From a bacterium SCSIO 12643 (GTDB lineage Bacteria > Bacteroidota > Bacteroidia > Flavobacteriales_G > Salibacteraceae): 64,000 nt of DNA. Location of the stretch: positions 3,844,001-3,908,000 of the forward strand of contig CP073750.1 in assembly GCA_024398135.1 (NCBI GenBank). The letters are read 5' to 3'. A program made the position numbers and the translations under genes. Within the stretch, counting starts at the first letter, position 1; the number at the start of each line of letters is the position of its first letter. This document shows positions 1 to 64,000 of the stretch, piece by piece. Below the pieces are notes generated by a model. It searched no databases and was not told the origin of the DNA. It worked only from the letters and a program-made list of their open reading frames with translations.

Positions 1-1
1 T

Positions 2-343
2 CCAAATGACTATGTATTGAGTTGGGTGGATTTACCAACTTATAGGAATATTCATAAAGAAGGAAGGGGAATGCTTGTAAAGCCACATGTTTTTGAAGTT
101 GGTTTTGATAATAATTATATTATAGTGAAACAAAATCCTTTGTTAGGAGAGTTTTTGGATGCAAAAATTGATGAATCTACTTTAAACTATTTTATTGTAA
201 GAATGGAACATGATAATATTCAGGAAATGGTATGGGGGCCGTTAACCAGTTATGAGTTTGACAGTTTATGTTATGTTTTAAATATTTCCGAAATTGATTT
301 TTCAATTATATATGAGAAAGAAAAAAATGTGAGGCTTGATTAG
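2..343 (+). CDS. Partial DUF3997-like hypothetical protein (5' end outside window)
   Basis: The reading frame is open to the left edge and continues upstream of the possible TTG at 17, so this is the C-terminal part of a longer protein. The segment resembles the small secreted or lipoprotein family DUF3997: a 'V-GFD-NYIIVKQNP' strand, then an 'IV' strand and a 'WGPLTSYEFD' motif near the end. No function is known for that family. It lies just upstream of an orphan Rhs tip and could be an immunity or cargo gene of that locus, which is inference from position only. Confidence 0.55.
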   Translation, partial: PNDYVLSWVDLPTYRNIHKEGRGMLVKPHVFEVGFDNNYIIVKQNPLLGEFLDAKIDESTLNYFIVRMEHDNIQEMVWGPLTSYEFDSLCYVLNISEIDFSIIYEKEKNVRLD

Positions 344-394
344 TTCTCTATAATCATCATGCAATAAATAGCTTTTCATTAAAAGAAGAACAAC

Positions 395-463
395 TTTTTT
401 TGTTACTTGTTTTCTGAATATAGAACCAGCAATCTGAATCCAAACTTAGAACATTAATTATTA
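395..463 (+). repeat. Rhs-locus boundary repeat, copy 1
   Basis: About 69 bases that recur at 1221-1289 with roughly 87% identity by eye (first 30 bases identical, 9 differences in the rest). It immediately precedes the orphan Rhs tip. A looser similarity continues beyond it, in particular the shared string gatgtgatatcaa at about 494 and 1319. Copy 2 sits directly on the T-run of the terminator at 1201-1226. Confidence 0.75.
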
Positions 464-464
464 G

Positions 465-1076
465 GTGCATAGTTGCAGTGATTTGTATATTGCAGATGTG
501 ATATCAACTACCGACTATTATCCATTTGGCTCCGTACAACCCGGAAGATCTTATACTTCTGATGCGTATCGTTATGGGTTTAACGGAAAGGAAAAAGACC
601 CTGAAGGTTTAGGGGGCGGTCTTGCAACTTACGATTATGGATTTAGAATATATAATCCTGCCATTGCAAGGTTTTTAAGTGTGGATCCTTTAACGAAATC
701 TTATCCTTGGTATACTCCATATCAGTTTGCAGGTAATACACCAATTTGGGCGATCGATTTAGATGGTTTGGAGGAAGCTTTTGCTACGGATTATATTGAT
801 GAAAATGGAAACTATAAACGAATGTATACACTTAATCCAAATGCGGGTCCCGATGATTTTGGTAAAGTTCAAATAATTTATAAAGATAAAACTAGATCTA
901 GGATTCTTAACGCTGATGAAGACGAACTTAGGAGAATAAAAAAATTAAGAGAGGATTATGGAAAAAAACCATCACCTGGTACTGCTGTAACTACAAAGAT
1001 TGCTATTAAATTGGATAATTTTGAAAGTGCGTCAACTGATGTTCGTAATAAAGTACCTGAAGTAAAACCCAAGTAG
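465..1076 (+). pseudogene. Orphan RHS repeat-associated core and C-terminal tip
   Basis: The translation contains the hallmark end of a Bacteroidota Rhs core: 'DYYPFGS', 'YRYGFNGKEKD', 'RIYNPAIARFLSVDPL', 'YPWYTPYQFAGNTPIWAIDLDG' (residues about 18-103). About 100 unrecognised residues follow (Glu/Lys/Arg rich, ending VPEVKPK). Intact Rhs proteins are usually well over 1,000 residues, with YD repeats before this core. Here nothing Rhs-like precedes about residue 10, so this is a displaced tip or truncated remnant. Whether it is translated is doubtful; the ATG at 465 has no clear ribosome binding site. The C-terminal segment should be the toxin or variable region, but it matches no toxin I recognise. 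Confidence 0.75.
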
Positions 1077-1150
1077 CTTGCCATTTAAATAAAGGAATAG
1101 GTACAAGTTGAGCATTTTAGTTTTTCAAGCAGCTTTACAGCTTAGAAAAA

Positions 1151-1200
1151 CTTAATGGCAACTGGTTAATGAAAGAAAAAAATAGAGCTTAAATAGAAAG
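1151..1200 (+). repeat. Rhs-locus tail repeat, copy 1
   Basis: The segment with 'taatggcaactg' and 'taatgaaagaaaaa' is repeated at 2470-2516 ('taatggtaactg', 'taatgaaagaaaaa'). Each copy ends directly in a rho-independent terminator. It marks the 3' end of a duplicated locus unit. Confidence 0.6.
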
Positions 1201-1226
1201 CCGCTAACGAGAGTTAGTGGTTTTTT
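1201..1226 (+). terminator. Rho-independent terminator after the Rhs tip
   Basis: Hairpin ccgctaac / gttagtgg (8 bp with one G-U pair) with a gaga loop, followed by six T residues. Confidence 0.75.
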
Positions 1227-1289
1227 GTTACTTGTTTTCTGAATATAGAAATGGTAATCAGAATCTAAACTTAGGACACTGATTATTAG
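1221..1289 (+). repeat. Rhs-locus boundary repeat, copy 2
   Basis: Second copy of the 395-463 repeat. It begins in the T-run of the preceding terminator and is followed at 1319-1332 by a stretch resembling the start of the Rhs core (tgatgtgatatcaa). The stretch 1077-1443 otherwise has no gene; it holds the tail repeat, the terminator and this repeat. Confidence 0.7.
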
Positions 1290-1443
1290 TGTTGTTTTAT
1301 TTTGTTACATATATTTCTGATGTGATATCAATCACACTAGAACTGATACAGCAGAACCTTATATTACAGTTTAGAATGACTGAAGGTAAATTGAGCAAAA
1401 TGAAGCTATCATAATTGTTGCAACGTATAAAAACGATTAAAAA

Positions 1444-1941
1444 ATGAAAAGAGTCAACAAAATAGCAGTGGAAATACTAGCAAATAGAGGAATGTCAGTT
1501 TTACTTTTTTTTATGTTGTTTGTAAATGATTTGAATTCTCAACAGATAGATAGTAATGGAGTTATGATAGTAGATTCTATAGTGACTAATTTTTATAATG
1601 AACTAAGTGAAATAAAGTTAGGAAGCTGTCGTAGATATTACCTTATAAGTGATACTGTTTTTTTTAGTTCTCATAAAAAGGTTAGTAATAAATTAAGTAT
1701 CGTAGATAGTACGGTTAATAGAAAGCGTAATTGTTGTTATGTGACCTTGCATGGGATTACTTCAAAAGAGAATGATGGGAAAGTAGAATTAATTCTATCA
1801 TTTGAGACTTTAAGAAAAGTAAAAAAGAAAACTGATGCTTTGCAGGGGTATACCGATTTCTTTGTTTACCTAGAGAACAAAGTATTATTAAGTATTGTTT
1901 ATAAGGGAGGTTTATATGAGCGAGTCTTATATAGTTTATGA
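1444..1941 (+). CDS. Hypothetical secreted protein, possible Rhs immunity or cargo gene
   Basis: 165 residues, unrecognised. An A-rich stretch precedes the ATG at 1444. A second ATG at 1492 would place a cleaner signal peptide (MSVLLFFMLFVND) at the N-terminus, so the true start may be there. The mature part is short, charged and beta-rich, with a Cys pair (NCCY) in the middle. It lies between the second boundary repeat and the second tail repeat, the position where Rhs loci keep immunity genes. A role as immunity protein is inference. Confidence 0.5.
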   Translation: MKRVNKIAVEILANRGMSVLLFFMLFVNDLNSQQIDSNGVMIVDSIVTNFYNELSEIKLGSCRRYYLISDTVFFSSHKKVSNKLSIVDSTVNRKRNCCYVTLHGITSKENDGKVELILSFETLRKVKKKTDALQGYTDFFVYLENKVLLSIVYKGGLYERVLYSL

Positions 1942-2075
1942 AAACCTTTTTAAAACAATTTATTTTAATAATACGTTTTTGGTTTTCAAACTCATTGTAA
2001 ATTACTGATTTGTCATTAGGGAGGGCGAACCTCCAGCAGCCTATGGCATAAATATTCAAGTTAAAGGAAATTGAT

Positions 2076-2381
2076 ATGTTTAAGATATTTTATAGATCGT
2101 TAGTGTTTTATACCATTTGTGTAGCACTTTTTTCGTGCAAACAACCTGTATTATTAATGTTAGATAAAGATAATATGGTAACGAAGAATGCTTGTGAAAC
2201 TTTATTTTATACGGATTCTATTTATACTGAAATAGAAGATTTTAAAATGGAATTAAAAAAACAAATAAGAAAAGAATCTAGAAATTGTAATTGTGATACT
2301 ATGTACATTGATTTAAATGATTTATGGAAAATGCGTGACAATAACCCTGGTACATATTGGGGAATTTGCCCGAATAAATAA
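2076..2381 (+). CDS. Small lipoprotein in the Rhs remnant
   Basis: 101 residues with a lipoprotein signal: a hydrophobic stretch ends in lipobox LFSC (Cys about 21). An AAGG-type ribosome binding site lies 6-9 bases before the ATG. Further Cys residues (NCNC near 73, IC near 98) suggest disulfide bonding in the periplasm. I do not recognise the family. It is the last gene before the second tail repeat and may be an orphan immunity protein. Confidence 0.5.
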   Translation: MFKIFYRSLVFYTICVALFSCKQPVLLMLDKDNMVTKNACETLFYTDSIYTEIEDFKMELKKQIRKESRNCNCDTMYIDLNDLWKMRDNNPGTYWGICPNK

Positions 2382-2469
2382 AAACATATTAATACTAGAA
2401 TTGGATATAAATAGAAAGATAAATCAAAATGAATATAATTTTGATAATTTGTTCTTTCTGATAAATGAG

Positions 2470-2516
2470 CTAATGGTAACTGTGTAATGAAAGAAAAATA
2501 GAATTTAAACAAAAAA
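2470..2516 (+). repeat. Rhs-locus tail repeat, copy 2
   Basis: Diverged copy of 1151-1200, again running straight into a terminator hairpin. Together with the boundary repeat it defines two successive units of the locus, about 395-1226 and 1221-2542. Confidence 0.6.
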
Positions 2517-2542
2517 GCCTCTGATCACTCAGAGGCTTTTTA
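2511..2542. terminator. Bidirectional terminator between Rhs remnant and M4 peptidase
   Basis: Perfect 8-bp stem gcctctga / tcagaggc with loop tcac, six A residues before and six T residues after. It serves the plus-strand Rhs remnant and the minus-strand peptidase gene. Confidence 0.85.
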
Positions 2543-2558
2543 ATTTTTACATTATAAT

Positions 2559-5500
2559 TTAATCCACTATCAGTCGATACGTATTGACCTGACCATCTAA
2601 TGGAATTTGAATTAAGTAAATTCCTTTGGCCCAGTTTGAGGTATTGATTAATGTTTTTTCCATTTGAAGTGGAGTAGTGGTTATCACTTGTCCTACGCTA
2701 TTGATGATCGTTGCTTTTAATCCAGTATTCGCAAGAATGGATGGAATAGCAATGTTAAATTCATTTTGAGTAGGATTTGGGTAGATTGAAACATTGTTGG
2801 TCAAATCATTTTCATTGACACTTGCACAAATGTCTACCAAAGCATCCACCTTAATTCTTGGACTTAGACAGGTCAGTTCTTTAATCTGCCAGTTATAGAA
2901 GAAATAATAATATCCTGAACTAGCTGTAGAACCAGTAATCGAAGCCATGTTTGCTATAGTATATGGGAACGAAGCTCCTGCACTGTTTCTATATAATGCA
3001 GGTTGCGAACCTACAGCAACACCCAGTTGATATCCGGTACCTGGTAAGATTTCAAAGTTTAGATTAACGGTTTGTTGTCCGCTTCCTACAAAAACATTTG
3101 CAGTATCGATAACAGTTCCGGCTGCATCACGTAGTTCAATATTTCTGATGCCACCTCCCGCTGCGTATACTTCTACAGATTCTAAAATAATGGCTTGTTG
3201 TACATCAAAAACTAAACTTTGATCTCCATTAAAGTTCCCTCCAGGACCGATTGTGTTATCAACAGGTCCTAAGAACTGAGAAGATGATTGGGTTTCTTGC
3301 TCTAAATAGAATGAAGTCGTACTCGAAAGAGTAGGTGTAATAAAGGTATCACCGACAAATACAGGGTTTAAATCATATTGATCATCATACCATTTGCTTA
3401 ACCCATTTGAAGTAGCAATAAGCGTATCTGAGTTCCCTGGACAAACCGTGGTAGAAGTCGCAGTTGGCATTCCTACATATGTAATGGTCACCAGATTGTT
3501 TTTAGTTACTTGTTGATTCCCAAAAGCATTAGTTGCTGTAAGCGAGACACTATAAGTACCCGAATTGGCATAATGATGCGTTGGGTTTTGAGCAGTTGAT
3601 GTTTGTCCATCACCAAAATCCCATAACCAACTGGTAGGATTGTTGCTGGATAAATCAGTAAATGTAATATCACCGGAGCATGTAGAATCTATATTATTCG
3701 TAAAGTTAGGTTTTGGAGGTGTATTTGGAAGATTACATTGCCAGTGCATTTCGAACCCTGATAATTCCAAACCACCATCACTATAGAATTCTACGGTAAC
3801 AGAACCTGTAGTAGATGTAACCGTTGAAGGGATGTTGTTATTACAGTAGGTATCAATTACAGGAGAACTTGCACTAGGTCCATCATAAATCCTGATATAG
3901 TCGAAGTTGCAACTATTACCTTGCCCTGGTTCAATATCAAAATGTGGGAATGTTACTGTAACACTTTGCGCACCTGTTGGGCTAATTGTTATACGAGAAT
4001 TACTATTCGCAGAATAGTTGGCTTGTGGACCACCATTGTCATATACAATTCCGGTACAAGACGTTTGTGTGGTCGCTAATCCCTGAGCAGGTAAAGAAAC
4101 AATACAAGGTAAAGTATCACTAATTACAATAAAGCCAGGTTTAATTGTATCATCTACACCACAGGCTCCTCCATCAGCATTTAAAGTAACCTGATAAGAT
4201 CCCATTGACGTATACGTATGTGTGGGATTGGCCTGTGTAGATGTATTTCCATCACCGAAATTCCAGGTGTAGGTCTGTCCATTGATACTGTTGTTTTGAA
4301 ATTGAACGGTAAACGGAGCGGTACATGAAGTATTTTGTCCTACAGAGAAACTAGCTAAAGTATATGGAACATATGGTTGACCGACACCCACCGCATACCA
4401 TGCATCGGTTACCTGGCCAACATTTGGTGTACACGCACCAAATAAATCTATGGCAGATTGGATCGCGAAAAATCGTGCATCTGCAAAATTGGACGAAGGA
4501 GTGAGGTAAATCGTTAGATTTCTAAAAGCCACATCTGCTGCATCTTCAATTCCAATTCCAGTAATGTTATAAGCATCTCCATTGTCATTTGTTCCGGCAC
4601 CCCCATCAGAAAGTAAATGGAACCAGTAATTCTGTACACTACTATTGGTATGTACACCACCATTGTCACCTCCGGTTAGTGAAGCCCAATTGTTTCCAAA
4701 ATAAGTATCGGGATCTCCCACAGAATTTGGGTTAGATAACGAACGTAAAGGATTTCCTAAATCTTCACCCAATAGCCAGTTCCAGTTATTCGGACGTCCG
4801 TATTTTTCAATTGTTACAGCGAAAATGTCGCTGAAAGATTCATTTAATGCTCCGGATTCCTGACTGTAGATTAAATCGGCAGTATTGGAAGTTAAACCAT
4901 GTGTAATTTCATGCCCGGCAATATCAATAGATGTTAATGGTGAGCCGTTTCCATCACCATAAGTCATACGTTGTCCGTCCCAAAAAGCATTGTTGTATGC
5001 ATTACCAAAATGCACATAACTTTTTAGGGTAAACCCCATGTTATCAATACTATTTCGATTATGTTCCACTAAAAAGTAGTCATACGTCATTTCTGCACCC
5101 CAATGTGCATCTGTGGCGTATTGATCAAATTGAGGATTCACATTGTTCCAGTAGTTATCAGCATCGGTAAAATCTACAGCATTACTATGCGTAGATCCTT
5201 GTTGCATATTAAAAGTTTCCACACCGTTTCCACGAGAGTATTCTCTTAATCTAAAATTACCCGGGCCTGTACTATCTGCAATTATAGTACGTGTACCGCT
5301 ATATGCAGTAACCGCAGTACCCGGAACATCCGAATGATGAATTTGTTCAATGCTCCTCAACACATTGCCATTGAGCGCACTGATATAAATAATTTGACGT
5401 GATAGAGGACTATGCGCATAAATGTTCATTTTATACGCCAATTGATACTGATCCGATGAGAAATCCGATTCTGGAGTCACATAAACCAATTCCGGTTGCG

Positions 5501-6065
5501 GATAATAAGTCGCTTCGGGATCATTTTGTTCATGTTTGATATGTGTTTCTTCTCCTGGAATTTCCCATTTATATACATTCGCCCCAATATGGTTAACTGC
5601 AGCCTGAATGGCTTGTGCACCCGTTATTTGTGGCGAAGAAACTCCGGATGGGATAGAGGTATGAATAAACCCACTTTGGGATTCAACTAAACCATTTCTA
5701 ACGTGTACGCTCCAGCTGGTAAATTCCACTGGAATCTGATTAAATTTTTGTTGGTATTTATAATGTGTAAAACCCAAATGGTCTTCTTGTTGGTTTACCA
5801 ACTCCATTTGCATCTTAGGATCGAGTTTTAATTGCGCTTGAAGTTGTGTTAGAAATTCTGAACTACGAGGCCTTTCTGAAGAATGAAATCTTACAAAAGA
5901 AGGGAGTTCGCTATTGGGATGCGTTCTGATTAACTCAGCACCATGAATTTGATTTTGGGCGTCAATTCCGGTTTTAATGGTTTGCGCTGATACAAACTGA
6001 AATGTTAAAGTGACTAAAAAAGTGAATGTAAATGATAATATCCGCATATGTTTCTCGTATGGCAT
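2559..6065 (-). CDS. T9SS-exported M4 (thermolysin-like) metallopeptidase with PKD and CUB domains
   Basis: Secreted zinc endopeptidase. Numbering is from the longest frame (start 6116): signal peptide ending FVSAQ at about 45; FTP/PepSY-type propeptide 50-265; M4 catalytic domain about 270-590 with zinc site H402-E403-x-x-H406 (HEITH), third ligand E426 (ALNESFSD) and active-site His 489 (GGVHTNS). These are followed by PKD domain 590-665 (WNFGDG), CUB-like domain 670-795, second PKD 803-880 (WDFGDG), a beta domain, and a type A T9SS sorting domain at the end ('SIYPNPTQNEF', 'GIYLIQI'). I prefer the ATG at 6065 or 6047, because these put the hydrophobic stretch at the N-terminus; the upstream extension looks non-coding. 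The product should be exported across the outer membrane and may feed on proteins. Confidence 0.93.
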   Translation of the reverse strand: MPYEKHMRILSFTFTFLVTLTFQFVSAQTIKTGIDAQNQIHGAELIRTHPNSELPSFVRFHSSERPRSSEFLTQLQAQLKLDPKMQMELVNQQEDHLGFTHYKYQQKFNQIPVEFTSWSVHVRNGLVESQSGFIHTSIPSGVSSPQITGAQAIQAAVNHIGANVYKWEIPGEETHIKHEQNDPEATYYPQPELVYVTPESDFSSDQYQLAYKMNIYAHSPLSRQIIYISALNGNVLRSIEQIHHSDVPGTAVTAYSGTRTIIADSTGPGNFRLREYSRGNGVETFNMQQGSTHSNAVDFTDADNYWNNVNPQFDQYATDAHWGAEMTYDYFLVEHNRNSIDNMGFTLKSYVHFGNAYNNAFWDGQRMTYGDGNGSPLTSIDIAGHEITHGLTSNTADLIYSQESGALNESFSDIFAVTIEKYGRPNNWNWLLGEDLGNPLRSLSNPNSVGDPDTYFGNNWASLTGGDNGGVHTNSSVQNYWFHLLSDGGAGTNDNGDAYNITGIGIEDAADVAFRNLTIYLTPSSNFADARFFAIQSAIDLFGACTPNVGQVTDAWYAVGVGQPYVPYTLASFSVGQNTSCTAPFTVQFQNNSINGQTYTWNFGDGNTSTQANPTHTYTSMGSYQVTLNADGGACGVDDTIKPGFIVISDTLPCIVSLPAQGLATTQTSCTGIVYDNGGPQANYSANSNSRITISPTGAQSVTVTFPHFDIEPGQGNSCNFDYIRIYDGPSASSPVIDTYCNNNIPSTVTSTTGSVTVEFYSDGGLELSGFEMHWQCNLPNTPPKPNFTNNIDSTCSGDITFTDLSSNNPTSWLWDFGDGQTSTAQNPTHHYANSGTYSVSLTATNAFGNQQVTKNNLVTITYVGMPTATSTTVCPGNSDTLIATSNGLSKWYDDQYDLNPVFVGDTFITPTLSSTTSFYLEQETQSSSQFLGPVDNTIGPGGNFNGDQSLVFDVQQAIILESVEVYAAGGGIRNIELRDAAGTVIDTANVFVGSGQQTVNLNFEILPGTGYQLGVAVGSQPALYRNSAGASFPYTIANMASITGSTASSGYYYFFYNWQIKELTCLSPRIKVDALVDICASVNENDLTNNVSIYPNPTQNEFNIAIPSILANTGLKATIINSVGQVITTTPLQMEKTLINTSNWAKGIYLIQIPLDGQVNTYRLIVD

Positions 6066-6254
6066 AGTATTCGATAATAGATTTAAAGCAGGTGAATTTA
6101 AAATTCGATGCAGCAATATAGTGCTTCTTCGTAATGCGTCAAAAATTTAAATTACGTATATAAGTGGAATTGTTCACATTACGACAAAAAGTAGTATTTC
6201 TAATTTAAATTAGGAATTAAGAAACATTAAAAACGCAGATGCGTAAATTGGATC

Positions 6255-6506
6255 ATGAAGAGAGATAAACATATAGAGGTAGAGACCTCACCATGGAATG
6301 AGGATAGAGAAGTGATCCCATTAATAGATTTATTTGTGGATATGTGTTTTGAGCATATTAACAATGTGGTTTGCATTACTCAATTTAAATTGGTGAGTGC
6401 ACAAATGGGGTATCCGAAAGATATGATTGAACAAGTGGTTGAAATGGGGAAGAGTGAATATGAAAAAATGTTGTCCGAGATCAATGAGAAAGAACTCTCG
6501 ATTTAA
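6255..6506 (+). CDS. Conserved-looking small hypothetical protein
   Basis: 83 residues, acidic and mostly helical, no signal peptide or membrane segment; not recognised. The codon pattern looks coding and no other gene covers the first 245 bases. Its 3' end overlaps the convergent MFS gene by 4 bases. Confidence 0.5.
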   Translation: MKRDKHIEVETSPWNEDREVIPLIDLFVDMCFEHINNVVCITQFKLVSAQMGYPKDMIEQVVEMGKSEYEKMLSEINEKELSI

Positions 6507-7684
6507 CGAGTTGAATTTTTCATAGATTTTATTTGAAATGAGATCAAATACAACATGGCTATAAAAGCAGTAAGCGCTCCAAAACCGAATGCATACTTAA
6601 ACATGCCAGGATCATTGTTATAGATAAAACCTGAAATAGCGGCTCCCGAACCAATTCCAAATTCTAAAAAGATGTATAGCGTAGACATGGCACGTCCACG
6701 ATGTTCCTCAGAACTACGATCAATATTCCAGGCAAATATTGTTGGGCCGTTCATTCCAGCCGCTAAGCCAAATAACACTCCACCAGTGTAGAACCAGAAT
6801 TGAGAATCGGCAAAACTGATAATAGATACGGAGACTCCAATAAGGAATGCCGCTACAATAAGAACCGGAACTCTACCATATATATCAGAAAACTTCCCTG
6901 CAAAGAATCTTACAGAAATAGAAGAAACCACAAATACCGTATAGAACGATCCACGGTTAGAAATTCCTAAGTGATCGCTTAGATCAGGTATAAGTGTTAA
7001 AATAATACCAAAAGGAATTGTGGTGAGTAAAAATGTAATCGCTACTGGCAGAACGTTTCTTTCAAAGAAATCATGGAATTTCACCTTTAAAAGATGAGAT
7101 TTCATTTTTTGCTTATTCGGCAAAGTTTCTTGCATCCCGAAAATTACAGCTACAGATAAAAAAGAGATAAAAGCTGATAAGTAGAAAAGTCCATTGATTC
7201 CAATGTAATCAGAAGCAAAAGACCCAATCATTGGACCTAAGGCCATTCCCGAACTGGTAAATACTCCCAAAATTCCCATGGCTTCTCCACGCTCTTTAGA
7301 ACTTACGACATCAGATACAAATGCCGCTGTTGCAGTAGGCTTAAATCCGGTAGAAAGTCCATGAAATAAACGGAGGAAAAAGAACCCTGAAACGGTAGCC
7401 AATACAGGATAGAGTACGCCAGCAATAATCCCAATAGATGCTCCAAAAATCATAACAGGAATTCTTCCTATGGTATCGGTGAGTTTTCCACTAAATGGTC
7501 GGGATAGCAACGCGGTAACCGTAAACAAAGAGATGATTAACCCTTTGTATTGCCCGCCTCCTAATGATTCCAGGTATGAAGGAAGTTCAGGGATCATCAT
7601 ATTGAAACTCCCAAAGAATAGTGCTGAACTTAAACACAATAGCCAAAACTGACTGTTTTTCTTGTAATTGATTGGAGCTTCCAT
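6503..7684 (-). CDS. MFS transporter, putative drug or metabolite exporter
   Basis: 393 residues with about 12 predicted membrane helices. The major facilitator signature after helix 2 is present ('RPFSGKLTDTIGRIPV', residues about 62-77) and is echoed in the second half ('RFFAGKFSDIYGRVPV'). 'GPMIGSF' in helix 5 resembles motif C of drug antiporters, which suggests proton-coupled efflux; the substrate cannot be told. It is divergent from the AIM24-type gene at 7769. Confidence 0.85.
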   Translation of the reverse strand: MEAPINYKKNSQFWLLCLSSALFFGSFNMMIPELPSYLESLGGGQYKGLIISLFTVTALLSRPFSGKLTDTIGRIPVMIFGASIGIIAGVLYPVLATVSGFFFLRLFHGLSTGFKPTATAAFVSDVVSSKERGEAMGILGVFTSSGMALGPMIGSFASDYIGINGLFYLSAFISFLSVAVIFGMQETLPNKQKMKSHLLKVKFHDFFERNVLPVAITFLLTTIPFGIILTLIPDLSDHLGISNRGSFYTVFVVSSISVRFFAGKFSDIYGRVPVLIVAAFLIGVSVSIISFADSQFWFYTGGVLFGLAAGMNGPTIFAWNIDRSSEEHRGRAMSTLYIFLEFGIGSGAAISGFIYNNDPGMFKYAFGFGALTAFIAMLYLISFQIKSMKNSTR

Positions 7685-7735
7685 GAGCGCGCGAAATTAG
7701 TCGGATAAACGAATTAAATCGTTTTTTAAATCCAT

Positions 7736-7743
7736 TATATTTG
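7736..7743 (+). promoter_or_regulatory. Bacteroidota -7 box for the AIM24-type gene
   Basis: TATATTTG matches TAnnTTTG exactly and lies 25 bases before the ATG at 7769. No clear -33 TTG is seen. Confidence 0.5.
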
Positions 7744-7768
7744 TGATAGAACTATAATTTTTTTTTTG

Positions 7769-8572
7769 ATGAACTCACATGAAGTAGATTACACAATTGA
7801 AGGAGATGATATTCAATTTGTAGAAGTAGAATTAGACCCGCAAGAAGTCGTGATGGCTGAACCTGGAAGTATGATGTATATGAAATCGGATATAGTTATG
7901 GAAACTGTATTCGGTGATGGCTCCCAGCAAAGTGATAATAGTATACTGGGTAAAGTTTTCTCTGCCGGAAAAAGAGTTCTGACCGGAGAGAATTTATTTA
8001 TGACCGCCTATAAAAATCAAGGGTACGGAAAATCTCATGTAGCTTTTGCGGCACCCACCCCTGGGAAGATTATACCGATTGATTTAAGTATATATGGTAA
8101 CAAAGTGATTTGTCAAAAAGACTCATTTTTATGCGCTGCTAAAGGTGTTTCAATTGGAATAGAGTTTAATAAACGTATTGGTGTTGGATTATTCGGAGGA
8201 GAAGGATTTATCATGCAAAAACTGGAAGGTGATGGGATGGTATTTGCCAATGCCGGTGGAACGATTCACAAAGTAGTTTTACAACCTGGAGAAACTATTA
8301 AAATAGATACGGGATGTTTGGTGGCTTTTACCAGTGGAGTGAATTACAACATTGAAATGGTAAAAGGAATTAAGAATGCATTGTTTGGAGGTGAAGGTTT
8401 ATTCTTAGCCACATTACAAGGACCCGGAACCGTATGGATTCAATCTTTGCCATTTAGCAGAATGGCTGATCGTATTATTTCTTCCGCACCGAAAATGGGA
8501 GGAAAGTCTAGAGGAGAAGGAAGTATTTTAGGAGGAATTGGAGATATTATGATGGGGGATAATCGATTCTAG
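7769..8572 (+). CDS. AIM24 / TIGR00266 family protein
   Basis: 267 residues. Gly-rich beta-repeat protein typical of the TIGR00266/AIM24 family: 'EPGSMMYMKSDI' near residue 32 and 'GGEGFIMQKLEGDG', 'GEGLFLATLQGPGTVWIQSLP' towards the end. No signal peptide. The molecular role of this family in bacteria is not established. The ATG at 7769 is preferred over the TTG at 7766. It ends directly at the start codon of the next gene, so the two are probably cotranscribed. Confidence 0.88.
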   Translation: MNSHEVDYTIEGDDIQFVEVELDPQEVVMAEPGSMMYMKSDIVMETVFGDGSQQSDNSILGKVFSAGKRVLTGENLFMTAYKNQGYGKSHVAFAAPTPGKIIPIDLSIYGNKVICQKDSFLCAAKGVSIGIEFNKRIGVGLFGGEGFIMQKLEGDGMVFANAGGTIHKVVLQPGETIKIDTGCLVAFTSGVNYNIEMVKGIKNALFGGEGLFLATLQGPGTVWIQSLPFSRMADRIISSAPKMGGKSRGEGSILGGIGDIMMGDNRF

Positions 8573-9676
8573 ATGCAGATCACCAAAAAGAAAATATTTC
8601 ATGCTATTCTGGTAGTTATTGGACTGGGATTACTTTGGTATTCAAGCGCTGTATTGGTGTATCTGGTGATATCTCTGGTATTGGCACTTATGCTGAGTCC
8701 CATAAATCAGTTTTTACGGAAGGGAAAAATCAAAGGATACGGGATTAACCGTACGGGAGCAGCGATTATCACGATGTCCATGTTGATTATCTTTTTGGTG
8801 TTGATCATCAATATTTTTGTTCCGGTCATATCTCGTGAGGTAAGTTTATTGTCACAAACTCAGATGGATGAGTTTTATGAGCTCATTGAACCGGAGGTTA
8901 AAATGGTAAGCGGAGCATTAAAGAAAATTGATTTTGATCCTACCGATGGTGTAAAAAGTGAAAAAGAAGTACTGAGAAGTTTGATTCTGGGAAAAAAGAA
9001 CGTGGATCGCGTACCGCAGTTTTTTTCCGGTTTGGCCAGTGGAATAGGAGGAAGTTTGGTTACGATGTTCTCCGTAATGTTCATTACATTCTTTTTGTTA
9101 AAGGATGATAATCTGTTTAACAACTTTGTTTACTCCTTAAGTTCGGATAAAAACCTATCCAGCGTAAAGAATGTGCTCGAAAAAGTTAAAAAGACGCTCA
9201 GTCGATATTTTATTGGGATCGCAATACAGATTTCTGTAATTACCACATTTGTATCTATAGGATTAACCTTATTTGGATTTAAGAATGCATTGGTCATCGG
9301 CTTGTTTGCAGGAATCATGAACGTAATCCCGTATATTGGACCAATTATAGGATTAGGGTTTGGTTTATTGATCGGTGTTTCGACCAATGTAGACATGGCT
9401 TTTTCGATGAGTATATATTCACTATTGGGGAAAATATTCCTGGTTTTCGGAATTACACAGGCATTTGACAATTTTGTCACTCAGCCTGTGGTTTTTTCAA
9501 GAAGTATTAACGCACATCCGCTTGAAATTTTTCTCGTAATTTTATTTGCGGGTAATATTTCCGGAATTCCTGGTATGATCGTAGCTATTCCATTTTATTC
9601 TGTGGTTCGGATCATCGCGAAAGAATATTATGGAGATTCAAAGTTTATCCGATTTATGACTTCATCTATGAAGTAG
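8573..9676 (+). CDS. AI-2E family transporter (PF01594-type permease)
   Basis: 367 residues with about seven to eight hydrophobic helices and a long soluble segment between residues 85 and 145, the layout of the AI-2E exporter family. The 'NVIPYIGPIIG' motif at about 245-255 is the family hallmark. The name comes from E. coli TqsA; other members are antiporters, so the substrate is unknown. The ATG follows the stop of the AIM24-type gene with no gap, indicating translational coupling. Confidence 0.88.
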   Translation: MQITKKKIFHAILVVIGLGLLWYSSAVLVYLVISLVLALMLSPINQFLRKGKIKGYGINRTGAAIITMSMLIIFLVLIINIFVPVISREVSLLSQTQMDEFYELIEPEVKMVSGALKKIDFDPTDGVKSEKEVLRSLILGKKNVDRVPQFFSGLASGIGGSLVTMFSVMFITFFLLKDDNLFNNFVYSLSSDKNLSSVKNVLEKVKKTLSRYFIGIAIQISVITTFVSIGLTLFGFKNALVIGLFAGIMNVIPYIGPIIGLGFGLLIGVSTNVDMAFSMSIYSLLGKIFLVFGITQAFDNFVTQPVVFSRSINAHPLEIFLVILFAGNISGIPGMIVAIPFYSVVRIIAKEYYGDSKFIRFMTSSMK

Positions 9677-9700
9677 AGTAGAACTAAAGTTTAAAACATA

Positions 9701-9733
9701 AAAAAGCCGATTAGAATTTTCTAATCGGCTTTA
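9701..9733. terminator. Bidirectional terminator
   Basis: Perfect 9-bp stem gccgattag / ctaatcggc with loop aatttt, flanked by AAAAA on the left and a short T-rich run on the right. It separates the convergent permease and DUF1573 genes. Confidence 0.85.
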
Positions 9734-9752
9734 TCATTATAACATCTTTTGT

Positions 9753-10295
9753 TTACTGTGCTACTTCTACAACGTTAGCAGAAATATTTAAACGCGTATC
9801 TTTTGGTTGTGTATTGGCAACAACGGTAACCGTTTTGTTTTGTAACCCTTTTTGTTGTCCAGGTTTGTAAACCACCTTAATTTGGCTAGATGCTCCCGGA
9901 GCGATTGGCTCTTTAGGGAACTCAGGAACCGTACATCCGCAAGATCCTGTAGCAGTTTCAATAATTAATGGTTTATCACCCGTGTTTGTGAAATTGAACA
10001 CGTGAACATTCTCTGTATTTTGATCAATAGTTCCAAAATCATGAGCCATCGCATCAAATGCAATTGAAGTTGGATTGTTTACCGGTTGACTCGTTGGAGC
10101 CGTTGGTTGTGGTAATGGTTGTTGTGCATTTGGCTTGATTTGAGGAGTCGCTGCAATGTTACTTTTACGTTCTGTATTGCGGTGACGTTTACGATCCGGG
10201 GTAGAAGAGTTATCCTTCAAAAATGTTCCATAAATAACAGTTGCTGCGATAATGACAAGCAATCCTGTTTGTATGTTTTGAATATTTTCTTTCAT
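9753..10295 (-). CDS. DUF1573 domain protein, membrane anchored
   Basis: 180 residues. One N-terminal membrane segment (about 9-25), a Pro/Gln/Thr-rich linker, then a DUF1573 Ig-like domain from about 78: 'AHDFGTI', 'FTNTGDKPLII', 'GSCGCTVPEFP', 'VVYKPG'. The family is widespread in Bacteroidota and lies outside the inner membrane; its function is unknown. It has its own -7 box at 10315-10322. Confidence 0.88.
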   Translation of the reverse strand: MKENIQNIQTGLLVIIAATVIYGTFLKDNSSTPDRKRHRNTERKSNIAATPQIKPNAQQPLPQPTAPTSQPVNNPTSIAFDAMAHDFGTIDQNTENVHVFNFTNTGDKPLIIETATGSCGCTVPEFPKEPIAPGASSQIKVVYKPGQQKGLQNKTVTVVANTQPKDTRLNISANVVEVAQ

Positions 10296-10314
10296 TTTCT
10301 GATTAATTTTTGAA

Positions 10315-10322
10315 CAAATATA
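10315..10322 (-). promoter_or_regulatory. -7 box for the DUF1573 gene
   Basis: On the minus strand the sequence is TATATTTG, an exact TAnnTTTG match, 20 bases before the start codon. Confidence 0.5.
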
Positions 10323-10336
10323 ATTGTCTGGAAGTA

Positions 10337-11932
10337 TTATTTATAATCTAATTTTAGGTTCTTGAACGTTTTATCGCTCATAACTCTTAAAGCTTTGTTA
10401 AATGCATTGTCATTGGTGTTAATTACACGATAAAACTCTGTTGAAGTCCATAAGTTAGACGCCATCAATGCCTTAAAATTAAGTTTAATTAGATTTTTAG
10501 AGTGTGCGATTTGCTCATCATTTCGCTTGACGCCTTTTTCTTCTGCGTAAGCTATGATTTCTTCTAACATTTCATCTGATAATTCAAAACCTTTATCGAA
10601 GTCTTCAAAAGTTGGATATTTTGCCAATAATTCAGCTCTGTGTTCATCCAGGTAATCTAAATCATAGGTATATAAAATTCCTTTGCGTACCAAAGCACTG
10701 AAATACTCAGAAGTTTCTGTAGTATCTAAAGGTATAAAAATGTCAGGCATGATTCCGCCACCACCATATACGGTGCGTTTTAATTGAAGTGTTTCAAATT
10801 TTAAAGAATCTGGGAATTCAATTGAATCAGAATTCATTAATTCTCCATGCTCATATCTTTTATTGATTTCATTGTAGTAATCTTCTTTGCCCTCAGAATA
10901 GTCTCTTTGGATAGATCTGCCAGAAGGCGTATAGTAACGAGAGATCGTTAGTCTAATCGCAGAACCATCAGTTAACTGAAATGGTTTCTGAACCAGACCT
11001 TTTCCGAAAGATTTACGACCAATAACTAATCCACGATCCCAATCTTGTACCGCACCAGTTACAATCTCACTGGCTGAAGCAGAACCTTCATCAATTAAGA
11101 CTACCAATTTTCCTTTTTCAAAGTTTCCTAGAGTAGTGGAATTATAATCTTCTCTTGGAAATGCTTTTCCTTTGGTATATACCACTAATTTTCCGGCTTC
11201 CAGGAAATTGTCGGCTAATTGAATGGCTGTTCTTAAGTATCCTCCGCTATTTCCCCGTAAATCCAGAATTAGATTTTCCATACCTAGTTTCTGTAATGAA
11301 TCTATTGCTGTACCCACTTCAGTCATACTTTGAGCGGCAAAACGATTCAATTTGATATAACCAGTTTTTGGTGTAGCTAAATAAGCTGCATCCATACTAT
11401 AAATTGGAATCTTGTCTCTGGTGATTTCAAAATCTAATAATTCAGATTCGCCTTTACGCGCAATACCCACAGTTACTTTTGTGCCTTTTTTTCCACGTAG
11501 GTGATCTGCAACATCTTTATTGGTAAAGCCTACTCCGGCAACTACTTTATCATCAATTTCAATGATTTTATCCCCCGCACGGATTCCTAATTTTTCCGAT
11601 GGACCACCGGCAATAGGAGATACCACTGTGATCGTATCATGTAGAATATTAAACTGAATTCCAACGCCTTCAAAATTACCTTCTAAAGGTTCATTCATTC
11701 TTTGAAGATCTTTCTTAGAAATATATACCGAATGGGGATCTAAGTCTTTGAGTACCGCCTTAATCGCATCTTCAGTTAGTTTTTCAGTATCCACAGTATC
11801 CACGTATGCTAACTGTACATATCGCATAAACGTTTCTAACTTTTTTATTTGATCCTGATCTACTTTTTGACCAAAGGTCATCCCTGATAAAACGAGGAGT
11901 AGGGCGAGTGTGGTGTATTTTATTTTATTCAT
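10337..11932 (-). CDS. S41 family carboxy-terminal processing peptidase
   Basis: 531 residues: signal peptide (MNKIKYTTLALLLVLSGMTFG), N-terminal helical region, PDZ domain about 85-170 ('FEGVGIQF', 'GIRAGDKIIEI'), then the S41 protease core. Catalytic Ser is S286 within GSASASEI and the Lys is K311 in SFGKGLVQ, so the Ser/Lys dyad is intact. Such CtpA/Prc-type enzymes trim periplasmic proteins and control peptidoglycan hydrolases. Located between the DUF1573 gene and a terminator that isolates it from the gene upstream. Confidence 0.92.
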   Translation of the reverse strand: MNKIKYTTLALLLVLSGMTFGQKVDQDQIKKLETFMRYVQLAYVDTVDTEKLTEDAIKAVLKDLDPHSVYISKKDLQRMNEPLEGNFEGVGIQFNILHDTITVVSPIAGGPSEKLGIRAGDKIIEIDDKVVAGVGFTNKDVADHLRGKKGTKVTVGIARKGESELLDFEITRDKIPIYSMDAAYLATPKTGYIKLNRFAAQSMTEVGTAIDSLQKLGMENLILDLRGNSGGYLRTAIQLADNFLEAGKLVVYTKGKAFPREDYNSTTLGNFEKGKLVVLIDEGSASASEIVTGAVQDWDRGLVIGRKSFGKGLVQKPFQLTDGSAIRLTISRYYTPSGRSIQRDYSEGKEDYYNEINKRYEHGELMNSDSIEFPDSLKFETLQLKRTVYGGGGIMPDIFIPLDTTETSEYFSALVRKGILYTYDLDYLDEHRAELLAKYPTFEDFDKGFELSDEMLEEIIAYAEEKGVKRNDEQIAHSKNLIKLNFKALMASNLWTSTEFYRVINTNDNAFNKALRVMSDKTFKNLKLDYK

Positions 11933-11940
11933 TTTTATTT

Positions 11941-11971
11941 AAAAAATAAGCCCACTATAAAATAGTGGGCT
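11941..11971 (-). terminator. Terminator after the SPOR-like barrel gene
   Basis: 10-bp stem agcccactat / atagtgggct with loop aaa. The run of A residues at 11941-11946 becomes the T-tract on the minus strand. Confidence 0.75.
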
Positions 11972-11995
11972 GTCCATTCATTGTAAAATAATTAA

Positions 11996-14050
11996 TTACT
12001 TATTGAGCATCTTTCTGGCCTGACCTGCAGAGATCAATTTACCATAGTAAACTGCTACAACATAACATCCTTCAAATCCTTTGTCTAATAATTCTTTCTT
12101 ATAAGTTGAAGCTTCTTCATAAGTAGAGAACGCACCAGCAACATATCTGATATACTTGTCTTTACCTTTCATTTGCTCCACATTTCCTAATTCCATGTAT
12201 CTCTCTAACACATCAGTTGGAATTTGACTTCTATAAGAGCCTAATTGAACTTTAAATTTCAAGTTTGCTTTTTGATCTTCCGTTAATGGTTGAGTCGAAG
12301 TGATACCTGCACTTTGTGATTTGTTCAATTGAATTGTTCCGATGTTATTTAATGAAACACGGTTACCATCTTTAAATGCTACCACAAAGGCTCCTTTAAA
12401 TCCATTGGTCAAAATATCAATCTTAGATTTAGCAGCATCACTATACGAAGCGTATGATCCTGTGAAGTATCTGATATAACCATCATCCGAACTTACTTTG
12501 ATCAATTCCGGTAAATCTTCAAATATCTTTTCATCAGCAGCTCTGGTGAATGCGCCTACCTGAACACGGTAAATGATTTCTCCATTTTCAGAATCGTCTC
12601 CTTCCCATTGTTTTGCTTCAAATTCAGGTTTTACACCAGTAATAGTTTTTACCTCTTTTTTATGATCATTCACACTTACGATGTCAGTAGGAGTGATGCC
12701 ATCTTTAACCAATTGGTTCTGTCTCGCTTCAGCTTCTTCTTTTGTATCGTAAGAACCTACTGTTACGACAACTTTACCATCAGCTTCATGTGTATTTACG
12801 TCTTCAACACTTAGAATGTCATTTACTAAATCTGCTGGGATTTCACCTTCAAATTCGCCAATAGCCACAGAATACTTTGTTTTGTTTACGTTTCGATTAC
12901 GCTTTACTTTACTTGCAATAACCTGCATGGTATAGCCTTCAGCGGTGATAGGAGAGTAGTTACCCGTAGTATCATAGTATTTTTCGTAGTATAAGTCTAC
13001 ATCAGAGGAAGTAATAGTTACTCCAACAGAATCTACCTGTGCCCCAGGAGCTGAATCTAATTCATCATCATTAAAGTTTGGTACTCCGTCTTTATCACCA
13101 TCCACAGGACATCCTTTTTCGTCAACTTCAGCACCGAATGGTGTTCCTAAACATTCATCTTCCCAATCTATGACACCGTCATTATCTTCATCTGCATTAG
13201 GATCAATGTCAATGAAATCATCGTAGGCATCATATCCGCCACCATCTTTGTCAAATCTGGTGAAATTGTAACTTAAAGAAACAGAGGTGTATAAAAGGTT
13301 ATCCATTTTAGCATCTCCTTTAAAGTTACCTGAGTTTTCATCAATACCATCTAATAAGTCGGTCATGGTAAAATGATAAGTCATAGCTGCACGGAAAGCC
13401 CATTTGTCATTTAAATCTAATTTGGCTCCAACAGTTACAGGAAATGCTAAAGAATACGTGTTGTAATCATCCAGATCATACATCGGAGAAGTCTTGATAT
13501 CCGTTTCATAGTAATAATCTCTATGAATTCTTACTGCATCCTCTGCATTTGGAGATGACTCGGGAAGGTCACGAATAGAGCCATCACTCCAGTAATGATA
13601 TGCTACATTGTCTTTACTTAAAAGATCGGTTTTAGAACTAAAACTGATCATCTCAATCCCAACACCCAAAATAGGTTCTAAAGTTCTATCTGGTTTTAGG
13701 AAATTACCAAAGTTGTAGTTTAAGCCAAATCCACCACCAAACATTGTGGTTTCAAAGTTTAGATTTCTCTCAATTGATCTTTCATTCGCAGAAATCTGAC
13801 CACCCCAGGCATTAATTTTAAATTCTAAAAAGTAATTGATAGGTTGTCTGAAAGAAATATCAAATGCCATTCGACTAACCAGGGGAGAAGAAATGGTGTT
13901 ATTATTATTCAGTTCTCCAAAATAAGAAAGCGTACCCACACCAATAGCTATAGTAGGAGGAGTACGTTCAGCTGAAGTAGAATCCGATTGCGCTATCAAC
14001 GCGCTAGGGATCAAACTAATAAGAATAATAAATGTAAGTAATCTTTTCAA
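11996..14050 (-). CDS. Outer membrane beta-barrel protein with TSP3-like and three SPOR-like domains
   Basis: 684 residues. Signal peptide to about 20, then an N-terminal barrel-like region (30-265) with alternating aromatic strands ('GGGFGLNYNFG'). A calcium-binding thrombospondin type 3-like linker follows (285-345, 'DEDNDGVIDWEDEC', 'DGDKDGVPNFND'). Three related domains of SPOR-like pattern lie at about 390-460, 493-570 and 598-675 ('YRVQVGAF', 'FKVQLGSY', each followed by 'YIRY..G.. .Y.EA'). SPOR domains usually bind denuded peptidoglycan, so the protein may tie the outer membrane to the wall. A paralogous domain ends the neighbouring gene at 14133. Confidence 0.75.
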   Translation of the reverse strand: MKRLLTFIILISLIPSALIAQSDSTSAERTPPTIAIGVGTLSYFGELNNNNTISSPLVSRMAFDISFRQPINYFLEFKINAWGGQISANERSIERNLNFETTMFGGGFGLNYNFGNFLKPDRTLEPILGVGIEMISFSSKTDLLSKDNVAYHYWSDGSIRDLPESSPNAEDAVRIHRDYYYETDIKTSPMYDLDDYNTYSLAFPVTVGAKLDLNDKWAFRAAMTYHFTMTDLLDGIDENSGNFKGDAKMDNLLYTSVSLSYNFTRFDKDGGGYDAYDDFIDIDPNADEDNDGVIDWEDECLGTPFGAEVDEKGCPVDGDKDGVPNFNDDELDSAPGAQVDSVGVTITSSDVDLYYEKYYDTTGNYSPITAEGYTMQVIASKVKRNRNVNKTKYSVAIGEFEGEIPADLVNDILSVEDVNTHEADGKVVVTVGSYDTKEEAEARQNQLVKDGITPTDIVSVNDHKKEVKTITGVKPEFEAKQWEGDDSENGEIIYRVQVGAFTRAADEKIFEDLPELIKVSSDDGYIRYFTGSYASYSDAAKSKIDILTNGFKGAFVVAFKDGNRVSLNNIGTIQLNKSQSAGITSTQPLTEDQKANLKFKVQLGSYRSQIPTDVLERYMELGNVEQMKGKDKYIRYVAGAFSTYEEASTYKKELLDKGFEGCYVVAVYYGKLISAGQARKMLNK

Positions 14051-14132
14051 TGAAATTGTATTCGTTATACACTTACTAATGATAATCGGCTAAATTAATC
14101 ATTATTCATTGATAATGAAAATAAGACAGAAC

Positions 14133-15482
14133 TTAGTTGATCCATTTCTGGTCGGTAATCATCAGTGCTTCTTGTACTGTAATTCTTTCACCATTGTTAT
14201 ATGCAACAACAAATGGTCCTCTAAAAGTATAATTTGCTTTATAATCCTCTCTTTTATCACGTGCCTGACGATAGGTATTGTAACCACCAGTTAAATATTT
14301 CATCCAACCTTCGTGAGAATCCATGTGTACGTTATCATAGAAATTAAACCTTTTCGGAAAGTAACTTTCAATATCCACAGATTTATGGGAAGCCATAACC
14401 TGAACTTTAAATACCACCCCGTTTTCTGGTGATGGCGTGGATGTTACAGGGATTTCTTTTGGTTTAGGTGTGCTCGTTTTTTCTTCAACTACTTTTTCGA
14501 TTTTTTCAGGTTTTGTAGTCTCTTCTTTTATTTCTTCTTTAGATTGCGGAGTTTCTTCTTCCACAAAATCAACAGGATCAGTTGTAGTCACTGGTACTGT
14601 AGCTACAGCTTCGGTGACTTCTGTTTCAGAACCGGAGTTGTTATCTGCCAATTCTGGAGTTTCGATGTCTACAAAATCAATAGCTCCGGGATTGGATATT
14701 TGAATTTTTCTGGACTCTCCATCATGTATAAAGGCAAATTCACCGGCTAAATCACTGATTTTCTTACTTGAAGCGTTAGATAAATCAATGAAATAAGAAA
14801 CGGACAAATCGTTTTGATCTTCAGGGAAATTCATCCAAACGAACTTCACTTTGGTATCTAACATAGAGAACACCGCGTCTTGAGATTGGTCTGGTTTGAT
14901 ATCTGAATTCGATGGTACAATATCCTGAATCTTTGCAAATCCCGAAACATTAGAGTAGTGGATGTCTAAAGTGATCTTATACAAGTCATTTGATACATTC
15001 TTAATATTTCTGGTCACGCTTACTTCGGCTTCAGGGATTTCTTCTACGATGATTTCTTCTTTACCCATTTTCACGGTACGTGTAGGTAAATCTACCGTCA
15101 TGCGTTGATTTTCATCTAAATAAGAGAATGTTCCGGCTACGGGTACTTCTTTGATGTTAGGATCAGTAACGATTACCTTATATTGTATATCAAATACGCG
15201 AGCTTCCGGAAGAGTCATCCAAACGAACTTGGCTTTTCGATCTTCGAAGTTGAATTTAGCAACCCCTGATTCTACATTTTCAGCTTTCACACCTTCTGGA
15301 AGTAAAACCTGAAATTTGGCATATCCCGTAATGGTACTTTTATCGATAGTAACCGTTACTAGAAATTCATTTCCCTCTTCAACACGATCCGGTAGAGATT
15401 GGTCCACTGTAACATCTTCCAAAAGGAAGTTGAAAAAAATGAGCGCGAGTAGATTGAATGAAAAAGCCAATATTTTGAACAT
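14133..15482 (-). CDS. Periplasmic protein with duplicated beta domain and C-terminal SPOR-like domain
   Basis: 449 residues. N-terminal hydrophobic signal, then two related domains (about 25-130 and 155-270) that both carry a 'KFVWM..P' strand, so an internal duplication is visible. A Glu/Thr/Pro-rich linker (290-345) leads to a SPOR-like domain (350-430: 'FKVQVMAS', 'MKYLTGGYNTYRQA', 'GPFVVAYNNG'). The last domain is clearly related to those of the protein encoded downstream at 11996. The 82-base gap suggests the two genes may be cotranscribed. Role at the cell wall is inferred. Confidence 0.7.
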   Translation of the reverse strand: MFKILAFSFNLLALIFFNFLLEDVTVDQSLPDRVEEGNEFLVTVTIDKSTITGYAKFQVLLPEGVKAENVESGVAKFNFEDRKAKFVWMTLPEARVFDIQYKVIVTDPNIKEVPVAGTFSYLDENQRMTVDLPTRTVKMGKEEIIVEEIPEAEVSVTRNIKNVSNDLYKITLDIHYSNVSGFAKIQDIVPSNSDIKPDQSQDAVFSMLDTKVKFVWMNFPEDQNDLSVSYFIDLSNASSKKISDLAGEFAFIHDGESRKIQISNPGAIDFVDIETPELADNNSGSETEVTEAVATVPVTTTDPVDFVEEETPQSKEEIKEETTKPEKIEKVVEEKTSTPKPKEIPVTSTPSPENGVVFKVQVMASHKSVDIESYFPKRFNFYDNVHMDSHEGWMKYLTGGYNTYRQARDKREDYKANYTFRGPFVVAYNNGERITVQEALMITDQKWIN

Positions 15483-15507
15483 AATCTAAATGGTTGATGT
15501 ATGCTAA

Positions 15508-15515
15508 CAAATCTA
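15508..15515 (-). promoter_or_regulatory. -7 box for the SPOR-like gene pair
   Basis: Minus-strand TAGATTTG matches TAnnTTTG, 25 bases before the start at 15482. Confidence 0.4.
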
Positions 15516-15595
15516 CCAGATGACTATGCTGTATTGGCTTTTACCGTTTCATAATTACAAACAGAACCGTGTTAATAAGGTAAACCGCGTAAAAC

Positions 15596-16309
15596 CTAGA
15601 AATTAGGCGATAACAAGTAGTCGTTGTAGAATTTGTCAATTTCGGCTACGGCTTCTTCCGGAGTATCGACTACTTTAAAAATGAACATATCTTTTTCAGA
15701 TATGGTAGCTTCTTGTTCTAATAACGAATTGCGAATCCAATCTACCATTCCGCTCCAGAATTTCTTGCCTACCAAAATAATAGGGAAGGTGCCGATTTTT
15801 TTGGTTTGAATTAAAGTGATCGCTTCGAAAAACTCATCTAGGGTTCCAAACCCACCTGGCAATACCACAAACCCCTGTGCGTATTTGACAAACATCAGTT
15901 TACGAATAAAGAAATAATCAAAATTGATCAGTTTATCCTGATCAATATAAGGGTTGTGCGATTGCTCATGTGGCAGATCGATATTTAGACCTACCGATGG
16001 GCCTGCACCTTCAATCGCTCCTTTATTTGCAGCTTCCATGATTCCAGGACCACCACCGGTAATGACACCATATCCTTTATTGGTCAGTTGAAATGCAATT
16101 TGCTCTGCTTTTTTATAATTTTCATTGTCGCTTTCGGTACGCGCAGATCCAAATATGGATACGCAGGGTCCAATTTTACTTAGTTTTTCAAATCCTTCAA
16201 CGATTTCGGACATCATTTTAAATACTTGCCAGGAATCATTGGTTTTGATTTCATTCCACGTTTTATGATTAAGTACTGATTTTAAATGTTTTTTATTGTT
16301 TTCGGTCAT
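15596..16309 (-). CDS. LOG family / TIGR00730 Rossmann-fold phosphoribohydrolase
   Basis: 237 residues. Rossmann-type fold with the family motifs 'GGGPGIMEAANKGA' (about 80-93) and 'PGGFGTLDEFFEA' (about 150-162), the PGGxGTxxE signature that binds and cleaves the N-glycosidic bond of nucleoside 5'-monophosphates. Close relatives act as cytokinin-activating LOG enzymes or as general nucleotide hydrolases. It starts 3 bases after the murQ stop, so the two form an operon. Confidence 0.88.
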   Translation of the reverse strand: MTENNKKHLKSVLNHKTWNEIKTNDSWQVFKMMSEIVEGFEKLSKIGPCVSIFGSARTESDNENYKKAEQIAFQLTNKGYGVITGGGPGIMEAANKGAIEGAGPSVGLNIDLPHEQSHNPYIDQDKLINFDYFFIRKLMFVKYAQGFVVLPGGFGTLDEFFEAITLIQTKKIGTFPIILVGKKFWSGMVDWIRNSLLEQEATISEKDMFIFKVVDTPEEAVAEIDKFYNDYLLSPNF

Positions 16310-16312
16310 AAT

Positions 16313-17119
16313 TTATGAGTTTTGAGAGGCAATGGCTTTACGGACACTGCCATGTTTTAAAAGTAGATTTTCAGCTGTTTGGTAGTCTATATTTAACGCA
16401 TTTTGAACCATCAATGTTCCACGGTCAACGAGTTTGTTGTTACTTAATTGCATGTCCACCATACGATTTCCTTTCACACGACCCAATTGAATCATAATCG
16501 TAGTGGAGATCATGTTTAATGCCAGTTTTTGCGAGGTCCCCGATTTCATACGGGTACTTCCGGTAACAAACTCCGGTCCAACTTCAATTTCAATAGGAAA
16601 TTTTGCTTCCTGGCTAACAGGAGAATTTGGATTGTTTGTAATTCCTCCGGTTAGGATACCAACGTCATTACATTTTTTTAAAGCACCAACCACGTATGGC
16701 GTAGTTCCTGATGCTGCTATGCCAATAACGGTATCTTTGGTGTTGATATTATATGCTTCTAAATCTTTGAAGCCTCCATCAATACTGTCTTCAGCAAATT
16801 CAACAGCTTTACGGATTGCAGAATCTCCACCGGCAATAATGCCAATAACCATTTCATGATCGACTCCAAAAGTAGGAGGACACTCTGATGCATCCACAAC
16901 TCCTAAACGCCCACTGGTACCTGCCCCAATATAAAATAGACGTCCTCCTTCACGCATTCTGGGTACAATTTCCTGAATCAGGGCACTGATTTGAGGTATA
17001 GATTTTTGTACGGCTAATGCAACTTTTTGATCTTCCTGATTGATGCCTTGCAATAATTCATCAACGGATAATTCGTCCAGATTTTTATGTAATGATTCCT
17101 GTTCCGTAATACGCTTCAT
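16313..17119 (-). CDS. murQ: N-acetylmuramic acid 6-phosphate etherase
   Basis: 268 residues. SIS-fold enzyme that splits MurNAc-6-phosphate into GlcNAc-6-phosphate and lactate in cell-wall recycling. Seen: sugar-phosphate loop 'GAGTSGRLGVVDASECPP' with the catalytic Glu in SEC, and 'GSTRMKSGTSQK'. Slightly shorter than many homologues (about 300) because of a short C-terminus. Neither an anhydro-MurNAc kinase nor a PTS component lies next to it, so the substrate source is encoded elsewhere. Confidence 0.93.
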   Translation of the reverse strand: MKRITEQESLHKNLDELSVDELLQGINQEDQKVALAVQKSIPQISALIQEIVPRMREGGRLFYIGAGTSGRLGVVDASECPPTFGVDHEMVIGIIAGGDSAIRKAVEFAEDSIDGGFKDLEAYNINTKDTVIGIAASGTTPYVVGALKKCNDVGILTGGITNNPNSPVSQEAKFPIEIEVGPEFVTGSTRMKSGTSQKLALNMISTTIMIQLGRVKGNRMVDMQLSNNKLVDRGTLMVQNALNIDYQTAENLLLKHGSVRKAIASQNS

Positions 17120-17203
17120 AAAGCAATTTTAATAATTGTTCTATGAAATTAAATATAATAAACGAAAGACTTATTCAATATTTAACGTGTATAGAATAAA
17201 AGT

Positions 17204-18682
17204 TTATCGGGGAAGCGTAATGGATACGGTGGTACCTTTTCGAACAACAGACTCAATATTGATGGTTGCATTGTGCATATCAACAATTCGTTTCACCACC
17301 GTAAGACCTATTCCAGTACCTTTTTCTCCTTTAGTTCCTTTTCGACTTTGTTTTTTACTATAGTCAAAAATTGTACTTTGAATCTTCTTGGTAATACCAA
17401 CTCCTTCATCAATGATCTGTATGGTTAAACTTGATGGAGTAGTGACCGTTTGGATTTTAATCGTTTGCCCTTCGTTTGAGAATTTAATAGCGTTATTTAT
17501 GATGTTATGTAACGCGTTTTTAAAAAATGCCTGATCAACTTGTATCAAAATACTCTCTGGAAAATTAAGAACAAGATCCAGGTTTTTATTTTCTAATTTT
17601 TCATGAAACAGTGACTTTAAGTTCACACATATATCATGTAATGACACTTCGGATATGTCCAGTTCAATGTTACCAAAATGGACATTAGACCAGTCATACA
17701 GACGATTTACATAATCGTTTAAATCTCCCAGACCTTTATACATCATATTGAAAATCTCTGCCTGATCCGGTTTGAAGTTTTTCATGAATTCTTCCTTTCT
17801 TTTCAGGTAGTTCATTAACGAATATGCACCTCCTAATGGACCTTTGATATCGTGAGAGAAAATTGAAATGAACTGTTCTCTATGTTTAAATAGTTTGCGT
17901 AGGCTTTTTTCAGTTTTAATCAGTTCCTGATGTTTTAGATACATCTCACGTGCCATCTGAACATTTTTATGTTTATCCGGAAATCTCTCGGAAATGTTTT
18001 CAATAAAGATGAAGTTCCGTTCATCAGTACGTATTGCAGTGGCTTGTAAAATAAATTCTTCTGTATTGTCTTCGTTATAAACACTCCACATTCCAGATAA
18101 GAGTTTGCCGTCTTTTCCGGAATTAAATAACTGCTGTGTGTCTGGCATGAAAATTTCCAAAAACGGAAACAATTCCTCCAGATTAAATATGGGACTGCTA
18201 TAATTGTAATGCGGAAATATAACCTGAAACCAATGCGGGATATTTCCATTTAAAACAAATCCTTTATCCGTTTTTTCGAAGTGCATAAAACCCAGTGTAT
18301 CGAATACGTTGCTGGATAAAATCGCTTTATCTGTTTTCATTACCAATTGATCAATAAGTTCTTTTTGATTGTGCTTTTGGATGGTTTGTTCCCATAACAA
18401 TGCTTCCTTAGGTTGTTTGTAAAAACTAATAGAAACTTCTTTTAAATTGTTTTGAAGGATAATGTTTCCTTTAAAACCTTCAAAAGCCATGTCTTTTAAT
18501 ACGAGTTCTTTTTGCGTCATTGGAAACAATCCAAAAAGAAATGGAAATATATCGTCTATACAGTTTCCTTTTTCAATTTTAAAGTTAAATGTATCTGAAA
18601 AAACATTTTTCGACCCCAAAACCCTTCCACAAGGTTCCGTAATGATTGTAGTGATTTTATTTACGTTATCGGAATCGGTCAT
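17204..18682 (-). CDS. Soluble sensor histidine kinase of the GTPase operon
   Basis: 492 residues, no signal peptide or membrane helix. N-terminal half (about 20-235) looks like two divergent sensor/PAS-like alpha-beta units. A short coiled linker leads to HisKA with H277 in 'FSHDIKGPLG', then HATPase with N-box 'NIINNAIKFS', G1 'DEGVG' and G2 'GEKGTGIGL'. No receiver domain and no adjacent response regulator. It is the last gene of a four-gene operon and starts 7 bases after the GTPase stop, so its input is probably linked to the GTPase (inference). Confidence 0.85.
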   Translation of the reverse strand: MTDSDNVNKITTIITEPCGRVLGSKNVFSDTFNFKIEKGNCIDDIFPFLFGLFPMTQKELVLKDMAFEGFKGNIILQNNLKEVSISFYKQPKEALLWEQTIQKHNQKELIDQLVMKTDKAILSSNVFDTLGFMHFEKTDKGFVLNGNIPHWFQVIFPHYNYSSPIFNLEELFPFLEIFMPDTQQLFNSGKDGKLLSGMWSVYNEDNTEEFILQATAIRTDERNFIFIENISERFPDKHKNVQMAREMYLKHQELIKTEKSLRKLFKHREQFISIFSHDIKGPLGGAYSLMNYLKRKEEFMKNFKPDQAEIFNMMYKGLGDLNDYVNRLYDWSNVHFGNIELDISEVSLHDICVNLKSLFHEKLENKNLDLVLNFPESILIQVDQAFFKNALHNIINNAIKFSNEGQTIKIQTVTTPSSLTIQIIDEGVGITKKIQSTIFDYSKKQSRKGTKGEKGTGIGLTVVKRIVDMHNATINIESVVRKGTTVSITLPR

Positions 18683-18689
18683 TTTTCAA

Positions 18690-19181
18690 TTATATGATAG
18701 AATTTGCCAAGGCAATAAAGGTCTCATCAACCTGAGCACCAGTTTTAGCAGAGGTTTGAACAACTTTCCAGCCCATTTCTTCAATAGTTTCAATATCTTT
18801 TGGGTTGAGCTCCCAGGAATCTTTTAAATCTGATTTATTGATCATTAAAATAAACTCTTTGGCACCCACCGTTTTAAAAACAAGATTTTTCAAATCCATG
18901 GCTACTTTGAGCGTTTCTTTACGCGTTCCGTCCACTACCAATAAAAAGCCTGAAACTCCTGTGAGATATGAGGGACGTACATGTTGATAATCATCTTCAC
19001 CATTTATATCCCAAATAATTAAACGTACATTTTTTCCATCTATGATCAGGTCTTTTTGATCTGTTTTGACCCCAATAGTGGTGTGGTATTTATCTGAAAA
19101 AATGCTTTTAACATACTTTTCAACCAAGCTGGTCTTTCCAACAGCAAAAGCACCCAGGATACATATTTTCTTTTTTATCAT
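18690..19181 (-). CDS. Ras/Rab-like small GTPase
   Basis: 163 residues, nearly a bare Ras-type G domain. G1 GAFAVGKT (10-17), G2 Thr about 35, G3 WDINGED (57-63), G4 NKSD (115-118), G5 TSAK (143-146). Two departures from Ras are visible: Phe replaces Gly at the Ras Gly12 position, and Glu62 replaces the catalytic Gln61. There is no C-terminal Cys motif, so it is not lipidated the eukaryotic way. The start overlaps the upstream stop by 4 bases (ATGA), showing tight coupling. Switch-regulated control of envelope partners encoded in the operon is inferred. Confidence 0.88.
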   Translation of the reverse strand: MIKKKICILGAFAVGKTSLVEKYVKSIFSDKYHTTIGVKTDQKDLIIDGKNVRLIIWDINGEDDYQHVRPSYLTGVSGFLLVVDGTRKETLKVAMDLKNLVFKTVGAKEFILMINKSDLKDSWELNPKDIETIEEMGWKVVQTSAKTGAQVDETFIALANSII

Positions 19182-20878
19182 TTATTGGTGTTTATTGGCG
19201 TAAAATTCATTTTTCGTGGACTGAGAACCACCTGATTTGTATCAATTTCTAATTGGATCAAATGCTCTGCTATACCTTGAGATATCAGATATCTGGAAAC
19301 AGAACGTAATCTCTTTTTTGCGAATTGTAGATTACCTGATTTGGAACCGGAATTATCTGGGGCAATCTGTACGCTTAAGTAGGAGGTAGGTGTATACTTT
19401 TGATAGTTGTTGAATTGAGAAACAATATGTTGTAGTAACACTTTATTCTCAGGTACCAAATACGAAACGCCAAATGAAAACTCGATGAATTGTTTTTTGA
19501 AATCTGATTCAATGGCCCGGATACTATCTGCACTGGTATTTGTGAGTTGATATAGATTAAAGTGCACAGGATATTCCTGTTGGTCAATAAATTCTTTGGT
19601 TTCAGAGATCCAATGATCAGGTGCTTTACCTGAAATAAATATAGTATCTCCAACCAGTTTTGTTTGAACAGAGTGAATGGGAGTGATTTTCTTTAGAATA
19701 CGTTGGTAACTATAAATAGGGTCCATACTAAAATACGGAGTCCATTTATAATCTATTTGTGTGCTATCTATCTGGTATTTTAGTGCTAATCTCCCAAAGT
19801 TATTGATTAAAACATCTTTCATTCCCTTGACGTAATATCGCCCTGATTCATTACCCTGTTCTAAAATGACCACACTAGGAATCGCTTTTAATTCATTGAT
19901 GAACCCGTTCCATCTATATTGATCCCGAATGGAGAAAAAACTCCAGACACCAATAATAAACGCTAAAACGGAAGCTAAAACAATCACTTTGGTATGATTA
20001 ATAGGTTTTTCTTCTGATTGATGCGAGATAATACAATTCTTTAGATAAGGTATTAACGGGATGGCGGCATCAGAATCTCCTTCAAAATCATTTAATACAT
20101 GCGCATATTTACCATGAATATCTTCTAAATTGGTTTTAAATAATTCACGGGTAGATTCTTGAGGTGTACCTTCGATTACTACAGCCAGATAGGCGAGTGG
20201 CCCATTTTCAATCCAAACATTAAAGTCGTTTAACTTAATGGTGTCTAGTGTGTCGTTGGTTTGGATATGTTCTGAAAAAGAGTCTTTTACAAAATCCTGA
20301 ACCGCAGTAAGCATAGAGGAAACCATGTCTGCATCATCGAATTTAAAATCTTTGGCATAGACTTCCTGAATCAATAGACCTGTAGATTTATGGATTAGGA
20401 AAACACTATTGATTTTGTATTTCACTCCTTTTAAGAGGATGATTTCAGCATATGATTTATCTGAAAATAAAGCTTCAACTCTCCACAGGATTCTTTCAAA
20501 GGAGAATTTTTTTTCCAGAGTTTGATTCAGTGATTGAATCATTTCTCGAAAAGTGTCCGCAATGGATTTTCGAATAGCTGCTCCCATTACAGGAAACAAG
20601 GCATCTGCCAGTGTTTTCGGATTATTTTGAACACTGGTAAAAATAGCTTCTTCAATTACAGGCAATAAACGTTCTCCTAGCGGTTCATTGAACTGAATAC
20701 TTTTAAGCACAGCGTTAGGTAAAATACGTCCGATTTCCTCAGTAAAAGCATCACGGTTTTTCAACCATGACTGAAGTACCCGGAGTTCATTCGGATTTAA
20801 GCCCAGAATTAACTCTCTTAGTTCATCTAACGATTTATTTTGGTTGTGCGGGACAATATTTTCACTGTCCTGTGACAT
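19178..20878 (-). CDS. Membrane-spanning protein with cytoplasmic roadblock/longin-like region and periplasmic OmpA-like domain
   Basis: 566 residues. Cytoplasmic helical N-terminus (1-140); an alpha-beta domain (about 148-265: 'INSVFLIHKSTGLLI', 'DADMVSSMLTAVQDFVKDSF') that reads like the roadblock/longin class known to partner small GTPases; one membrane helix 297-317. The periplasmic part has a BON-like segment (about 390-450, 'GDTIFISGKAPD') and an OmpA/MotB-like peptidoglycan-binding domain (470-555). No signal peptide: N-in, C-out topology. It begins the base before the stop codon of the coiled-coil gene ends and overlaps the GTPase gene by 4 bases. The roadblock/longin assignment is by pattern and uncertain. 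Confidence 0.65.
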   Translation of the reverse strand: MSQDSENIVPHNQNKSLDELRELILGLNPNELRVLQSWLKNRDAFTEEIGRILPNAVLKSIQFNEPLGERLLPVIEEAIFTSVQNNPKTLADALFPVMGAAIRKSIADTFREMIQSLNQTLEKKFSFERILWRVEALFSDKSYAEIILLKGVKYKINSVFLIHKSTGLLIQEVYAKDFKFDDADMVSSMLTAVQDFVKDSFSEHIQTNDTLDTIKLNDFNVWIENGPLAYLAVVIEGTPQESTRELFKTNLEDIHGKYAHVLNDFEGDSDAAIPLIPYLKNCIISHQSEEKPINHTKVIVLASVLAFIIGVWSFFSIRDQYRWNGFINELKAIPSVVILEQGNESGRYYVKGMKDVLINNFGRLALKYQIDSTQIDYKWTPYFSMDPIYSYQRILKKITPIHSVQTKLVGDTIFISGKAPDHWISETKEFIDQQEYPVHFNLYQLTNTSADSIRAIESDFKKQFIEFSFGVSYLVPENKVLLQHIVSQFNNYQKYTPTSYLSVQIAPDNSGSKSGNLQFAKKRLRSVSRYLISQGIAEHLIQLEIDTNQVVLSPRKMNFTPINTNK

Positions 20879-21442
20879 CTATTTTTTGTCTTCTAAAACA
20901 TTAGGTGATTCATTCTCTCCAGCAATGTTATACGCTAAATCTGTCAACATCATGGCTAAAGAAGAACGATCTACTTTGTTGTTTTGTAGCTCGTTACTGC
21001 TGTTATCTAAACGGTTGATTAATGATTTGTTAAGCTCAGTCATTTGATCACTCATTGTGTTGCTGAGACTAAGTAGTTGTTGGTTATTAGCTGAGAAATT
21101 GTCTGCAGTAGATGCTTTGAATTTCTTAAATGATTCTTCTAACGATTCAATATCAGAAAGAATACGCTTATCGGATTTTTTGCGTGCATCTTCTTCTTCA
21201 ATGAGTTTCTCATTCAAAATTTTGATTTCGTTTTTGAAGTACGCTTCTAACGATGCCATTTTCTTATCTGCTTCAGCTTTGTTTTCAGCTACAGATAAAG
21301 CCAGTTTGGTTTCTAATTTTTCAAATCTCTTTTCATACTCGTTCATGTTATTCCCAAATAGAATATCACGAATTTTGGAGATGTTTTCAATTTCGTTTGG
21401 CGCTTTTTCAAGATGATCGATATCTATTTTCTTTTTTGACAT
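20879..21442 (-). CDS. Coiled-coil protein, first gene of the GTPase operon
   Basis: 187 residues, almost entirely heptad-like and charged (about 35-150), no signal or membrane segment. A short conserved-looking tail reads 'VDRSSLAMMLTDLAYNIAG'. Probably a cytoplasmic scaffold. It abuts the membrane protein gene without a gap. Not recognised as a named family. Confidence 0.7.
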   Translation of the reverse strand: MSKKKIDIDHLEKAPNEIENISKIRDILFGNNMNEYEKRFEKLETKLALSVAENKAEADKKMASLEAYFKNEIKILNEKLIEEEDARKKSDKRILSDIESLEESFKKFKASTADNFSANNQQLLSLSNTMSDQMTELNKSLINRLDNSSNELQNNKVDRSSLAMMLTDLAYNIAGENESPNVLEDKK

Positions 21443-21485
21443 GATGATGTTTTAAATAGAATGTAAAAAATAATAAATATACGGT

Positions 21486-21493
21486 CAAAAATA
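21486..21493 (-). promoter_or_regulatory. -7 box of the GTPase operon
   Basis: Minus-strand TATTTTTG matches TAnnTTTG, 43 bases before the first start codon of the operon. Confidence 0.45.
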
Positions 21494-21678
21494 CAATTAA
21501 TATATTAGCTTATGATTCGAAAACCCTTTGAATCTATGGAGTTTTGTTATGAATCATCTTAAAGCTGATGTGAAAACCGAATTTGTTGATGTATCATTTT
21601 GAGAATTATTATAGAATAAATGCAACTGTTAACTATCGGAGTAGGTCTATCGAATGATAAACCGAATAAATAACATAG

Positions 21679-23040
21679 ATGAACAAACTGAACCTATTCA
21701 TACTGCTAAGTTTATTTTTTAACTCAATATCTGCACAGGAAACAAGCTATATAGCTATTTCAAAGGCTAAAGAGGATATTAATTTTATGATCAAAACCAT
21801 AGAAAGCGTTCATTACGATGCTTATTTTAAAACAGATTCTAATGATTTTATAAGGTTTAAAGATTCCATTTTGAAGGATTGGACTCAGGACTCCGTTTCA
21901 TATAAGAAATTTGTCCTGGCTGGAATGCAGCTTTCTGCGTTAATGAGTGGAGGGCATACAGCATTAAGTTGGAAGAATCGAGCTTTATTTACGGAGTTGA
22001 GAGCATTTGAGTATTTGCCATTTACCGGTAAGTTAGATGATTCCGGAAATTTTATGATCACCAGATCGGCTACCGATGAAGTAAATTCAGAAATGGAGAT
22101 TACGCATATTAATGGAGAATCTGTTGAAGATTTATACCGTGAAGCGATGACCTGTGAAGGTGGGATTCATGCATTTAAAAATGCTTATTGTGAACCCATT
22201 TTCCCTTTGTATTTGTTTTTCACAGAGCGTGTTCAGGCCCCATATCGTTTGATTTTAAAGAATGGAAAAGAAGTTGTTTTGAGTAAAGGCTTAGATCTTA
22301 AAGAATTCCAAAAATTTGCCAATGAGAGCACAGTGGAAGAGAAGTATACCTTTGAGATATTGGCGGATAATATTGGATATCTATCTTATAATCAGTGTGC
22401 AGACCTTAAAGCTTTTAAGCGTTTTTTGAATAAAACGTTTACAATGATCCAAAAGAATGGGGTGGATAAACTAATCATAGATATTCGCGAAAATGGTGGA
22501 GGAAACTCTGAGTTGAATGATTGGTTGTTAAATTATATTACCCGAAAACCATACCAGCAAGCATATGGTAGATATTGGAAAGTAAGTAAGGAAGTACAGG
22601 ATAAAATAAAAAATGAAAAACTTTGGGCAGGTTTTCTGGATCAGGAGTTTTTTGACCGATACCTTGGTAGTCCGAATCAATCGGTAATCAAAGAATTTGA
22701 TGATGAAATGACGCAACCTGATTCTAACGAGCTTTATTTTAATGGAACCGTATGTATGTTAATTGGTCCCAAGACATTTTCAAGTGCGAATTACCTGGCT
22801 GATGCAGTGAAAACCTATGAAATATGTACATTAATTGGGATGCCTACAGGGGAGTATACCAACGATTTTGGTGAACAAATCACTTTTAAATTGCCCAATT
22901 CAGGTTCTTATTTATTTGTAAGTTCCACGTATGATATTGGCGCAAATAAAAATTTTGAAATCATGTCTCCCGTATACCCGGATATTCAGGTGGAAGATGA
23001 TCCTAAGGCTTATGCAGTAAAATGGCTGCTAGATCATTAA
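21679..23040 (+). CDS. Secreted S41-family peptidase-like protein without PDZ domain
   Basis: 453 residues: signal peptide (to about ISAQ, 19), N-terminal helical domain, then an S41/tail-specific protease fold. 'LIIDIRENGGGNS' (about 266-278) is the family's substrate-cradle strand and 'GPKTFSSANYLADAV' carries the nucleophile Ser. No PDZ insertion is seen, unlike the enzyme at 10337. Substrate unknown; probably periplasmic or surface. Confidence 0.82.
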   Translation: MNKLNLFILLSLFFNSISAQETSYIAISKAKEDINFMIKTIESVHYDAYFKTDSNDFIRFKDSILKDWTQDSVSYKKFVLAGMQLSALMSGGHTALSWKNRALFTELRAFEYLPFTGKLDDSGNFMITRSATDEVNSEMEITHINGESVEDLYREAMTCEGGIHAFKNAYCEPIFPLYLFFTERVQAPYRLILKNGKEVVLSKGLDLKEFQKFANESTVEEKYTFEILADNIGYLSYNQCADLKAFKRFLNKTFTMIQKNGVDKLIIDIRENGGGNSELNDWLLNYITRKPYQQAYGRYWKVSKEVQDKIKNEKLWAGFLDQEFFDRYLGSPNQSVIKEFDDEMTQPDSNELYFNGTVCMLIGPKTFSSANYLADAVKTYEICTLIGMPTGEYTNDFGEQITFKLPNSGSYLFVSSTYDIGANKNFEIMSPVYPDIQVEDDPKAYAVKWLLDH

Positions 23041-23118
23041 AATCGAGAATAAGTGGTAAGAATTAGTCGTAATAGAATGTGAAGAATTATCTTAGTTCGC
23101 TCGTTCTAATCTATACTA

Positions 23119-23799
23119 ATGAGAAATTATATCATTCTACTATTCTTATTTGTAACCGTATCTATTTGGGCGCAGGATACCAACATAGTTAATATAGATT
23201 CTGTTACTTTGACCGGAACGTTAAATTCCAAGACTACCAGCATTGTTTTTGAAAATGTAATGTATGATGGAAAGCCCGTTTCTGGAACAATTAAACCAAA
23301 TATAGCGGTCAGTAAATATCATATTGATATTAGCGGAAAAACAAATCAGCTATCCGGGGTGGTTTACATTAGAGATTATAAAAGAGCTTTAGACCTTTCT
23401 TATGGTGGCCAATCTATTAAAGGAGAAATCAAACAAGCTGTAGCGAGTGGTGCGCGTAAATGGAATGTGGAATTTTTGAATGAAACTATTCAGGGTGCAG
23501 TAGTTTATAATGCTGCGGGAACCAAAGCTACTTTTGACTTGTCTTCCAGGTCATATAACGTAAGCGGACAGATCAAAAGAAAGGTGGGAGCGGTAATATA
23601 TAATTTGACCATAAATGAAAAATCAGTCAAAGGAGTCATCAAAGAAGGAGTAGTAGGGAAGGAATATTACAATTTGGTTCTGGACCATTTAAGCGAGAAT
23701 GAGTTGGTTTTGTTTTTCACAATTGAGTCCATGAGAGTTATTGAAGAAGATTTAGAGTCGATAGAAGACTTTCAAAATGGTGACGATGACCACCTATAG
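23119..23799 (+). CDS. Hypothetical secreted beta-repeat protein
   Basis: 226 residues with signal peptide (to IWAQ, 18). The mature part repeats a roughly 30-residue beta unit ending in 'xxVxGxIK' ('GKPVSGTIK', 'SIKGEIK', 'NVSGQIK', 'SVKGVIK'), at least five times, so it is probably a beta-solenoid or elongated sheet. Acidic C-terminus. Follows the S41-like gene by 78 bases. Function unknown. Confidence 0.65.
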   Translation: MRNYIILLFLFVTVSIWAQDTNIVNIDSVTLTGTLNSKTTSIVFENVMYDGKPVSGTIKPNIAVSKYHIDISGKTNQLSGVVYIRDYKRALDLSYGGQSIKGEIKQAVASGARKWNVEFLNETIQGAVVYNAAGTKATFDLSSRSYNVSGQIKRKVGAVIYNLTINEKSVKGVIKEGVVGKEYYNLVLDHLSENELVLFFTIESMRVIEEDLESIEDFQNGDDDHL

Positions 23800-23838
23800 A
23801 GTTACAAGGTTGAATAGAAATAAATTAATACCAGGAAT

Positions 23839-24453
23839 ATGACACAAAATGCTGAATTAATGAGAATAGCCCGTAGATCATTAGACGGGAAATGGGTTTT
23901 GGCTGTGGGAACACACCTCATATTTATTATTATTTCCGCAGCTCTACAGGGGTTGACATCATACTTTGAAGCAGCGGGTTTGCTTTATTTAATCACATCC
24001 GGACCGTTGGCATTGGGCTTAAGCATTTTTGCGCTTAATATTTATAAAGATGAAGATGCGGGTGTAGAGAATTTATTTGAGGGGTTTCAAAATTTCGTGA
24101 ATTCGGCAGCTGCATATCTGCTAATGACACTGTTTATTATTTTATGGTCTTTGTTGTTAATAATACCTGGGATTATAGCGAGCATCTCTTATTCTCAAAC
24201 TATGTTTATTATGGCTGATGATCCGAATATTGGTCCTATGGACGCTATTGATAAGAGTAAGGAAATGATGTATGGCTACAAAATGAAATACTTCAGAATG
24301 ATGTTACGTCTTTTAGGTTTGGGGTTGTTATGTATTCTGACATTAGGAATTGGTTTTTTCTTTTTAATCCCTTACGCTCAGGTATTAATGGCTGCATTTT
24401 ATCAAGACCTTAAAGGTGAAACACAAGAAGAAGAGGCTACCTTGTATGAGTAG
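23839..24453 (+). CDS. DUF975-like integral membrane protein
   Basis: 204 residues with about five to six hydrophobic helices. Starts with 'LMRIARRSLDGKW' followed by a helix, and contains 'LLLIIPGIIASISYSQTMFIMADDP' (described, positions about 96-120) and 'DAIDKSKEMMYGYK', as in the DUF975/YciC-type membrane family. Function unknown. It ends 18 bases before a strong terminator. Confidence 0.75.
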   Translation: MTQNAELMRIARRSLDGKWVLAVGTHLIFIIISAALQGLTSYFEAAGLLYLITSGPLALGLSIFALNIYKDEDAGVENLFEGFQNFVNSAAAYLLMTLFIILWSLLLIIPGIIASISYSQTMFIMADDPNIGPMDAIDKSKEMMYGYKMKYFRMMLRLLGLGLLCILTLGIGFFFLIPYAQVLMAAFYQDLKGETQEEEATLYE

Positions 24454-24472
24454 ATTCGAATTATTAAAGCAT

Positions 24473-24512
24473 AAAAAAATCCCTCTTCAGTAATTTGAAG
24501 AGGGATTTTTAT
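24473..24512. terminator. Bidirectional terminator
   Basis: 12-bp stem aatccctcttca / tgaagagggatt with loop gtaatt, A-run before and T-run after. It ends both the DUF975-like gene and the convergent pruA. Confidence 0.88.
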
Positions 24513-24529
24513 TTTAACGAATATCTATT

Positions 24530-26155
24530 TTATCCTAAGAAAGGATATCTGTAATCTGTCGGAGTTACAAATGTTTCTTTAATCAATCGAGGAGATACCC
24601 AACGAATCAAGTTCAATTCAGAACCTGCTTTATCATTTGTACCAGAACCACGTGCTCCACCAAACGGTTGTTGTCCTACAACTGCTCCGGTTGGTTTATC
24701 ATTGATATAGAAGTTACCAGCTGCATCTACTAATTTTTTAGTAGCCAATTCTGCAGCATATCTATCTTGAGAGAAGATTGCACCGGTTAACGCATATTCT
24801 GAAGTTTCGTTTACTAAATCCAAAGTAGCTTCGAAATCATTTTCATCATATACATAGATCGTGATCACAGGGCCAAAGATTTCTTCACACATTGTTCTGA
24901 ACTTTGGATTGCTAGTCACTACAACAGTTGGTTCAATAAAGTATCCTTTTGATTTATCATAGTTTCCACCGACTAAGATCTCCGCATCGTCTTGCGCTTT
25001 GATGTAATCAATGTAAGATGCAATTTTATCAAATGCACGCTCATCAATCACTGCATTGATGAAGTTATTGGTATCTTCTGGTGAGCCCATTGTGAAAGAA
25101 TTCACATCTGCGATGACGCTATTTTTTACATCTTCCCATAAGTTAGTTGGGATATATGCTCTTGAAGCCGCAGAACATTTTTGTCCCTGGAATTCAAATG
25201 CACCACGAGAAATTCCTGTTGCTACTTGCTGTGCATGAGCAGATTTATGTGCTACGATAAAATCTTTACCACCAGTTTCTCCAACAATTCTTGGATAAGA
25301 ACGGTAAGTATTAATATTCATACCAATGGTTTTCCATAAATGTTGGAAAACGCCAGTAGAACCCGTAAAGTGTAATCCTGCAAAATCTTTATGGTTAAAG
25401 ATCACATCACCAGCGTCTGGTCCATCTACAGTAATCATATTGATCACTCCATCCGGAAGTCCAGCTTCTTTGAATAACTCCATAATCACCTGCGCAGAGT
25501 ACACTTGAGTGTCAGATGGTTTCCATACTACAGTATTACCCATCATAGCTGCTGATGCCGGTAAGTTCCCTGCGATAGAAGTGAAGTTAAATGGAGAGAT
25601 TGCGAATACAAATCCTTCTAGCGGTCTGTACTCCACACGGTTCCACATTCCCGGAGCAGATTCAGGTTGTTTTCCGTATATATCTACCATATACTGAACG
25701 TTGAATCTTAAGAAATCAATAAATTCACATGCTGCATCAATTTCAGCTTGCATCACATTTTTGGATTGTGCCAACATAGTAGCCGCATTCATTTTATCTC
25801 TGAATGGTCCAGCCAATAATTCAGCAGCTTTTAGGAAAATAGAAGCACGATGTTCCCAACTTAATTCTGCCCATTGTTTCTTTGCTTTTAACGCAGCGTC
25901 AATAGCAGCTTCAACATGAGATTTGTCTCCATAACTAAATGATCCGATCACATGTTGGTGATCATGTGGAGGAGCAATCGTTTTCTTATTATCAGTAGTA
26001 ATCTGTTGATCTCCAATATACATTGGCACATCTACATGACTGTTATATAATTTTTTATATTCTTTCAATAAAGAATCGCGTTCTGCACTCCCTGGAGCAT
26101 AAGCTTTTACCGGCTCATTCTTTGGGATCGGTACATTAAAAATTCCTTTTGGCAT
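24530..26155 (-). CDS. pruA: L-glutamate gamma-semialdehyde (1-pyrroline-5-carboxylate) dehydrogenase
   Basis: 541 residues, the length of the stand-alone P5C dehydrogenase type. Aldehyde dehydrogenase fold with nucleotide motif 'FTGST', general base in 'GETGGKDF' and catalytic Cys in 'FQGQKCSAASRAY'. 'NFYINDKPTGAVVGQQPFGGARGSGTN' region (described, near 480-505) is typical of PruA. It oxidises glutamate semialdehyde to glutamate in proline catabolism. Monocistronic by position. Confidence 0.95.
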   Translation of the reverse strand: MPKGIFNVPIPKNEPVKAYAPGSAERDSLLKEYKKLYNSHVDVPMYIGDQQITTDNKKTIAPPHDHQHVIGSFSYGDKSHVEAAIDAALKAKKQWAELSWEHRASIFLKAAELLAGPFRDKMNAATMLAQSKNVMQAEIDAACEFIDFLRFNVQYMVDIYGKQPESAPGMWNRVEYRPLEGFVFAISPFNFTSIAGNLPASAAMMGNTVVWKPSDTQVYSAQVIMELFKEAGLPDGVINMITVDGPDAGDVIFNHKDFAGLHFTGSTGVFQHLWKTIGMNINTYRSYPRIVGETGGKDFIVAHKSAHAQQVATGISRGAFEFQGQKCSAASRAYIPTNLWEDVKNSVIADVNSFTMGSPEDTNNFINAVIDERAFDKIASYIDYIKAQDDAEILVGGNYDKSKGYFIEPTVVVTSNPKFRTMCEEIFGPVITIYVYDENDFEATLDLVNETSEYALTGAIFSQDRYAAELATKKLVDAAGNFYINDKPTGAVVGQQPFGGARGSGTNDKAGSELNLIRWVSPRLIKETFVTPTDYRYPFLG

Positions 26156-26274
26156 ATCTGATGTATTAACTAATTAAACACTTGTTTTTGCGGTTGCGAA
26201 TGTACGACATTTCAACTATGATTAACAGTGACCTAAGTCCTATTTTTTAGGGGAATAAATGTGTTATTGAAGTT

Positions 26275-26859
26275 TTAATGAAACTTAGAGTTTTTCCATG
26301 CTTCCATCATCTTTTTTCCTAGTTCAGCATCTGAATACATGATGTTTACGGCTAATTCCTGATCATCAAAAAGATGACTAAACATATGTGTGGTTAATTT
26401 CATTCCATTCGGGAAATTCATCACCACATTAAATTGTTGAAATTCCAGTCCATCAATCATTAAAGTAGTAGAGTTGGAATCCAATGGAATATCTGGCATT
26501 TGCGCCATAAAAGTTTCATAGATAACCAGATTTACCTGTTTACAAGATGTCACGTAATCTCCATCAATTTCCGGGTTAAAAGGTTGAAAATTGGAATCGA
26601 AGTAATTGGTTTCATCTTTTTTGAAGACAAATATGGTTTGCGCTATGTTATCTATTTCCTGATCAAAAGTACTTTCAATCGCTTCAGTACCCTTTTCTTG
26701 CATTTTCGTCCATTCTTCTTCAGTTTCTTTTTCGAATCCATCCGGTAAATGAATGGTCCAGTTAAACTGTTCGTTATGATATACTTCATTTTCGGTTGTG
26801 GGTTTGGATTCACAACTTATGAAAAAGAGTAGTGGCAGGATATAGAAGAAATTCCGCAT
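26275..26859 (-). CDS. Hypothetical lipoprotein
   Basis: 194 residues with lipobox FISC (Cys about 16). Mature part has a 'WTIHLPDGFEK' strand and an acidic helix, resembling PsbP-like or uncharacterised lipoproteins of flavobacteria that fold as a single alpha-beta domain. No catalytic motif seen. Function unknown. Confidence 0.7.
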   Translation of the reverse strand: MRNFFYILPLLFFISCESKPTTENEVYHNEQFNWTIHLPDGFEKETEEEWTKMQEKGTEAIESTFDQEIDNIAQTIFVFKKDETNYFDSNFQPFNPEIDGDYVTSCKQVNLVIYETFMAQMPDIPLDSNSTTLMIDGLEFQQFNVVMNFPNGMKLTTHMFSHLFDDQELAVNIMYSDAELGKKMMEAWKNSKFH

Positions 26860-26872
26860 GATTTGTAATTAT

Positions 26873-26902
26873 AAAAAAGGTGATTCATATTTTGAATCAC
26901 CT
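26873..26902 (-). terminator. Terminator of the MORN/transglutaminase operon
   Basis: 10-bp stem aggtgattca / tgaatcacct with loop tattt; the A-run at 26873-26878 gives the T-tract on the minus strand. Confidence 0.8.
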
Positions 26903-26915
26903 TTCGTTTGTTGTT

Positions 26916-28907
26916 TTATTTAGCTTCTTCCAGGTAGATAACAATCTTATTAAAGTCGGCTGCGGCATTGATTACTTTTCTGTAATCTTCGTATTGTTCC
27001 ACAGGGTAGTGGATTTTGTGATAACGTTCATCACATGTCACCGTTAGAATATTCCCATCAATCGTATATGAACTGATGAAATCTGCGTAAACCGTTCCAT
27101 CTTTTTCTTTGGCTTCTACAGTCATATTTAAAGTTTCCAGATTGGTTAAAGTATAACCATCAGGTATTTCGAATTTGATTACACGGTGGTAGTTTTTTCT
27201 AAAGCCCATATCCACAGGAAGTTTTCTAGCTTCACCTTCTTGATACATTTCTGCTTGTGGACCAATAAATAACCCCAGTTTGATCAGGTATTTATCTTTT
27301 ACCGAAACGATGTATTTATCGATAGTGAATTTTCCTTTCATTACTAATGGGTCTACACCATAATGCTTGTAACCCGTGTTATCGGCACTTACTTCTTGAA
27401 GTTCCATGTCTTCATCTACCCATTTGATTAAAGTTTCCTTTAATTCAACTTCTTCATCCGGGCCAATTAGTCCAAAATAGGGCTGTGTTCCCGAAACGTT
27501 ATAACCAGTTGCAGATGTAGTTAGGTCAAACTCTAGCGTAGAGAAATCATCCGCTACTTTTACCATCATATCCATGTCGCTATGTGAAGCTTCAGCGTCC
27601 GGTGCATTTACAGGCTTGATCTTGGATGTTGCAGAAATGACTTCTCCAACCACTACTTTATTGAAGAACACACCGTAATTATCTTGATAATCATAGTCTA
27701 CCAAACCTAATGTACTGAATTTCTCTTCCATATCCATATACTTTTTGATTCCAGGGAAGTACATTAAATATTTTTGTAAGAAATTGTAACTCTCAAACTT
27801 TTGATCAAATGCAATGTTTTTACGGTTTGAGGTCATGGCAAATTGATACTTAATATCATATTGATCACATGCCAAAGCCATAAACTTCATAAAACCAGGA
27901 GAGTTGGATACTTTGTTTTTGTATACAAAAGCCAAATCTTCTAACTCAGGAGCACTTGCCTGAAAGATGCTGAAATGGGTCTTGTAATAATATTCCAAAC
28001 CACGGATTTTATCTTCTTCCGAAGATGCAGGGTCAATTGCCGCCTCTTTAAGCATCTTCTTCATGGTTTTTAAATCGTTTTTAGTTCCCACACTGTAAGC
28101 TGAAACCAGATTCTTACCCACATTGCTATAACTTACAATACTAGAATTATTGTTGGCGGTATTTTCGCCAAGTTTATAGACCACAGCCATTCTATTCGGA
28201 AAGTTATAGGCCTGATCTTCTTTAGTGAACTTTGGAATGTATTCAAAAGACTTAGTTAAGTGTTGGTGTTCTTCATCAAAAGAATCTTCATCCAAATCTC
28301 CAAAACCATTGTAACTTCTGGTATCAAAGACCAAATGTTCAGGTGATATCAAATCAAACTGGTAATCAAAAACCGGAGCTAATTCTTGTGCTACTTTTCT
28401 TCGACCGTTATACTTTGGAGATGTTTTAATCACGTAGAAGTATTCAAGAAAAGACCCTTTTTCGATTCCCTTAAGTGCAAAGTAATGGGCAACGTTATCA
28501 TCTTCGTCTTTAACCTCAAGTACATCATCTTTTTCAAGAAGTGTTTCTTTTCCATCCGGATTGATTACACGTGCTTTGGTTAATACAACTTCGGTTCCTT
28601 TGCCCATTGGGACATAAACCTTATTGTTTTCATCAATACTTTCATCAGAGTTTACCCAAATGATTTCGTGTAATACTTCTAATTGAATGAAATTATCACC
28701 TTCAAACCCAAATTCAACAATTTGATGTTTCTTAAAATAGATTTGAGGTTCTTCCTTTAATGAATCAGGAATATTGAACGTAGGCATTTGTAAATCCCAA
28801 TCGTATTCAGCATTGACAAAATCATCCTGAGCTTGAACGGAAAGGGCAGAGGCTAGAAATAATACGGGTAGAATATTTCTAGTTAGTTTTTTTAAGGATA
28901 ACAACAT
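26916..28907 (-). CDS. DUF3857/transglutaminase-like protein with degenerate active site
   Basis: 663 residues, signal peptide ending SVQAQ (27). Same layout as the upstream neighbour: N-terminal DUF3857-like beta domain, transglutaminase-like core, C-terminal beta domain. Aligning the cores, the catalytic Cys region 'NRFGDCKD' is 'NKVSNSPG' here (Cys to Ser336) and the His in 'VDNHM' is Asn375, while the Asp is kept (D392). It is therefore probably inactive and may act as a partner of the active paralogue. Its ATG lies 29 bases inside the preceding gene. Confidence 0.75.
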   Translation of the reverse strand: MLLSLKKLTRNILPVLFLASALSVQAQDDFVNAEYDWDLQMPTFNIPDSLKEEPQIYFKKHQIVEFGFEGDNFIQLEVLHEIIWVNSDESIDENNKVYVPMGKGTEVVLTKARVINPDGKETLLEKDDVLEVKDEDDNVAHYFALKGIEKGSFLEYFYVIKTSPKYNGRRKVAQELAPVFDYQFDLISPEHLVFDTRSYNGFGDLDEDSFDEEHQHLTKSFEYIPKFTKEDQAYNFPNRMAVVYKLGENTANNNSSIVSYSNVGKNLVSAYSVGTKNDLKTMKKMLKEAAIDPASSEEDKIRGLEYYYKTHFSIFQASAPELEDLAFVYKNKVSNSPGFMKFMALACDQYDIKYQFAMTSNRKNIAFDQKFESYNFLQKYLMYFPGIKKYMDMEEKFSTLGLVDYDYQDNYGVFFNKVVVGEVISATSKIKPVNAPDAEASHSDMDMMVKVADDFSTLEFDLTTSATGYNVSGTQPYFGLIGPDEEVELKETLIKWVDEDMELQEVSADNTGYKHYGVDPLVMKGKFTIDKYIVSVKDKYLIKLGLFIGPQAEMYQEGEARKLPVDMGFRKNYHRVIKFEIPDGYTLTNLETLNMTVEAKEKDGTVYADFISSYTIDGNILTVTCDERYHKIHYPVEQYEDYRKVINAAADFNKIVIYLEEAK

Positions 28908-30810
28908 TTTTCTGTGATTTATTGATGATATTAACGCTTTTATTCCAAAGTTGTACGTCTGAAACAGCGTAGTTTAATTTCTTTTTGTTTGAGGTCATGG
29001 TGTAGATCACTTGATTTCCTACCACTTTATAGCTGGAATGGAAAGCGATCAAATCATTTTCAATGTCAATAGGCTCAGGAACATAATCCAATGTATATCC
29101 ATCAGGAATCGTGAATACCACAACACTATTGAACAAAGCGATGTATTTGAACTGGAATGGTGTTTCCCGATCTTTTTTAAGCTTGTCTCCACTAAAATAG
29201 TTGGTCAGATTTAAGTTGACATAAGTTTCATTCTCATTGGTCATCGCATAGTCACCAATGGTAAAATCGTAAGAAACCTCCATTGGGCGGTTATCCGGGT
29301 ATGGATATTTTTCTACGAAATTCTCAGGAAGGAATTTATTATTTCCTTTCACTAAATAGCTTTTTAAGAATTTTGATTTTTCGTCTTCGGTTAAATCTTC
29401 CAGTTTGTATTCTAAATTTTGCTTGTAATAGCCTCCAAACCTACTTATTGCATTTCCGGTGAAAACACCGTCTTTAATGGTTGCAAAAACGGAATCGGTT
29501 AATAAGTTCGTTTCAGGATCAACCACCGGAACGGTATGAAGTTCGAATTTTCCTTTTTCTAAGCGAATTAAAGCCTGTTTTCCCTGAATAAAACTGCTTG
29601 GTAGCCCAAACGGCATATAACGCCCGGTTGCATCCATGAAGTAGTAATTTCCATCTTTATCAATGTAGGTGGCAATCATATGATTGTCTACCGATGGAGT
29701 AGGTACTTCGTCATATGTAAATGGAATAGCATTGGTTCCAATCCAGGTCAAATGCGCCTGAATTCCTGCATATTTCAATAAATGCGTGATGGTACTTGAC
29801 ATGTCCTTACAGTCTCCGAATCTATTGGTACAGACAGATTTTGCTGACCTCGGAATAAATCCGCCTAAACCTTCTTCGTATGCCACGTATTTGATGTTTT
29901 CCTGAGTCCATTCAAATACACGTTTTACACGGTCTAAATCACTTGTGCTGCCATCAATAATAGAATCTACAATAGATTGAATCATTGGGTTGTCAGTGTC
30001 AGAGTTTAAGGTGTCAATCAAAGTTTCATACCAATTGAATAAGTCACCTACATCTCTAAAAACATTTTTGGTTTCACCATTACTGTCATAAGATTTTACT
30101 CTTGGTAATACCTGAGGCGTAAAGTATGTAGGGTTTGGTGCCCATTTTTCACTTTTGATCACCGGAGCATCTTTGACAATCCACTCATAGATGATTTTTC
30201 CTTTTTCTTCACGTTTTTGATAAGAAACAAAATCTCGATCTATTTGATACTGTGTAAAACCCATTTCAACTCCAGGATCAACAATTACACGATAAATCTG
30301 ATGTTCAACCGGAAAAGAACCTTGTAGAAAACCACGACCTAAAAAATGCGGATCTGTGATGTTACGTCTATAGCTAAGCTCAGATTGCGCACCCATTTGA
30401 AGCCCCTGGTAAGCAAACTTGATAATCTTTGAGTCATCATGAAATACACCGGATTCCAGGTCATCAGATTCCGTAAATTCTTTTGTCTTGATTTTTTTGT
30501 ACTTCGTACCATTTGGGACAAAAGTGGAAGCTTCTAAATCCTGATAGTTACTGAAACTAGAGAAAGACAATTGTCTTTCTCTAAATAGTCCAGCATCTTT
30601 AGTGAGATATTGTCTTTTGGTATAATAGGTTTCATAGATGACCAATTCTCCTTTTTGATTTTCAATATGCAGTTCTTCAATATCCTGAAGAACGACCATT
30701 TGAACTCCAGGATATTTTGCCTGATATTTTTTTAAATCAACCTCCGGCTGCGCAAAGACAGCAATGGATACAAAGAAGATCGCTAGGGTAGAGCAAATAT
30801 GTTTTCTCAT
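28879..30810 (-). CDS. Secreted DUF3857 and transglutaminase-core protein
   Basis: 643 residues. Signal peptide to VFAQ (21), DUF3857 domain about 40-220, transglutaminase core about 285-400 with an intact triad: C334 in 'FGDCKDM', H377 in 'VDNHMIA', D393 in 'FMDATG'; beta-rich C-terminus. Members are found in Bacteroidota envelopes, with substrates unknown; the fold can cleave or crosslink peptides. It starts 4 bases after the MORN gene and overlaps its inactive paralogue by 29 bases. Confidence 0.85.
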   Translation of the reverse strand: MRKHICSTLAIFFVSIAVFAQPEVDLKKYQAKYPGVQMVVLQDIEELHIENQKGELVIYETYYTKRQYLTKDAGLFRERQLSFSSFSNYQDLEASTFVPNGTKYKKIKTKEFTESDDLESGVFHDDSKIIKFAYQGLQMGAQSELSYRRNITDPHFLGRGFLQGSFPVEHQIYRVIVDPGVEMGFTQYQIDRDFVSYQKREEKGKIIYEWIVKDAPVIKSEKWAPNPTYFTPQVLPRVKSYDSNGETKNVFRDVGDLFNWYETLIDTLNSDTDNPMIQSIVDSIIDGSTSDLDRVKRVFEWTQENIKYVAYEEGLGGFIPRSAKSVCTNRFGDCKDMSSTITHLLKYAGIQAHLTWIGTNAIPFTYDEVPTPSVDNHMIATYIDKDGNYYFMDATGRYMPFGLPSSFIQGKQALIRLEKGKFELHTVPVVDPETNLLTDSVFATIKDGVFTGNAISRFGGYYKQNLEYKLEDLTEDEKSKFLKSYLVKGNNKFLPENFVEKYPYPDNRPMEVSYDFTIGDYAMTNENETYVNLNLTNYFSGDKLKKDRETPFQFKYIALFNSVVVFTIPDGYTLDYVPEPIDIENDLIAFHSSYKVVGNQVIYTMTSNKKKLNYAVSDVQLWNKSVNIINKSQKNVVILKKTN

Positions 30811-30814
30811 ATAT

Positions 30815-33800
30815 TTATTTTGATATTAACGCACCGTCAAAGTACTCCAAAGTTTTGGTCACTTTTCCAGCGGTGTTGTAAAACTTTGTTAAACCATGAA
30901 GGTTGTCCAAAACGTACGTTTCTGTTTTCTCTAAAGTTCCGTCTTTCCTGTAGTATTTCATAGTTCCCTGAACATCATCATCAGTGTAAGGAGTTTCTGT
31001 TTTAACCTTACCATTATCCCAATACGTATATTTGGTTCCCTGAATCACATCAGCTTCATAAGGTGTCACTTCAAATTCTTTACCATTTTCATAATAAGCT
31101 TTGTATGTGCCATAGAAATTTCCATTTTTCATAGTGAACTCACGTGATACTTTACCATTTGGGAAATATGATTTACACTCACAAGTTTCATTCGTGATGG
31201 GAATCATTTCCACAGGTTTTCCGTCTTTACCATTGTAGGAATAAGATACAATCTTACCATAGAAATACTTACGGATGTGTTGTAAAACACCGTTTCCATC
31301 ATAATAATATGCTAAGCCGTTTTCAACACCGTGTTCGAAGTTCTTTTCGGTATCTTTTTTACCGTTGTCATGATACCAAACTCTTTTACCATGTAAATCA
31401 CCATATGCATATGTTTCTTCTAGTAATTTCTTGCCATTATCATGGTAATAAATCCAATCACCATCTTTGTCTCCGTGGATATATTTCCCTTTACTCTTTA
31501 ACTGACCATTGGAATAGTATGTTTCCCAAACTCCGGTTTCATTACCATTCCAGTAGTTTCCTTTCACACTTATCTGACCATTTCCATAGTAAGACGAAGA
31601 TGGACCATGAGTGATTTTTGCTTTTCTATGGAACTTACGCAATGCAACTCCTGTAAAGTATTCCGGGGCATATAACGATGAATCAGGAGTAATGGTCACT
31701 TTCTGATAAGAAGCACCAGTCGTGTCGAATAATTCAAAAGCTGTATTTACACCATCTTTGTAATAATCGATGAAGTCCAGAGAGCCATCTACGTTGAAGT
31801 ATTTTTGTGGGCCATTTAACTCACCTTTAATGTAGAATAATTCAGAAGATACTGTACCGTCTGATAAATAAGAAATCCATTGACCTTCTTCTAAGTCATC
31901 AATGTAGTTTCCTTGCATCGCAACTTGTCCGTGTTTGTAGTATTGTACATATAAACCGTTTGCCAATCCGTCTACATATTTAGTTGTAGAATATTTTTTA
32001 CCGTTGGAGTAGAAGGATTTCGATTTTCCGTTGATTTCTCCATTGGCATAAGATGATTCTGAACTTAGTACACCGTTTTTATCATAGAATTTCCAGATTC
32101 CATTTTTCCCGATATCACCTGGTTGGTATACGCCAACCGCTTTTTGCGTGCCGTCAGAGTAGAAGTTCTCAAATAAGAACTCGCCACCTTTTTTCTTAGC
32201 TTCTTTAAGTAGTGTGCCATCTCTATGATAGATTTTGTATGCAACCAAATCACCTTTTTTAAAGATCAATACCATATTGAGATTACCTTCATCATCATAT
32301 TCTTTATACTCTCCGTTTTTCTTTCCGTCTTCATCGAAGTTTTCTTCAGAAGATAAAGAACCATTAGGGTTATATTCTTTCAGTGTGTTGATCACAATAC
32401 CATCTTTATATTCACCTTCGGAAGCCAGTGTCCCATCCGGATACCATTTTTTGATGATTCCGTTTAACTCACCGTTTAAGTAGTTTAGCTCCGCACTTTT
32501 TTGTCCATTTCTGTAGTATTCGTACGCTTTGCCTGATCTTTTCCCATTTTCGAAGTTAACTTCCTGAGAAAGCGTGCCATCATCGTAGAATTCTTTGAAT
32601 TCACCTTCCAATTCTTCATTTTCATAGTTTACCGCGTAACGAAGAATTCCAATTGGGTAATAATATGTGGCCGGACCGGTCATTTCACCATTAGTATAAG
32701 TCACCTTGTTTTGAAGGGTTCCTGTGTTGTTGTATGCGATGGCTTCACCTTCGGCTTTACCATCTTTATAGAAATCTAATGATTTTAAGGTTCCATTTTT
32801 ATAGAATGAAGAGTCGTAACCTTCCAGATTTCCTTCCTTATACATTTCTACTCCTGATTTAGCACCATTACTATAGTAGTATAACCATGAGCCTTCACGT
32901 TCTCCTTCATCATCAAAATGTCCAACAGCATTTAACTTACCAGAAGAGTAGTAGTAATGGAATCTTCCAACAGGCTCACCATCTTTTACTTTTCCAATAG
33001 CCTCTACTGAAGAGCTACCCGCCCAGAAATAACGTACATCCTGAACTTTCCCGTCAAACATTTCTGTATGGTCAGAGTGCATTTCCTGCCACATTGGTCC
33101 AGCATAATCAGGGAATTCCTGGATTTTTTTGATGTTTTTAGTCAATACTTTTACAATAGCCGGAGCTGTAGAGCTTTGAAGAGAGTAATAGATATAGTCA
33201 TTGAACTTGTCACTTGACATGATTTTTAAGAAGAAAGGCACATAGTAAGTATCCCAAAATCCATCTCCCAATTCACGACTTTGCAGTTGTTGAAACAACA
33301 AATAGTTCTGTTTTACGAAAGGTAGAGTAAGCTTGTTAGGTGTTTTATACTTTTTATCTAACGCAGCCTTAGAAAGAATAATTTCATCTATGGTGCTGTA
33401 ATCATCTGTTGACAATTTAATGTTCTTTGGAGATGAATCATACGCATCATTTAAGTAATCATTGTATTCTGCTAAAAACTCCAGGTTTCCACTTGCATTA
33501 ATCAATAAGAAAGAGTTGTAACATAACATCGCTTTTGTATACTCTCCTTCTTCCTTAGCAATTTCTGCCAATTTATAATGCGACTGATAATGGAATGGAT
33601 TTAAACGAACTGAGTTTTGGTAGTCGTCAGCAGCTTCCTGCCACTTTTCCATTTTTTCGTACGTCAATGCACGGTTGTAATACAATCTGTAATAAGTGGA
33701 GTATGTCTCAATTGCTTCGGTATAAGTTTCAATAGCTTTTTCAGACTGATCCATCTCATCATAAGCATTTCCAAGAAGGTTATAAAATTCAAAAGCATTG

Positions 33801-34084
33801 TAGTTGTCTTCTTTAAGTTCTTTCAAACATAGGTCAACTGATTTTTGATAATCTTCCATAGCATAATAGGTTAATGCAATTTCATACTGTGCTCTATGAT
33901 AATTCGTATCACCTTCGTGTACACGTTCATAGTACTTCAAAGCTGATTTGTAATTCTCTTTGTCGTGGGCTTTGTTACCCTTTTCAATAGCATCGCCAGA
34001 AGCCATATATACGAGTTTTGACTGAGAGTACGTGTTTAGAGCAATGATGGAAAGAAATCCAACCAAGAGTGTCTTAAAATTCAT
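30815..34084 (-). CDS. Giant TPR and MORN/YwqK-repeat protein
   Basis: 1,089 residues from the preferred ATG at 34084, which gives a clean signal peptide (MNFKTLLVGFLSIIALNTYSQ); the longest frame adds 11 residues. Residues about 25-200 form TPR repeats ('KALKYYERV', 'AIETYTEAIETYSTYYRLYYNRALTYEK'). From about 345 to the end run some thirty MORN/YwqK-type repeats of 22-24 residues with the 'YY.NG...  ....Y.DG...G' pattern. Families annotated as YwqK antitoxin share the repeat, but no toxin is adjacent and nothing suggests that role here. Probably a long beta-sheet scaffold outside the inner membrane. First gene of a three-gene operon. Confidence 0.82.
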   Translation of the reverse strand: MNFKTLLVGFLSIIALNTYSQSKLVYMASGDAIEKGNKAHDKENYKSALKYYERVHEGDTNYHRAQYEIALTYYAMEDYQKSVDLCLKELKEDNYNAFEFYNLLGNAYDEMDQSEKAIETYTEAIETYSTYYRLYYNRALTYEKMEKWQEAADDYQNSVRLNPFHYQSHYKLAEIAKEEGEYTKAMLCYNSFLLINASGNLEFLAEYNDYLNDAYDSSPKNIKLSTDDYSTIDEIILSKAALDKKYKTPNKLTLPFVKQNYLLFQQLQSRELGDGFWDTYYVPFFLKIMSSDKFNDYIYYSLQSSTAPAIVKVLTKNIKKIQEFPDYAGPMWQEMHSDHTEMFDGKVQDVRYFWAGSSSVEAIGKVKDGEPVGRFHYYYSSGKLNAVGHFDDEGEREGSWLYYYSNGAKSGVEMYKEGNLEGYDSSFYKNGTLKSLDFYKDGKAEGEAIAYNNTGTLQNKVTYTNGEMTGPATYYYPIGILRYAVNYENEELEGEFKEFYDDGTLSQEVNFENGKRSGKAYEYYRNGQKSAELNYLNGELNGIIKKWYPDGTLASEGEYKDGIVINTLKEYNPNGSLSSEENFDEDGKKNGEYKEYDDEGNLNMVLIFKKGDLVAYKIYHRDGTLLKEAKKKGGEFLFENFYSDGTQKAVGVYQPGDIGKNGIWKFYDKNGVLSSESSYANGEINGKSKSFYSNGKKYSTTKYVDGLANGLYVQYYKHGQVAMQGNYIDDLEEGQWISYLSDGTVSSELFYIKGELNGPQKYFNVDGSLDFIDYYKDGVNTAFELFDTTGASYQKVTITPDSSLYAPEYFTGVALRKFHRKAKITHGPSSSYYGNGQISVKGNYWNGNETGVWETYYSNGQLKSKGKYIHGDKDGDWIYYHDNGKKLLEETYAYGDLHGKRVWYHDNGKKDTEKNFEHGVENGLAYYYDGNGVLQHIRKYFYGKIVSYSYNGKDGKPVEMIPITNETCECKSYFPNGKVSREFTMKNGNFYGTYKAYYENGKEFEVTPYEADVIQGTKYTYWDNGKVKTETPYTDDDVQGTMKYYRKDGTLEKTETYVLDNLHGLTKFYNTAGKVTKTLEYFDGALISK

Positions 34085-34117
34085 GGATGTTAAATTTAAT
34101 ATGGAGTTGTCGGTCAA

Positions 34118-34848
34118 TAATAAAGAATTAAAACGAGTTTTTCTTTATAAATTTAGATTGATTCTAAAAACTAATCCACACAAATCGGACGTGGATTCAA
34201 CTTATTTTAATTACTGTAAACACCTGATTTAATTGGTTAATAATCATTTTGAAAAGAGGTAAAGTAATAGAAGGTTCGAATTATGAGAAATTGTTAATAA
34301 CCTCAATTTTCAAGATAGAATGTACACCCATATTTGATGTTTGAATGTGAAAAAATGCACATGAAATTATCATACAATAGGGTAGGGCAGATGTTTAATA
34401 AGTGTAGTTGTTAAAAAGTTATTTAGGTCCTTTTTTTAGGAGAAGAGATTAGTATGAGAATATAGAGAGTGGTTTGTGAAATATCGATTGTAAAATAGCC
34501 ATTTTTACCACTAAATTGGTGCCAAATATAATTTTGAAAGAAGTGTTATTCATTTATTGGTAAGTAACTTAAGGTTATTTATGTAAAGTGATATTTGTTG
34601 TTGATTTTAGCCCTCAATATTTTAAGCGAATGAAATGAGAGAGAAGGAATTTTAACACAAATTCGAGCTGTTTTAAGTCGGAATGATCATATGAAATTGA
34701 ACGTAAAATACGTCTCAAGTTTTTGGAGATAAGTTATTAAAAAATGGATATTCGTAATAATAAATTTTCTTATACGTCCATTGGTTCTGTTAGACTATAT
34801 TAGCAATTCTTATTAAGGAATTATTAACAATTTGATTGCGTATTCAGT
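34118..34848. other. 731-bp AT-rich intergenic region
   Basis: Divergent region between the MORN operon and the giant AsmA-like gene. No convincing ORF, RNA gene or strong hairpin. One TAATTTTG at 34529-34536 matches the -7 consensus but has no TTG at the right spacing and lies over 300 bases from the gene, so I do not call it. The length suggests a long leader or unannotated small RNA, unproven. Confidence 0.4.
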
Positions 34849-37800
34849 TTGGATTCATCATCGCAAAAAGATTTAGATCAAACATCTGATGTAGAGTCAG
34901 GTAAGCCTTCTTCAAAAAGAAAGTTTTTGAAGTGGGGTGCTATCTTACTGTTTCTGATACTTTCGGTTTTTGGCTTTGGTTGGCTGACGGAATATATCGT
35001 TGGTGATGTAATTCGTGCGCAAGTTGAAGAAAAATCAAACGGAAAGTATACGATTTCTTATGAAGATTTAGAGTTTGATTGGTCTACCATTTCGGTAAAA
35101 TTGAAAGATTTTACTTACGAACCACTCCATCCTGAGAAGCAAAGTGAGGTGAATGATTTCACTTTTGGAGCGCATGAAGTAGATGTGCAACTGGAAAATT
35201 TGAGAGGGATTTATTTTGAAAAAGCGCTGCACATTGTTCAGGTAAAAATCGAAAGTCCAGAGATTGAAATCATCCAGAAAAAAAAGCCTGAAAGAAGAGT
35301 TACATTTAGTTGGCGTACAGGGAATTTATATAAGTTAGTTCAAGGATTTATTAAATCTTATCAAGTGGATTATTTTGAGGTGAATCACCTCAAAATGGAT
35401 TATGTTCAGGACTATAACGGAACACCCAAAAAGTTTTCCATAAATGATTTATCACTTGGGATTAATAATATTCACATTGATTCGACCGCTTTAGCGAAAA
35501 ACAACAATATATTTTTTACTGAATCCATTGAACTTAAGATTAAAGACCAGAACTTAAGTATCGGTGATCAGCTTCATCATTTACATTTTGATAGTTTAAA
35601 TCTATCCACTTCGACCAATTCAATTGAGATTTATAATTCGGTATTGGACACGAATCAAAATGCTGAGAGCCAGCAGAATTATCAAACTTTTAATCAATAC
35701 GACCTGCATGTTCCATATGTAGGAATTACCGGGTTGGACTTTTCAAAAGCTTATGTCGATAATATTCTGGATATTGATTCGATTTTGTTGTCAGCACCTG
35801 ATTTGGATGCACGTGTGCATTTACGTGATCCTAAACCTTCTGCCAAACCGAAGGTAGATAACCGCGCATTAAAAGTATTGTTAGATATATTTGATGAAAT
35901 TCACTTAAATACCTTTCATATAGATGATGCGCAGTTGAGAGCTGTATATGGTCCAAATGATACCGCAAAAATATCAGGTTTAAATCTTGATTTTGCTGAT
36001 TTTGTGCTGGATTCGGGAGATCTTAATACCAAGGAGTTTTATCCAGATTTTTCCGGTTTAGAAGTATCTATTAATCAGCCTGCATTTGATTTGCCGGGAG
36101 GAAATTTATTAGAAGCAAATGTGCTATCATTTTCAACATATGATAGTATACTCGAGATTGATCAGGCGGTTTTAACGGGTAAAAAAAGAGGGGACAACGA
36201 GCGTACAAAGGTTAAGATTGCTGCTTTAAAAATGACTGGGGTTGATCCTCAGGAAATCATAAAGGATAAAAAAATAAACCTAGAGAGTGTTTGGGTATTA
36301 ACTCCTGAATTGCAAATCATTAACAAGGGGAATCGAAATGAGATTTCAGCCTTTGATATTGCGGATTTTATCCACGGTGACTTTAAAGATTACCGTATCA
36401 AAAAGGTAAATATCGAGCAAGGAAAAGTTCAGATTTTAACATCGCAGAATAAGCTGAGTAATCACAAGATAGGACAGTTTGATATCCAGTTAGATCATTT
36501 TGCATTGAATGAAGAATCCATTCGTAAAGATCGTTTTTTATGGTCCAGAAATGCGCGTTTAAACTTAAGAGATGTACACCTGTATTTGGCTAAAGGACAA
36601 CATGGATTAAATGCTAAAAAAGTAAAAATCAATACAGTTAATGGGCATATTTTGGCATTGAATCTGGATGTGAAGCCAATCGTAAAGGATAGCAGTAGAT
36701 TAAAGACTTTAGCCGAGATCGAAGCCAATACTTTTGAAGTAAAAGGGATTAATTTTCATCGTCTGAAGAAAATCAAAAAAATTGATTTGAGTTTACTACA
36801 TATGCACGATGTAAAAGCCAAAATCAATCATTTGGCGGTAGATTCTATCCAAAATGATTCTTCGCAAACATTTGTAGATTTTCTAGTGTCGTTGGAATCT
36901 ATTGATTTAGATAATGTAGATATTCACGATGTAGATGTTTTATTACAGAGGAAGGGTGTTTCTGTAGCTAAGTTTTCAGATGGCTTTTTGCAAACGCATA
37001 AATTATCAGCTAGAGAGGATAAGCTAAGGAATGGTAAGCTCAGTTTCCTTTCTGATTCTATTACCTATGGTTTACACCGTGTTATGATTCCATTTACAGA
37101 GAAGAGTCATATGTTGACTATTGAAGATCTAAAGCGTAGACATGATTCAACTTTAGAGATTTCGGGAGTTACCGTTCGCCCAATCCCTGGGAAGAAGATC
37201 TCGGATTCTGCAATGAGTATGGTTTCTTTTATACCAAAGATTACGATTGAGAATTTCCATACGTTTGAAAATCGCTATTCTGATACATTGCATGTGGGCG
37301 ATGTAGTTTTAGATAAGCCGATGTTCAGATTAACCATGCCAAAGGAGAAAAAGAAGCGTACGGAAAAGTTCGAGTTACCCAGAAGTCTATCTACCACATT
37401 TATGAATGGTGATGTCTTTGCGATTGAAGTGGAAAGTTTTGATGTACAAAATGGTCGAATCACCATGTTACAAAATGAAACAAAAGTGAGCGTCAACAAA
37501 CTCAATTTAAGATCTTGGGATTGGATGATTTCTCAGGAGTCGGACTGGACACCAGATCGTTTTCTATGGGCGAATGACTTTTCATTGGATCTAAGTCAGT
37601 TAGAATATAAGATTCCGGGATTTGAATATTGCCACCATATTGATAGTCTTAGTTATAAGTTTAGGCCAAATAGCCTGAAAGTTCATGGTGTTTATTATAA
37701 CAATTGGAAGCAGAACGGTGTTATTGAGAATTCTCAAGTAAGTATTTACTTACCATTCATTGATTTTCAAAATCCTAATATATATGGCTATTTAAAAGAA

Positions 37801-39237
37801 TCTAAGATCGAAATAGATCAGATTGTTGCCAGTCATGGAATGGTAGAAGCAGATTGGTATCGAAAACAATACCAGTCAAAGAAGCCATTTCAATTACCCA
37901 CTAAAATCCCGGATGATTTTGGTGGTGTGAATCAAATAGAAGTACACCATGTCTCGATGAACCAGATGGATGTTCAAATGAGAATTCATAACAATAACTT
38001 TGTCGCGCCTTTGGAGATGGATCACTTTAATTTGGAGGTCGATTCATTTCATGTAACTCCAGGAGAGCAGATAGATTCGAATCGTGTATTATGGACGAAT
38101 GACATTCATGTAGATGTAGAAAACATATACACTACTGTAGATGAAGGACTGTATGAGTTGGGAGCGGATGGTTTTCAATTTTCAACCCAAAGTAAAGATT
38201 TAGAGCTTAAAGGACTGAGTTTTGTTCCTACTGTAGGTCGTTATGAATACGCATTACATAAAGGATACCAAAAGGATGTGTTTAATATCAGTTTAAAAAG
38301 CTTGAAAGCACGAGATTTGGATTATTTGGGGTTGATCTACAACCAAAAGGTTAAAGGTGGAGAATTAAATGTGATACAGCCTTCTGTTGCCATTTTGAAA
38401 GACAAGCGTATTCCGGAACCGCCATATCAGTATAAAGCGATTATTCCCGAGAAATTTAAGCAGTTGAAAATGCCAATTACTTTGGATAGCATCATCGTAG
38501 AACGTGCAAAAATTGCGTATGAAGAGTTTCCTGAGAAGGGAAGAAAACCGGGAAGTATATTGCTGACTGAAATGAATATCACAGCGAATAACGTGACGAA
38601 TGATACTGCTATGTTGCTGAAGGACTCTACTTTAATGATTACCATGGACAGTCGTTTTCTGGATACATCTGATTTGACATTGTACTTAGAATATAATATG
38701 CTGAGTCCGATTAATAGTTTTAAAATGTCCAGTACGTTGGGGTCTTTTGACGCAACTATGATTAATCGTTATGTAGAGCCGGTATATTCTGCTACGATAA
38801 ACAGTGGGATGGTGAGTCGAATGGATATGAGTGTTATTGGCAATGATAGTATTGCTGGAGGGAAGATGGGTCTATACTATGATGACTTTAAGTTTACTTT
38901 CTTGAATGAAATTACGCATGAGAATAAGGGCTTTGCTACCAAACTGAGAAGTATGATTGGCAATACAATCATCAAGTCAAAAAACAAGTACCATCCGTTT
39001 AAGAGAAGGCAGCCGTTGTATTTCCAAAGAATTACTGGAAAGGGGTGGATTAACTACTTGGTAAGAATAGAATTGGCTGGAGTTTCCAGTAGCGTAGGGC
39101 TTAAGAATTATAGAAAAGACCTTAAAAAAGCGAATAAAAAACTTTGGAAAGAGTTCGATCAAAATGATAAAGCTGAAAGAAAACAATTGGCTAAACAGTA
39201 CAAAAAGAGGCAGAAAGCCAAAAACGGAAAAAATTAG
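34849..39237 (+). CDS. Very large single-TM AsmA/DUF748-like envelope protein
   Basis: 1,462 residues. Short Ser/Lys-rich cytoplasmic N-terminus, one membrane helix at about 30-50, then some 1,400 residues of beta-rich sequence with repeated 'V..P.I.I' and 'L....' strand patterns, ending in a basic Lys-rich tail. The opening 'EYIVGDVIRAQVEEKSNGKYTISYEDLEFDW' region (described) resembles the start of AsmA-like proteins, which bridge the periplasm and carry lipids. The start is TTG at 34849: there is a stop at 34825 and no ATG before the membrane helix. Family assignment is tentative. Confidence 0.6.
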   Translation: MDSSSQKDLDQTSDVESGKPSSKRKFLKWGAILLFLILSVFGFGWLTEYIVGDVIRAQVEEKSNGKYTISYEDLEFDWSTISVKLKDFTYEPLHPEKQSEVNDFTFGAHEVDVQLENLRGIYFEKALHIVQVKIESPEIEIIQKKKPERRVTFSWRTGNLYKLVQGFIKSYQVDYFEVNHLKMDYVQDYNGTPKKFSINDLSLGINNIHIDSTALAKNNNIFFTESIELKIKDQNLSIGDQLHHLHFDSLNLSTSTNSIEIYNSVLDTNQNAESQQNYQTFNQYDLHVPYVGITGLDFSKAYVDNILDIDSILLSAPDLDARVHLRDPKPSAKPKVDNRALKVLLDIFDEIHLNTFHIDDAQLRAVYGPNDTAKISGLNLDFADFVLDSGDLNTKEFYPDFSGLEVSINQPAFDLPGGNLLEANVLSFSTYDSILEIDQAVLTGKKRGDNERTKVKIAALKMTGVDPQEIIKDKKINLESVWVLTPELQIINKGNRNEISAFDIADFIHGDFKDYRIKKVNIEQGKVQILTSQNKLSNHKIGQFDIQLDHFALNEESIRKDRFLWSRNARLNLRDVHLYLAKGQHGLNAKKVKINTVNGHILALNLDVKPIVKDSSRLKTLAEIEANTFEVKGINFHRLKKIKKIDLSLLHMHDVKAKINHLAVDSIQNDSSQTFVDFLVSLESIDLDNVDIHDVDVLLQRKGVSVAKFSDGFLQTHKLSAREDKLRNGKLSFLSDSITYGLHRVMIPFTEKSHMLTIEDLKRRHDSTLEISGVTVRPIPGKKISDSAMSMVSFIPKITIENFHTFENRYSDTLHVGDVVLDKPMFRLTMPKEKKKRTEKFELPRSLSTTFMNGDVFAIEVESFDVQNGRITMLQNETKVSVNKLNLRSWDWMISQESDWTPDRFLWANDFSLDLSQLEYKIPGFEYCHHIDSLSYKFRPNSLKVHGVYYNNWKQNGVIENSQVSIYLPFIDFQNPNIYGYLKESKIEIDQIVASHGMVEADWYRKQYQSKKPFQLPTKIPDDFGGVNQIEVHHVSMNQMDVQMRIHNNNFVAPLEMDHFNLEVDSFHVTPGEQIDSNRVLWTNDIHVDVENIYTTVDEGLYELGADGFQFSTQSKDLELKGLSFVPTVGRYEYALHKGYQKDVFNISLKSLKARDLDYLGLIYNQKVKGGELNVIQPSVAILKDKRIPEPPYQYKAIIPEKFKQLKMPITLDSIIVERAKIAYEEFPEKGRKPGSILLTEMNITANNVTNDTAMLLKDSTLMITMDSRFLDTSDLTLYLEYNMLSPINSFKMSSTLGSFDATMINRYVEPVYSATINSGMVSRMDMSVIGNDSIAGGKMGLYYDDFKFTFLNEITHENKGFATKLRSMIGNTIIKSKNKYHPFKRRQPLYFQRITGKGWINYLVRIELAGVSSSVGLKNYRKDLKKANKKLWKEFDQNDKAERKQLAKQYKKRQKAKNGKN

Positions 39238-39282
39238 CATCTTTTTTCTACTTTTTTTCATCGTTAAAACAATTAATAAACC

Positions 39283-39290
39283 TATCTTTG
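39283..39290 (+). promoter_or_regulatory. -7 box for tRNA-Arg
   Basis: TATCTTTG, an exact TAnnTTTG match, 14 bases before the mature tRNA 5' end. Confidence 0.6.
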
Positions 39291-39303
39291 CGCCCGCTTA
39301 CAG

Positions 39304-39377
39304 GGCCTCGTAGTTCAACTGAATAGAATTCCACATTACGGCTGTGGCGGTTGCAGGTTTGAATCCTGCCGAGGTCA
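39304..39377 (+). tRNA. tRNA-Arg (anticodon ACG)
   Basis: Full cloverleaf by hand: acceptor GGCCTCG / CGAGGTC (one G-U), D stem GTTC/GAAT, anticodon stem CCACA/TGTGG with loop TTACGGC (ACG at 34-36), T stem GCAGG/CCTGC with loop TTTGAAT, discriminator A. CCA is not encoded. 74 nt. A34 is presumably deaminated to inosine to read CGU/CGC/CGA. Confidence 0.95.
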
Positions 39378-39389
39378 CTAAGAATGAAA

Positions 39390-39417
39390 AGCTCAACACG
39401 ATGTGTTGGGCTTTTTT
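39390..39417 (+). terminator. Terminator after tRNA-Arg
   Basis: Stem agctcaacac / gtgttgggct (one G-U) with loop gat, followed by six T residues. Confidence 0.8.
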
Positions 39418-39472
39418 CATTTCAGTACCGATTGACGTTTACTTCATAGAGGGGTTGAAATGAAAAAAGAAG

Positions 39473-39489
39473 GCATCATGTAATGATGC
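39473..39489. other. Hairpin upstream of the repeat pair
   Basis: Perfect 7-bp stem gcatcat / atgatgc with loop gta, flanked by A-rich sequence on the left and ggcttttcttt on the right. It could act as a terminator or be part of the repeat element that follows. Confidence 0.4.
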
Positions 39490-39491
39490 AG

Positions 39492-39546
39492 GCTTTTCTT
39501 TCGGAATTCGGACCTTAAAGGAAAACCATAGGTAATCCGATTGAAT
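39492..39546. repeat. Hairpin-forming repeat, copy 1
   Basis: About 55 bases that recur at 39661-39716. Core 'cttaaaggaaaacc-taggyaa' sits between arms that pair (ttCGGA ... TCCGa). About 80% identity to copy 2 by eye. The 39439-39738 minus-strand frame over both copies is not considered a gene. Confidence 0.6.
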
Positions 39547-39660
39547 TCTTGAAAGAGTAATATCAAAGTATTTAGTTTTCGATTGTTTTTTTAAATTCTT
39601 AATGCAACATATTCCTTGAGATACAAAGTCATAAAAAGCTATAACAATTGAAAATTTCGC

Positions 39661-39716
39661 GCTTTTCATTCGGAATTTGGCTCTTAAAGGAAAACCGTAG
39701 GCAAGCCAATTTGAAA
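39661..39716. repeat. Hairpin-forming repeat, copy 2
   Basis: Second copy. The arms differ from copy 1 but still pair (atTTGGCT ... AGCCAAt), so differences are compensatory. The region 39421-39849 holds no gene I can support. Confidence 0.6.
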
Positions 39717-39849
39717 TATCAGCATTCATATTAAACATTAACTTTAATCCCCTGACACAATTTGTCAGATAGAAACATTTAGTTTACCATCTTAAAAAAA
39801 CAACCTCAATTAGTTTCTTTGCAATAGATTGAGAGTTAACTTAGTAAAG

Positions 39850-40431
39850 ATGTCAAAAAAAGAAATAGAAACATTTTATCCTGAAAGTCAGGCTGATTGG
39901 CGGAGATGGTTAGAAGAAAACCATCAATCAAAACAATCAATTTGGCTTATTTACTACAGACAATCAACGAACAAACCATCTTTGAGTTGGAGTGAAGCTG
40001 TGGATGAAGCGCTTTGTTTTGGATGGATTGATAGTACTAAAAAGACAATCGACAAGGAAAGGTATATGCAATATTTCACTAAGAGAAAGCCAGGTAGTAC
40101 CTGGTCAAAAGTGAATAAGGATAAAGTCGCCCAACTCATCGATAAAAAATTAATGATGAAGGCAGGGTTTGACAGTATTCAAATAGCCAAAGAAAATGGA
40201 ACCTGGTCATTATTAGATGATGTAGAGAACTTAATTGTACCAGAGGATTTAAGATGTGCATTAAATAAACATAAATCGGCAATGGAGTTTTTTGAGAGCC
40301 AATCAAAAACCATCAGAAAAGGGATGTTGTATTGGGTCACGGTTGCTAAAAGACCCGAAACCCGAAAGAAGAGAATTACCGAAATAGTAAAATCCGCAGC
40401 TAATGGGGAAAAACCAGATCATTTTAGGTAA
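39850..40431 (+). CDS. YdeI/OmpD-associated family protein
   Basis: 193 residues from the ATG at 39850; a TTG 21 bases upstream would add 7 residues with no support. The N-terminal domain has the YdeI pattern: 'WRRWLEENH', 'SIWLIYYR', 'WSEAVDEALCFGWIDS', 'FTKRKPGSTWS'. C-terminal helical part with 'YWVTVAKRPETRKKRITEIV'. Function unknown; the family is sometimes linked to cationic peptide tolerance or DUF1801-like folds. Confidence 0.85.
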   Translation: MSKKEIETFYPESQADWRRWLEENHQSKQSIWLIYYRQSTNKPSLSWSEAVDEALCFGWIDSTKKTIDKERYMQYFTKRKPGSTWSKVNKDKVAQLIDKKLMMKAGFDSIQIAKENGTWSLLDDVENLIVPEDLRCALNKHKSAMEFFESQSKTIRKGMLYWVTVAKRPETRKKRITEIVKSAANGEKPDHFR

Positions 40432-40493
40432 ACTTATCTGAATAAGACTCTTGTTCTGGTTTTAAAACACCTATAACTAAACGATAATCATCG

Positions 40494-40501
40494 TATCTTT
40501 G
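40494..40501 (+). promoter_or_regulatory. -7 box before the membrane protein gene
   Basis: TATCTTTG, identical to the box before tRNA-Arg, 21 bases before the ATG at 40523. Confidence 0.5.
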
Positions 40502-40522
40502 ATATTCCCAGAACCTGAGTAA

Positions 40523-41242
40523 ATGAGAATATTCCTGATCATAGCGAGTTTAGTATTTACTGTTTTAAGCGGTATAATTCTATACAAAGAAGGCTTTTCA
40601 ACTGAAGGAATGATCGGGTTTATATTGTTCTTATCAGCGGCATTGGTATTTACGTTCCAAAATAAACTTGATCAATGGACTGAACAAAGGATAAAAGCCA
40701 TACGAGAAGAAACATACTGTATAATTAAGCACGACCATATTTATTTTCCTAAAGGATATTATTTCAAGCAAGGTTTCTTAAAATCCCGAAAAGATTTACC
40801 ATTTGATGAAATTGAAGAAATCAGATTAAATACGATTCCGATCACAGCAAAGATTAAGCACAATGAAATTATCTTTTTAAAGGGTTTGAGCAATGAAGAT
40901 ATTATGTCTTCGGTACTAAAAGAAAAAGAAGCTGATTTTCAAGATCACTGGGCATTAATTTGTGAGGAGTTTCTGGATACTGAATTAGAGGAAGAAGAAC
41001 AGGAACGAATTCAGAACAGATTAACAGCACACGGTTTTAGTATTGAAGAAATTAAACGAATCAAGGATCGAATTCGTTTAAGAATGTTAATTCGTACCTA
41101 TGCTTCATGGGAATGGGTGTATTATGGTCAGTTCGATGTTTTATCCGAACTATGGCCATTAAGCGCTAAAAAATATTGGTGGACAATGGATATTGCATTA
41201 CGTACAGCAACCAAAATTTCAAAAACGAATGAAACAACTTAG
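40523..41242 (+). CDS. Hypothetical membrane protein
   Basis: 239 residues, two N-terminal membrane helices (about 3-21 and 30-46), then a cytoplasmic domain with a PH-like strand pattern (60-115) and an acidic helical part containing Glu runs. Not recognised. Its 3' end overlaps the next gene's preferred start by 14 bases, so the two are cotranscribed. Confidence 0.65.
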   Translation: MRIFLIIASLVFTVLSGIILYKEGFSTEGMIGFILFLSAALVFTFQNKLDQWTEQRIKAIREETYCIIKHDHIYFPKGYYFKQGFLKSRKDLPFDEIEEIRLNTIPITAKIKHNEIIFLKGLSNEDIMSSVLKEKEADFQDHWALICEEFLDTELEEEEQERIQNRLTAHGFSIEEIKRIKDRIRLRMLIRTYASWEWVYYGQFDVLSELWPLSAKKYWWTMDIALRTATKISKTNETT

Positions 41243-41888
41243 TGTCTTAATTTTAGGAATTATTTTAACACTGTTTTCTTGTTCTTTAGAGGAGCAAAGT
41301 CCGGATCAGGAAATAGAAGATAAGAATCAAATAGTTGATACCATAGATTCGGATAGTGTTCTGATTCAACAACTTATGGATTTAAATCTTAAAGACCAGA
41401 CTTTAAGATTTGTATTACCGGATGTAACTAAAAGGTTCGGTGCCGGGTCACAAGAAGAAAAATACTTTTGGTCACTCATTCATCAACAAGACAGTATTAA
41501 TGAAAAAGAAATTGCTCAAATCATAGATCGGTATGGTTGGTTGGGAATAGATCGGGTTGGAGAAGAAGCCAATCAGTCACTTTGGTTGATCATACAGCAC
41601 GCGCCATTAGAAGTTCAGGAAAAGTATTTGCCATTATTAAGAGCTTCTGTAGATGCGGGTCATTCGCAAGGATGGCATTTAGCGTTTTTAGAAGATCGGG
41701 TTTTAATGCGAAATAAAAAAAATCAAATCTATGGCACCCAATCCCTTTACGATCAGGAAACCAAAACGTTTAAAATATATCCTATAGAGGATGTTGCTCA
41801 TGTGAATGAACGTAGAGAAAAATTGGGAATGGAAACCGTTGAAGAATTTGCTGAGATGAACGGTTATGTATATGATCAGGTAAAATAG
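41229..41888 (+). CDS. DUF6624-like lipoprotein
   Basis: 219 residues from the ATG at 41229, which gives a lipoprotein signal with lipobox LFSC. Contains 'QQDSINEKEIAQIIDRYGWLG' (described, near 95-115) and 'HAPLEVQEKYLPLLRASV', the core of DUF6624. Function unknown. The longer frame from 41193 would bury the signal peptide and is rejected. Confidence 0.8.
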   Translation: MKQLSVLILGIILTLFSCSLEEQSPDQEIEDKNQIVDTIDSDSVLIQQLMDLNLKDQTLRFVLPDVTKRFGAGSQEEKYFWSLIHQQDSINEKEIAQIIDRYGWLGIDRVGEEANQSLWLIIQHAPLEVQEKYLPLLRASVDAGHSQGWHLAFLEDRVLMRNKKNQIYGTQSLYDQETKTFKIYPIEDVAHVNERREKLGMETVEEFAEMNGYVYDQVK

Positions 41889-41892
41889 AAAA

Positions 41893-42330
41893 ATGATAGA
41901 TAAGAATTTAATCGCATCTAGCGGTATTGAAATTGAAACTACACCCGAAAAGGTATGGGAAGTATTAACTCATCCGGAATATGTAAAAGTTTATTTATTT
42001 GGAACAGAAGTTACAACAGATTGGAACGTAGGAAGCAAAATATTGTTTCAGCGAGCTTATAATGGTCAGCAATATCAGGATAAAGGGAATGTGTTGGTCA
42101 ATATTGAAAACCAAACTTTGAAATATAATTACTGGAGTGGTTTTTCCGGTTTAGAAGATTTACCGGAGAATTATGCGTTGGTCAATTACTTCATTGAAGA
42201 TCTTGGAGGTGGTAAAGTCTGGTTTAAATGGGAACAACAAGGTTTTGCAAATACGGACGGGCAATGTCATACCGAACAGATGTTGGGCCAAATGCTGAAA
42301 CAAATTAAAGAGCTTGCAGAATCCTTATAA
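41893..42330 (+). CDS. SRPBCC / AHSA1-like domain protein
   Basis: 145 residues, a single START-like hydrophobic-ligand fold: 'IEIETTPEKVWEVLTHPEYVKVYLFG' (described, 13-38) is the typical first strand and helix pair, 'GSKILFQ' and the C-terminal long helix are present. Ligand unknown. Four bases after the DUF6624 gene. Confidence 0.85.
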   Translation: MIDKNLIASSGIEIETTPEKVWEVLTHPEYVKVYLFGTEVTTDWNVGSKILFQRAYNGQQYQDKGNVLVNIENQTLKYNYWSGFSGLEDLPENYALVNYFIEDLGGGKVWFKWEQQGFANTDGQCHTEQMLGQMLKQIKELAESL

Positions 42331-42468
42331 AATGCACTGAGAAGTTTCGTTTTACCGATTCTCAGTTATTTTCAACACATCCTCATAAATTATCGGGTTT
42401 AAAAGGTAATATAAAGGATATTCGTATGTTTAAGTAATCTGAATCGTAAAGTTCGGATGGAATAGTGT

Positions 42469-43491
42469 ATGATATCTAAAGAATTCTTTAAAACAAATGG
42501 TCTGGGTATTGGAATAATACTGTTGTTATTCCTACTGTACTTGGCTAAGGATCTACATCTGGATTTGTGGATCAGAATTAGTCGCGCATTATTTTCTACA
42601 TCTGTTTTGGTTATTGCATTTCGAGTAAGTAATCGACTCTATGCACAACTTGAGAAAAATGACAAACAGAAATATTCCTTGGTCTTTTTATTCATTGGAT
42701 TGAATATAGCTTCTTTTTTGGTTAACATTTCATTATTAGATCCTCATGAAATCGTAGAAAGAGAAAAGAAACATTACATAGCCGTTATATTACTGAAATT
42801 CATGCCAGTTTTCCCTGTGGCTATCTCCATGATGTTTAGCTGGGCACATTACCTGTTTAAAAAGAACAAGGAAAATGAATTGGCTATATCTAAATTGATT
42901 GCGTTAAATAAAGAATCTGAACTTACTGAGCTTAAAAAACAACTCAATCCGCATTTCCTGTTCAATGCTTTAAGCAACATATATTCAATCGCATATTTAA
43001 AAGATGATCGTACGCCTGATAAAATCATGCAATTATCTAAAATGCTGCGTTACGTGATTTATGATACGGATGTACCGTTTATTCGATTGGATAAGGAAAT
43101 TGAGTACATTGAATATTATGTAGATTTCCAAAAGTTTAAAATCAAGAAAACACAGGATATCAAATTTGATTATAGTGGCGTAAAAAAAGAATTGACAGTA
43201 GCACCTTTAATATTCTTACCCTTTATCGAAAATGCATTTAAACATAGTCAGGTGACCACAGATTCAAATGCCTGGGTGAATATCAACATGAGTACGATTG
43301 GTAATGTCATTAAATTTAAGGTAGAGAATTCTATTTCAACCAAAACACAGCCGGAAATCCTGAATAATAATGGAATTGGTTTGGAAAACATTAAGAAGCG
43401 TTTAGAACTCATTTACAAAGACCGGGCTGAACTGAATATTACGAAAGATGAAGTTTTTGTTGTAAACCTAAAGATCAAAGTAGATGTGTGA
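42469..43491 (+). CDS. LytS-type sensor histidine kinase
   Basis: 340 residues. Four N-terminal membrane helices (about 13-140), then the His_kinase domain with 'LKKQLNPHFLFNALSNIYS' (phospho-accepting His in NPHF) and an ATPase domain with 'FIENAFKHS' and 'NNGIGLENIKKRL'. No extracellular domain beyond short loops. The downstream LytTR regulator gene starts inside its last codons (8-base overlap), so the two form a two-component pair. Confidence 0.92.
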   Translation: MISKEFFKTNGLGIGIILLLFLLYLAKDLHLDLWIRISRALFSTSVLVIAFRVSNRLYAQLEKNDKQKYSLVFLFIGLNIASFLVNISLLDPHEIVEREKKHYIAVILLKFMPVFPVAISMMFSWAHYLFKKNKENELAISKLIALNKESELTELKKQLNPHFLFNALSNIYSIAYLKDDRTPDKIMQLSKMLRYVIYDTDVPFIRLDKEIEYIEYYVDFQKFKIKKTQDIKFDYSGVKKELTVAPLIFLPFIENAFKHSQVTTDSNAWVNINMSTIGNVIKFKVENSISTKTQPEILNNNGIGLENIKKRLELIYKDRAELNITKDEVFVVNLKIKVDV

Positions 43492-44203
43492 GACAAAGAT
43501 TAAATGTGTGGTAATTGAAGATGAAGAACACACTACTAAATTGATGGAAAACTACATCTCACAGGTAGATCAATTGGAATGGTTAGGTTCATTTGTTTCA
43601 CCCGTGGAGTTTTTCAATTTTGATCGAATGAATGAAGTGCAGATGATCTATCTGGATATTCAAATGCCTAATATTACAGGAGTAGAGTTCTTAAAGCTGA
43701 AACCCATTAATGCTGAAGTCATATTTACTACGGCTTATTCGGAATATGCGATGGAAGGATATGAGCTGAACGTTACCGATTATTTATTAAAACCAGTTGA
43801 ATTTTCACGTTTCTTTAAAGCGACACAAAAAGCCATTGAACAGATTAAACTAAAAACCTTAGCGCAGTCTCCTAAAAGGGCAGATCAGGTTGATTTTATC
43901 ATGTTAAAAGTAGATAAGAAGCTTATTAAAGTTTTGATTGATGAGATCATATACGTGCAGTCTGATTGGAATTATATATACGTATTCACCAAACATCAAA
44001 AGCTTATGGTTTTGCGCACAATGAAAGGGATTGTAAAAGATTTATCCGCATATCGTTTTATCCGGATTCATAAATCATACCTGATAAATCTGGATCATTT
44101 TAAGTCAATTGAAGGAAATATGGTGCAACTACAGGGTAATGTGAAGTTACAAGTGAGTCGGAATCATAAATCGGAACTTATGGAGGCTTTACATCAATTG
44201 TAA
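43484..44203 (+). CDS. LytTR family response regulator
   Basis: 239 residues. Receiver domain with acidic pair 'IEDEE', phospho-acceptor Asp in 'YLDIQMP' and the conserved Lys in 'LLKPVEF'; LytTR DNA-binding domain about 140-239 ('VKVDKKLIKV'-like strand, 'IYVQSDWNYIYVFT', 'FIRIHKSYLINLDHF'). Partner of the kinase at 42469. Target genes unknown; the outer membrane gene downstream is convergent. Confidence 0.92.
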   Translation: MCETKIKCVVIEDEEHTTKLMENYISQVDQLEWLGSFVSPVEFFNFDRMNEVQMIYLDIQMPNITGVEFLKLKPINAEVIFTTAYSEYAMEGYELNVTDYLLKPVEFSRFFKATQKAIEQIKLKTLAQSPKRADQVDFIMLKVDKKLIKVLIDEIIYVQSDWNYIYVFTKHQKLMVLRTMKGIVKDLSAYRFIRIHKSYLINLDHFKSIEGNMVQLQGNVKLQVSRNHKSELMEALHQL

Positions 44204-44207
44204 AGAA

Positions 44208-45134
44208 CTAAAGGTTAAAGGTGAGCCCCAAAGACAGAACACTAATATTGTTGATGAATCTAACGTTATAATAATCACGTCCTGTATAATACTGAATAAA
44301 GCCACCAAAGCGGATACCTTCTGCAGGATATAATGAGAGTTTAGCTTTTAAGCTATATCTATATTTCTGTTCGCTATGATATTCAGATAAGTCGCCTAAA
44401 ATATAGGTGTTTTCAATCCGACCAATAAGGAGAAACTGTTTATCAGATTTTAGAATAGAGAAGGAGGGGCTGATTCCCTGGAAATCAGCCATGAGTCTAT
44501 AAATCCCATAAGATTGTTTTAATTCACTCTCTAAGGAAAGTATAGAATTTGGGATGCCTCCATCTATTCTAAAACCATAAGTCTGAAAAAGTCTAAAATC
44601 TTTTATTTTATGAATCCTGGTGTATTTAACACTTAAGTAATTCGTTGAAAAATCTCCGGTAGCGAGATTAAATGAATCCGTTTCTGGACGATAAAATGTA
44701 CCTGACTGGCCATTAGATAAATGCTTGATCTCAAAATCCAGATAACTGTATGTGTTTTTGTTGGGCTTAAAGAACTTGATATAGTTAAATCCTGGCTGAT
44801 AATTCAATGGGTAGATGGGGGAAGAAAACTCATTATACATTCTGAGAGTCAAAAACATATTGAAATCAAAGTCAGCATATTTGTATTTTAAACTATTAGG
44901 ATCTTGTGAATTGTTGATCAATTTTAAGTTGGCATATATCCCGGCTTCAAATAACGTATTTGATTCGTTATGTAACGGTGCATTTAATGGTGTTGAGATG
45001 TAATTAGAACTTCTTGAATTTAGTTTAGCCAATCTATGCATTTCAACCAGCGACTCGTTTGATTGAGATTTTGTTCCAAATGGAAGTATACCCAGGAACA
45101 CGACAAATGTGTATTTGAAAATATTGACTTTCAT
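44208..45134 (-). CDS. Outer membrane phospholipase A-like protein
   Basis: 308 residues with signal peptide (to about TKSQ, 24). Barrel with alternating strands and terminal Phe-x-Leu. The motif 'KHLSNGQSG' (H138, S140, N141) matches the catalytic His/Ser plus 'SNG' of OMPLA/PldA, and 'FIQYYTGRDYYNVRF' resembles the second conserved PldA strand 'YFNGYGESLIDYN'. Predicted calcium-dependent lipid hydrolysis at the outer membrane. Four bases downstream of the methyltransferase gene, likely the same transcript. Confidence 0.65.
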   Translation of the reverse strand: MKVNIFKYTFVVFLGILPFGTKSQSNESLVEMHRLAKLNSRSSNYISTPLNAPLHNESNTLFEAGIYANLKLINNSQDPNSLKYKYADFDFNMFLTLRMYNEFSSPIYPLNYQPGFNYIKFFKPNKNTYSYLDFEIKHLSNGQSGTFYRPETDSFNLATGDFSTNYLSVKYTRIHKIKDFRLFQTYGFRIDGGIPNSILSLESELKQSYGIYRLMADFQGISPSFSILKSDKQFLLIGRIENTYILGDLSEYHSEQKYRYSLKAKLSLYPAEGIRFGGFIQYYTGRDYYNVRFINNISVLSLGLTFNL

Positions 45135-45138
45135 TAAA

Positions 45139-45753
45139 TTAATTGATTCTGAAAATCACAGAGGACTCTATAGTAGAGTCTGATTGGAGCGTTGCTTCAC
45201 AATGACCTAATTCTTCAAATGGGATGTATTCAATAAATTCGGATAAAGAGGTAAAATATTCTACACCATATTTTTGTTGTCCTTTGTAAAAGATCTGGTT
45301 AACCAATAAGTACTTGCCCTTAAAATGTGTTTTTAAAACCTCTAATATTTGTTGTAAATCTGGAAGTATATACCAGATAATCTCACTTAAAAGAACACAA
45401 TCATAATCTTGATATTTCACAAGGTCTTTTACTATATCAGCTACTTCAAAATCTAAATGTGGAAACAAACCCTGAGCCTTTTCAATAGCTACGGTGGACA
45501 AGTCAAGACTTTTAGGGAGAATTCCGGTGTCCCGATACATCCATTCTGCATAATACCCTAAACCACAACCACATTCCAATACGGATTGGATTCCAAAGTT
45601 TTTAATATGAATCAACCCCGCAGTTCTTGCGTATTTATTGGGCTGTGTGGATTGCGTCCAGGGATCAGGACAATCTCGGTACATATTTTCAAAATCACCA
45701 ATAAACTGGCCATCTTTAATTACATAATCGTGGTAATTGTTCTCGTTTTTCAT
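45139..45753 (-). CDS. Class I SAM-dependent methyltransferase
   Basis: 204 residues. Motif I 'VLECGCGLGYYAEWM' (about 59-73), acidic end of strand 2 'LDLS', motif 'DCVLLSEIIWYI'. Most similar in shape to NodS-type or generic methyltransferases; substrate unknown. Upstream partner of the phospholipase-like gene. Confidence 0.8.
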   Translation of the reverse strand: MKNENNYHDYVIKDGQFIGDFENMYRDCPDPWTQSTQPNKYARTAGLIHIKNFGIQSVLECGCGLGYYAEWMYRDTGILPKSLDLSTVAIEKAQGLFPHLDFEVADIVKDLVKYQDYDCVLLSEIIWYILPDLQQILEVLKTHFKGKYLLVNQIFYKGQQKYGVEYFTSLSEFIEYIPFEELGHCEATLQSDSTIESSVIFRIN

Positions 45754-46127
45754 AGTACAGAGATTTGATTTGTGCTTTTAAAATTATTGTTTTCAAAATG
45801 GAATACCCTCATAATACTCATATTTTAAACCCCTATCATAAAACCGGATTGTAAATCACACCAATTATAAAACCATGAGATCGAGGATATTCCAAGCTGA
45901 CATTAACACACTATATATGAGTGAATAACTACAAAAACTAATACTGGATACGCATACGTAATGTCTTAATATCAACAACTTAATTTCAGTTCAAAAGTGG
46001 AGGATGTGATTCGGGTACTCAAAAAAATATGAGCAATGCACATAAATAACTGAGAAAGTGCATGAATACATGAAAGGGCTAAAACCAGATGTAATAATTT
46101 GCTTAAATTCTTAGCAAGATTCGGGTT
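45754..46127. other. 374-bp intergenic region
   Basis: Divergent region between the methyltransferase and the ada operon. Two short related strings (cataaaacc at about 45837 and tataaaacc at about 45866) are the only internal similarity I see. No gene or hairpin supported. A weak promoter-like arrangement for ada (TTG at 46128, GACATTTG at about 46149) overlaps its end. Confidence 0.35.
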
Positions 46128-46169
46128 TTGGCTTGGATTAAAATAAAGGACATTTGTATCACAATAAAT

Positions 46170-47027
46170 ATGAATATGAAAGAGAATAGCACATATTACT
46201 ATGATAAGGTCGCAAATGCTATTCAGTATTTAGATGACCATTTTAAAGAACAACCATCTCTTGAAGAGATTGCGACTCATATGAACCTGAGTCCATATCA
46301 CTTTCAAAGGATTTTTACCGAATGGGTAGGTGTTTCACCTAAGAAATATATTCAGTTCTTAAGTGTTAATTATGCTAAAAACATATTGGAACAATCTGGT
46401 AAATCCTTATTTGATACAGCTTTAGATACAGGATTGTCGGGAACCGGAAGATTACATGATTTATTTGTAAATATTGAAGGGATGACTCCTGGAGAATATA
46501 AAAATGGAGGGGAAAAGCTCACTATTCATTACAGTTTTGCAGAAACACCATTTGGAGATATTTTGGTAGCTGCTACGCAAAAAGGGGTTTGCTTTATGTC
46601 TTTTATAATGTCTCAAGAAGAGGGGAAGAATGTGTTAAAAAAGGAATTTCCTAACGCAATATTTGTTCAAAAAGCGGATAAAATGCAGCAAGATGCTTTA
46701 TTCATCTTTCAAAACGATTGGAGTAAACTCAACGAGATAAAACTCCATCTGAAAGGATCAGATTTCCAATTGAAGGTTTGGGAAGCGTTATTGTCAATTC
46801 CTCAGGGAAAGCTTACCACATACGGGGTGATTGCAAAGAAGATTCATCAGCCTAATGCCTCACGAGCGGTGGGTACAGCCATAGGAAATAATCCCGTAGC
46901 GTTTTTGATTCCATGCCATCGTGTGATTCAGTCTTCAGGTAAATTTGGAGGTTATCGCTGGAATCCTATTCGTAAAAAGGCAATTATTGGTTGGGAGGCT
47001 GCGCAATTGAACCATGATTTTTCATAA
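46170..47027 (+). CDS. ada: Ada-type AraC regulator fused to methylated-DNA-cysteine methyltransferase
   Basis: 285 residues from ATG 46170. AraC helix-turn-helix domain about 10-95 ('SLEEIATHMNLSPYHFQRIFTEW'), then the MGMT domain ending in 'NPVAFLIPCHRVIQSSG' with the acceptor Cys in PCHRV. The N-terminal zinc domain of E. coli Ada is absent from this chain and is encoded separately at 47014. It repairs O6-alkylguanine and probably activates the downstream alkylation-repair genes. The longer frame from TTG 46128 overlaps the putative promoter and is rejected. Confidence 0.92.
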   Translation: MNMKENSTYYYDKVANAIQYLDDHFKEQPSLEEIATHMNLSPYHFQRIFTEWVGVSPKKYIQFLSVNYAKNILEQSGKSLFDTALDTGLSGTGRLHDLFVNIEGMTPGEYKNGGEKLTIHYSFAETPFGDILVAATQKGVCFMSFIMSQEEGKNVLKKEFPNAIFVQKADKMQQDALFIFQNDWSKLNEIKLHLKGSDFQLKVWEALLSIPQGKLTTYGVIAKKIHQPNASRAVGTAIGNNPVAFLIPCHRVIQSSGKFGGYRWNPIRKKAIIGWEAAQLNHDFS

Positions 47028-47259
47028 TGATATCCATAAAATTGAAATGCTCGGGAAAATTAAATCCAGAGAAATTCAATTTGCTGGAAATCAAAAACTG
47101 AAGATTTATGGTTTGTTGAATTGCGCATCGGGAAAAAGAATGCTTAGGGTAAACCGAGTGTTTTTTAGTAGTGAAAGAGACGCTTTACAAAATGGATATA
47201 GACCATGTGGGCATTGTTTAAGAGTTAAGTATAAGGAGTGGAAAATAAACAAAATATAA
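47014..47259 (+). CDS. Stand-alone Ada metal-binding domain protein
   Basis: 81 residues. Small domain with 'LLNCASGKRM' and 'YRPCGHC', the pattern of Ada_Zn_binding proteins. Only three Cys are in the expected places; where E. coli Ada has its second zinc Cys (CxxxC) this protein has Lys (CASGK), so metal binding may be altered or use another ligand. Overlaps ada by 14 bases and tag by 22. Role in sensing methylphosphotriesters is inferred from context. Confidence 0.8.
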   Translation: MIFHNDIHKIEMLGKIKSREIQFAGNQKLKIYGLLNCASGKRMLRVNRVFFSSERDALQNGYRPCGHCLRVKYKEWKINKI

Positions 47260-47810
47260 AGAGATGTGAATGGTGTTCCAATGACCCGATATATCAGAAC
47301 TATCATGATCAGGAATGGGGTGTACCTAAGTATGATGACCATACTTTGTTTGAAATGCTGATTTTGGAAGGTGCTCAGGCCGGACTCTCCTGGATTACGA
47401 TTCTCAAAAGACGAGAAAACTACAGACAGGCTTTTGATGGTTTTGACATAGACAAAGTCGCGAATTATGGTTCAAAAGAAGAAGCCAAACTTTTAAATAA
47501 TTCCGGTATTATTCGAAATAAGCTAAAAATAAAATCTGCAATTCGTAATGCGCAAGTCTTTAAACAAATACAGGCAGAATATGGTAGTTTTAGTGCGTAT
47601 TTATGGCGATATGTAAATCATAAACCTATGATCAATGATTTTTCTACAGCACAGGATGTGCCAGTAACGGATGAGATTGCAAAAGTACTTTCTAAAGATT
47701 TAAAAAAGCGCGGAATGTCATTCGTTGGTCCGGTTATTATGTATTCATATATGCAGTCTATTGGAATGGTCAACGATCATACTTTGGACTGTTTCAAAAG
47801 AAAGAACTAA
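47238..47810 (+). CDS. tag: DNA-3-methyladenine glycosylase I
   Basis: 190 residues, right for Tag (about 187). 'RCEWCSNDPIYQNYHDQEWGVP' near the start supplies the family's zinc Cys pair region; 'FEMLILEGAQAGLSW' and the C-terminal 'GMVNDHTLDC' with His and Cys complete the zinc site. It excises 3-methyladenine. The start is GTG 47238, since no ATG lies before the essential Cys; the gene overlaps its upstream neighbour. Confidence 0.93.
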   Translation: MENKQNIKRCEWCSNDPIYQNYHDQEWGVPKYDDHTLFEMLILEGAQAGLSWITILKRRENYRQAFDGFDIDKVANYGSKEEAKLLNNSGIIRNKLKIKSAIRNAQVFKQIQAEYGSFSAYLWRYVNHKPMINDFSTAQDVPVTDEIAKVLSKDLKKRGMSFVGPVIMYSYMQSIGMVNDHTLDCFKRKN

Positions 47811-47812
47811 AG

Positions 47813-48421
47813 ATGGATTTATTTCCTGAAACGATTGATTCTAATAAGAATTGGCTGCCATATCATGGAGAAGTGTATTACTGGGGGAATATCTTTACTA
47901 TGCAGCAATCCGATGTATTTTTTAATGAACTGATGCATAGTTTAGAATGGAAAAATGATGAAGCCATTATCTATGGAAAACATATTATAACCAAACGTAA
48001 AGTCGCATGGTATGCCGATCAACCTTATGAGTACACGTATTCCAAAATTCATCGTAAAGCTTTGGTTTGGAATTCAATATTGAAAGAACTTAAAGTTCTA
48101 GTTGAAAAGAAAACCGGAGTCACCTATAATTCATGTTTGTTGAATTTATATCACAATGGAGAAGAAGGAATGTCATGGCATAGCGATGATGAAAAAGATC
48201 TATTATCGAATGGATCTATTGCATCACTTTCATTTGGTGCAACCCGAAAATTTGTGGTAAAACATAGAGAAACTAAATATCAACAAGCATTTATGTTAAA
48301 CCATGGCGATTTATTGGAAATGCGTGGAGAAATGCAACAGCACTGGGTGCATCGGGTAGCGACCACTAAGAAAGTTAAAACGCCACGTATCAATCTCACA
48401 TTTAGACAAATGATAAAGTAA
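47813..48421 (+). CDS. alkB: AlkB-family 2-oxoglutarate/Fe(II) dioxygenase
   Basis: 202 residues. Jelly-roll dioxygenase with Fe ligands in 'SWHSDDE' (His, Asp) and the distal His in 'QQHWVHRV', and 2-oxoglutarate Arg in 'PRINLTFR'. 'NSCLLNLYHNGEEGMSWHSDDE' is the ALKBH2/3-like layout. Removes alkyl groups from bases by oxidation. Two bases after tag; part of the ada operon. Confidence 0.9.
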   Translation: MDLFPETIDSNKNWLPYHGEVYYWGNIFTMQQSDVFFNELMHSLEWKNDEAIIYGKHIITKRKVAWYADQPYEYTYSKIHRKALVWNSILKELKVLVEKKTGVTYNSCLLNLYHNGEEGMSWHSDDEKDLLSNGSIASLSFGATRKFVVKHRETKYQQAFMLNHGDLLEMRGEMQQHWVHRVATTKKVKTPRINLTFRQMIK

Positions 48422-48423
48422 TT

Positions 48424-48768
48424 ATGATTGCAGTAATTTTTGAAGTTCAAATCCAGGACGGTAAAAAGCAAAATTATCTTGATGTTGCAGCGGAACTTAA
48501 GCCTCTATTGTATCAAATAGACGGATTTATTTCTATTGAACGCTTTAGTAGTCTGCAAAATCCCGAAAAAGTACTATCTCTTTCATTTTGGCGTGATGAA
48601 CAAGCAATTGAAGCGTGGAGAAACCTGGAACAACATCGTATTGGACAGGCAAAAGGGAGAAATCATATTTTTTTAGATTATAGAATAAGGGTAGGTCATA
48701 TTTTACGTGATTATGGACTAAATAGCAGAGAGCAAGCTCCTAAGGATAGCAATCAGATACATAAATAG
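48424..48768 (+). CDS. Antibiotic biosynthesis monooxygenase (ABM) domain protein
   Basis: 114 residues, dimeric ferredoxin-like fold: 'IAVIFEVQIQDGKKQNYLDVA', 'GFISIERFSS', 'LSLSFWRDEQAIEAWR'. Last gene attached to the ada operon (2-base gap after alkB). Possible role in quinone or heme-type oxidation; not known. Confidence 0.82.
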   Translation: MIAVIFEVQIQDGKKQNYLDVAAELKPLLYQIDGFISIERFSSLQNPEKVLSLSFWRDEQAIEAWRNLEQHRIGQAKGRNHIFLDYRIRVGHILRDYGLNSREQAPKDSNQIHK

Positions 48769-48822
48769 CTACATTTGAGTAGATTTTCAATTTTGGAAAG
48801 ATTGTTGTTAAGTCATCAAATC

Positions 48823-49203
48823 ATGAGATTTATATTCACATTTCTACTTTTACAAAGCGTGTATCTCATTCAAGCACAAGATACGACTAGAATTCAGGGA
48901 ACATTTTACGGAAAGATCAATCCAGGCGGTTTTGTTGACACATTGAATTTTAATCAGGATACTTTAACGCTCACTAAAAACAGAGCTTTTGGTTATGGAA
49001 TGATCCATATGTTTCGGTATAAGGTAAATTATGCAGCTGATTCATTACAGTTAATTCAAGTCGGTTATTGGTATGATGGGGAAAAACGCGAAACTGATAT
49101 TTTGAGAGAAATGAACGGTTATAAAGTCAAGTATGTATTATCAGAAAATGGTTTTATTTGGTATGACCGAAGTTCTCAACGTTTGACCTTTGAAAAGTTA
49201 TAA
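48823..49203 (+). CDS. Hypothetical secreted protein
   Basis: 126 residues from ATG 48823 with a clear signal peptide (ending LIQAQ). Mature part is one small beta-sandwich-like domain ('IQGTFYGKINPGGFVDTLNF', 'YKVKYVLSENGFIWYDR'). Family not recognised. The longer frame from 48775 adds 16 residues ahead of the signal peptide and is unlikely. Confidence 0.55.
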   Translation: MRFIFTFLLLQSVYLIQAQDTTRIQGTFYGKINPGGFVDTLNFNQDTLTLTKNRAFGYGMIHMFRYKVNYAADSLQLIQVGYWYDGEKRETDILREMNGYKVKYVLSENGFIWYDRSSQRLTFEKL

Positions 49204-49246
49204 TCCTAAGCGCTTGTTTTTTCTATCATTTAACAGCTTAATAAAG

Positions 49247-49497
49247 GAATGATTCGGGTGATTTATGAATCAACATATAGGGTGAATTGGTATGGCGTAA
49301 TTCATTGGTTGATTATTACTTTGACATGACGAGTCCATAGATAGCAATGATTTCTTCAGTCAGAATTATGAATCTAATGAAACGTTTACCAATCGTAAGG
49401 TAAATGCTTACAGAACTAAATTGGCATTAAATCATTATTGGAATCAGAACTCTAAAACAACGGGTTACAGGCTATTACCGAAATAATTCAGTAAAAA
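49247..49497 (+). pseudogene. Remnant of a TonB-dependent receptor
   Basis: Read across three frames, the stretch spells pieces of a siderophore-receptor barrel: 'VIYESTYRVNWYG' (from 49258), then 'NSLVDYYFDM', then 'HDESIDSNDFFSQNYES' and 'FTNRKVNAYRTKLALNHYWNQ' (49325-49483, ends in a stop), then 'YYRNNSVKNAY'. The transitions need at least three frameshifts. Neither end of the receptor is present. It joins a PepSY protein fragment at about 49497, consistent with a deletion inside an iron-uptake locus. Identification is by pattern only. Confidence 0.5.
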
Positions 49498-49884
49498 ATG
49501 CATATGTTTCATTATGATCAATACTCAGGTAAAGAATTATACCATGGCACCTGGGAAGATATTGGAGCTTTAATGCAAGCCAGACTTTGGATTATGGCTT
49601 TTCATCAGGGGCAATTTGGGATATGGAATTGGATTTTGGTTTTGTTTACGGCCTTCGGGTTGCTGTTTATCAGTGTTACAGCGCTTTGGTCATATTTAAA
49701 GCGAAAAAAGAAAAACAGTTGGAATATACCAGCGACCCCGGATCATTATAAAGTGGGGATGGGGATAATCACTCTAATTATTCTGTTAAGTGTTCTATTA
49801 CCGTTATTTGGAGTCAGTGTACTCCTGATTTTAATCATTGAAAAAATAATAGATTCAAAAAAGATCAATAAAGAGAGGCTTTAG
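49498..49884 (+). pseudogene. C-terminal fragment of a PepSY-associated TM protein
   Basis: 128 residues matching only the last quarter of PepSY membrane proteins: 'YSGKELYHGTWEDIGALMQA', 'FHQGQFGIWNW' (the LH.G..FG motif) and two C-terminal membrane helices with 'LWSYLKRKKK...NIPATP'. A stop codon lies just before the first ATG, and the first helices and PepSY domain are missing. Together with the receptor remnant upstream this looks like the residue of a TonB receptor/PepSY gene pair. Confidence 0.55.
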
Positions 49885-49900
49885 GGCCTCTCTTTATTAT
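49871..49900 (+). terminator. Terminator after the PepSY fragment
   Basis: 9-bp stem aagagaggc / gcctctctt with loop tttagg; the right side runs into tttattatt. The stop codon of the fragment lies in the loop. Confidence 0.75.
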
Positions 49901-49948
49901 TAATACAGCCGCTCTTTCTTTATTTTTGATCACCCGAATAAATAAGAA

Positions 49949-50812
49949 ATGGATACGGCTTTAGTACTCAAAAAACAATTTGATCAACAGCAAATTATCA
50001 CATTTGATGATGCCAAAGCGTATTTAGAGCAATCGGTATTATTCCAACAACTTTTAGAAGAATTTGATCCAACACCTTTAAATCTATTACATCGATTATT
50101 AGAGCTTATTGAAATTCCATTTTCCACGCAATACAGACAAGTTCAAGAATGGAGAGATCAACTGGTCGATTTAACATTTACTGGCCATGGTTTCTCATTA
50201 ACCGGTCAATCAGATTATATCCTGGCCTGTTACAACGGAATGATCACGCATGTACTTATGAAATTAGATTATTCTGATCATAAGAAAATAGAGGCAGGGA
50301 TACAATGGATTTTAAAGTATCAAAATGTTTCAAGAGGAGCGGTGTGTTTATGGCAAGGAGAAGGCATACAGAAATACGGAGGTTGTATGAAATCAACGCC
50401 TTGTTATGTTGGAGTGGTAAAGTCTATGCAAGTCTTATCTGAAGCTAGAAAACAGGAATGGTTTGGAAGCCTTGATGTTCGAACCAAATTGTCTGAGGGT
50501 TTAGAGTATATTTTGCAACATCAGGTTTATCTAAGACAGTCAAATCACCAACCAATTACTTCATATATCACCAGATTGACATTCCCATATACATATAAGA
50601 CCAATATCCTGGAAATACTGACACTCTTAAAAGAGAATGAAAAACATGATGATGAAAGATGTATACCTGCATTGGACTTTTTACGTAAGAAAAAGAAGAA
50701 ACAAGGTTATTGGGTGGTAAATAGCATACAACACCCCAAGCATTGGATAGCGTTTGATCAAACCAGGCAAAAAGGAGATTGGATTAGTTATGAAATTGAA
50801 AAACTATTGTAA
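49949..50812 (+). CDS. Terpenoid-cyclase/prenyltransferase-like toroid protein
   Basis: 287 residues, cytoplasmic. Helical repeats with 'GIQWILKYQNVSRG', 'EGIQKYGGCMKSTPCYVGVV', 'GLEYILQHQVYLR' and 'LDFLRKKKKKQGYWVV' resemble the alpha/alpha toroid of prenyltransferase and squalene-cyclase folds. No DxDD or zinc site is seen, so an enzymatic role is uncertain. Its stop overlaps the next gene's ATG by one base. Confidence 0.6.
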   Translation: MDTALVLKKQFDQQQIITFDDAKAYLEQSVLFQQLLEEFDPTPLNLLHRLLELIEIPFSTQYRQVQEWRDQLVDLTFTGHGFSLTGQSDYILACYNGMITHVLMKLDYSDHKKIEAGIQWILKYQNVSRGAVCLWQGEGIQKYGGCMKSTPCYVGVVKSMQVLSEARKQEWFGSLDVRTKLSEGLEYILQHQVYLRQSNHQPITSYITRLTFPYTYKTNILEILTLLKENEKHDDERCIPALDFLRKKKKKQGYWVVNSIQHPKHWIAFDQTRQKGDWISYEIEKLL

Positions 50813-51675
50813 TGGACTGGTCTGAAAAGGAAATAAGAATCAAGCTGACAGAAAAGTCCTGGATTCAAACCACGTTTTTTAGGCCTAAAGAAAACATCCT
50901 GGGGGCGGTCATGATTGCTCCGGCAACAGGAATTAAAAGGAAGTTTTATGACAACTTCGCAAGATATCTGGCACAAAACCAGTATGCTGTCATTACTTAC
51001 GATAATCAGGGAATAGGAGAGTCTCTATCGGAAGACCTGAGGTTTTGTGATATCCATATTACTGATTGGGGATTAACAGATATGCCCAAGGTATTTGAGG
51101 AATTGAAAAGACTGGTTCCGGATGTAAAATATCACCTGGTGGGGCACAGTGCTGGAGGACAGTTGGTAGGTTTAATGCATAATTGGTCAGATTTAACATC
51201 CATTTTCAATTTTGCATGTTCATCCGGAAGTCTAAAGCAAATGAAAATTCCTTTTGCATGGAAAGCACGATTCTTTATGAATGTATTCATTCCGCTGAGC
51301 AATGCCCTTTTCGGTTTTACAAAAACACATTGGCTAGGAATGGGAGCGCCTTTGCCTAAAGGCGTTGCACAGGAATGGCGAAGATGGTGTAATGGCAGCG
51401 GATATATTCAAGTTGATCTAGACAAACGGATAAAGAAACACTTCTTTAATGAAGTAAATCTTCCATCATATTGGTTGAATACATCAGATGATTTTATTGC
51501 AAATGATCGAAATGTGGAAGAAATGATTGCAGTATACCCTAAATTAAAGCCCAAACGATTGCATCTGGTACCATCCGAATATGATTTGCCATATGTGGGC
51601 CATATGAAGTTCTTTGCACGACAAAATGAAAAGTTATGGCCAATAGCACTGGATTGGATACATACGCATGACTAA
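50812..51675 (+). CDS. Alpha/beta hydrolase
   Basis: 287 residues. Nucleophile elbow 'LVGHSAGGQLVG' (about 107-118), oxyanion region 'APATGIKRKFYDNFA', Asp in 'SDDFIAND' and His in 'VGHMKFF'. The layout matches carboxylic ester or lipase-like hydrolases of the serine aminopeptidase group. Substrate unknown. Translationally coupled to the toroid-like gene; ends overlapping the convergent lrp gene by 4 bases. Confidence 0.85.
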   Translation: MDWSEKEIRIKLTEKSWIQTTFFRPKENILGAVMIAPATGIKRKFYDNFARYLAQNQYAVITYDNQGIGESLSEDLRFCDIHITDWGLTDMPKVFEELKRLVPDVKYHLVGHSAGGQLVGLMHNWSDLTSIFNFACSSGSLKQMKIPFAWKARFFMNVFIPLSNALFGFTKTHWLGMGAPLPKGVAQEWRRWCNGSGYIQVDLDKRIKKHFFNEVNLPSYWLNTSDDFIANDRNVEEMIAVYPKLKPKRLHLVPSEYDLPYVGHMKFFARQNEKLWPIALDWIHTHD

Positions 51676-52151
51676 GATTTTGTTAGAATATCATCAGCAT
51701 TTAAATCGTAAGAAAGATGATGTTTTAACTCGCCAATAACAAAGGCACTTTGCACATTTGCAATATTTTTGATCTGTGACAAATGATGTAAAACAAACGT
51801 TTGATATTCATCTACATTACGCACGATAACCTTTAAGAAGAAATCGTAGTTTCCACCTACATGATAACATTCCATCACCTGAGAAAAATTATGAACTGCT
51901 TTTTGAAACTCCGAAACTGGTTCAATCCCATGTTCTTTAAGAGAAACAGAACATAAGACTATTAAGTCTTTATGGATTTTTTTACGATTTAATACGGTTA
52001 CATATTTCTGAATAATTCCTTTGCGCTCCATCTTTTTGATTCGGTCAAAAATGGGAGTTCTGGAAAGGTTCAGTCGTTCAGCAATTTCTTTATGGGTAAT
52101 CTTGGCGTTTTCCTGTAACAAATCCAGGATTTTTAAATCTATTTGATCCAT
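51672..52151 (-). CDS. Lrp/AsnC family transcriptional regulator
   Basis: 159 residues from ATG 52151 (the longer frame adds 11 unlikely residues). N-terminal helix-turn-helix ('LDLLQENAKITHKEIAERLNLSRTPIFDRIKKME'), then RAM ligand domain ('VMECYHVGGNYDFFLKVIV', 'NIANVQSAFVIGELKH'). Divergent from the tandem tryptophanase-like gene. A perfect 17-bp palindrome at 52194-52210 in its leader is a likely operator. Ligand probably an amino acid, by family. Confidence 0.9.
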   Translation of the reverse strand: MDQIDLKILDLLQENAKITHKEIAERLNLSRTPIFDRIKKMERKGIIQKYVTVLNRKKIHKDLIVLCSVSLKEHGIEPVSEFQKAVHNFSQVMECYHVGGNYDFFLKVIVRNVDEYQTFVLHHLSQIKNIANVQSAFVIGELKHHLSYDLNADDILTKS

Positions 52152-52193
52152 AATATGAGTTTGTTCTGATTTGCAATTAAACACAAGATGTAA

Positions 52194-52210
52194 AAATACA
52201 TTATGTATTT
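52194..52210. promoter_or_regulatory. Palindrome, candidate Lrp operator
   Basis: AAATACAT-T-ATGTATTT, a perfect 8-bp inverted repeat around one base. It lies just downstream of the predicted lrp start of transcription (-7 box 52226-52233) and about 140 bases before the tryptophanase-like gene. Lrp-type sites are about 15-bp palindromes, so this fits autoregulation. Confidence 0.55.
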
Positions 52211-52225
52211 AAAAACTAACTAATA

Positions 52226-52233
52226 CAAACATA
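52226..52233 (-). promoter_or_regulatory. -7 box for lrp
   Basis: Minus-strand TATGTTTG matches TAnnTTTG; the transcript would start near 52219. Confidence 0.45.
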
Positions 52234-52263
52234 AAGTCTGAATTTTTATGATTCACCGACATG

Positions 52264-52297
52264 TTGCAATTAAAAAGCACTCTGATTTCTAATTTTG
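52264..52297 (+). promoter_or_regulatory. Promoter for the tandem tryptophanase-like gene
   Basis: TTG at 52264-52266, 23-base spacer, TAATTTTG at 52290-52297, fitting the flavobacterial TTG-N17-23-TAnnTTTG consensus. It leaves a leader of about 38 bases. Confidence 0.55.
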
Positions 52298-52341
52298 ATA
52301 TCCATAAATAACCGTGATTTTACATTTAAAAAGAATATAAA

Positions 52342-54993
52342 ATGAAAGCAGAACCGCATAAAATTAAGACCGTTAAGAATTTGAATATTCTTTCTATTTA
52401 TCAACGCGAAGTTGAATTAAGAGCAGCCGGATTTAATACCTTTAATATTGGAAGCGATAAAGTGACTTATGATATGATCAGTCAGGGTACCAGCGCAAAA
52501 AGCCAAGAGCAGGAGTCAGGTAGTTTAATTGGAGATGAAACCTATGCTGGAAGCCGAAACTTTGAGAAGCTAACTCAGGCAGTAAATGTTGCATTTGGAC
52601 ATAAATATGTATGTCCGGTACATAACTTACAGGGAGCATTAAAACTGGTCACAACCACTATGATAGGAAATGGAGGAGAAGTACTCTCTAATACACATTT
52701 ACCTGAATTGATGGTAAAAAATGAGCATGGACAGTTTATTGCGTTAGCCGCTTCACCAAACGAGTTGTATACCGGAAATGTAGACTTACATGAATTAAAG
52801 TCGCTACTTCAGGAAGATTTAAACATTTCATATGTTTTTATTGATGTATTTGCAGAAGGGTTTAAACCAGTATCTATTTCTCATTTAAAAGAAATTAAGA
52901 CTTTAACCGATAAGCATCAGGTGAAACTGATTTTTAATATTTCATATGTATCAGAATTAGCTACTTTCCTCCAGGAAAATGATTCGGACTTATATTATAA
53001 AAGTGTGGCTGAACTCGTAAAAGAAATTACCACAATAGCAGACGTGTGTGTTTTAGACGCGAGTCAGGGGCCGAGATGTAATATTGGCGGGTTGATTGCA
53101 GCGAACGATTACGACACGTTTGAAAAGTACATGAATGAGGTGGTGGTATATGAGGGATTGCATACTTACGGAGGTATGGCCGGACGTGCGATGGAAACAT
53201 TCCAGGTTGGAATCAGAGAGATGATTTTAGAACCTCAGGCCCATTGGATTCAACAACAAGTGAATTATTTGAGTCATCACCTTGAAGGGATACCACATTT
53301 TAAAGGGGCGGATGGCGTGTATTTAAAAGCAGATGAAATCCTTCCTCAGATCAAAGAAAATCAGGCACAGGCCCTTGCGGCATTAATCTATCTAAAAGCT
53401 GGAATTCGAGGAGTGATCCAGGGAAAATACATAAGTTGCAACATATTACCAATTCAGATCCCAAGACTAGGTTTGACCAATGATCAATTATCCAACATTG
53501 CGAGAGCGATTAACGAAGTATATCAAGAGAAAGATGCTTTGTCCTGGTTTGAGCTAAAAAATGATCCTGAATGGCAAGACGAAGCGGTATTTGCATGGAA
53601 CAATCCACATCTCAGTAAGTTCGATTTTGACTGTGAGGCACATAGAATCCAAACCATAGAATATGTAGGAATTACGACACCAGAGGAAAGAGAAAAAATT
53701 GTAGCCGAAGTAGGGTATAACACATTTTTACTTCCGTCTAAGGATATTACCATTGATTTCCTGACCGATTCGGGAACTACTGCGCAAACCATCACACAAT
53801 GGTCTTTGTACAATGAAGGGGATGAAACTCCGGCTTCTAGTAAGGACTACTTTGATTTGATTGATTCGTTAAAAGAAATCACAGGGTATCAATTCATTAT
53901 TCCAACACATCAGGGACGGGCTGCTGAACATATCATGTCTCAAATCCTGATTCGGGATGGTTTTGTTCCAGGAAATATGTACTTCACCACAACCAAACTC
54001 CATCAGGAAAAGGCGGGAGGTACCTTTGTTGACGTGATTTGCGATGAAGCACATGATCCTACATCTAACTTCCAATGGAAAGGAAATATTGATATCCGTA
54101 AAATCCAGAAGATTTTGGACGAACATGGTGAAGGGTCCATTCCTTATGTAAGTTTTGAGTTTAGTGTGAATCTGGCAGGAGGACAACCTGTTCATATGGA
54201 TAATATTCGCGATGTATATGCATTCTGTAAATCTCATAACATTCCTGTAATGTTTGATGCTACACGTGCGGTTGAGAATGCCTATATGATTAAGAAAAAA
54301 GATGAGCGTTATATCAATGCATCGGTGAAAGAGATTTTACATGAAATGTTTAGTTATGGCGATGGATGTACGGTATCCAGTAAAAAGGACTATCTGGTAA
54401 ATATCGGTGGATTCCTAGGAATTCGAGATGATGAAACATTCTATAAAAAAGCACTTTCTATGTTACGTATCTACGAAGGAACCAAAACCAACGGTGGAAT
54501 GTCCGCTGGGGATATGGCCATGCATGCTGAAGGTGTGATGGAAATGACAGATTTCAATTACATCAAGTCCAGAGTAGAGCAAACACAATATCTTGGGAAG
54601 AAACTACTAGATGCCGGAATTCCAATTGTAGAACCTATTGGTACACATGCCGTATTTATAGATGCAAAACGTTTCTTGCCACATATTGATCAGGATAATT
54701 ATCCGGCTCAGGCACTGGCATCTGCACTATTTGTAGAATCCGGAATCCGCGCTATGGAAAGAGGAAATGTCTCTAGCGGCAGAAATAAGAAAACCGGGGA
54801 AAACTACAGGCCATCATTAGAATTGGTGAGATTAACTATTCCTAGAAGAGCATATACCAATGCCCATATGGATGTTGTTGCCGATGGAATTATTAAACTA
54901 TATGAAAAACGAGATGCCATAAAAGGATTGGATTTCGTTTATGAGCCTGAAGACCTACGTTTCTTCCAGGGGAAATTTGAAGAAGTAAACTAG
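52342..54993 (+). CDS. Tandem (fused) tryptophanase-like beta-eliminating lyase
   Basis: 883 residues, about twice a normal tryptophanase or tyrosine phenol-lyase (about 460). Both halves are homologous to that PLP family. N-half (about 1-420) keeps 'GDETYAGSRNFEKL' (65-78) but lacks the PLP Lys ('ASQGPRCNIGG'; Gln242 aligns with it), the PLP Asp (Asn199) and the QGRAAE phosphate loop. C-half (about 430-883) has 'THQGRAAEH', D639 in 'FDATRAVENA' and PLP Lys K682 in 'SSKKDYLVNIGG', plus Arg in 'LELVRLTIPR', but 'GDETPASS' replaces 'GDETYAGS'. Predicted indole or phenol release from an aromatic amino acid, substrate not assigned. A divergent Lrp regulator fits amino-acid control. Confidence 0.85.
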   Translation: MKAEPHKIKTVKNLNILSIYQREVELRAAGFNTFNIGSDKVTYDMISQGTSAKSQEQESGSLIGDETYAGSRNFEKLTQAVNVAFGHKYVCPVHNLQGALKLVTTTMIGNGGEVLSNTHLPELMVKNEHGQFIALAASPNELYTGNVDLHELKSLLQEDLNISYVFIDVFAEGFKPVSISHLKEIKTLTDKHQVKLIFNISYVSELATFLQENDSDLYYKSVAELVKEITTIADVCVLDASQGPRCNIGGLIAANDYDTFEKYMNEVVVYEGLHTYGGMAGRAMETFQVGIREMILEPQAHWIQQQVNYLSHHLEGIPHFKGADGVYLKADEILPQIKENQAQALAALIYLKAGIRGVIQGKYISCNILPIQIPRLGLTNDQLSNIARAINEVYQEKDALSWFELKNDPEWQDEAVFAWNNPHLSKFDFDCEAHRIQTIEYVGITTPEEREKIVAEVGYNTFLLPSKDITIDFLTDSGTTAQTITQWSLYNEGDETPASSKDYFDLIDSLKEITGYQFIIPTHQGRAAEHIMSQILIRDGFVPGNMYFTTTKLHQEKAGGTFVDVICDEAHDPTSNFQWKGNIDIRKIQKILDEHGEGSIPYVSFEFSVNLAGGQPVHMDNIRDVYAFCKSHNIPVMFDATRAVENAYMIKKKDERYINASVKEILHEMFSYGDGCTVSSKKDYLVNIGGFLGIRDDETFYKKALSMLRIYEGTKTNGGMSAGDMAMHAEGVMEMTDFNYIKSRVEQTQYLGKKLLDAGIPIVEPIGTHAVFIDAKRFLPHIDQDNYPAQALASALFVESGIRAMERGNVSSGRNKKTGENYRPSLELVRLTIPRRAYTNAHMDVVADGIIKLYEKRDAIKGLDFVYEPEDLRFFQGKFEEVN

Positions 54994-55002
54994 CTAATTA
55001 TG

Positions 55003-55036
55003 AAGCACCTGTAATTCAAATTGCAGGTGCTTTTTT
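55003..55036 (+). terminator. Terminator after the tryptophanase-like gene
   Basis: Stem aagcacctg / caggtgctt with an inner aatt/aatt extension, followed by six T residues. Confidence 0.85.
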
Positions 55037-55055
55037 AATATAGAGTTTATATTCA

Positions 55056-55082
55056 TTGTTTACTTTTACATCATTAATCTTC
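55056..55082 (+). promoter_or_regulatory. Promoter-like element before the small membrane protein
   Basis: TTG at 55056-55058, 16-base spacer, TAATCTTC at 55075-55082, close to the -33/-7 consensus. Confidence 0.35.
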
Positions 55083-55085
55083 AGT

Positions 55086-55268
55086 ATGATCATTATGACT
55101 ATCAGTAAACTTAGACTTAGAGGGATTTGGGCTGTTACGGCATCTGTAGTTATTGCAGCACTTATTAAATCAGGAATCGCACAACCATATCCAAATGAAA
55201 TGTTCGCGTATTTAACATGCATAGGAGTTGGGGTATGGGGTTTGATTGATTTTATTCGTGGTGCTTAG
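55086..55268 (+). CDS. Small membrane protein
   Basis: 60 residues from ATG 55086 (or 57 from ATG 55095). Two hydrophobic helices, 'IWAVTASVVIAALI' and 'MFAYLTCIGVGVWGLIDFI', joined by a short polar loop. Family not recognised. Its stop lies within the start region of the Crp/Fnr gene. Confidence 0.55.
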   Translation: MIIMTISKLRLRGIWAVTASVVIAALIKSGIAQPYPNEMFAYLTCIGVGVWGLIDFIRGA

Positions 55269-55851
55269 AGTGCAAAACTCACCTTTAATACAACGGATTT
55301 TCGCGGATTCAAAGTTAACTCCAACGGAACAGGAACAGGTTCAAAATGCGTTTACGCAAACTGAATTTAAAAAGGGAGACTATCTATATAGGGCAGGGCA
55401 ATCCGTAAACCAGTACTATTTTCTGGAAAAAGGTTTCGTACGATCCTATGGCATTGATTACAATGGGAATGAAATTACTACCCAGTTCTTTTTACCCGAA
55501 GATATTGTCATTGATTGGATGGCTTTTATGATGAAAATACCTACTCAGGAGAATTTTATCGCTACTCAGAATTCCATATGCTGGACAATAACTTACATCC
55601 AATTTCAAGAGCTTTTTCACAGTATACAAGGATTTAGGGAGTCAGGACGTGAACGATTAACTCAATGTTACTTTAAATTGAAGCAACACAACTTGTCCAT
55701 GATTTCCCGTTCTGCCAAAGACCGCTATACCCATTTATTGAAAGAATACCCTGAAATTATCCAAAACGCTTCACTCAAACATATTGCGACTTACCTCGGG
55801 ATTACGGACACATCCTTAAGTCGAATTCGGAAGGAAATCGTTACCACTTAG
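55258..55851 (+). CDS. Crp/Fnr family transcriptional regulator
   Basis: About 193-197 residues. Cyclic nucleotide-binding-like beta roll ('FKKGDYLYRAGQSVNQYYFLEKGFVRSY') and C-terminal winged helix ('SLKHIATYLGITDTSLSRIRKEI'). No ATG is available near the start; GTG codons at 55258, 55261 and 55270 are candidates, the last following the upstream stop directly. The ligand pocket lacks the Arg-Ser of cAMP-binding Crp as far as I can see, as in many Bacteroidota members. Confidence 0.88.
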   Translation: MVLRVQNSPLIQRIFADSKLTPTEQEQVQNAFTQTEFKKGDYLYRAGQSVNQYYFLEKGFVRSYGIDYNGNEITTQFFLPEDIVIDWMAFMMKIPTQENFIATQNSICWTITYIQFQELFHSIQGFRESGRERLTQCYFKLKQHNLSMISRSAKDRYTHLLKEYPEIIQNASLKHIATYLGITDTSLSRIRKEIVTT

Positions 55852-55910
55852 TTTTCTTGCCAAATGGCAAGTTTTATTTGATTAGAGCCTTGTAGATTTG
55901 GATCTCTAAA

Positions 55911-56606
55911 ATGACGACAATGATATCAAACTTACCACATTGGATTTCCATCTTTTTTATAATTTCCTGGTTGTTTGCATTGGGGCTGTTTTATCAATCC
56001 AACCCAAAATCCACTCACACACTAATCGGATTAATAATCTGGTCTTTAATTCAATGCATCTTGTCATATAAAAACTTTTATCAAGTCACTGACACCATGC
56101 CACCAAGGTTTGCTTTGGTACTATTTCCACCAGCAATTTGGATCATATGGGAATTACTTACGCTTAAACGAAGGGAGGTTATTCGATATCGGGATTTAAC
56201 AAAAAGTACATTGATCCATACTTTAAGATTTCCTGTAGAAATCGTTTTATGGCAATTATTCTTACACAGTACAATTCCTGAATTAATGACTTTTGAAGGT
56301 CGTAATTTCGATATCATTATGGGAATTACAGCCCCAATCACCGGATGGTTATTTATCAAGAATAGAATTTCACTTAAAGCTCTACGGATTTGGAATATCA
56401 TAGGTTTAATACTCATTCTTTTTATTAAGGTGAATGGAATTCTATCTGCAGAATTACCGATTCAAATGTTTGCTTTTGATCAGCCCAATAAAGGCCTGGC
56501 GTATTTCCCGTTTGTCTTGCTACCTGCTATCGTAGTGCCTTTGGTGATCTACACACATATCACTGATCTCATTAAGATCAATCAACTTTTAAAAAGCAGG
56601 GAATAA
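55911..56606 (+). CDS. Hypothetical polytopic membrane protein
   Basis: 231 residues with about seven hydrophobic helices and short loops; no signature motif. A Crp/Fnr regulator gene precedes it by 59 bases, which may control it. Not recognised. Confidence 0.65.
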   Translation: MTTMISNLPHWISIFFIISWLFALGLFYQSNPKSTHTLIGLIIWSLIQCILSYKNFYQVTDTMPPRFALVLFPPAIWIIWELLTLKRREVIRYRDLTKSTLIHTLRFPVEIVLWQLFLHSTIPELMTFEGRNFDIIMGITAPITGWLFIKNRISLKALRIWNIIGLILILFIKVNGILSAELPIQMFAFDQPNKGLAYFPFVLLPAIVVPLVIYTHITDLIKINQLLKSRE

Positions 56607-56665
56607 CTCTCCGTTTTCCAATAGAATTGTAGATTTGAATAACAATCAATCTAAATTCGAGTAAA

Positions 56666-57100
56666 ATGGGGGCAGAAAAGGTAAAAACACCAATTTGGTA
56701 TTGGATAGTCGCATCAATTTTATTGATCTGGAATTTAATGGGTATTCTCAATTATGTTCAACATATGACGGTAACCGAAGAAATGTTACAACAAATGCCG
56801 GAAAATCAGCGCATTCTTTATGCTGACTTTCCAGAATGGGTTCAAATCGCATTTGCAGTGGCTGTTTTTGGAGGCGCAATCGGAAGTATTGCATTATTGA
56901 TTAAAAGAAAACTGGCAGTTCAGGCATTTATCTTGTCATTGATCGGTATTGTTGTGCAAATGGGGCATAGCATTAGCATCGCAGCTCAAATGGATAGTGG
57001 AGGAGAATGGGTTTATATTATGACCGTTTTATTGATTGGTACAGGAGCATTTGCCATTTGGCTATCCAAGTATGCAGTATCACAAAACTGGATTAAATAA
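56666..57100 (+). CDS. Small four-helix membrane protein
   Basis: 144 residues, four predicted helices, with a polar loop after helix 1 ('MTVTEEMLQQMPENQRILYADFPEW'). Proteins of this pattern in flavobacteria carry vague 'sugar transporter' names without evidence; function unknown. Confidence 0.7.
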   Translation: MGAEKVKTPIWYWIVASILLIWNLMGILNYVQHMTVTEEMLQQMPENQRILYADFPEWVQIAFAVAVFGGAIGSIALLIKRKLAVQAFILSLIGIVVQMGHSISIAAQMDSGGEWVYIMTVLLIGTGAFAIWLSKYAVSQNWIK

Positions 57101-57140
57101 AATTCAATTCTTAAATAAATCACAATAAATTCAATTGACT

Positions 57141-57170
57141 TTGTAACTGCATTTCGGATGCATATTTTCG
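57141..57170 (+). promoter_or_regulatory. Promoter-like element before the LspA-like gene
   Basis: TTG at 57141, 19-base spacer, TATTTTCG at 57163-57170, one base off the -7 consensus, 20 bases before the ATG. Confidence 0.4.
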
Positions 57171-57189
57171 GGGAACTCGAACCGATAAA

Positions 57190-57900
57190 ATGATAAAAAA
57201 ACACACTCCCTATTTCTTACTCATACTAGCCGTGGTATCACTTGATTTGATATCTAAATTATGGGCATTAAATGTATTACCTTATCAAGAAGATGTCAGT
57301 ATTATTGGGCAAAAGCTGATGTTTTATCTCACTTATAACGAAGAATATTTAAGTGGTCAAACTTTGGCAGTTTTGCAAGATGCTGATCCCATTCAGGCAA
57401 CACTCCAGATTTCTGTAGTTGTTTCGTTATTAGCACTCTATATCATTGGGATAGATAAATTCCAAATAAAATCAAGTTTTAAATGGCTCGGTGGTATAGC
57501 CATCTTTTTAGGTGGTGCAATGTTTCTAGATACGATTAATGCATTTAGTCAAAGTGAAGTAGACATTAGAATGGCGACTTTACTAACAAAAATCAGTGTA
57601 TCGGCATTGATGATCATCGTCTTCTTTAAAGTTCAAATACCAATATTAAAATGGGCATTGGCTTTCATCATTGCAACTGGGATTGGAAATGGATTAAGTT
57701 ATTTCTACGCACCATATAAAGTGGTCGATTTTATTTATGTAAAAGGTAGTTATGAATTATTACGTATCGGAATATTTAATGTGGCAGATATATCCTATGA
57801 CATTGGAATGCTAATGATTCTGGGCTATGCCGCAATTAGCATAGTGCAGGGTATAAAACAAAATGTGTTGAAAATTAAACACAGAATTATCAATACTTAG
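57190..57900 (+). CDS. Atypical signal peptidase II (LspA)-like protein
   Basis: 236 residues against about 160-170 for LspA. N-terminal helix has 'DLISKLWA' (D19, K23), and the C-terminal part has the two catalytic-type Asp in 'VVDFI' (D180) and 'FNVADISYD' (D200), spaced like those of LspA and followed by a last helix. Between them, extra hydrophobic segments (about 70-145) lengthen the protein. It may be a divergent lipoprotein signal peptidase or a paralogue with another aspartyl-protease role. Uncertain. Confidence 0.6.
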   Translation: MIKKHTPYFLLILAVVSLDLISKLWALNVLPYQEDVSIIGQKLMFYLTYNEEYLSGQTLAVLQDADPIQATLQISVVVSLLALYIIGIDKFQIKSSFKWLGGIAIFLGGAMFLDTINAFSQSEVDIRMATLLTKISVSALMIIVFFKVQIPILKWALAFIIATGIGNGLSYFYAPYKVVDFIYVKGSYELLRIGIFNVADISYDIGMLMILGYAAISIVQGIKQNVLKIKHRIINT

Positions 57901-57950
57901 TAACCAAAATATCTGATCAAAAGTTATTTTTGATAGCAACTTACTATACA

Positions 57951-57978
57951 TTGACCAGGGAATTGGTCTATAATCTTT
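57951..57978 (+). promoter_or_regulatory. Promoter for the TfoX-like gene
   Basis: TTG at 57951-57953, 17-base spacer, TAATCTTT at 57971-57978; the ATG is at 57983, so the transcript would be nearly leaderless or the true box lies further upstream. Confidence 0.3.
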
Positions 57979-57982
57979 ATAT

Positions 57983-58288
57983 ATGACTGAGGCGGAAGAG
58001 TTATTTTATACAACTGGTTCACAGATCCAGGATAGCATTAAAAGTCAAATGTTTGGAAAGCCCTGCTTTAAAATTGGGAAGAAAGCCTTTGTTTGTTTTT
58101 TCAATGATTGTATGGTCTTTAAACTCACTGATCAAATGCATGCAGAGGCTTTGAGTTTAGATGGGGCAGAGTTATTTGATCCATCTGGGAAAAACAGACC
58201 TATGAAGGAATGGGTACAGGTACCATACGATTACAAAGATGAGTGGTTAAAATTTGCGCATTCTGCAGTTGCGTATGTAGCTAAATAA
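57983..58288 (+). CDS. TfoX N-terminal-like domain protein
   Basis: 101 residues. 'KSQMFGKPCFKIGKKAFVCFFNDCMVFKL' (described, 20-49) is the small alpha-beta fold seen in TfoX/Sxy N-terminal and YjbR-like proteins. Without the C-terminal TfoX domain. Function unknown. Three bases before the isochorismatase-like gene. Confidence 0.7.
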   Translation: MTEAEELFYTTGSQIQDSIKSQMFGKPCFKIGKKAFVCFFNDCMVFKLTDQMHAEALSLDGAELFDPSGKNRPMKEWVQVPYDYKDEWLKFAHSAVAYVAK

Positions 58289-58291
58289 AGA

Positions 58292-58843
58292 ATGATGGAG
58301 AACTCAAGAAAAGCATTATTGATCATTGATATGCAGGAGGGTTCATTTATCCCTGAGACACCTCGATACGATACAGCTGGAGTAGTTGAGCGAATCAATC
58401 AGATTTCAACTATATTTCGCGAAAAACGATTTCCTGTGATCCATATTCAACACGATGGTACTCAATTTGGTGATTTTATCCCCAAAACCAAAGAGTGGGA
58501 AATATTAGATGAAATTGATTTTTCCCCAAATGATTTAAGAATTGATAAATATGCAAATGATGTGTTTTATGAGTCTTACCTTCATGACGTATTACAATCA
58601 AAATCTATAGATCACTTATTCATTACCGGTTGTGCCACTGATTTTTGTGTAGAAGCCAGTGTTCAATCTGCTCTGACTAAAGATTATCATGTAACAATCA
58701 TAGAGGATGGACATACTACCGGTGAACGTCCGCATATGAGCGCTGAAAAGGTGATACGACATTATAATTGGGTATGGAAAAATATGATTCCTACCAAAGG
58801 ACAAATCAATGTAGTTCCGACATCTGACATTCTGAAACTTTAG
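58292..58843 (+). CDS. Cysteine hydrolase of the isochorismatase family
   Basis: 183 residues. Catalytic triad of the family: Asp in 'LLIIDMQEG', Lys in 'IDKYANDVFYES', Cys in 'FITGCATDFCVEASV'. Such enzymes hydrolyse nicotinamide, carbamoyl or related amide bonds. A second ATG follows immediately (58295). Substrate not predictable. Confidence 0.88.
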   Translation: MMENSRKALLIIDMQEGSFIPETPRYDTAGVVERINQISTIFREKRFPVIHIQHDGTQFGDFIPKTKEWEILDEIDFSPNDLRIDKYANDVFYESYLHDVLQSKSIDHLFITGCATDFCVEASVQSALTKDYHVTIIEDGHTTGERPHMSAEKVIRHYNWVWKNMIPTKGQINVVPTSDILKL

Positions 58844-58846
58844 AAT

Positions 58847-60313
58847 ATGTTTAAAAAAATATCCTTAGCTCTCATTCTAAGTCTTTGTTTCCAAATTGTT
58901 TGGGCACAATTTAATTCTATCAAAATCGATAGCCTGGGCAAATTAACTTTGAATGAGACCAATACATTAGGTGCATATGTTTCTATCCTAAAGTCTGATT
59001 CAGTATGGTATCAATCGGCTTTTGGGGTAAATGATATTCAAACCAAAAGTGTTTTTAATGATTCTACGATATTTCCCATAAGTTCTAATACTAAAGCGTT
59101 TAATGCTGTGTTACTAGCTTATGAAGCGCAACAAGAACGCATTGATTTTGATATCCCGATCAAACAATACCTTCCGGGTTTAGAGTTGAAATCAGACTTT
59201 ATGACTCAGGAACTCACATTAACCGATTTATTGACACATAGATGGGGGATTCCAAGATATGATCTTACATATTATGGCTTAAGGAAAAAAACACCTCTTA
59301 GCAATGAAACTGTGTTTAAAAAACTGAAATATTTAGATACCAGTACCAGTTTTAGAACTACTTTCCAGTATGGAAATAATCAATATATCCTGGGTGCATA
59401 TCTTTTAGAACAGCTTAATCAGGAGAAGTGGGAGGTTCAGCTCCAAAATCACATCTTATCTCCGCTAGGTATGGATGATACGCATTGTGATTTAGAACAA
59501 TACCTGAAATCCAACAATAGATCACAGGGATATCAGCGTAAAGAACCAATTTCCATGGATTTGGCGCAACCCTTGTATTATGTATCCGGAATGGGAAATA
59601 TGTTTTCCAGTATCAGAGATCTACAGAAGTGGTGCGCTTTTCTTCAAGAGGGAAATGATAAAATTTTAAGCTCAGATTGGATTGAATACACACAAACTGG
59701 TCATTTTCTGGTAGGGTATGAAGAACCTTATCCGGGGTTTTCAAATATCAGCTATGGATTTGGATGGTATACCTATGATTATTTTGGAACCAAAGTCGTA
59801 TTACATCACGGAGATAATATTGGGCATCAAACATTAATTGTTCTGTTACCAGATGATGATATTTCATTTGTAATGGTGGCCAATGAAGGAATGACAAGCA
59901 ATAGCTTTTGTTTTAACATGATGTTCTATTTGATAGATATGCATAAAGAAAGGCCTCTAAATGACTGGAATATGCTTAGAAAAGTAACGCCATCCATTGA
60001 CGCTGACGCGATGATGTTAGCCCAAAACAAATTTGAATTAAAAAACAAGAAAGCATATACCGGAGTATATCATCATGAGGGATTTGGTGACATTCAAATT
60101 TTTCTACAAAAAGGAGCTTTATACTTCAAAATTGGAGACATGCAGCATCCAATAAATCCCAAAAATGAAAAGCAATTCACTACTTATTATAAAGAATATG
60201 GCGAGGGATATCAATTTGAATTTGAGTTTAATGAAAAGGGAGCAATCAGTCAACTCAAAACTAACTTGATCGAGCCGAGTATTGATCCAATTATTTTCAC
60301 CAAGGTTAAATAG
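58847..60313 (+). CDS. Serine hydrolase, beta-lactamase class C/PBP-like
   Basis: 488 residues, signal peptide (to VWAQ, 21). Penicillin-binding fold with S-x-x-K as S81-N-T-K84, 'YGN' for Y-x-N, and 'HHG' (in 'VVLHHGDNIGH') in place of the K-T-G triad, as in many esterase-like members. C-terminal beta domain (from about 390) with 'KKAYTGVYHHEGFGDIQI', a DUF3471-like region. Likely an esterase or peptidase in the periplasm rather than an antibiotic beta-lactamase. Confidence 0.85.
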   Translation: MFKKISLALILSLCFQIVWAQFNSIKIDSLGKLTLNETNTLGAYVSILKSDSVWYQSAFGVNDIQTKSVFNDSTIFPISSNTKAFNAVLLAYEAQQERIDFDIPIKQYLPGLELKSDFMTQELTLTDLLTHRWGIPRYDLTYYGLRKKTPLSNETVFKKLKYLDTSTSFRTTFQYGNNQYILGAYLLEQLNQEKWEVQLQNHILSPLGMDDTHCDLEQYLKSNNRSQGYQRKEPISMDLAQPLYYVSGMGNMFSSIRDLQKWCAFLQEGNDKILSSDWIEYTQTGHFLVGYEEPYPGFSNISYGFGWYTYDYFGTKVVLHHGDNIGHQTLIVLLPDDDISFVMVANEGMTSNSFCFNMMFYLIDMHKERPLNDWNMLRKVTPSIDADAMMLAQNKFELKNKKAYTGVYHHEGFGDIQIFLQKGALYFKIGDMQHPINPKNEKQFTTYYKEYGEGYQFEFEFNEKGAISQLKTNLIEPSIDPIIFTKVK

Positions 60314-60321
60314 GAATTTGA

Positions 60322-60726
60322 ATGCGTAAGCTGTTGATTTTATTTGTTTTGATTGTTTGTGGAGCTCTGTTTTATGCGAACTCTAATAGACCAGAAGGTC
60401 CAATTACTTTTTTGGATTATTCTTATTTTACTGAAGACAAATTAGATACTATAGAAGTTCAATATATAGCCTGGGCTTGCGCATGCGCCAATTGGCTTCC
60501 AAAAGAAAATCAAGCTTCTGACATCATACAGGATACGTCTTGCATTTTTATAGAATCTGCATGTGATCAGCAGTTGCCGTCAAAATTCCACGACAATAAT
60601 TATAAGATTCGATTGGTTGGAAGATACTATAAAAACAAAGGAATTTCACGTGATTATGAGAAGCCTACCTCGGAAAAGCCCGAAGCTGCTAAAATTTTTC
60701 AATACATGTATTACGAAATATTGTAG
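60322..60726 (+). CDS. Hypothetical secreted or membrane-anchored protein
   Basis: 134 residues, N-terminal hydrophobic segment (signal peptide or anchor). 'YIAWACACANWLP' and two further Cys residues ('TSCIF', 'SACDQ') suggest disulfides or metal binding outside the inner membrane. Family not recognised. Confidence 0.6.
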   Translation: MRKLLILFVLIVCGALFYANSNRPEGPITFLDYSYFTEDKLDTIEVQYIAWACACANWLPKENQASDIIQDTSCIFIESACDQQLPSKFHDNNYKIRLVGRYYKNKGISRDYEKPTSEKPEAAKIFQYMYYEIL

Positions 60727-60784
60727 ACTTAATATATAATTAATTTTTATTGATATTTAAATTTGAAAAATAAAATTTAATTCA

Positions 60785-61471
60785 ATGAGAATTCAAGAAC
60801 TTACACTATATACATCACAACTCGAAAAACAAAAGCTGTTTTATCGAGATACATTAGAGTTTAATTTAATTCAGGAGTCCGAAATCTCAGTTTCGTTTCA
60901 GGTGGGTAAATCCATATTAGCCTTTGAATATAGGGAAGATGCAACGCCATATCATTTTGCTATTAATATCCCCTCAAATCAAGAAGAGTTAGCATTAAAA
61001 TGGTTAAAAGCCAGAGTAGAGATCCTCAAGGATGCGTCATTTGAAATTCAAGACTTTGAAAATTGGAATGCTAAAGCCATTTATTTCTACGATGCAGATC
61101 AAAATATTGTGGAGTTTATTGCCCGAAAGAATCTAAATAATTGGTCAGGTAAAGCATTTGATGCATCTGCTTTAATGGAAATCTCTGAAATTGGAGTTCC
61201 GTCAGATCGTATTCAAAATATCTATTCTCAAATCACCGAACATGTGATGTTAGAGATTTATGACGGTGGGTTCGAACGCTTCTGTGCACTGGGAGATGAA
61301 CATGGATTATTTATTTGCATCAATAAGAATGTAAAAGATTGGTTTCCGACTAATGACAAAGCATATTCATCAGAATTTCATATCAAACTTTCACATCACG
61401 ATATTGAAGTCGCATTTCAATTTGTTAATGGGTATATTATTCGTATTCCTGATCGTTATATTTTGAATTAA
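60785..61471 (+). CDS. VOC family (glyoxalase-like) protein
   Basis: 228 residues. N-terminal vicinal-oxygen-chelate module with 'LTLYTSQLEKQKLFYRDTLEF' and 'AIYFYDADQNIVEF' (His/Glu metal-type positions), and a second, more diverged module to the C-terminus. Substrate unknown. Confidence 0.85.
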   Translation: MRIQELTLYTSQLEKQKLFYRDTLEFNLIQESEISVSFQVGKSILAFEYREDATPYHFAINIPSNQEELALKWLKARVEILKDASFEIQDFENWNAKAIYFYDADQNIVEFIARKNLNNWSGKAFDASALMEISEIGVPSDRIQNIYSQITEHVMLEIYDGGFERFCALGDEHGLFICINKNVKDWFPTNDKAYSSEFHIKLSHHDIEVAFQFVNGYIIRIPDRYILN

Positions 61472-61798
61472 CTCGTTGGTTTTATTCTAGATAGGTAATT
61501 ATACCTATTTATATGATATGTGTAAAATTACCCTAACAGAGTAGATCGATATTCCACAAATTTGTGCGAGTAAACCGAAAATCAAACTCACCAATAATGT
61601 AAAATCACCTAATGTTTTGTGTATAATTCATTTATATGAAACCCTCTTAATTAGATAATTAAGCAACTGCAAACACAGGTTCTACATCATTTGTGAAAAC
61701 AAGTATACATATCCAACAGGATATAAAGGAATAGTAATGTGTGTGTGGTTTTCATTACTAGAAGAGAACACTCTGTGCCTGGCATGGAGTGTTCTTGT
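61472..61798. other. 327-bp intergenic region with palindrome and hairpin
   Basis: Contains a palindrome ATAGGTA-ATTA-TACCTAT at 61491-61508 and a hairpin agaacactc / gagtgttct at 61765-61795 with a weak T-run after it on the plus strand. A minus-strand frame from 61594 (TTG) to 61505 encodes about 29 residues with one plausible membrane segment; its stop lies inside the palindrome. No gene is firmly supported. Confidence 0.4.
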
Positions 61799-61800
61799 TT
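61765..61800 (+). terminator. Possible terminator hairpin
   Basis: 9-bp perfect stem agaacactc / gagtgttct with a 13-base loop, followed by tgttt on the plus strand. No plus-strand gene ends just before it, so it may terminate an unrecognised short transcript. Confidence 0.4.
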
Positions 61801-62147
61801 AAAGCCTACCATAACGCCATTGTAGAAAAGCAAATACAGCGACAATCATGGCTACAAACAGAATCAAAATATTTGCGAATATGGGAACGTTTAATGGATT
61901 CCAGAATACAAGCAAAATACTGGAAAATGATCCATTGAATCCGAATCCAACTATTTTCACTTTTGAGTAACCAGATCAATTGCACTAGAAATATAATTAG
62001 GCCAATTCCTATGATTTTGATGATAAATGCGTCTACCAAATAGAGGTGCGCCAGTACATCAGAAAAAAGAATAAAAGTTGCACTGCTCATTCCGGTGAAT
62101 ATGGAATTGGCAATTAAAATGTGTTTAAGAGACGTGTTGATTTTCAT
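61799..62147 (-). pseudogene. Frameshifted small membrane protein gene
   Basis: Reading from 62147, the first half encodes three hydrophobic helices ('LIANSIFTGMSSATFILFSDVL', 'IIKIIGIGLIIFLVQLIWLL'). After about 61961-61980 the original frame becomes Cys/Arg/His-rich, while the next frame continues with 'KIVGFGFNGSFSSILLVFWNPL' and 'ILILFVAMIVAVFAFLQWRYG' and stops at 61799. One frameshift therefore separates the halves of a four-helix protein of about 115 residues. The start overlaps the SRPBCC gene by 4 bases. Confidence 0.75.
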
Positions 62148-62581
62148 GACATTCGTTTTAAAACCTCTTTATATAAAGCCTGGTTCATGGCTCTAAATCC
62201 ATTTTGTGTATTCTTACCAATCAATTTAAACAAAAGACCTGACAGTATTCCGGTAAAGTGTTCTCCGTGAATAAATTGCGTTTGATTTCCATTAGGCTTA
62301 AGAATGAAGTAATGTTCCCCATCAAAAATGCCCTGCATCCACAATTTACCTTTCCATCTGAATTCTTGATACGCGTTGTTTTTCAGCACAATAGGAGAGA
62401 AGTTCATGGATTTATCCTCTTCAGGATGAATCGTGACTTCGAGCGTGCTCCCTGGATGAACCAATCCCGAAATGTTAGAAATAAAAGGATTCCAATTCTG
62501 ATAACTGGTGTGGTCCATCAATACCGACCAAACTTGAGCGATTGATGCGGGAATCGTGATTTGCGTTTCAATAGTTTTCAT
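62144..62581 (-). CDS. SRPBCC family protein
   Basis: 145 residues, START-like fold: 'QITIPASIAQVWSVLMDHTSYQNWNPFI' pattern (described, 7-34), 'GSTLEVTI', 'RWKGKLWMQGIFDGEHYFIL', final helix with 'MNQALYKEVLKRM'. Polyketide cyclase/dehydrase-like. Ligand unknown. Cotranscribed with the frameshifted membrane gene; -7 box at 62601-62608. Confidence 0.85.
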   Translation of the reverse strand: MKTIETQITIPASIAQVWSVLMDHTSYQNWNPFISNISGLVHPGSTLEVTIHPEEDKSMNFSPIVLKNNAYQEFRWKGKLWMQGIFDGEHYFILKPNGNQTQFIHGEHFTGILSGLLFKLIGKNTQNGFRAMNQALYKEVLKRMS

Positions 62582-62600
62582 GATATAAATTTTGATAATG

Positions 62601-62608
62601 CAAACCTA
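62601..62608 (-). promoter_or_regulatory. -7 box for the SRPBCC gene
   Basis: Minus-strand TAGGTTTG matches TAnnTTTG, 20 bases before the start codon. Confidence 0.45.
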
Positions 62609-62693
62609 TCTGGACTCAGCTGCTTATATGTTAGCAATACATGTCAACCGATTGTCATTTCGTGCCATTTGTAAATTGATGTATTTTTGAGTC

Positions 62694-63713
62694 ATGGCAT
62701 TTACAGGTAGGTTTGTTTTAGATCTGATTCAATTCGCATCTGAATCCGGAGTCAATAAAGAGAATATACTTCACCTTACAGGGTATTCAGAAAGTGAATT
62801 ATGCAATGAAAACACAACTTTAGATAATGACACGTATAATGCTGTAATTGAAAACATAGTAAATCATAGTAGAGATCCATTTTTTGGTTTACATGCGGGT
62901 GAACATTTAAACTTATCTGCAGCGGGATTGATAGGGCAAATTACCCAGACCAGTGAGACGATAAAACAAGCTTTGGAATACTGTTGTGAATTCGCCAATT
63001 TAGGTTGTAGTGCCTTACCGAGTCAATTACAACAAGGAAAAACGAATTATAAAGTTACATACACCCCAAGTCGCGAATGGAAATCACCAATCGCAATTCA
63101 ACATACAACGGATGGAGTTTTGGCTTTTACCATTAAAGAATTTCAATCATTAACACATCACAAACACAGCCCTTTAGAAATTAGATTACCCTGGAAAAAG
63201 CCCGACAACACCTCAGAATACCAAAGAGTTTTTCAATGCCCGGTAAAATTTGAACAATCGGAAATCGCTATTTTATTAGATGCCAGACATGTAGATGAGA
63301 AGATCATTACTTCAGATTATAATTTGTTGCGAATTCTGGTCGCACATGCCCAACAAAAATCTCAACAAATGGCGCATGAAGCACAATATTCTGCTATTGT
63401 GAAAAGAGCCGTGATTCAATTGATGCAACCCCAGTTTCCTGGAATTACAGAAGTTTCAGGACATCTAAATATGAGTAGTCGTACTTTACAGCGTAAACTA
63501 AGCAGAGAAGGCGTTACATATTCAGAATTAATGGATCAATTAAGACGCGAATTCGCCATGGATTATCTGCACAAACCGGAACTCCATATTAACGAAGTTG
63601 CAGATTTATTGGGTTATGCAGACGCCAGTGCTTTTATCCGTTCATTTAAACGTTGGGAAGGACAAACACCAAATCAATATCGAAATCAAGCATTAACGCC
63701 ATTTAATTCATAA
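62694..63713 (+). CDS. AraC family regulator with N-terminal arabinose-binding-like domain
   Basis: 339 residues. N-terminal Arabinose_bd (PF12625)-type domain with 'DPFFGLHAGEHLNLSAAGLIGQI' (described, 61-83), C-terminal AraC double helix-turn-helix ('EVSGHLNMSSRTLQRKLSREG', 'INEVADLLGYADASAFIRSFKRWEG'). Divergent from the SRPBCC gene, which it probably regulates (inference from arrangement). A TATTTTTG box at 62682 sits too close to the start to be its promoter. The 3' end overlaps the next gene by 28 bases. Confidence 0.9.
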   Translation: MAFTGRFVLDLIQFASESGVNKENILHLTGYSESELCNENTTLDNDTYNAVIENIVNHSRDPFFGLHAGEHLNLSAAGLIGQITQTSETIKQALEYCCEFANLGCSALPSQLQQGKTNYKVTYTPSREWKSPIAIQHTTDGVLAFTIKEFQSLTHHKHSPLEIRLPWKKPDNTSEYQRVFQCPVKFEQSEIAILLDARHVDEKIITSDYNLLRILVAHAQQKSQQMAHEAQYSAIVKRAVIQLMQPQFPGITEVSGHLNMSSRTLQRKLSREGVTYSELMDQLRREFAMDYLHKPELHINEVADLLGYADASAFIRSFKRWEGQTPNQYRNQALTPFNS

Positions 63714-64000
63714 ATCTCCAGCCCAAAAGAAGAAGCACTGGCCAGAATATGATCCATGATATCAGATTGAATTCCTTCATAGGCAACCCATTCGGTAGTA
63801 TTCGCAAAGCAATAAATTTCTAATGGAATTCCATATTGATCCGGTTGTAATTGACGAATCATTAAAGTTAGATCTTGTTTGACTTCCTTATGATTTCTTA
63901 GGTATAGCTCAATATATTTCCTAAAAACTCCAATATTCGTCAGGTTACGTCCATTTACGGATTTAGATTTATCCGCCTGAATGTGCGCATTATGTAATTC
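63686..64000 (-). CDS. C-terminal part of a YbdG/MscS-like mechanosensitive channel (5' end outside window)
   Basis: 105 codons in the minus strand, open to the right edge. Contains 'NIGVFRKYIELYLRNH', 'LTLMIRQLQPDQYGIPLEIYCF', 'TEWVAYEGIQSDIMDHILAS', the cytoplasmic end of YbdG/MscS-family proteins. The 3' end overlaps the AraC gene by 28 bases in convergent orientation. Confidence 0.75.
   Translation of the reverse strand, partial: ELHNAHIQADKSKSVNGRNLTNIGVFRKYIELYLRNHKEVKQDLTLMIRQLQPDQYGIPLEIYCFANTTEWVAYEGIQSDIMDHILASASSFGLEIYELNGVNA

Follow-up and report, generated by a model that had tools for sequence, protein, structure and literature searches.

A Group 1 Rup-type operon whose wall-spanning protein carries a predicted longin domain

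The closest described system is the Group 1 Rup gene neighbourhood, which was defined by a computer survey and predicted to have a signalling role (Wuichet and Sogaard-Andersen 2014, PMC4316618). Four kinds of genes are found in it, coding for a coiled-coil protein, a protein combining an unknown domain with a membrane helix and an OmpA domain, a small GTPase and an output protein; the GTPase has eukaryote-like G1-G5 motifs without the Gln of G3, and the output protein carries a conserved Gln (PMC4316618). A literature search, with subscription papers outside its coverage, returned only this survey on Rup GTPases and no experimental work, and no regulator, partner or function for any Group 1 Rup GTPase was found in the searchable literature. 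The original prediction that no characterised system has the gene set studied here thus stands for bench work, whereas the gene set itself had already been described in 2014.

In the 64-kb window, i.e., the whole stretch of DNA analysed, the minus strand carries four consecutive ORFs coding for a coiled-coil protein, an OmpA-like protein, a Ras-like GTPase and a histidine kinase (Table 1), with gaps of 0, -4 and +7 bases in operon order, exactly as first proposed. Judged from its sequence, this operon is a Group 1 Rup signalling system, matching the published description point by point. Indeed, the same four gene kinds are present, the OmpA-bearing membrane protein and its coiled-coil partner included, the GTPase displays the G1-G5 motifs without the G3 Gln (Glu62), and the kinase has a conserved Gln in its N-terminal region (Q102, Q242), this likeness being one of description. 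A TANNTTTG "-7 box" (TATTTTTG) lies 44 bases 5' of the first start codon, where it had been announced; with 62 occurrences in the window versus 85 expected, the pattern shows no enrichment, so the box argues only weakly for a promoter. A functional link to the peptidoglycan recycling gene murQ, which adjoins the operon, was envisaged, but the left-hand neighbours of murQ are kept in relatives devoid of the operon, so the adjacency is treated as a coincidence.

Table 1. Features of the operon, with coordinates in the window
Feature	Size or residues	Coordinates	Strand	Basis or remark
Bacteroidota-type -7 box preceding the operon, TATTTTTG		21486..21493	-	position only
Coiled-coil cytoplasmic protein	187 aa	20879..21442	-	
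Longin-TM-OmpA protein	566 aa	19178..20878	-	
LxELRxLLxG motif of longin-TM-OmpA protein	15-40	20759..20836	-	common to coiled-coil protein
Predicted longin domain	153-289	20012..20422	-	b-b-a-b-b-b-a-a; AlphaFold2, Foldseek, structural alignment
Single inner-membrane helix	294-317	19928..19999	-	hydropathy
Periplasmic unit	318-433	19580..19927	-	matched by several segments of rhizobial homologues
OmpA-like peptidoglycan-binding domain	462-543	19250..19495	-	D508/N516/R523
Rup-type Ras/Rab-like GTPase	163 aa	18690..19181	-	Pfam Ras, E 1.9e-31
Soluble histidine kinase, output protein	492 aa	17204..18682	-	HATPase_c, E 1.4e-21
First PAS domain and exit helix with Q102/N105	9-116	18335..18658	-	
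Second PAS-like domain and exit helix with Q242/R245	124-264	17891..18313	-	
HisKA (His277) and HATPase_c	268-492	17207..17881	-	

Two other bacterial systems share part of this organisation. In the MglA/MglB polarity switch of Myxococcus, too, the partner of a bacterial Ras-like GTPase belongs to the roadblock/longin superfamily, whereas the partner is here of the longin type and anchored to membrane and wall, and the GTPase is nearest to Rab/Ras proteins. The actinobacterial conservons (CvnA-D) are likewise four-gene operons with a small GTPase, a roadblock-superfamily protein and a histidine kinase, but they encode an MglB roadblock, CvnC and a membrane kinase where the present operon combines coiled-coil and longin-OmpA proteins with a soluble PAS-PAS kinase. 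Searching this genome for an MglB-family/Robl_LC7 roadblock gene (PF03259) gave no match, and the operon was assigned to neither system: MglA/MglB would call for a PF03259 partner, and where a conservon has a roadblock-family gene, this operon encodes a coiled-coil protein and an OmpA-type membrane protein.

The gene set is widely conserved. Within the best 80 of 430 relatives, the coiled-coil gene is located upstream of the longin-OmpA gene at all 73 testable loci and the GTPase gene downstream of it at 68 of 75 loci. The same order recurs across many bacterial phyla, which places the gene set far beyond chance, and the neighbourhood survey called for at the outset finds the genes side by side in many genomes. 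A single-protein back-translated search (P0002) of genome contigs yielded 0 matches. No natural longin-GTPase fusion occurs among the loci examined. The two first proteins of the operon also resemble each other at their N-termini, as the motif ISKIRDILFGNNMNEYEKRFEKLE, starting from about residue 20 of the coiled-coil protein, aligns with the N-terminus of the longin-OmpA protein with an hhalign score of 27.6, whereas none of 40 column shuffles exceeded 14.0.

The main domain of the OmpA protein, of "unknown function" in the survey (PMC4316618), is predicted here to adopt a longin fold, which would be a new identification for a domain left unnamed in 2014. Residues of about 148-265 had been proposed to be roadblock/longin-like; the structure prediction retains the superfamily, at slightly different limits (about 153-289), and points to the longin rather than the roadblock type. 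In the AlphaFold2 model, the predicted elements (E155-163, E169-174, H183-200, E213-216, E219-225, E229-236, H241-263 and H269-284) follow the longin topology including its extra C-terminal helix, and the 10-residue mean pLDDT is 84-98 over residues 151-280, except in the loop 201-210 (65). The model superposes on the longin of VAMP7 (Z 13.6, rmsd 2.5 over 118), on Sec22b (Z 13.1, rmsd 2.6 over 123) and on Fuzzy (Z 12.7, rmsd 2.7 over 123). Every PDB match listed is either a protein of the longin, roadblock, TRAPP, adaptor, Mon1/Ccz1 or Fuzzy kind or a complex that contains one; among these matches, longins come first (Z up to 13.6, up to 129 residues), followed by roadblocks (Z 10-10.8). A profile of the family matches the Mon1 longin weakly but above chance (score 26.6 versus at most 16.8 in 40 shuffles), and Fuz_longin_1 is found in six of 88 family members (best E 0.0014). 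No curated longin family match above cut-off was obtained in 15 genomes. The profile had no significant match among PDB sequences, so the fold assignment rests on structure prediction. Conservation within the family peaks in the central longin helix (183-201), and roadblock/longin proteins dimerise through the region equivalent to this helix (PMC10933270).

The cytoplasmic part of this wall-spanning protein would thus have the fold of animal and fungal regulators of such GTPase switches. The predicted longin fold and its genetic pairing with a Rab/Ras-like GTPase are shared with the Mon1-Ccz1, Fuzzy-Inturned/CPLANE and TRAPP core regulators of Rab proteins; differences from the eukaryotic proteins are its bacterial origin, the single longin per protein and the fusion to an inner-membrane helix and an OmpA domain. 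The N-terminus is probably cytoplasmic and the C-terminus periplasmic, with a membrane segment (Kyte-Doolittle maximum of 2.45 at residue 299) N-terminal to the OmpA-like stretch. This stretch is weakly recognised by Pfam (17.3 bits versus a cut-off of 27.2) and more clearly by OmpA-family models of NCBIfam (best 2.1e-6), yet below whole-protein cut-offs, and it retains D508, N516 and R523 in a pattern resembling that of the loop through which OmpA binds peptidoglycan. In a 1021-aa rhizobial homologue, four segments match the periplasmic unit. Six Bacteroidota relatives have neither the membrane helix nor the OmpA end, their soluble short versions keeping the longin domain, so the core of the system can do without sensing of the envelope; the 2014 survey had already called the helix only "often" present.

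The GTPase, whose best matches are Rab/Ras proteins, has intact nucleotide motifs (G1 GAFAVGKTS, G3 WDINGED, G4 NKSD, G5 TSAK), and Glu62 occupies the position of the catalytic Gln. Among 92 GTPases, 69 have Glu and 14 have Asp at this position. In the kinase, the PAS fold lies N-terminal to HisKA/HATPase_c as in PAS histidine kinases; the first PAS model (mean pLDDT 86.5, AlphaFold2) aligns with the ThkA PAS (Z 10.0, rmsd 2.0 over 82). A conserved Gln sits on the helix leaving each of the two PAS domains, a location that goes beyond the 2014 description. The survey typically reported histidine kinases or GGDEF/EAL proteins as outputs, whereas the 78 outputs counted here include 26 kinases, 18 class III cyclases, 10 sigma-54 activators and nine HD-GYP proteins. 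Output domains differ from one operon to another, but the PAS-Gln region is retained, which points to that region as a common docking site.

Altogether, the favoured reading, with a probability of about 0.45, is that a longin platform anchored to the wall controls the state of the GTPase, which docks on the kinase and gains a Gln there. The longin domain, probably dimeric, would be held with the coiled-coil protein as a GTPase platform and would change the nucleotide state of the GTPase, by exchange more likely than by hydrolysis, according to the envelope state felt by the periplasmic part. Once loaded with GTP, the GTPase would dock on the PAS exit helices and set kinase activity. As a hypothesis, the Gln of these helices may act in trans by supplying the one missing for GTP hydrolysis, in which case the effector would also end the signal; it could instead be a plain PAS-linker signalling residue with no such role. 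With a swapped output domain, the same switch would give another readout in other species. The conserved gene set and order, the predicted longin fold with its most conserved segment in the central helix, the Mon1 profile match, the Glu or Asp of 83/92 GTPases, the conserved pair of PAS-helix Gln, the swappable outputs and the agreeing 2014 predictions for Group 1 Rup argue for this reading. The Bacteroidota relatives devoid of helix and OmpA end argue against it, as does the existence of GTPase-free roles for longin folds in SNAREs and adaptors.

It is rather doubtful that the longin domain does no more than place the GTPase at the wall-anchored site, as a structural or targeting platform with no effect on exchange or hydrolysis, and that the output protein alone regulates the GTPase. 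Such a role would fit the invariant Gln sitting in the output protein, the localisation suggested by the OmpA end and the platform or anchor function common among longin/roadblock proteins (PMC10933270); nevertheless, the soluble short versions retain the domain without any anchor, so it must do more than anchor. A reverse flow, in which a cytoplasmic cue perceived by the kinase and its PAS domains determines the state of the GTPase, and the GTPase is the output, acting on the envelope with the longin-OmpA protein, is unlikely. PAS domains are usual sensors, and no response regulator gene is present among the ORFs of the operon. In the conservon model, too, a sensor protein acts on the GTPase (PMC4316618, PMC13343842), but the related outputs, being enzymes or DNA-binding activators (sigma-54, cyclases, HD-GYP), make sense as downstream ends. 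That the domain is a roadblock, i.e., an MglB-like GAP in an MglA/MglB-type pair, is highly improbable: roadblocks belong to the same superfamily and MglB structures reach a Z of about 10.7 over 108 residues, yet longins align better and over more residues, the extra C-terminal helix of longins is present in the model, the N-terminal helix of roadblocks is unmatched, and the bacterial roadblock profile scores 15.1, within the shuffle range, in a genome devoid of a Robl_LC7 gene and for a family that matches the Mon1 profile instead.

What is new here is the predicted longin fold, the cross-phylum gene order, the swappable output, the paired PAS-helix Gln and the shared N-terminal motif. Naming the longin and locating the Gln on PAS exit helices provides two concrete candidate interfaces. 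The literature presents longin domains as a feature of eukaryotes and Asgard archaea (PMC4917890, PMC10933270), and the predicted occurrence of one beside a Rab-like GTPase in many bacterial phyla is directly relevant to the origin of the longin-GTPase pairing of membrane traffic. A wider proposal, which is still doubtful, is that widespread bacterial longins are envelope-anchored, wall-reading exchange factors for Rab-like GTPases, like Mon1-Ccz1, Fuzzy and TRAPP, with exchangeable outputs; if true, the longin-GTPase partnership would predate Asgard archaea and eukaryotes. Systems of this kind would also offer bacteria a path from the state of the wall, via a GTPase, either to kinases or to cyclic nucleotides, c-di-GMP turnover or sigma-54 transcription.

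The window operon is an already described gene set and agrees on every testable point with the Group 1 Rup class of GTPase neighbourhoods defined by Wuichet & Sogaard-Andersen in 2014 (PMC4316618). Group 1 Rup GTPases are devoid of the G3 Gln (PMC4316618); in the window GTPase this residue is replaced by Glu62, and conserved glutamines (Q102 and Q242) are present in the kinase. The original prediction named no characterised system with this gene set; as a description, the set has been on record since the 2014 survey. According to its authors, all Rup members were then without experimental characterisation (PMC4316618), and among the papers searched, the name Rup occurs in this survey alone.

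The four genes are present on the minus strand with the position and spacing first attributed to them. The GTPase matches the Pfam Ras model (1.9e-31), with Rab and Ral proteins as its closest solved structures. The 566-aa longin-OmpA protein includes a single strong hydrophobic segment, near residue 299, and an OmpA-like C-terminus in which D508, N516 and R523 are kept, while the kinase carries HisKA and HATPase_c domains. A TATTTTTG box lies 44 bases upstream of the operon; boxes of this type are not enriched across the window.

Coordinates of the features in the window and in loci of relatives from other genomes
Feature	Sequence	Positions	Strand	Remark
Four-gene operon	window	17204-21442	minus	inter-gene gaps 0, -4, +7
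Coiled coil	window	20879-21442	minus	
Longin-OmpA protein	window	19178-20878	minus	566 aa
GTPase	window	18690-19181	minus	
Histidine kinase	window	17204-18682	minus	output protein
murQ (presumed)	window	16313-17119	minus	start 84 bases past kinase stop
Lone output-like N-terminal domain	L053	6535-6954	minus	139 aa, enzyme-free, adjoins GTPase
Rhizobial OmpA version	L014	7854-10919		
Rhizobial OmpA version	L015	7848-10913		

The domain preceding the membrane segment was modelled by AlphaFold2, with residues 1-290 of the 566-aa protein and 88 family members as input. Mean pLDDT was 80.8, with 10-residue means of 84-98 over residues 151-280 except in one loop, and the predicted order of elements is strand-strand-helix-strand-strand-strand-helix-helix. 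All 50 Foldseek matches listed are longin/roadblock-superfamily proteins or complexes containing such proteins, with modest single E-values (best 2.3e-4). In VIA-align, longins come on top (VAMP7, Z 13.6; Sec22b, 13.1; TRAPP subunit, 12.9; Fuzzy, 12.7; Ykt6, 12.3) with alignments extending to residue 286-289, whereas roadblocks rank behind, MglB (Z 10.8, 108 residues) stopping near residue 262. Longins differ from roadblocks by the loss of the N-terminal helix and the gain of a C-terminal helix at the same place (PMC10933270), and the predicted domain likewise has the latter and misses the former. The longin/roadblock class of this domain is thus well supported as a prediction; the original interpretation is supported in part, its fold guess standing up and the gene set having been on record before. 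In a Pfam search of the family, no model was convincing, Fuz_longin_1 giving a weak signal in 6/88 members and Robl_LC7 in 2/88. The family profile scored 26.6 against three Mon1 longin sequences (40 column-shuffled controls, at most 16.8) and did not match bacterial roadblocks above shuffles; homology to eukaryotic longins is only suggested by these sequence scores.

The coiled-coil and longin proteins resemble each other at their start, in a segment of the kind [IL]R-x-[IL]L-[FLM]G..., whose profile scores 27.6 (40 shuffles, at most 14.0; other segments, at most 11.6). To our knowledge, this shared motif has no earlier report. The two proteins may associate with one another or have a binding partner in common.

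The longin-OmpA profile matched 14/395 Bacteroidota genomes. When 84,980 species genomes were scanned with a degenerate pattern, 430 relatives emerged, of which the best 80 were read together with 22 further loci. Among these best 80 of 430, the coiled coil is immediately upstream of the longin-OmpA gene at 73/73 testable loci and the GTPase immediately downstream at 68/75; as the 80 loci are the top-scoring ones, these proportions apply to close relatives. At six of the seven remaining loci, a GTPase lies elsewhere in the retrieved stretch. Neighbouring operon genes often overlap slightly. At L041, L044, L050, L052, L058, L061 and L066, the GTPase stands on the opposite strand close to the longin gene, so the association of both genes outlasts operon rearrangement. 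L045, L046 and L047 carry the coiled-coil and longin-OmpA genes with no GTPase found in the retrieved stretch; it may be elsewhere in the genome or absent. Two bins look mislabelled or mis-binned: a metagenome bin named Klebsiella pneumoniae (L082), which clusters tightly with a deltaproteobacterial row, and one named Nitrosospira (L126), which differs hardly at all from a Nitrospira row.

In the tree, the window protein groups with a Bacteroidota OmpA-type set (support 88/89). A second Bacteroidota set of six proteins (L039, L048, L053, L054, L055, L056) forms a separate, well-supported branch, its longin proteins being short (250-290 aa), soluble and devoid of membrane helix and OmpA domain. 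Rhizobial versions (L014, L015, L128, L134), some borne on large plasmids, have long OmpA proteins of 885-1021 aa, with the periplasmic unit in several tandem copies in L014 and L015. The gene beyond the kinase is, from our reading of its sequence, presumably murQ, encoding N-acetylmuramic acid 6-phosphate etherase of peptidoglycan recycling. The window genome is the sole carrier of the longin-OmpA gene among 35 genomes of its family. In a genome of the same genus (L138), murQ and the genes to its left are collinear with the window, synteny ends at the operon, and none of the operon genes was detected. This distribution could stem from gain by transfer or from repeated loss.

Output proteins (n=78) include HATPase_c (26), class III cyclase (18), sigma-54 activation (10) and HD-GYP-type HD (9) domains. 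The output of L014 is a class III adenylate/guanylate cyclase. Common to the output proteins is an N-terminal region built of PAS-like domains of two types, present singly or together, the final helix bearing Q-x-x-N in type A and Q-x-x-R in type B. Both types occur in the window kinase. Its residues 1-265, modelled with AlphaFold2, form two PAS folds with helices 92-116 (Q102) and 238-264 (Q242) after them, the first PAS domain aligning with that of ThkA (Z 10.0, rmsd 2.0, 82 residues). Because this region is constant while outputs change, we infer that it is the GTPase docking site. In L053, the 139-aa protein is the sole occupant of the output position and is possibly a free GTPase partner. 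In L042, L043 and L051, the output combines PAS with a sigma-54 activator ending in a Fis-type DNA-binding part, by its domains a direct GTPase-to-transcription version of the system.

From the observed or predicted parts, fold classes, conserved motifs and co-occurrence, a mechanism may be proposed. The longin would be a dimeric GTPase platform, likely with exchange activity, anchored to peptidoglycan by the OmpA end, which may sense the state of the wall. The GTP-loaded GTPase would bind the PAS exit helices, where the conserved Gln of the output would complete GTP hydrolysis, as the 2014 authors suggested (PMC4316618), and kinase activity would be the readout. Signal flow could instead be reversed, as in conservons, or the platform could be purely structural. 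In the proposed mechanism, wall sensing would be an add-on rather than the core, since some relatives do without the OmpA part. The operon kind itself is known, without bench study, and the chief new insight is the predicted assignment of the domain ahead of the membrane segment to the longins.
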